Under the pieces are notes generated by a model. It saw nothing but the letters and a program-made list of their open reading frames with translations, had not been told where the DNA came from and did not search any database. Shown one piece after another: positions 1 through 15,492 of a DNA stretch of 15,492 nt (position 1 is the stretch's first letter; each line of letters starts with the position of its first letter). The stretch comes from a bacterium (GTDB taxonomy: Bacteria > UBA9089 > CG2-30-40-21 > SBAY01), in the NCBI GenBank assembly GCA_040757115.1, contig JBFLYA010000084.1, positions 1 through 15,492 on the forward strand, written 5' to 3'. Position numbers and translations under genes: made by a program.

Positions 1-4
1 GGTG

Positions 5-202
5 GTGTAACAAAAGGAGATGTGGAGATTAAGGAGATAGGGAGATATTATTAAAAAAATTGAAATTAATAGAAACTAATAGAAATTTATGGAAATTTGT
101 TGTTTTCCACAATCAATTTCTACCTATCTCTATAAATTTCAATCTATTTTTCTATTATCTTATCTCCATATCACTCTTATCTCCTTATCCCCTTTCTTAC
201 AC
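5..202. repeat. Long imperfect inverted repeat (purine-rich left arm, pyrimidine-rich right arm)
   Basis: The left arm (about 5-100) is made of repeated GGAGAT-, GAAATT- and AATAGAAA-like words. The right arm (about 112-202) is made of their complements (ATCTCC, AATTTC, TTTCTA). The outer ends pair as GTGTAA (5-10) with TTACAC (197-202). The arms match imperfectly, with small indels. No gene is visible here. It sits directly upstream of the NACHT gene, and no promoter could be picked out with confidence. Confidence 0.65.
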
Positions 203-249
203 TTTTGATATATAGCCTGAACGGTTACGATAAGAAAAGGAGAGGAACA

Positions 250-3003
250 ATGAATTTTAAATCTTATTTAGAAAATATTTTAAACGATGAAGAAATTAAT
301 AAGTGGCAACGGCTTTACATTCCATTAAATGCGGAAGAGGTGCTTGAGGAATTATCTATTACGCCTGAAGTTGAGAAGAGGATATTAGAAAAAGCCTCAA
401 TAGAAGATAAAGATATTCTCCAATCTCGATTTAAAAGGAATAAATACGAGTTTAAAACCAAAGATATGATAACAGAATTGCTCGAAACAAAAGTCAGACG
501 GGTGATTTTGATTGGAGAATCAGGCTCAGGAAAGACAACATTGCTTAAGTGGATTACTCTGGTATATGGACAGCAGGCTATTGAAGAAATCAATACCACA
601 GGTGATATTCTCAAATCTAAAATTCCGGTCTATATAGATTTAGCCACTTATCATAAAAAGATAGAGATAGATGGATTTTTACTCCAGTATTTAAAATCTC
701 ATAATTTAGAATGTAGTTTTGAGGAATTAATTCCTGGTTTTGAATCAGGTAAATTCTTATTTTTGTTTGATGGATTAGACCTATTAGGAGTTAAAACTGA
801 AGATTTTGACCCAATTACTTCTATCCAGAAATTTATTAATAAATATCCCAAAAATATCTACCTTTTAAGTTGCCGTAAAGGGGTGCGTTATACCAATTTT
901 CCACCTACTTATAAAATAATAGAATTAGCCGAATTAACCAGGGAAAAGATTGCCGAATATCTGGCACATTATGTCAAAGATACAAGTAAAAAAGATGAAA
1001 TATTAGCCCAAATACAAAAATTGCCTCAGTTTGAAGAAACTACACCTCTAATGTTACTTTTAATCATTCCTGTATTTACTCGATTTAAAGAAATCCCAAT
1101 AAATAAAACCCGGATTTATTCGCAGTATATCAATTGCTTATACGATTTGTTTGAAAAAATAGGACGACTAACTAATATAGAAAAAGAGTTAATAAATGCT
1201 ATCCTGAGTGAGTTAGGATTTGATTTGCAAGTAGATGATGAAACTGTTCTTGAGGAAGAGAAGGTTTTAGATATAATTGCCAATTTTATTATCAAGCATA
1301 AATATAATCGGCTGGCTAAAGATGAGATTTTAAAATTATGTAGTCAATTAGGATTTTTGAAGATGCAAGATGGGGAGGTAAAGTTTTTCTATCAATCATT
1401 TCGTGAGTATTTCGCTTCATTGAAGTTAAAAGAGTTGTTTTTGGGAGGTGTAGATATTTCAGGGACTTTTACTCATCCTAAGTGGGAAGATGTCTTGACT
1501 TTCTTAAGTTCAAATCTCGAAGAGCCAGATGCCAGTAGATTAATTCAAGCAATTGTCAAAACTCCCTATGAGTTTCGTAATCCATTATTTGTTGCAGGTA
1601 AATGTCTTATAGGAAATATGGTAAAGGAAGATACCAGACAAGAAATTATTAATCAACTTTTAACTAATACAGTAGATAAATATTGGCATAATCAACGAGA
1701 ATCTATTTATCTCTTAACTCAGATTTTAGGTGAGGAAATAGCTTCAACGACAATAGAATCTTTGATTGAGCAATTAAAAGATGAAGATTGGATTCGAAGG
1801 GAGAAATCGGCTAAATCAATGGGTAGAATGTGCGGTAAAGAAGCAATCGCTCACATTAGACGGCTTTTAGAGGATGAAAATCCATCTGTTTATAATGCCG
1901 CCTTTGAAGCCCTCATTGAAATAGAAAGAAGAGAAAAAGAAGATATCAAAATCGAACTGGAAGAGATTAAAGGGATAAAAGAAGTAGAAGAGATTCCGCC
2001 TCAACTATCTGAAATTACAGAAATTATACCTCAAGAAGAAGAAAGGAAGATAATTCCGACAGAGAATTTAACCCTGGTCTATATAAACCTGACTCGAGCC
2101 GTTGAAGGGCTGGGGATACAATTAGATGAAGCTAAATCAGTAATTATCAACCAGGTTTTTAATAATACCCTGAGACCTATTATAGAAACAGAACATGGTG
2201 AAGTTGATGAAATGGAAGAAGAAGTAACCATTGCTACCTTTGATGGCCCAAAAGAGGCACTTTATGCTACGGTCAAAATGCAAAGTGCCATAGATGAATA
2301 TAACCTCCGTCAGCCTTCACGAAAGGTCTCTTTAAAACTTGCTGTATCGACTAAACACCATGGAGAATCAATAGATAGAGTGAAAATTTTAGCCACTAAA
2401 ATAGGTGAATTGACCAGAGCAGGACAAATATTAGTTATTGAAAATGCATACAAAGCCGTGCATGGTAAGGATAAGACAGTTAGATTTCGATATTATGGCT
2501 CTCGAAAATTAGAAGGAGAGGAAAGCCAGAAACGTGGAATATATGAATTATTATGGCAAGGAGAAGAACATGCCTCAATGATTAAAGAATCAATTATGGC
2601 GATTGAGTATTTAGAACAGGTTTCCGCATATAATATAACTAAAAATAAACCCATTATTGGTAAAATAAAAGTGGCAAGAACCTTTTTAAAAAGATTAAAA
2701 GGACTAATGTTCGCTAAAGAGACACAACCTTTAGTCATAGAATTTGCGGCATCTTCTGGAATAAAATCCCCTATTCACACCTTTTTTGTGCAGTTCCCTA
2801 TAGATGCTGTGTTTTTAGACCCCAATTTTAAGGTAGTAGATTTGATGGAAAATTTACCACCAGTTAAACTTGCCGACACAAGCACCTGGAAAATATACAC
2901 CCCAGATGCCCCAGCAAAATATGTCTTAGAACTCCCTCAAGGAACAATAAAAAATAATGGTATAGAGTTATCGGATATTATTATCTTTAAAGAAGGAATA
3001 TAA
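250..3003 (+). CDS. NACHT NTPase / HEAT / cyclase-like / DUF192 fusion protein
   Basis: A 917-residue STAND-type signalling NTPase. The start is the ATG at 250, preceded by GGAGAGG; an in-frame TTG at 205 is less likely. Domains: N-terminal helical lead (1-80); NACHT with Walker A GESGSGKTT (89-97, K95), Walker B FLFDGLD (D174, D177) and a sensor-like SCR (207-209); a winged-helix-like segment with SFREYFA (383-389), a form common in NACHT proteins; HEAT/PBS-lyase-like repeats (about 500-560); a charged linker (about 560-605); a class III adenylate cyclase-like domain (607-770); and DUF192 (804-915, with RLKGLM and YVLELPQGTI). The cyclase domain looks catalytically dead: N613 stands where the first metal Asp is expected, and EE replaces the GD of the second site. 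No signal peptide or membrane segment is seen, so it is probably cytosolic. Known STAND proteins switch on by nucleotide-driven oligomerisation after sensing a ligand. The ligand and output here are unknown. A role in defence or signalling is inference. Confidence 0.85.
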   Translation: MNFKSYLENILNDEEINKWQRLYIPLNAEEVLEELSITPEVEKRILEKASIEDKDILQSRFKRNKYEFKTKDMITELLETKVRRVILIGESGSGKTTLLKWITLVYGQQAIEEINTTGDILKSKIPVYIDLATYHKKIEIDGFLLQYLKSHNLECSFEELIPGFESGKFLFLFDGLDLLGVKTEDFDPITSIQKFINKYPKNIYLLSCRKGVRYTNFPPTYKIIELAELTREKIAEYLAHYVKDTSKKDEILAQIQKLPQFEETTPLMLLLIIPVFTRFKEIPINKTRIYSQYINCLYDLFEKIGRLTNIEKELINAILSELGFDLQVDDETVLEEEKVLDIIANFIIKHKYNRLAKDEILKLCSQLGFLKMQDGEVKFFYQSFREYFASLKLKELFLGGVDISGTFTHPKWEDVLTFLSSNLEEPDASRLIQAIVKTPYEFRNPLFVAGKCLIGNMVKEDTRQEIINQLLTNTVDKYWHNQRESIYLLTQILGEEIASTTIESLIEQLKDEDWIRREKSAKSMGRMCGKEAIAHIRRLLEDENPSVYNAAFEALIEIERREKEDIKIELEEIKGIKEVEEIPPQLSEITEIIPQEEERKIIPTENLTLVYINLTRAVEGLGIQLDEAKSVIINQVFNNTLRPIIETEHGEVDEMEEEVTIATFDGPKEALYATVKMQSAIDEYNLRQPSRKVSLKLAVSTKHHGESIDRVKILATKIGELTRAGQILVIENAYKAVHGKDKTVRFRYYGSRKLEGEESQKRGIYELLWQGEEHASMIKESIMAIEYLEQVSAYNITKNKPIIGKIKVARTFLKRLKGLMFAKETQPLVIEFAASSGIKSPIHTFFVQFPIDAVFLDPNFKVVDLMENLPPVKLADTSTWKIYTPDAPAKYVLELPQGTIKNNGIELSDIIIFKEGI

Positions 3004-3049
3004 TCGTGTCCTATAGCAGTTATTAGTCAAAACTTTCCTCAGAGTGGAT

Positions 3050-3225
3050 AAGTAAAAAATCCCAAATCCCAAGCACCAAATCTCAAATAAGCACCAAATT
3101 CCACATACCAAAAAGCGAATTAGAGATTAGTGAATTAGAGATTAGATTTTACTAATTCGCTAATTCGCTTAATTCACTAATTCACTAAATGGAATTTGGA
3201 ATTTGTGATTTGGAATTTCAGAGCC
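3050..3225. repeat. Nested imperfect palindrome of short repeated words
   Basis: The outer arms are repeats of CCAAAT/AAATTCCA-type words (about 3058-3105) against TGGAATTT-type words (about 3190-3220). The inner arms are AATTAGAGATTAG-type (about 3114-3147) against CTAATTCGCTAATTC-type words (about 3153-3187). The arrangement is that of a quasi-palindrome grown by short duplications. It lies between the stop of the NACHT gene and the end of the cassette-like array. It could act as a bidirectional terminator, but no U-rich tail stands out. Confidence 0.65.
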
Positions 3226-3264
3226 ATATCTATGTCAAATTTCGATTAATAAGTGCTATCGCTC

Positions 3265-3357
3265 TCACCTTCTTAAGAGTTGATTAAGGGCGATAGTTTG
3301 CCTTTGCAGCATCTCCCACAAATGTTTTGCATTGTTATTTATATTATCCTCCTCCAT
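3265..3357 (-). CDS. Possible 30-residue cassette ORF
   Basis: A 30-residue reading frame starting with MEEDNINNN and ending in LLRR. Its ATG lies 6 bp after the GTTAGGC core box of the attC-like site at 3364-3455, where the first gene of a new cassette would begin. An in-frame extension upstream runs straight through the attC hairpin and is rejected. No Shine-Dalgarno sequence is visible and no family is recognised. No further attC follows before the convergent NACHT gene, so this may be the truncated end of a cassette, or not a gene at all. Confidence 0.3.
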   Translation of the reverse strand: MEEDNINNNAKHLWEMLQRQTIALNQLLRR

Positions 3358-3363
3358 GATTAC

Positions 3364-3455
3364 GCCTAACGGCTGAGCGTATCTGAAGTTCCGAGCGGAG
3401 CGAGGAATTTGGGCAAAGTGCCGAAGGCACGGAGCCAGATATGCGTCTGTTAGGC
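3364..3455 (-). other. attC-like recombination site C (92 bp)
   Basis: Read on the minus strand, the site opens with GCCTAAC (3455-3449) and closes with GTTAGGC (3370-3364), which fit the RYYYAAC and GTTRRRY core boxes of integron attC sites. Inside, GCATATCTG pairs with the complement of GCGTATCTG with one mismatch, and one extra base is left unpaired next to it, as expected for L boxes with an extrahelical base. Two small hairpins fill the centre: TTCC...GGAA and GTGCCGAAGGCAC. It begins 16 bp after the stop codon of the efflux gene, the usual place for a cassette's attC. Confidence 0.72.
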
Positions 3456-4411
3456 GATGTTGGGGCATAATTCATTTGCAGTGATTTATTTCTATAGTTA
3501 TATGCGCTAATCCATCAATTCCTTTTAATTTATTTTTATAAGCAATTATTGAGCAGGGATTCTTAGCAACAATGCTTAAAATACATGCATATTTGTTTTG
3601 TGCTACTCTCCAAAAATGTAAATCGCTAATTTTACTATCACCATCAGATTCTATTATTTCTGTTATTTCTTTAATGAGCGGAGAATCCATCTCTCTATCT
3701 AATAAAATGCCAGAGGTATCTTTAATAAGCATAAGTGTCCATCTAAATATTAAAAATGAACCAATTATTCCTACGAATGGATCAAGCCAATTCCAGTGAT
3801 AATATTTCGTTCCGAGTAGAGCTATAATGGCAAATATGGAGGTTAATGCATCTGTAATGACATGGATATAGGCAGATTGTAAATTAAGGTCTTTTTCGTG
3901 ATTGTGGTGAGCAGGGTTATATTGCAGTATTAGTGCGCTAACTATGTTTACTATTAAACCGACAAACGCCACTATTAATGCATAATCATAAATAATTTCC
4001 ATCGGTTTGAAAATTCGTTCAATAGATTTTCCTAAAACGAATAAACCAACTATTCCTAAAAGAACTGCATTTGTATAAGCACCTAATATTTCGATTTTCC
4101 AGGTACCAAAAGCGAATCTTTTATCATTTGCATGTTTTCTCGCAAGAATGTATGCAATTAAAGAAATACTTAATGCAGTCGCATGTGTACTCATATGCCA
4201 TCCATCAGCAAACAGGGCCATAGAATTATAAACCCAACCCGCAATAATTTCAATTAACATTGTTGACAATGTTAAAAGAACAATAAAAAGCGTTCTTCGT
4301 TCAGTAGATTTTTTCTCTTGATTAAAGTAGTGATGATGTTGCCATCGCTGTATTTCTGTTAGATGCATAACTTATTCCTTTTGAATGATCTTACGCCCCA
4401 ATGTCGCCTAA
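3370..4411 (-). mobile_element. Putative integron gene cassette carrying dmeF-like gene
   Basis: A 1,042 bp unit bounded by the G^TT cut positions of two attC-like sites. It holds one gene in the same orientation as its neighbour cassette and almost nothing else: the ATG lies 38 bp after the upstream core box and the stop 16 bp before site C. The sequence just inside its start (4391-4412) is the inverted complement of the sequence around its own R'' box (3449-3470), 19 of 22 bases. This compact one-gene layout is typical of cassettes. No integrase gene is present in the window. Confidence 0.62.
3472..4368 (-). CDS. dmeF: DmeF-type cation diffusion facilitator (Co/Ni efflux)
   Basis: A 298-residue inner-membrane cation diffusion facilitator, which exports divalent metal using the proton gradient. 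The DmeF branch is recognised by the N-terminal HHHYF, the ERRT stretch before the first membrane helix, and the second-helix motif ADGWHMSTHA (D55, H58, H62). The other half of the metal site is HVITD (H169, D173). About six hydrophobic segments span residues 25-215, with a short His cluster (154-157) in the loop before helix 5 and a cytoplasmic CDF C-terminal domain after 220. DmeF members are known for cobalt and nickel efflux; the metal here is inferred. The start is the ATG at 4368 with AAGGA upstream. The gene is the only cargo of its attC-bounded cassette and may depend on read-through transcription. Length is normal for the family. Confidence 0.88.
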   Translation of the reverse strand: MHLTEIQRWQHHHYFNQEKKSTERRTLFIVLLTLSTMLIEIIAGWVYNSMALFADGWHMSTHATALSISLIAYILARKHANDKRFAFGTWKIEILGAYTNAVLLGIVGLFVLGKSIERIFKPMEIIYDYALIVAFVGLIVNIVSALILQYNPAHHNHEKDLNLQSAYIHVITDALTSIFAIIALLGTKYYHWNWLDPFVGIIGSFLIFRWTLMLIKDTSGILLDREMDSPLIKEITEIIESDGDSKISDLHFWRVAQNKYACILSIVAKNPCSIIAYKNKLKGIDGLAHITIEINHCK

Positions 4412-4726
4412 CGGGGTGCGGATGAGCGAAGTGCCCCGAAGGGGCATTTTGGTTTCAGCCCCGACCCGCAAGCGCGACCCACTTCGTGGGTGCCCCACCG
4501 CCGCCGCTGATAGCCGAAGTGACGCAGAGCCACTTCCGATTTCAAGAAAAAACTTCCGGACTACATCTGGCTGAAGCTCTTCGCTCATCCGCACCCCGAT
4601 AACCAAAATGCGAACCCCAAAGGGGTTTAATCTCTGCGTCATTTTGGTTATCGGGTTGCGTGTTTACGACATTGCGACCAAAGGGAGAAATGTGGTTTTA
4701 ACCCTTGCGTAAACATGTTGTTAGAC
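4406..4726 (-). other. Composite or rearranged attC-like site B
   Basis: Read on minus, it opens with GTCTAAC (4726-4720) and closes with GTTAGGC (4412-4406). The last 66 bp (4406-4471) match site A (5519-5584) at 65 of 66 positions. The 4601-4655 part resembles the other half of site A. Between them sit about 130 extra bases, including an inverted copy (about 4577-4598) of the site's own end. A separate stem (GTTTACG with CGTAAAC) occupies 4656-4720 but has no closing GTTRRRY box. A perfect 16-bp stem pairs 4595-4610 with 4640-4655. The simplest reading is two attC sites fused after loss of what lay between them. Confidence 0.6.
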
Positions 4727-5148
4727 GCTGTTGGTCGCTTCCTCATTTAATCCATTGGTAAAACTAATCTTATTTAAAACAAATTCTTTTACCTTTTTTG
4801 CTATTTCATATGCTTCTTTTACATCCTCTTGTGTTGGTTCAAACCAATCATCAGGATAACGAATCTCTACAGCATAATCTTCTAACTTTTCAACCATCTC
4901 ATAAATTCCCTCGGATATCTCTTCTTTTTCACCTATCAAATCTAACAAATAGCTTAAACTATGTTTTTTCTCAAATTTAATATCTAAAAATACCAGGTAG
5001 GCTTTTAAGTATTTTTCAACTGTTTGTTGGCAATGGAAACATATAGAATCTGTAATTCGGGCTTATTTTCTAAGGCTAATTCTGCCATCCCTAAATCGTG
5101 CTCTGCCTTACCAATCCATTCTTTAATCAGTAGAGTTATATTATCCAT
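4721..5148 (-). pseudogene. HEPN-domain protein, interrupted by a frameshift
   Basis: The ATG at 5148 begins MDNITLLIKEWIGKAEHDLG, a typical HEPN N-terminus. That frame runs to a stop soon after residue 37, and the family's FHCQQTVEKYLKAYL motif continues in another frame from 5038. Adding one base in the T run at about 5037-5039 restores one 142-residue frame ending at 4721. The rejoined protein resembles the PF05168 HEPN group (FHCQQ, then KKHSLSYLL, then EIRYPDDW). I see no Rx4-6H motif of the RNase-type HEPN toxins. The start overlaps the end of the nucleotidyltransferase gene by 8 bp (5141-5148), so the two were probably translated together. The stop TAA falls inside the GTCTAAC core box of site B. 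This may be a real mutation or a sequencing error. Confidence 0.82.
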
Positions 5149-5455
5149 AGATAACCTTTCCTTTCTCCATAACAGTTGTTATAAAAGCTGGTTTAACATC
5201 GCTCCATTTCTGAATTTCCTCTTTAGTATATACCAGTAAATCAATGGCAATTTTTAAGCCCCTAAGATACTTTCGGATTTCTCTTCCTCTCTTATACCTT
5301 GGAAGATTACTTTCCTTAATTATCAATATATCTAAATCACTATCTTTTGTGGGATTTCCAGAGGCATAAGAGCCAAAAAGAATTATTTTTTCCGGCTTGA
5401 TATTCTCTACAATCCTTCTTTTAACCTCATCTATCTGTTCTTGGGTTACTATCAA
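5141..5455 (-). CDS. MNT-type nucleotidyltransferase (putative antitoxin of HEPN pair)
   Basis: A 104-residue minimal nucleotidyltransferase of the pol-beta fold. The active-site motif is intact: GSYASG (28-33), SDLD (39-42, with D40 and D42) and a third acid in IDLLVY (D72). In studied MNT/HEPN modules the MNT partner modifies its HEPN toxin by adding nucleotides and so neutralises it; that role is inferred here. The start is TTG at 5455 with a strong AAGGGGG upstream, about 64 bp after the core box of site A. The 3' end overlaps the HEPN start by 8 bp, indicating translational coupling. The length is normal for the family. Confidence 0.85.
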   Translation of the reverse strand: MIVTQEQIDEVKRRIVENIKPEKIILFGSYASGNPTKDSDLDILIIKESNLPRYKRGREIRKYLRGLKIAIDLLVYTKEEIQKWSDVKPAFITTVMEKGKVIYG

Positions 5456-5518
5456 TTTAACGCCCCCTTTTATTTTTACTAATTACATTCTTTCTTCCTT
5501 ATTTAAGCGACCAATGGC

Positions 5519-5633
5519 GTCTAACGGGGTGCGGATGAGCGAAGTGCCCCGAAGGGGCATTTTGGTTTCAGCCCCGACCCGCAAAATGCGAACCCGAAGG
5601 GATTCGAGCTCTGCGTCATTTTGTCGGTTAGGC
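5519..5633 (-). other. attC-like recombination site A (115 bp)
   Basis: On the minus strand it opens with GCCTAAC (5633-5627) and closes with GTTAGAC (5525-5519). Next to these boxes, ATGACGC faces the complement of ATGAGCG, the same L-box pattern with an offset base as in site C. The interior holds the hairpins GCCCCGAAGGGGC (about 5536-5548) and CCCGAAGGG (about 5593-5601). It is GC-rich against an AT-rich background and 65 of 66 bases at one end match site B. The gene upstream of it in cassette order is the propeller protein, whose stop is 118 bp away. Confidence 0.72.
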
Positions 5634-5751
5634 TAAGAGAAGTGCGATAGCATTTGGATGTCAATCTTTTAGCTTGTGTTATCTGCCGTTGGCAGGCATT
5701 CCTCTCAAATAAACAAGTAAATTTCAATATTCAAGGTCTGATTCCACTCCT

Positions 5752-7236
5752 TTACGGCGTGAAGGTGAAGGTTTCGATGTCGGTCGTTAAGTGGTCGCCA
5801 GTGATGGGATGGAGTAGTCTGCCCAGAACTTCATATAGCCCTGCTGGCTCACTACCAGTAAAGGTGTAGGTAAGAAGATTTAATGGACCAATCCCTCCTG
5901 CAGGAATAGTAATATTATACATATTTATCAACGAAATATAGTCACCCGTAGGTAACTTTATACAAACCTTTGCATCCACCGTTGTAGCAGAACCTGGATT
6001 ATCTACCCTGACATCTATCCTTGCCGTATCTCCGGTGGTAAATGTGTCCTGGTTTAAGATAATATCAATAGCAAATGATGGGGAAAATGTCCCTCTTTTA
6101 TAATAAATCTCAGCATTTCCATCTCGAGTATCGTGCCAAACGATATGTATCCCATTTGCATCTGAGATAATCGCCGGATGATCAGACCAACCTGAATCAT
6201 AAGTCAACCGCACATCCGCTCCCCAGATATTTCCTCCGTCCTGACTACGCTTATAATAAATCTCATAATTTCCATCTCGATAATCAACCCAAACGATATG
6301 TATCCCGTGTGCATCTGAGGTAATCGCCGGCCACCAAGAACCAGCTGAATTATCAGTCAATTGGACATCAGGTCCCCAGGTATTTCCTCCATCCTGACTA
6401 CGCTTATAATAAATCTCAGAATTTCTATCTCGCTCATCATACCAAACGATATGTATCCCGTGTGCATTTGAGGTAATCGCCGGATAGTGAGAATAACTTG
6501 GATCATTAGTCAACCGCACATCCGGTCCCCAGGTATTTCCTCCATCCTGACTACGCTTATAATAAATCTCCCAATTTCCATCTCGATAATCCATCCAAAC
6601 GATATGTATCCCGTGTGCATCTGAGGTAATCGCCGCCGGATGCCAAGACAAACGTGAAGCATTAGTCAACCGCACATCCGGTCCCCAAGTATCTCCTCCA
6701 TCCTGACTACGCTTATAATAAATCTCAGAATCTCGCCAATCCTCCCAAACGATATGTATCCCGTATGCATCTGAGGTAATCGCAGGATACTGAGAATAAC
6801 TTGGATCATAAGTCAACCGCACATCCGGTCCCCAGGTATCTCCTCCATCCTGACTACGCTTATAATAAATCTCCCAATTTCCATCTCGATAATCATGCCA
6901 AACGATATGTAACCCGTGTGCATCTGAGGTAATCGCCGGATTCCCAGACAAACTTGAATCATAAGTCAACCGCACATCTGGTCCCCAGGTATTTCCTCCA
7001 TCCTGACTACGCTTATAATAAATCTCAGCATTTCCATCTCGCCAATCATACCAAACGATATGTATCCCATTTGCATCTGAGGTAATCGCTGGCTCATAAG
7101 ACTCCTTTAAAGCATAAGTCAACCGCACATCCGGTCCCCAGACAGGTTCATCAGCTAAGCATAGATTTGTAACTGAAAATAGTCCTATCACCAACACCCA
7201 TAATTTTAACCCTTTGTTTTTCTTTAAGATTTTCAT
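5752..7236 (-). CDS. Secreted seven-repeat Asp-box (BNR-type) beta-propeller-like protein
   Basis: A 494-residue exported protein. Residues 1-28 form a signal peptide (lysines, a hydrophobic core WVLVIGLF, and CLA before the cleavage point). Residues 33 to about 389 are seven repeats of about 51 residues, each built as WGPDVRLT, PAITSDAHGIHIVW, a D-x-RDGN turn and EIYYKR; the first six end in SQDGGNTW or a close variant, a clean Asp-box. Seven repeats suggest a propeller fold. Residues about 390-494 resemble an Ig-like or CARDB-type beta domain. No sialidase catalytic residues could be assigned, so the function is unknown; surface binding is a guess. The start is ATG at 7236 behind AAGGAGG. 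The gene could be cargo of a first cassette ending in site A, but no attC or attI is seen upstream of it. Confidence 0.82.
   Translation of the reverse strand: MKILKKNKGLKLWVLVIGLFSVTNLCLADEPVWGPDVRLTYALKESYEPAITSDANGIHIVWYDWRDGNAEIYYKRSQDGGNTWGPDVRLTYDSSLSGNPAITSDAHGLHIVWHDYRDGNWEIYYKRSQDGGDTWGPDVRLTYDPSYSQYPAITSDAYGIHIVWEDWRDSEIYYKRSQDGGDTWGPDVRLTNASRLSWHPAAITSDAHGIHIVWMDYRDGNWEIYYKRSQDGGNTWGPDVRLTNDPSYSHYPAITSNAHGIHIVWYDERDRNSEIYYKRSQDGGNTWGPDVQLTDNSAGSWWPAITSDAHGIHIVWVDYRDGNYEIYYKRSQDGGNIWGADVRLTYDSGWSDHPAIISDANGIHIVWHDTRDGNAEIYYKRGTFSPSFAIDIILNQDTFTTGDTARIDVRVDNPGSATTVDAKVCIKLPTGDYISLINMYNITIPAGGIGPLNLLTYTFTGSEPAGLYEVLGRLLHPITGDHLTTDIETFTFTP
6070..7140 (-). repeat. Tandem 153-bp coding repeats in the propeller gene
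   Basis: The landmark CTGACTACGC recurs on the plus strand at 6241, 6394, 6547, 6703, 6850 and 7003, spaced 153, 153, 156, 147 and 153 bp. The units are strongly alike at the DNA level, including synonymous positions. The length variants are whole codons: one extra alanine in repeat 4 and two missing residues in repeat 3. Confidence 0.9.
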
Positions 7237-7269
7237 TGAGATATACCTCCTTATTGATTTTTGATTGCC

Positions 7270-7307
7270 GATTTTAGATTGGTCAGGGTTGTTTTCAATC
7301 TAAAATC
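7270..7307. repeat. 12-bp perfect hairpin between protease and propeller genes
   Basis: GATTTTAGATTG (7270-7281) pairs perfectly with CAATCTAAAATC (7296-7307) around a 14-base loop. It is AT-rich with no T tract, so it is a weak terminator candidate at best. It could equally be a fragment of the word-repeat palindromes found elsewhere in the window. Confidence 0.5.
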
Positions 7308-7332
7308 ACAAATCTAAAAATTCTGCTTGTTT

Positions 7333-7695
7333 CTATTTTAAGCGAACAGCAGGGAGACGCTTCAATCGTTGATTTTGTGGATCAACTTCAATTCCAACGG
7401 ATTCTAAAGCTGTTACACCAAGAATTGGCTCTACATCATCCTTCCCAAAGATTACTGTTGTCCATACAATTTCACCCATAAACTCAAACTGTCCTCCACC
7501 AATATCCATTGCTACCTCTGTTCCATCAGCCAATTCATATGTTCTCTTACCTCTTGGTTCAATCCCAATTTCCCGTAAGTGCTTACCTGGTACCATACAA
7601 TCAATAGCACCTGTATCTACAAGAAATAATCCTTCCCATCGTCGTTCTGGGTCAGCAGGATTACTTACAGTTACTGTTACTTGTGTCATTCCCAT
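7333..7695 (-). CDS. Retropepsin-like clan AA aspartic protease
   Basis: A 120-residue single-domain aspartic protease of the retroviral-like fold. The catalytic motif is VDTGA (D27-T28-G29) and the second half carries the ILGVTALESVGIEVDP stretch (91-106) followed by LPAVRL. This matches the small clan AA group described from archaea and bacteria (AF_0612-like). One subunit has a single catalytic Asp, so it should work as a homodimer. There is no signal peptide, hence cytosolic. The natural substrate is unknown. The start is ATG at 7695 behind AGGAGGTGAC, with a good promoter upstream. The propeller gene follows 96 bp downstream on the same strand and might be cotranscribed. There is no sign that the gene belongs to a retroelement. 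Confidence 0.85.
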   Translation of the reverse strand: MGMTQVTVTVSNPADPERRWEGLFLVDTGAIDCMVPGKHLREIGIEPRGKRTYELADGTEVAMDIGGGQFEFMGEIVWTTVIFGKDDVEPILGVTALESVGIEVDPQNQRLKRLPAVRLK

Positions 7696-7738
7696 CTTTT
7701 GTCACCTCCTCTTACATTGAACGCTCTTAGATAAAATC

Positions 7739-7768
7739 AGAATATCATAATTGTTGTTATTTTGTCAA
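7739..7768 (-). promoter_or_regulatory. Sigma-70-type promoter for the aspartic protease gene
   Basis: On the minus strand TTGACA (7768-7763) is followed after 18 bases by TATTCT (7744-7739). Transcription would begin near 7732, leaving a leader of about 35 bases that contains the ribosome site AGGAGGTGAC. Confidence 0.6.
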
Positions 7769-7784
7769 GGAAAATTTTTGAAAT

Positions 7785-7872
7785 AAAGGGAAATTGGGAA
7801 AATTGGGAAAAATGGGGGGAAAATTATTTATTTCTCTTCTTTTCCATCTTTCCCCCTTTCCCATTTTTCCTT
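7785..7872. repeat. Imperfect palindrome of GGGAAA/TTTCCC words
   Basis: The left arm (about 7787-7820) repeats GGGAAAATT-type words and the right arm (about 7838-7871) repeats the complement (TTTCCCCCTTTCCC-like). It sits just past the 3' end of smc and before the protease promoter. It may help terminate smc transcripts, but no standard terminator is seen. Confidence 0.5.
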
Positions 7873-7874
7873 AT

Positions 7875-10800
7875 TTACACCTGATTGTTGCCGTTGACTA
7901 ACTTTACGGATAAAAGTTTTGACACGCCGGGTGTTTCCATTGTGATGCCATAGAGGGTAGAAACATTGCTGATGGTTAATTTATTGTGGGTGATAATCAG
8001 AAATTGTGTCTTTTGAGAAAAGGACTTGAGTAATTTGTTAAACCGAAGAATATTCGCCTCATCTAAAGCCGCATCTACTTCGTCTAAGACACAAAAAGGA
8101 CTTGGTTTATGCAGGAATATGGCAAATAATAGACAGATAGAAACTAATGCCTTTTCACCTCCAGATAAAAGTGACATACTTTGCAGGCGTTTGCCGGGTG
8201 GTTGAACATTTATCTCTATCCCCACTTCTTCTGAAGAAGCACCATTGGTTAATCTTAAAGTGCCCATTCCTCCTTCAAATAAACTCTTAACAATCTCTTC
8301 AAAATTGGCTTTAATTTGAGAAAATGTTTTATCAAATAGTTCCTGTGATGTTGTATCGATTTGCTGAATCAAGTTTTGTAAATCCTGTTTGGCATTAATT
8401 AAGTCCTCACGCTGGGAATTTAAGAATTCAAATCGCTTGTTTATCTCCTCATATTCTGCTGGCGCCATCAAATTTACCTCTTTATATGCCTCTAATTTTT
8501 GCCTGGATTTCTCTATCTCTTCTAATAGTTCCTGTTTAGATATGGTCATATTCGGTTCTTTATCCGGTGAAAGAGAGAATTTATATTCTTGTAATAAATG
8601 GTTAGTGATATTTTCCATCTTTAATTTATGTTCTGTAGATTGTAGTTCAATCTGATGCAAACTATTTTTTGTATCATTTTCCTTCTGCTGGGTAGTTTTA
8701 ATCTCTTCTTCTATATTTAAAATAGCCTGCTGTAACAATTGGTCTTCATCCTGAAGTTTATTTAAGATTATATCCCCTTCTTCTTTCTCTTTAATCCTGT
8801 CTTCAATCTCTTTTTCGTAATCAATTTCCCTTTTTGTCTCTCGCTCTTTTTCCTTCAGTAGCCAATTTGTCTCTTCATTTAATCTATCTATTTCCTTTTC
8901 TAAATCTTTTAGACTATCCTTCAACCTATTTATCTGCAGGGTCAGACTCTCTTCGAGTTGTGTCAATTGAGCAAACTTGACCCTGATTTGAGTTACAGTG
9001 GTCATTTTATCCTTTAAGATGGCTTCTTTTGTCTTGACTTCTTGAACAAGTGTAGAAATAAACGATTCATTCTGAACATTGGTAGTATTTTTAGTCTCCT
9101 CTTCACTTTTTAGTTCTTTAATCTTCTCATTTAGTTCAATCAGTTCTTGATGCAAATTGCTCTTTTCCTCTTTTAATGAAGTCAGTTGTCTTAAATTTTC
9201 TTCTTTAATTTCACCTGTTTGAGAAAAATCGCGTTTTAAATTAGAGACGATAATTTCTTGTGAATGAATATTTACCTGGAGATTAGTCAAATCAAGATGT
9301 ATGGATGATAATTCAGACTGCTCTTTTAATCTCTTTTCCTCTAACCCTTTCAATTGAATATCAAGATTACTTAGCCTTTTAGTCAATTCCATAATCTGTT
9401 TTTTGCGATTGATTAAACTTTCGCCTGAAATTTTAGGTAATCCGCCTTGAATAATGCCATTAGAGTCTATCAACTCGCCGTCTAAGGTTGCTATTCGAAG
9501 ATGCTGTGATGAGTTTTTAATAATTTTAGTGGCAGTAGGTAGGTCTTTGGCAACTAATACATTTCCCAAAAGATACTCAAAGGCAGGTTGAAATTTTTTA
9601 TCATAATTGATTAGCTCCAATGCCCAGCCAATTACACCTTCTGAATTAAATGATTTCCGGGAAATGGTAGGGGATTTAACTGCGGATAACGGAATAAAGG
9701 TAACTCGTTGTGCTTTTTTCTCTTTAAGAAATGGGATTATTTGTTCTGCCTGAGTAGTGGTGTTAAGGATTACTGCTTGAATATTTTCTCCCAGACTTAC
9801 CTCGATTGCCTTTTCGAATCTATGGTCAAAATCTATCAAATCAACCACAACCCCTGCAATTTCAGGGAGTAGGTTATTTGAAGTAAGAATTGTTTTGACC
9901 CCGGGTAAGTAACCATCTAATTTTTTCTGTAATTCCTGCAAAGTAGATAATCTGCCAGATATAACCTTCATCTCTTCACGCAGTGTATTTATCTGTGAAT
10001 CAGTTTTATTCACTTCTTGAGTTGTTATCTCTTTTTTAGATTGTGCTTGAGCCAACCTTTTCTTCAGATTAATTATTTTATTCTCTTCTTCGTCTATCTG
10101 TTTTTTTAGTTTATCCAGGTTTTTTTCAATAGTCTCTTTTTTAAAGGTAGTCTTTTCTTCTTCCTCCATTAGTCGTTGCATCCTGAGTTTTATATTCTTT
10201 TGTTCTATTTGTGCTTGACTTAACTGATTGCGTATATGGGCAAGTTGATTTAAAAAGTCAATCATTTCAATCTTTGCCTCTTCTAATTGAGTAGTTTTTT
10301 TCTCTTTTTCTTGTTCTAATTCAGACAGAATAGTTTCTTGTTGGGTTAAATTTTGTAGGGTTTGTTCTAATTCTTTTAATGCCTCCTCTTTATTTTTTTC
10401 TTCGGTAGTAATTTCCTTAGTTAAATTATCAATCTTGTCTTTTGAGGACTTGATTTCCGTATCAATCCGAGCCAATTGTGAATCGATATTAGCCTCTTTC
10501 TCTTTCTGTTGTAAAAGTTGGCCATTTATCCTTTGAATCTCCTGGGCTAAATTAAAGATAATCGGTTGAAGATTTTTTATTTCTTCTTCTTTGTTCTTAA
10601 CCTGGAGTTTTTTATCTGTGAGCAAGGAATTTAGCCGGGTTAAATTAGAGTTTATCTGTTTAGAGTCTCTTGCGATTCGTTCATATTCTTTTGAACAGGC
10701 ATCGTAGGCGGCATTTAAAATTCTATATTCGTCTTCGAACAGGGTTATTTCCAGGTTTTGGAGTTGCGTTTTAATTTCAAGATAGCGTTGTGCTTTTTTT

Positions 10801-11429
10801 GCCTGGCGATAGAGTGAATCTCTTTGTCTGGAAATTTCTGTTAGCAGGTCGTCAATTCTAATAAGATTTTGAGAAGTAAGTTGTAATTTAGAGATTGCCT
10901 CTTGTTTTTTAACCTTGTATTTGGCAATCCCTGCCGCCTCTTCAAATATTGCTCTTCGGTCTGCCGCTTTAGAATTAACCACAAAATCTACCTTATTTTG
11001 TTCAATCAAAGAATAAGCCGCATGCCCTAATCCGGTATCTAAAAATAATTGGGTAATGTCTTTTAGTCGGCAAGGGGCTTTATTTAATAGATATTCACTT
11101 TCACCAGACCGAAATAATCTGCGGGTGATGGAGACCTCATTAAATTCAATGGGTAGGATTTTCGTGGAATTTTCGATGGCAAGAGATACCTCAGCCACAC
11201 CAAGTGGTTTTTGTTGTTCACTGCCATTGAAGATGACATTGGTCATTGACTTAGAGCGTAAAAGATAGGGGTTTTGTTCACCCAGAACCCAGCGGATGGC
11301 TTCGTAAATATTACTTTTGCCGCAACCATTAGGACCAACAATGGCAGTTAGACTGTCGCGAAATTCAAATGATGTTTTTTCTGCAAAGGATTTAAAGCCA
11401 AACAGGGTTAGCTTTTTTAGAAAAGGCAT
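7875..11429 (-). CDS. smc: Chromosome segregation protein SMC
   Basis: An 1184-residue structural maintenance of chromosomes ATPase, which dimerises and, with ScpA and ScpB, loads on and compacts DNA. The N-terminal head has Walker A GPNGCGKS (32-39). Long heptad-rich coiled coils fill about 170-500 and 670-1020. Between them lies the hinge (about 505-665, starting YLPGVKTIL and including GELID and GIIQGG). The C-terminal head carries the signature LSGGEKA near residue 1090, Walker B FCVLDEVDAALDEAN near 1112, and the THNK switch. The length is normal for bacterial SMC. The start is the ATG at 11429 behind GGGAGGGGAG. Neither scpA nor scpB is in the window. The gene is divergent from the ABC ATPase gene across about 500 bp of repeats. 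Identification is secure. Confidence 0.97.
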   Translation of the reverse strand: MPFLKKLTLFGFKSFAEKTSFEFRDSLTAIVGPNGCGKSNIYEAIRWVLGEQNPYLLRSKSMTNVIFNGSEQQKPLGVAEVSLAIENSTKILPIEFNEVSITRRLFRSGESEYLLNKAPCRLKDITQLFLDTGLGHAAYSLIEQNKVDFVVNSKAADRRAIFEEAAGIAKYKVKKQEAISKLQLTSQNLIRIDDLLTEISRQRDSLYRQAKKAQRYLEIKTQLQNLEITLFEDEYRILNAAYDACSKEYERIARDSKQINSNLTRLNSLLTDKKLQVKNKEEEIKNLQPIIFNLAQEIQRINGQLLQQKEKEANIDSQLARIDTEIKSSKDKIDNLTKEITTEEKNKEEALKELEQTLQNLTQQETILSELEQEKEKKTTQLEEAKIEMIDFLNQLAHIRNQLSQAQIEQKNIKLRMQRLMEEEEKTTFKKETIEKNLDKLKKQIDEEENKIINLKKRLAQAQSKKEITTQEVNKTDSQINTLREEMKVISGRLSTLQELQKKLDGYLPGVKTILTSNNLLPEIAGVVVDLIDFDHRFEKAIEVSLGENIQAVILNTTTQAEQIIPFLKEKKAQRVTFIPLSAVKSPTISRKSFNSEGVIGWALELINYDKKFQPAFEYLLGNVLVAKDLPTATKIIKNSSQHLRIATLDGELIDSNGIIQGGLPKISGESLINRKKQIMELTKRLSNLDIQLKGLEEKRLKEQSELSSIHLDLTNLQVNIHSQEIIVSNLKRDFSQTGEIKEENLRQLTSLKEEKSNLHQELIELNEKIKELKSEEETKNTTNVQNESFISTLVQEVKTKEAILKDKMTTVTQIRVKFAQLTQLEESLTLQINRLKDSLKDLEKEIDRLNEETNWLLKEKERETKREIDYEKEIEDRIKEKEEGDIILNKLQDEDQLLQQAILNIEEEIKTTQQKENDTKNSLHQIELQSTEHKLKMENITNHLLQEYKFSLSPDKEPNMTISKQELLEEIEKSRQKLEAYKEVNLMAPAEYEEINKRFEFLNSQREDLINAKQDLQNLIQQIDTTSQELFDKTFSQIKANFEEIVKSLFEGGMGTLRLTNGASSEEVGIEINVQPPGKRLQSMSLLSGGEKALVSICLLFAIFLHKPSPFCVLDEVDAALDEANILRFNKLLKSFSQKTQFLIITHNKLTISNVSTLYGITMETPGVSKLLSVKLVNGNNQV

Positions 11430-11525
11430 TAATTTCTCCCCTCCCTATTTTTGGTAAATTAGAGTTCTGCAAAACTAAGAAACTGGAGTTTTTAAATGGG
11501 TATTTAAAACCTCTATTTTTATCAA

Positions 11526-11810
11526 TTTCCTCCAAAGAGCAAAATGCAAAACTCGTTTATAGTTTATGGTTTATAGTTTATAGTGTATAGTTTATAGTTT
11601 ATAGTGTATAGTCCTTCAACTATCAACTATAAACTATCAACTATAAACTATCTTTGCCAAAGTTCAGTAAAATTATCTCTTTCCTTTCAGCGTTAAAATA
11701 CTTGAAGTCCTTTTTGAAATTTGATTTGTAATTTTGCATTTTGATATTTATATTTGATATTTGATATTTGATATTTATTTATTGTCTCCCCCAAATCCTA
11801 TTTTGCAAAA
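11526..11810. repeat. Inverted repeat copy 1 (upstream of the ABC ATPase gene)
   Basis: This is the inverted counterpart of 13221-13473. The outer 25 bases (11526-11550) match 13449-13473 perfectly in inverted orientation. Most of 11671-11805 matches 13222-13412 closely, including the ATATTTGAT-type run. Relative to copy 2 it lacks 47 bases inside and carries a word-repeat hairpin (11555-11652) in place of a short segment. No coding potential is evident. Confidence 0.75.
11555..11652. repeat. TTTATAGT word-repeat hairpin
   Basis: The left half is tandem GTTTATAGT-like units (about 11555-11612) and the right half their complements (ACTATAAACTATCAA-like, about 11618-11652). It lies inside inverted repeat copy 1, where copy 2 has about 30 unrelated AT-rich bases. 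It therefore looks like a separate insertion or expansion. Confidence 0.65.
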
Positions 11811-11891
11811 CACTATTGGTAACTAATTAATTACCAGTTACCACTTTTGAATTATACCCTTAAATTTCTATCCTGTCAAGGAAAAAAATTG

Positions 11892-11921
11892 TTGACAAGT
11901 TAAATATCAAAGTGATATGAT
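11892..11921 (+). promoter_or_regulatory. Sigma-70-type promoter for the ABC ATPase gene
   Basis: TTGACA (11892-11897) and TATGAT (11916-11921) are separated by 18 bases. Transcription should start near 11928, only about 10 bases before the ATG at 11938, leaving no room for a Shine-Dalgarno sequence. The mRNA is therefore probably leaderless or nearly so. Confidence 0.65.
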
Positions 11922-11937
11922 ATAAGTTGCAATTCAA

Positions 11938-12888
11938 ATGGATGAAAAGTTGTTAGAAATAAAAGAGTTAAAGGTCTCCTTTTTTATTGATAAAAGAGAG
12001 TTACCAACGATAGATGGTGTCAATCTTTGCATAGATAAAGGTAAAACCATAGGGTTAGTTGGTGAATCAGGATGTGGAAAATCATTAACGGCTTTTTCGA
12101 TACTTCGACTCCTTCCTGAGCAGGCAGAAATTGTTGGAGGCGAGATTAACTTTGAAGGAGTAGATTTATTAAAATATTCTAAGACACAAATTCGAGATAT
12201 TCGAGGCAGGAGAATATCAATGATATTCCAGAACCCGTCTTCATCTCTAAATCCTGTTTTTACTATCGGTAATCAGATAGCTGAAGCAATCCATTTACCT
12301 TATCGAGAGGCAGAAGAAAGGGTCAAAGGACTACTAAAGTTAGTTGGTTTGCCTGCGGTTGAAAGGCACTTTCCCCATCAACTAAGTGGCGGGATGAATC
12401 AACGGGTGATGATTGCGATGGCGATAGCTTCCAATCCAGCAATTCTAATTGCAGACGAGCCAACGACGGCTTTAGATGTAACGATTCAAACACAAATTCT
12501 GGCGCTGTTAAAAAATCTACAAAGCAAATTAAATATGTCCATATTATTAATTACGCATGATTTAAGTATTGTAGCTCAAATGACTGATGTGGTGACGATT
12601 ATGTATGCCGGTAAGATAGTTGAAGAGGCAACCACAAATGAACTTTTTACCCAGCCAGTTCATCCTTATACGAAAGCACTTTTAGATTGTATTCCGAAAC
12701 TTGAGAAAAAAACTGAGCGATTACCTTATATCCCGGGGAGTGTTCCAGATAGTTTTACTTCAATTAGTGGCTGTAGATTTCATCCCCGATGTCAATCTGC
12801 GAGTTCAAAATGTGTTCTCGAGGAACCACCAATGAAGCAAATAGATGATACTCATAGGGTTAGATGCTGGAAATATTCAAGAAATTAA
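11938..12888 (+). CDS. dppD: Oligopeptide/dipeptide ABC transporter ATPase (OppD/DppD type)
   Basis: A 316-residue ATP-binding subunit of a peptide- or nickel-type ABC importer, acting on the inner face of the membrane. Visible are Walker A GESGCGKS (42-49), the Q-loop FQNP (Q98), signature LSGGMNQR (149-156), Walker B ILIADEP (169-175) and switch H207. The C-terminal extension with HPYTKALL and four cysteines (C279, C285, C292, C310) is the oligopeptide-transporter tail, which in a studied DppD binds an iron-sulfur cluster. Relatives normally sit in five-gene operons with two permeases, a second ATPase and a binding protein; none is nearby, so this is an orphan. The ATG at 11938 has no ribosome site, though a TTG five codons in is an alternative start. 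Two inverted repeat copies flank the gene. dppD versus oppD cannot be decided. Confidence 0.88.
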   Translation: MDEKLLEIKELKVSFFIDKRELPTIDGVNLCIDKGKTIGLVGESGCGKSLTAFSILRLLPEQAEIVGGEINFEGVDLLKYSKTQIRDIRGRRISMIFQNPSSSLNPVFTIGNQIAEAIHLPYREAEERVKGLLKLVGLPAVERHFPHQLSGGMNQRVMIAMAIASNPAILIADEPTTALDVTIQTQILALLKNLQSKLNMSILLITHDLSIVAQMTDVVTIMYAGKIVEEATTNELFTQPVHPYTKALLDCIPKLEKKTERLPYIPGSVPDSFTSISGCRFHPRCQSASSKCVLEEPPMKQIDDTHRVRCWKYSRN

Positions 12889-12891
12889 ACA

Positions 12892-12905
12892 GGGCGTGAA
12901 AGCCC
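12892..12905 (+). terminator. Weak hairpin after the ABC ATPase gene
   Basis: GGGC and GCCC pair around GTGAAA just past the stop codon, followed by an AATTTCTAATTT tract. The stem is only four pairs, so this is a weak terminator candidate. Confidence 0.25.
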
Positions 12906-13001
12906 AATTTCTAATTTCGTAAGCATTCAGCCATCAGGTATCAGCAATCAGTTAACATCCAGGAAATCAGGATAGTAACAAATCCTACAATTTTGCGTAA
13001 A

Positions 13002-13076
13002 GGGTGTCTATGTGTCTGGTAGTCTATGTAACCCAGACACTTAGACACCCAGATACCAGACTACCTGAACGGTTAC
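13002..13076. repeat. Nested hairpin of GTGTCT/AGACAC words
   Basis: 13002-13019 pairs with about 13032-13050 (17 of 18 bases). An overlapping alternative pairs GGTAGTCT (about 13018-13025) with AGACTACC (about 13057-13064). It ends in CCTGAACGGTTAC (13064-13076), which also occurs at 216-228. Non-coding. Confidence 0.7.
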
Positions 13077-13142
13077 CTAATTTCAACCTTTTCTATGGTT
13101 AATCTTAACATTATTCAATTACGAAGTCTCTCGGATAAAAAT

Positions 13143-13158
13143 TCCCCTCTTGAGAGGG
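13143..13158. repeat. CCCCTC/GAGGGG hairpin of a dispersed-repeat type
   Basis: CCCCTCTTGAGAGGGG forms a short stem and is followed by GGAAGGGGTGTG. Sequences of this form are scattered in intergenic regions of many unrelated bacterial genomes. Here it stands in the non-coding stretch 12889-13604, which holds only hairpins and the second inverted repeat copy. Confidence 0.45.
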
Positions 13159-13220
13159 GGAAGGGGTGTGTTTTTCTGGTGGTGTCTTAATCTAGCATAA
13201 AGGTTAAAATAGTGTATAGG

Positions 13221-13473
13221 GTTCTGCAAAATAGGATTTGAGGGAGACAACAAATAAATATCAAATATCAAATATTAAATATCAAATATAAATATCAAAA
13301 TGCAAAATTACAAATCAAATTTCAAAGAGGAAGTAACAGGGTTTCTCAAAGAGTTGGAGGAATTTGGTAATATCTTTGCTTCAAGTATTTTAACGCTGAA
13401 AGGAAAGAGATAATTTTACATTTTGATATGTAATTTTTATATTTGCTTTTTGCATTTTGCTCTTTGGAGGAAA
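13221..13473. repeat. Inverted repeat copy 2 (downstream of the ABC ATPase gene)
   Basis: Inverted copy of 11526-11810. It begins GTTCTGCAAAATAGGATTTG, the near complement of 11792-11810, and ends with the 25 bases that match 11526-11550 perfectly. It contains 47 internal bases missing from copy 1. A 37-codon reading frame (13300-13413, plus strand) crosses those 47 bases but is broken in copy 1, so it is not called as a gene. Confidence 0.75.
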
Positions 13474-13604
13474 TCCCTTTTGGACACCAAATCTGCATAG
13501 ATTTCACTATTAGAGTTATTTTCAGACACCACCGGAAAATCTAATAAAATCAACGGTAAATTCTATCCGAGAGCGTTCTGATAGGCATAGGAGGTTATAA
13601 ATAT

Positions 13605-14240
13605 ATGCGGTTACTTGCATTAGCGGATATTCATAATCAACGGAAGGTGTTAAGTTCACTTCAGAAGATATTAGAGCAAAAATGGGACTGGGTGCTGATT
13701 GCCGGGGATATTACCAACAGAGGGGATACTGCCTTTGTTGAGGATTTGTTTGATATTTTACCGCTTCAGACATTAGCCGTCCACGGCAATATGGATACCA
13801 CGGATGTCATAAAATTACTTGAAGAAAAAAGAATCACTGTTCATGGTAAAAGAAAGGAGCTTGGTGAATATAATATTGTCGGGTTTGGCGGAAGTAATCC
13901 TACGCCAGCAGATACCCCCACAGAATACTCAGAAAATAAAATAGAAGATGAGTTAAGTCAATTAGAGATTAATCATCAAACTATTCTCTTGACCCATACC
14001 CCACCGTTTAATTCAGGATTGGACGAAGTTGGCCCGGGCTTTAAGGTAGGGAGCAGGACAATTAGAGAAATTATTGATACCAGACAACCTTGTTTGAATA
14101 TCTGCGGCCATATCCATGAACAAGAAGGAAAAAGGATGTTAGGGAGAACTCTTGTGATTAAATTAGCCCCGGCGATGCACGGTCGAGCCGCAGAAATAAA
14201 TATTGATAATAACATAGAAGTTAGATTTTTTGACTTTTAA
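13605..14240 (+). CDS. Calcineurin-like metallophosphoesterase
   Basis: A 211-residue cytosolic phosphoesterase with a two-metal active site. The motifs are complete and in order: D8-x-H10 (ADIH), GD at 34-35, GNMD (N62), H131 in LLTHTPP, and GHIHE (H169, H171). This fits the small YfcE/MJ0936-like group rather than the Ser/Thr phosphatases. The substrate cannot be read from the sequence; such enzymes hydrolyse phosphodiesters or nucleotides. The start is the ATG at 13605, 10 bases after AGGAGG (13589-13594). The PyrK-like gene follows after 45 bp on the same strand, so the two probably share a transcript, though a functional link is not obvious. Confidence 0.88.
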   Translation: MRLLALADIHNQRKVLSSLQKILEQKWDWVLIAGDITNRGDTAFVEDLFDILPLQTLAVHGNMDTTDVIKLLEEKRITVHGKRKELGEYNIVGFGGSNPTPADTPTEYSENKIEDELSQLEINHQTILLTHTPPFNSGLDEVGPGFKVGSRTIREIIDTRQPCLNICGHIHEQEGKRMLGRTLVIKLAPAMHGRAAEINIDNNIEVRFFDF

Positions 14241-14285
14241 TAGAACGGTAGCCACTTTACACTCCGGAAACGGGATTTTTGAAAG

Positions 14286-15044
14286 ATGATTCAAGATAAA
14301 TTCAAAATCGTAGCAAATGATAAAATAGCCCCAGAATATTATAAAATGGCTTTTACTTCACAAGAGATAGCTAATCTGGCTATCCCAGGGCAATTTATCC
14401 ATATTAAGGTAAGCGAAGGTTATGAGCCTCTTTTAAGACGACCGTTTAGTATTCACGCGGTAATGGATGAAAAGACTGTTGAAATATTGTATCGGGTGGT
14501 AGGAAAAGGAACGGCATTGTTATCTGAGAAAAAAACAGGACAAGAATTGGATGTCCTTGGTCCATTGGGTAATGGATTTAAGATAAATAAGTCAGAGGTG
14601 AAAAATAGTGTTATGGTAGGCGGTGGAGCGGGAATTGCGCCGTTATTTTTCTTAACGCAAAGGTTAATTAACTATTCAAATATAACGGTATTAATTGGTG
14701 CAAAGACAAAAAAAGGTATACTTTGCGAACAGGAATTTAAAGATTTAGGAGTTGCGGTACAGATAGCCACTGAAGATGGTAGTTATGGATACAAAGGCTT
14801 AATCACAGACTTACTTAACTCTCTACCACCTGCGACCATTTTTGCTTGTGGACCATCTGCTATGTTTCCAGCGATAACAAATTTTGCTATCAAAAATAAT
14901 TTACCCACACAACTCTCTTTAGAATCAACAATGGCTTGTGGAGTCGGAGCGTGCCTTGGCTGTGTGATAAAAGGGAAAGATGGTTATAAAAAAGTCTGTA
15001 AAGATGGACCGGTATTTAGTGCTTTGGAGATAGTGTTATGCTAA
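14286..15044 (+). CDS. pyrK: Dihydroorotate dehydrogenase electron transfer subunit (PyrK-like)
   Basis: A 252-residue iron-sulfur flavoprotein subunit of the ferredoxin-reductase fold. In type 1B dihydroorotate dehydrogenase it carries electrons from the PyrD flavin to NAD+ during pyrimidine synthesis. Seen in order: FAD-binding RRPFSIH (51-57), GPLGNGF (92-98), the nucleotide-binding VGGGAGIAPL (111-120), ACGP (187-190), and a [2Fe-2S] cluster site with C218, C223, C226 and C238 in the ACGVGACLGC arrangement. Length and motifs match PyrK. The ribosome site before the ATG at 14286 is poor. pyrD, its usual partner, is not in the window: downstream there are only 448 bp of repeats. A related NAD(P)-linked reductase subunit remains possible. 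Confidence 0.85.
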   Translation: MIQDKFKIVANDKIAPEYYKMAFTSQEIANLAIPGQFIHIKVSEGYEPLLRRPFSIHAVMDEKTVEILYRVVGKGTALLSEKKTGQELDVLGPLGNGFKINKSEVKNSVMVGGGAGIAPLFFLTQRLINYSNITVLIGAKTKKGILCEQEFKDLGVAVQIATEDGSYGYKGLITDLLNSLPPATIFACGPSAMFPAITNFAIKNNLPTQLSLESTMACGVGACLGCVIKGKDGYKKVCKDGPVFSALEIVLC

Positions 15045-15489
15045 CTATTCAGCCACTGATTAACACGGATTAGCACGGATAAATAGCAGAAGGCAGAGAG
15101 CAGAGGGCAGAAGGCAGAGGTGGGTTGTCCCCCGCTGGCGGGGGATTAAGGGGGTGGAAATCTCTTCCACTGGCAGAGAATCAAGAAGGATAGAAAATAA
15201 AAGTTAGAAGGAGAAACGCTCATGCCCACAGGGAGTGGGCACAAACGAAGATGAAAATAGGTTTGATGGTTTGATGGTTCAGGTGAAATCAGGCTCGGGG
15301 CACCCATGCAGAGCATGGGTCGTGTGGCTACCAGCCTTCCCGAGTCCCGAGTCCCGAACTCCGAATCCCGAGTCCCGATTTTCAGAAGAACCCTTCAGCC
15401 TTCAGCCTAATTACGGACACGGAAAACGGACACGATTCACGAATTTTCAGTGTTTCATCTGTGTCCATCTGTGGCTGAATAGTTACCCT
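15042..15489. repeat. Non-coding block bounded by inverted repeats
   Basis: TAACTATTCAGCCAC begins at 15042, overlapping the pyrK stop. Its inverted copy GTGGCTGAATAGTTA lies near the window end (about 15471-15485), with weaker matching inward (words like ACACGGAT against ATCTGTGT). Inside are GCAGAAGG-type runs (15087-15120), a CCCCCGC/GCGGGGG hairpin, the hairpins GCCCACAGGGAGTGGGC and ACCCATGCAGAGCATGGGT, and CCGAGTCC-type runs (about 15342-15377). No gene is visible. Confidence 0.6.
15129..15144 (+). terminator. GC-rich hairpin downstream of pyrK
   Basis: CCCCCGC and GCGGGGG pair around a TG loop about 85 bp after the pyrK stop. The stem is strong, but ATTAAGGG follows instead of a T tract, so it is either a poor terminator or one of the common GC-rich dispersed hairpins. 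Confidence 0.3.
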
Positions 15490-15492
15490 GGA

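Follow-up and report, generated by a model that had tools for sequence, protein, structure and literature searches.

Bacterial NACHT proteins are now seen mainly as anti-phage receptors, and members with C-terminal sensors protect from phages (PMC12169576). Catalytically inactive cyclase domains are known from predicted conflict proteins, in which they have been proposed to act as nucleotide binders or dominant-negative regulators (PMC7159879). In the stretch of DNA analysed here (15,492 nucleotides, hereafter the window), a NACHT ATPase and a degenerate cyclase domain are joined on one chain with HEAT-like repeats and a C-terminal DUF192. DUF192 is widespread; to our knowledge it has neither an established function nor a known ligand, and no tested function was found in the literature under DUF192, UPF0127 or COG1430. 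Each of the three, NACHT, inactive cyclase domain and DUF192, has been described before; in the genomes examined, they were found combined only in the order to which this bacterium belongs.

The fusion is encoded by a single stop-free open reading frame, with a purine-rich sequence resembling a ribosome-binding site directly 5' of its ATG at position 250. Its parts are the following:

250..3003, plus strand: whole NACHT-HEAT-pseudocyclase-DUF192 gene, 917 aa, with full-length homologues in 8 of 8 genomes of the order
250..489, plus strand: conserved N-terminal segment (residues 1-80), no recognised effector domain
496..981, plus strand: NACHT ATPase (residues 83-244), from Pfam, with Walker A and Walker B-like motifs
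982..1449, plus strand: putative NACHT-associated helical/winged-helix region (residues 245-400), from the homologue alignment
1450..1935, plus strand: short HEAT-like repeat region (residues 401-562), HEAT_2 at 502-558
1936..2058, plus strand: variable acidic/proline-rich linker (residues 563-603), the fastest evolving part
2059..2559, plus strand: degenerate class III cyclase homology domain, very probably a pseudocyclase (residues 604-770), from profile and alignment
2560..2637, plus strand: conserved connector MIKES.MA.EYL (residues 771-796) from pseudocyclase to DUF192, from the alignment
2662..2976, plus strand: DUF192 of the leaderless type (residues 805-909), from Pfam, motif and tree

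The initial annotation had read four domains in this frame, with a short N-terminus lacking a recognised effector and an unusual C-terminal tail, and all three points were borne out. Pfam matched NACHT (PF05729) at residues 83-244 (E 5e-9; 36.6 bits against a cut-off of 26.7), HEAT_2 at residues 502-558 (E 9.6e-8, above its curated cut-off) and DUF192 (PF02643) at residues 805-909 (E 2.6e-13; 50.3 bits against a curated cut-off of 27), the last of these having been predicted at 804-915; the cyclase was recognised with a profile of the homologues, as described below. DUF192 was matched by Pfam in all eight homologues, and the NCBIfam model PRK03760 overlaps the same domain (residues 794-914, E 1.5e-26, below its own cut-off). 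The PADLOC and NCBIfam matches outside DUF192, NACHT and HEAT were judged to be chance P-loop or repeat matches. The Walker A motif GESGSGKTT lies at residues 89-97 and the Walker B-like motif FLFLFDGLD at residues 169-177; G89-E90-S91-G92, G94-K95-T96-T97 and D174-G-L-D177 are invariant in the eight homologues, as is FFYQSFREYFA (residues 379-389). From the usual anatomy of STAND proteins, residues 245-400 would correspond to the winged-helix region. The N-terminus (residues 1 to about 80-84) gave no Pfam match, and no match of the NCH/SNaCT type was found in the fusion. Because AlphaFold, run on a three-sequence input, returned a pLDDT of only 34 for the whole protein and 32 for its C-terminal half, these domain calls rest on sequence profiles.

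The initial annotation had suggested a search for the same architecture and had named an assembly join between two genes as a possible refutation, alongside failure to find DUF192 or the cyclase fold; neither holds, as homology to DUF192 and to cyclases is present and the fusion recurs in separate assemblies. The fusion was found full-length, in single copy and with the same domain order in all eight genomes examined of the order, at identities of 97, 70, 69 and 44-45% to the window's protein (two loci, L008 and L009, apparent records of genomes G003 and G002, were left out of the evidence counts). It was found in none of 11 other genomes of the phylum and, in a search of 386 genomes at E 1e-20, nowhere outside the order, where the matches comprised the NACHT part only, plus a stand-alone DUF192 in genome G008. 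Whole-gene dN/dS values of 0.13-0.22 in the closer pairs indicate purifying selection; the fastest change is in the linker (residues 563-603), and the constraint on DUF192 is similar to that on the core, some of the domain values being derived from few changes. As the same architecture recurs in eight genomes under purifying selection, an assembly join can be excluded, and the chance that two genes were joined by an artefact of annotation or assembly is negligible: eight separate assemblies share an identical junction with no stop.

The cyclase domain, placed at residues 607-770 in the initial annotation, gave no Pfam match in the window's sequence even when searched alone, and matches in three of the eight homologues were marginal (best E 0.0087). 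However, when a profile of residues 602-773 built from the eight homologues was compared with PDB sequences, the best matches were class III cyclases (E 4e-7 to 0.009), headed by Ma1120 (4WP3; E 4.2e-7, residues about 603-733). A cyclase with canonical motifs is also encoded in this genome, and the domain aligns with it over its whole length, from the FTDI strand through to the terminal IYEVLW. Three cyclases that carry the canonical motifs, two of them from the order and the third from genome G058, served for comparison: the first metal-binding Asp (FTDI) is replaced in all eight fusions, by Asn in family f1 and by Ser in family f2. At the position of the second metal Asp (GD), f1 members have Glu or Asp and f2 members Gly or Ala, and the VN..AR motif is partly retained, only in some f2 members. 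The ends that define the fold are retained despite the loss of the first Asp, and the segment DEYNLRQP.RK (residues 682-692), missing from the active-looking cyclases, is invariant save for one position. The class III homology is thus real but degenerate: judged from these residues, the domain is very probably a pseudoenzyme, and because of this degeneracy production of cAMP or cGMP is very unlikely.

DUF192 occurs as two types, an exported type with a hydrophobic leader and the motif FWMKNT, and a leaderless type with the motif IHTFFM. The fused copy, with PIHTFFV, groups with the leaderless type in the DUF192 tree, and neither a signal peptide or lipobox nor the FWMKNT motif was found in it; the earlier remark that DUF192 is often exported therefore holds for one of the two types but not for this copy. 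Its sister in the tree, with a local support of 0.905, is a leaderless DUF192 that stands alone in G008, a genome of a different family within the phylum. Because the fused domain is leaderless and sister to this stand-alone protein, we suggest that the ancestor of the order may have fused a resident DUF192 to the switch; the reverse, a fission, is also possible. Fusions involving DUF192 exist elsewhere, such as L034, a beta-helix-DUF192 protein whose start resembles a leader, and L037, in which DUF192 precedes a PEMT-like domain, and among the other long DUF192 frames sampled none carries NACHT. Two further long frames, L032 (1119 aa) and L033 (845 aa), were rejected as DUF192 fusions: each seems to be a DUF192 gene for a lipoprotein or secreted protein whose frame runs on spuriously at its upstream end.

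No DUF192 other than the fused one was found in any of the eight genomes (G002 being 88% complete). This, together with the stand-alone sister of the fused domain, would fit a DUF192 that keeps an independent cellular role, the NACHT-HEAT-pseudocyclase part only scaffolding it or regulating its abundance. We regard this as distinctly improbable: the connector and the HEAT faces show the same degree of conservation as DUF192, and coupling between the parts is therefore suggested. The anti-phage role raised earlier, and with it the question whether homologues cluster with defence genes, fared poorly. A bNACHT-like defence protein that senses infection with its C-terminal pseudocyclase and DUF192 would be in keeping with the NACHT core and with the precedents cited above for C-terminal sensors and inactive cyclases, and the NCBIfam NACHT antiphage model gives a weak match to the P-loop (E 1e-5), with a score far short of its cut-off. 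Nevertheless, such a role is unlikely. The gene is not patchy or mobile but present as a single copy in all eight genomes of the order, its C-terminal domains (linker excepted) have a rate of evolution similar to that of the slowly evolving core, and no defence gene or defence island was recognised beside it at the loci examined, where the annotated neighbours are housekeeping genes. No relative was found in viral contigs or phages, plasmid relatives share NACHT-level similarity only (23-25%), and PADLOC gave only weak matches, to P-loop or HEAT sequence. Pfam recognised no N-terminal effector in residues 1-84, an absence that is not decisive alone, since some bNACHT proteins also have no discernible effector (PMC12169576).

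The neighbours of the gene were compared across the order. In three of four f2 loci the order is Gfo/Idh, MsbA-like ABC, DUF374, fusion and VTT/DedA, all on the same strand, and in one genome 50 bp separate the fusion from DUF374. This collinearity would suit a regulator of envelope biogenesis, a switch working with the adjoining genes for lipid/LPS export and the acyltransferase-like genes. We consider this quite unlikely, as the f2 genomes examined belong to one genus, so that the shared order may be just recent descent, and the neighbours at f1 loci are quite different. In the window, the fusion adjoins an integron-like array and unrelated genes. A small clan AA aspartic protease (TIGR03698) is encoded at 7333-7695, and a protein similar to it by eye, which may be chance, lies about 5 kb from the fusion of G003 (L021:4342-4722).

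The adjoining array, described in the initial annotation as cassette-like, is a genuine integron-like array. Sites resembling attC (GCCTAAC...GTTAGGC) at 3364-3455 and 5519-5633 bound minus-strand cassettes with the following genes:

3472-4368, minus strand: cation-efflux gene, cassette between the attC-like sites
5141-5455, minus strand: nucleotidyltransferase open reading frame, cassette between the attC-like sites

An integron integrase scoring above the TIGR02249 cut-off is encoded on contig C39 of the same genome. The fusion, however, is not one of the cassettes, as no attC bounds it: the nearest attC-like site lies 361 bp downstream and none was found in the 249 bp available upstream. 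Among loci with readable flanks, only the window has such an array beside the fusion, and no attC sites were found near the homologous loci that were read. A third repeat, at about 4398-4601, partially matches the attC-like sites. Elsewhere in the window, 5752-7236 encodes a 494-aa protein with seven 153-nt repeats, a likely repeat expansion that matches the beta-propeller repeat model TIGR04275 slightly below its cut-off, and an oligopeptide-type ABC ATPase gene (11938-12888) lies within 11525-13474 between long inverted repeats of 27-104 nt (81-100% complementary), which look like the termini of a mobile or rearranged block.

Two loci viewed for another reason, in which DUF192 lies directly after tadC-like genes, prompted a survey of a sample of 60 DUF192 loci (L055-L114), comprising 37 leaderless, 22 exported and one unclassified DUF192. 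TadB/TadC-like T2SSF genes were present within 6 kb of 21 of the 37 leaderless genes versus none of the 22 exported ones (Fisher p 2.8e-6, a value that ignores phylogeny, the surveyed loci spanning many families); without the two seed loci, the linkage is 19 of 35. In all 21 linked loci, DUF192 and the nearest T2SSF gene share a strand, with DUF192 on the downstream side, at no more than 244 bp and mostly touching or overlapping its neighbour, and in 15 of them a T2SSE (tadA-like) gene is present further upstream; Pfam bore out the T2SSF and T2SSE identities in the examples tested. Tad pili may have an accessory in leaderless DUF192 that has gone unrecognised; none of the papers found links the two, which does not prove that such a link is unreported.

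At the six fusion loci with readable flanks no Tad gene was found, and the fusion does not directly follow tadC. Pilus genes adjoin it at one of these loci, in G003, where the prepilin gene of a prepilin-pilC-pilT-pilB cluster converges on it, their ends lying 13 nt apart. PilC/GspF-type platforms are present in all eight genomes; short Tad-type T2SSF proteins are listed in only four, which makes a strict Tad partner unlikely. A link between the fusion and type-IV-pilus-like machines is plausible, yet it is a lead and not a result, because pilus neighbours occur in G003 only and Tad-type T2SSF proteins in half of the genomes. The corresponding proposal, that leaderless DUF192 serves type-IV-pilus-like platforms as an accessory in the cytosol and has here been built into a STAND ATPase-pseudocyclase as a nucleotide-gated switch monitoring or controlling a pilus-type machine, is speculative and on balance rather doubtful. 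If true, it would represent a non-immune use of the inflammasome-like NACHT design.

The reading that we favour, with a probability of about one half, is that the fusion is a lineage-specific, vertically inherited cytosolic STAND switch with the pseudocyclase-DUF192 tail as its sensing or docking module. By analogy with the family, the NACHT half, whose nucleotide site is intact, would cycle between a closed ADP form and an open ATP or oligomeric form. The tail would be a non-catalytic sensing or docking module, in which pseudocyclase, connector and DUF192 may recognise a small ligand or a partner protein, and this recognition would open or read out the switch. Because leaderless DUF192 elsewhere lies directly after tadC, the likeliest class of partner might be a type-IV-pilus-like membrane platform, or something accompanying it. 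The fusion seems to serve ordinary physiology rather than the anti-phage function with which bacterial NACHT proteins are mainly associated. For DUF192, the tie of the leaderless type to tadC provides a genomic lead that makes its role directly testable.

Compared with known systems, the fusion shares with the bNACHT STAND NTPases the NACHT ATPase core, the helical/winged-helix region and the C-terminal repeats, and differs from them by the lack of a recognised N-terminal effector, by the pseudocyclase-DUF192 tail, by its order-wide single copy and by the lack of a defence context. The initial annotation held domains placed after STAND repeats to be exceptional; the tail itself is unusual, but other NACHT-HEAT proteins of the order also continue into a C-terminal domain, HD-CE in L044 and FGE-sulfatase in L048 (L048:1399-3999 in G003:C365). 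These proteins are not full-length relatives, as they end in another domain, and the repeat array of L044 is much longer. One study reportedly described hypermutated antigen sensors in a context related to NACHT-HEAT-FGE-sulfatase proteins. The class III cyclase Ma1120 resembles the pseudocyclase in its profile match, whereas the metal-binding Asp residues are replaced in the fusion. Cyclase-STAND-TPR signalling proteins (for example G000:C26, L046; Guanylate_cyc, NB-ARC and TPR) likewise carry a cyclase and a STAND ATPase on one chain, and their cyclase aligns end to end with the pseudocyclase; however, theirs is N-terminal and retains the catalytic residues, whereas that of the fusion is C-terminal and degenerate. 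Finally, the leaderless DUF192 proteins of Tad operons have the IHTFFM-type motif, lack a signal peptide and share a tree branch with the fused domain, but are small stand-alone proteins rather than parts of a STAND protein.

Follow-up and report, generated by a model that had tools for sequence, protein, structure and literature searches.

A gene cassette array with uninterrupted hairpin sites that appears to belong to an integron-like system other than the IntI integrons

The window examined here, a stretch of 15,492 nucleotides of bacterial DNA, contains part of a cassette array which we assign, at a probability of about 0.75 and on the strength of sequence comparison, to an integron-like system distinct from the IntI integrons. 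IntB, the name given here to a tyrosine recombinase adjoining arrays of this kind (B arrays, built on B-type sites), is proposed as its recombinase. An earlier note on this DNA had described an attC cluster lacking an integrase; there is indeed a cassette array, on a contig without an integrase, but its sites have uninterrupted stems and are not ordinary attCs, and an integron-like system of another type is the better reading. IntI integrons are defined by a matched pair, namely a patch in the protein and the extrahelical bases that the patch reads. Neither partner is found in the B system, and as such we do not file it as a member of the IntI integrons, although as far as its sequence tells it would work like one. 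It appears to be a second kind of integron, hitherto undescribed, that may be spread over many bacterial lineages.

We think it reasonably probable, if less so than the assignment of the window itself, that this is a second widespread integron type, composed of a recombinase without the I2 patch and hairpins without extrahelical bases, possibly representing the state before the two co-evolved. The stepwise origin of the patch and extrahelical-base pair is a stated open question (PMC4792948), and such a type, if real, would supply the intermediate that this "chicken-egg" problem calls for (PMC4792948). With a natural cassette system that has neither partner and an attachment site of its own, the question of integron origin would become testable with existing assays. 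Furthermore, surveys keyed to the IntI patch and to classic attC models may be missing a class of mobile gene arrays; among the cargo found here are toxin-antitoxin-like pairs, DNA methyltransferases and a metal pump. Our literature search, which covered sources other than subscription journals and preprints, returned no description of patchless integron integrases or of attCs without extrahelical bases.

The cassette array of the window

The array, on the minus strand throughout, has three palindromic sites with two cassettes between them. As the earlier note had claimed, the sites carry GTTRRRY-type boxes, the genes between them all point one way, and the cargo is a nucleotidyltransferase/HEPN pair and a cation efflux pump (PF01909, PF05168 and PF01545). 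Site S1 (3364–3455, minus), a simple B-type attC-like site that matches the B-type covariance model and closes cassette B, lies exactly where it had been placed, with R'' GCCTAAC at 3455–3449, a three-way hairpin and R' GTTAGGC at 3370–3364. The other two sites had to be redrawn. S2 (4406–4726, minus), which closes cassette A, is a composite of 321 nt in which R'' GTCTAAC (4726–4720) is followed by hairpins 1, 2 and 3 and then by R' GTTAGGC (4412–4406); hairpin 2 (CGATAACCAAAATG...CATTTTGGTTATCG; 4597–4653, minus) is near-constant across composite sites, and hairpin 3 (GGGGTGCGGATGAGCG...CGCTCATCCGCACCCC; 4413–4596, minus) resembles the body of a B-type site. S3 (5519–5684, minus) is also composite, and is shorter than its counterpart in the sister genome (G001) through an internal deletion. 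Its R' is GTTAGAC (5525–5519) and its true R'' is AGATAAC (5684–5678), not the GCCTAAC near 5632 that had been proposed.

Cassette A (4412–5524, minus, from G^TT to G^TT) holds a gene for an MNT-like, antitoxin-type nucleotidyltransferase (5141–5455, minus; PF01909, 6.6e-13) and the C-terminal part of a HEPN gene (4721–4948, minus; PF05168, profile positions 63–115), the frame of which is broken by a 1-nt deletion relative to a homologue in G008. Cassette B (3370–4411, minus) holds an intact cation diffusion facilitator gene (3472–4368, minus; PF01545, 1.5e-37). Each cassette opens GTT and closes AAC, and its two ends, in register with the boxes, pair at 16 of their 18 bases, the minus-strand start being GTTAGACGCCATTGGTCG in cassette A and GTTAGGCGACATTGGGGC in cassette B. 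The start and the R'' of a cassette in an array derive from one circle, so that complementary ends are what a cassette requires. Thirteen or more matches among the 15 bases beyond GTT would arise by chance in one named pair with a probability of about 2e-6. A scan of all array loci for complementary ends found 54 pairs against 10 chance pairs per set of shuffled sequence, and with a background of that size the exact position of the pairs at the hairpin boxes counts as well as their number.

The units also recur elsewhere. A homologue of the nucleotidyltransferase/HEPN unit on another contig of the same genome (C338) has the start GTTAGACGCCATTGGTCGC, as in cassette A, and different neighbours, while the unit in G008, from another family of the phylum, is about 80% identical, with the similarity to the window starting and stopping at the core boxes on the gene side. 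Both homologues are cut at the same core boxes; a comparison of unit boundaries in related genomes had been proposed in the earlier note. The sister genome has a syntenic locus (DNA identity of 96% for the SMC gene and 98% for OppD) with the longer S3, from which both cassettes of the window are missing; next to it comes an insertion that has inverted repeats, so that loss and absence look alike there. Given that this genome is rich in dispersed palindromes and repeats, it could be supposed that the sites are themselves dispersed palindromic repeats or terminators between unrelated genes rather than recombination sites. Such an explanation is already contradicted by the complementary cassette ends, by units that are mobile as wholes, by a three-way structure that covaries and is common to many lineages, and by array starts that are fixed at a site adjoining a recombinase, and we accord it a negligible chance of being correct.

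A CALIN is a cluster of attC sites lacking an integron-integrase (PMC9024848), for which two or more attC sites must lie less than 4 kb from each other and no integron-integrase may be close by. The window is like a CALIN in having three sites within 2.4 kb on a contig without an integrase, and unlike one in that its sites are of B type and unmatched by our model of classic attCs, which also misses Vibrio sites.

Several other features of the window were recorded. Adjoining S3 is a gene for a BNR-type protein with seven repeats of about 51 residues (5752–7236), broken in the sister genome; its position beside S3 suggests that it was once a cassette, and a search for a matching cassette start found none. 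Just past the array end lies a repeat of about 248 bp (3012–3259) that looks like a miniature transposable element and recurs, 87–99% identical, in dozens of places in this and the sister genome. A dispersed repeat at 1–231 has copies of 95–100% identity on at least five other contigs, and inverted and dispersed repeats at 11525–11816 and 13173–13540, with copies on many contigs, flank a gene for an OppD-like ATPase. The 932-residue protein encoded at 205–3003 is an unusual fusion of a NACHT ATPase, HEAT repeats and a C-terminal DUF192, and could be a signalling or defence protein. In the sister genome, two CRISPR-like repeats (GTCGCCCCCC..GTGGATTGAAAC) stand near an array (L131, about 305–400). 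An Rfam scan of the window returned nothing meaningful.

Architecture of the B-type sites

The covariance-model check proposed in the earlier note gave a divided answer. Our B-type model (R2), for which 12 hairpins like those of the window were used and the window itself left out, matches all three sites: S1 at 52.9 bits (E 8e-16, E-values from such home-made models being rough), S3 at 28.1 bits, and S2 at both 4652–4726 (27.3 bits) and 4412–4515 (22.7 bits). The classic attC model (R1), made from four plasmid sites and eight from the window's phylum, matches none of S1, S2 and S3, but it also found none of the genuine sites of a control Vibrio array. It is thus too narrow to decide membership, and its verdict on the window sites was set aside. 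A broader attC model including Vibrio sites was dropped, as the sequence alignment set the stems out of register.

Read in the direction of the genes, a B-type site opens with an AAC box and a single base (A); next come an uninterrupted stem of 10–12 bp, a hairpin and CAAAT, followed by a second hairpin, ACTTC, the other arm of the stem, about five bases (RGAAC or CAGCC) and GTT. The spacers are accordingly asymmetric, with 1 nt after R'' and 5 nt before R'. The longest uninterrupted stem has a median length of 10 bp in B sites (n=86) versus 6 bp in classic attCs (n=40), where stems are broken by extrahelical bases; B-type stems as a rule have no such base. The offset base that the earlier note had taken for a general feature of the sites is peculiar to S1, and the close relatives of S1 lack it. 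The 11-pair stem is 96% paired over 69 sites. Across these 69 distinct B sites, 92.4% of cells are paired as against 65.9% in shuffled sequence and 33–46% when the partner is slid, and 19 of the 21 pairs have changes on both sides. One conserved pair is G-U in 52 of the 69, a wobble in the bottom strand that in the top strand would be a C-A mismatch, and in 77 of 86 B sites it is the bottom strand that has the better fold. Since extrahelical bases are described as common to all attC sites (PMC2727003), B-type sites differ from ordinary attCs.

Besides S2, a dozen or so composite sites of about 320 bp, whole or partial, are found in the same genome. Each has a B-type body and then, just before G^TT, two further hairpins, of which the second is short (GATAACCAAAATG...CATTTTGGTTATC) and the third is long, with a tip that is once more similar to the B body. 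Identity between composites reaches 97% for hairpins 2 and 3 while hairpin 1 is variable, and as such the former two behave as a unit placed repeatedly between the spacer and R'. Many B-type sites with composite hairpins 2 and 3 before R' occur on loci L039–L044, L015 and other array contigs of this genome.

IntB and its attachment-like region

The earlier note had seen no integrase, which is correct for the contig of the window and not for its genome; the latter has an intact IntI and broken ones, and a truncated patchless recombinase, IntB, beside B sites. On contig C154 an IntB gene with a truncated start comes first, then two inverted repeats, the junction TATAAACAA|GTTAGGCG, the first cassette and a B site, everything in one direction. 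On contig C55 only the last IntB codons are left, before the same attachment-like region and another array. The order seen on C154 recurs in G001, G011, G105 (twice), G019, G279, G179 and G186, and integrase fragments adjoin B sites in G160 and G002; in G001 the IntB fragments lie downstream, not upstream, of a B site. IntB or its remnants are co-directional with the B sites on all 13 contigs counted (two-sided p 2e-4 under independence, and contigs of one genome are not independent).

Past the IntB stop, TATRAACAA or a near variant precedes the start of the first cassette wherever this is visible, usually with an inverted repeat, and the junction, usually TATRAACAA|GTT and (A)ACAA|GTT-like, stands 52–125 bp beyond the stop codon. 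Thirteen loci have such a site downstream of the IntB stop, the fit being poor in three (L182, L220 and L222); the window has none. For comparison, the attI of class 1 integrons (attI1) reads AAAACAAAG|TT. The first cassette of G105 has GTTATGTGAAATAGGCCAAATTTTA at its start and the near-complement of this, TAAAATTTGGCCTACATCACATAAC, at its end, which confirms that the array begins at the attachment-like site. Read from sequence, the arrangement is that of integrase, attI and cassettes.

The protein itself is not an IntI. The spacing from KDR to HxxRH is 72 residues in all IntB proteins, 113 in each of six IntIs and 78–79 in Xer; IntB lacks the 41-residue patch of the integron integrases, an additional domain around patch III, and the same residues are left out when it is aligned to VchIntIA, the integrase of V. 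cholerae (2a3v). IntB matches to TIGR02249 fall below the cut-off and are split in two. In a tree of 22 proteins the IntI clade (100/99) excludes IntB, and the clade of IntBs with arrays or attI-like sites is weak (82/63). Five full-length IntB or IntB-like proteins exceed the cut-off (220 bits) of the XerA-like NCBIfam family NF040815, named "site-specific tyrosine recombinase/integron integrase" (L216, 233.7; L219, 240.2; L220, 261.4; L222, 228.4; L221, 225.0 bits), and the solved structures closest to IntB include XerA (5hxy and 4a8e). In contrast to XerA-like recombinases, IntB is linked to cassette arrays and an attI-like site, and there is a weak HARP-like N-terminal match in each of the three intact IntB proteins scanned. 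The stretch missing from IntB is the domain that reads extrahelical bases (PMC4792948); the protein lacks the domain and the B sites lack the bases, so protein and site agree.

Given these observations, it is reasonable to postulate that the substrates of IntB are B-type attC hairpins of the folded bottom strand, which it recombines with the attI-like site just downstream of intB itself, cutting at G^TT, and that circular cassettes would be inserted at the start of an array co-directional with intB. The choice of strand may be directed by the asymmetric spacers (1 nt after R'' and 5 nt before R') and by the G-T wobble, favourable only in the bottom strand, and these would replace the extrahelical bases that the IntI patch reads. 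From the sequence one reads the cassette units, the structure and covariation of the sites, the co-directional placing of IntB and B arrays, the order of integrase, attI and cassettes, and the absence of the patch; that IntB performs the recombination, that a single strand is used and what selects it, we infer. The array in the window is a piece severed from any integrase; intact IntB is present only in other genomes and the copies found in the window's genome are all truncated, so that this piece is probably silent now unless served in trans.

The B system shares much with IntI integrons, whether class 1, Vibrio or chromosomal: an integrase gene with an adjacent attI ending ACAA(A)G^TT, arrays of single-gene units in one orientation, complementary cassette ends with boundaries at G^TT, and hairpins with RYYYAAC/GTTRRRY-type boxes whose bottom strand folds better. 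Unlike them, it has an integrase without the 41-residue patch (I2 domain), stems without extrahelical bases, spacers of 1 versus 5 nt and a conserved G-T wobble. Unlike the class 1 integrase, which runs away from its array, IntB runs in the same direction.

A further explanation would have the host XerC and XerD act on the B hairpins as on the site of phage CTXphi, a folded single strand in an integrative element that exploits Xer. The stem of the CTXphi site is without extrahelical bases and its recombinase without I2 (PMC4792948), which makes it like the B system; XerC and XerD genes are present in the window's genome, and many B-positive genomes have Xer-like recombinases only. However, the arrays begin with IntB and its own attI-like site, and cassette arrays are no known product of Xer. 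The B system differs from CTXphi in its multi-cassette arrays, dedicated recombinase and own attachment site, and we consider the action of host Xer very improbable.

Certain recombinases were not counted in this work. The IntB-like match in G007 adjoins an IS91-type transposase, that in G013 lies at a contig end without a B site, and L221, L222, L224 and L225 contain related recombinases without B sites at the model threshold, and are not counted as adjacency. Searches of plasmids and phages for IntB returned distant relatives only (the best 51% over two thirds of the protein), none of them seen in a B array. At L184 (3703–5284) a tyrosine recombinase gene is followed by an IS91-type transposase gene, the same pairing being present on an Acinetobacter plasmid.

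Distribution and the classic integrons of the same genome

B-type sites are not confined to the window's phylum. The B-type model has matches in 17 of the 19 genomes of the phylum (E 0.01) and, at E 1e-5, in 46 of the 337 genomes surveyed, which are mostly MAGs. Thirty-two of the positive genomes are from outside the phylum, or about 10% of the 318 sampled there, and the matches are often clustered at cassette-like spacing. A close IntB (E 1e-45) is found in 6 of 46 B-positive versus 7 of 291 B-negative genomes (Fisher p 0.004). Many B arrays thus stand without a close IntB, and many of the genomes in question are CALIN-like or have diverged integrases.

The window's genome carries both systems, IntI with classic attCs and IntB remnants with B sites. 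The intact IntI is on contig C39, and several broken copies are on other contigs; classic attCs, many of which belong to a 132-bp family, surround the IntI copies. The classic model has 51 matches in the array loci, and at least 35 in a whole-genome pass over the best candidates. Broken or partial IntI genes lie on contigs C30, C63, C118, C114, C324 and C116 of G000, which indicates that classic integrons have decayed repeatedly in this genome. The "IntI-like" matches on C50 and C157 are the housekeeping XerC/XerD.

The presence of IntI raises the prospect that a classic IntI (the copy on C39 or an earlier one) recombines the B sites, which would then be ordinary attCs of unusual form, with IntB an unrelated neighbour. 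The G^TT boxes are identical, IntI is present in the window's genome and in several relatives, and IntI1 tolerates deletion of the extrahelical bases in attC x attI recombination with a loss of about 6-fold (PMC2727003). In attC x attC recombination, however, the deletion of these bases from both partners abolishes the activity of IntI (PMC2727003). Furthermore, 18 of 20 B-positive genomes have no IntI above the cut-off, including two that are single contigs (G160 and G279), and IntB is co-directional with the B arrays on 13 contigs. The IntI loci, moreover, carry classic rather than B sites: matches to the classic model occur at IntI loci only, and those to the B-type model at IntB or B loci only, with two exceptions, one a weak B-type match in the far part of contig C39 and the other a mixed contig, C96. 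Classic and B sites share a single array on C96 and point the same way there, so there must be some cross-recognition or a common history, and IntI may act on B sites. On balance we regard recombination of the B sites by a classic IntI as unlikely, and prefer a separate integron-like system served by IntB. At locus L044 (3279–13643) classic attCs (10726–10789 and 11501–11632) are interleaved with B-type sites in a single array of one direction.
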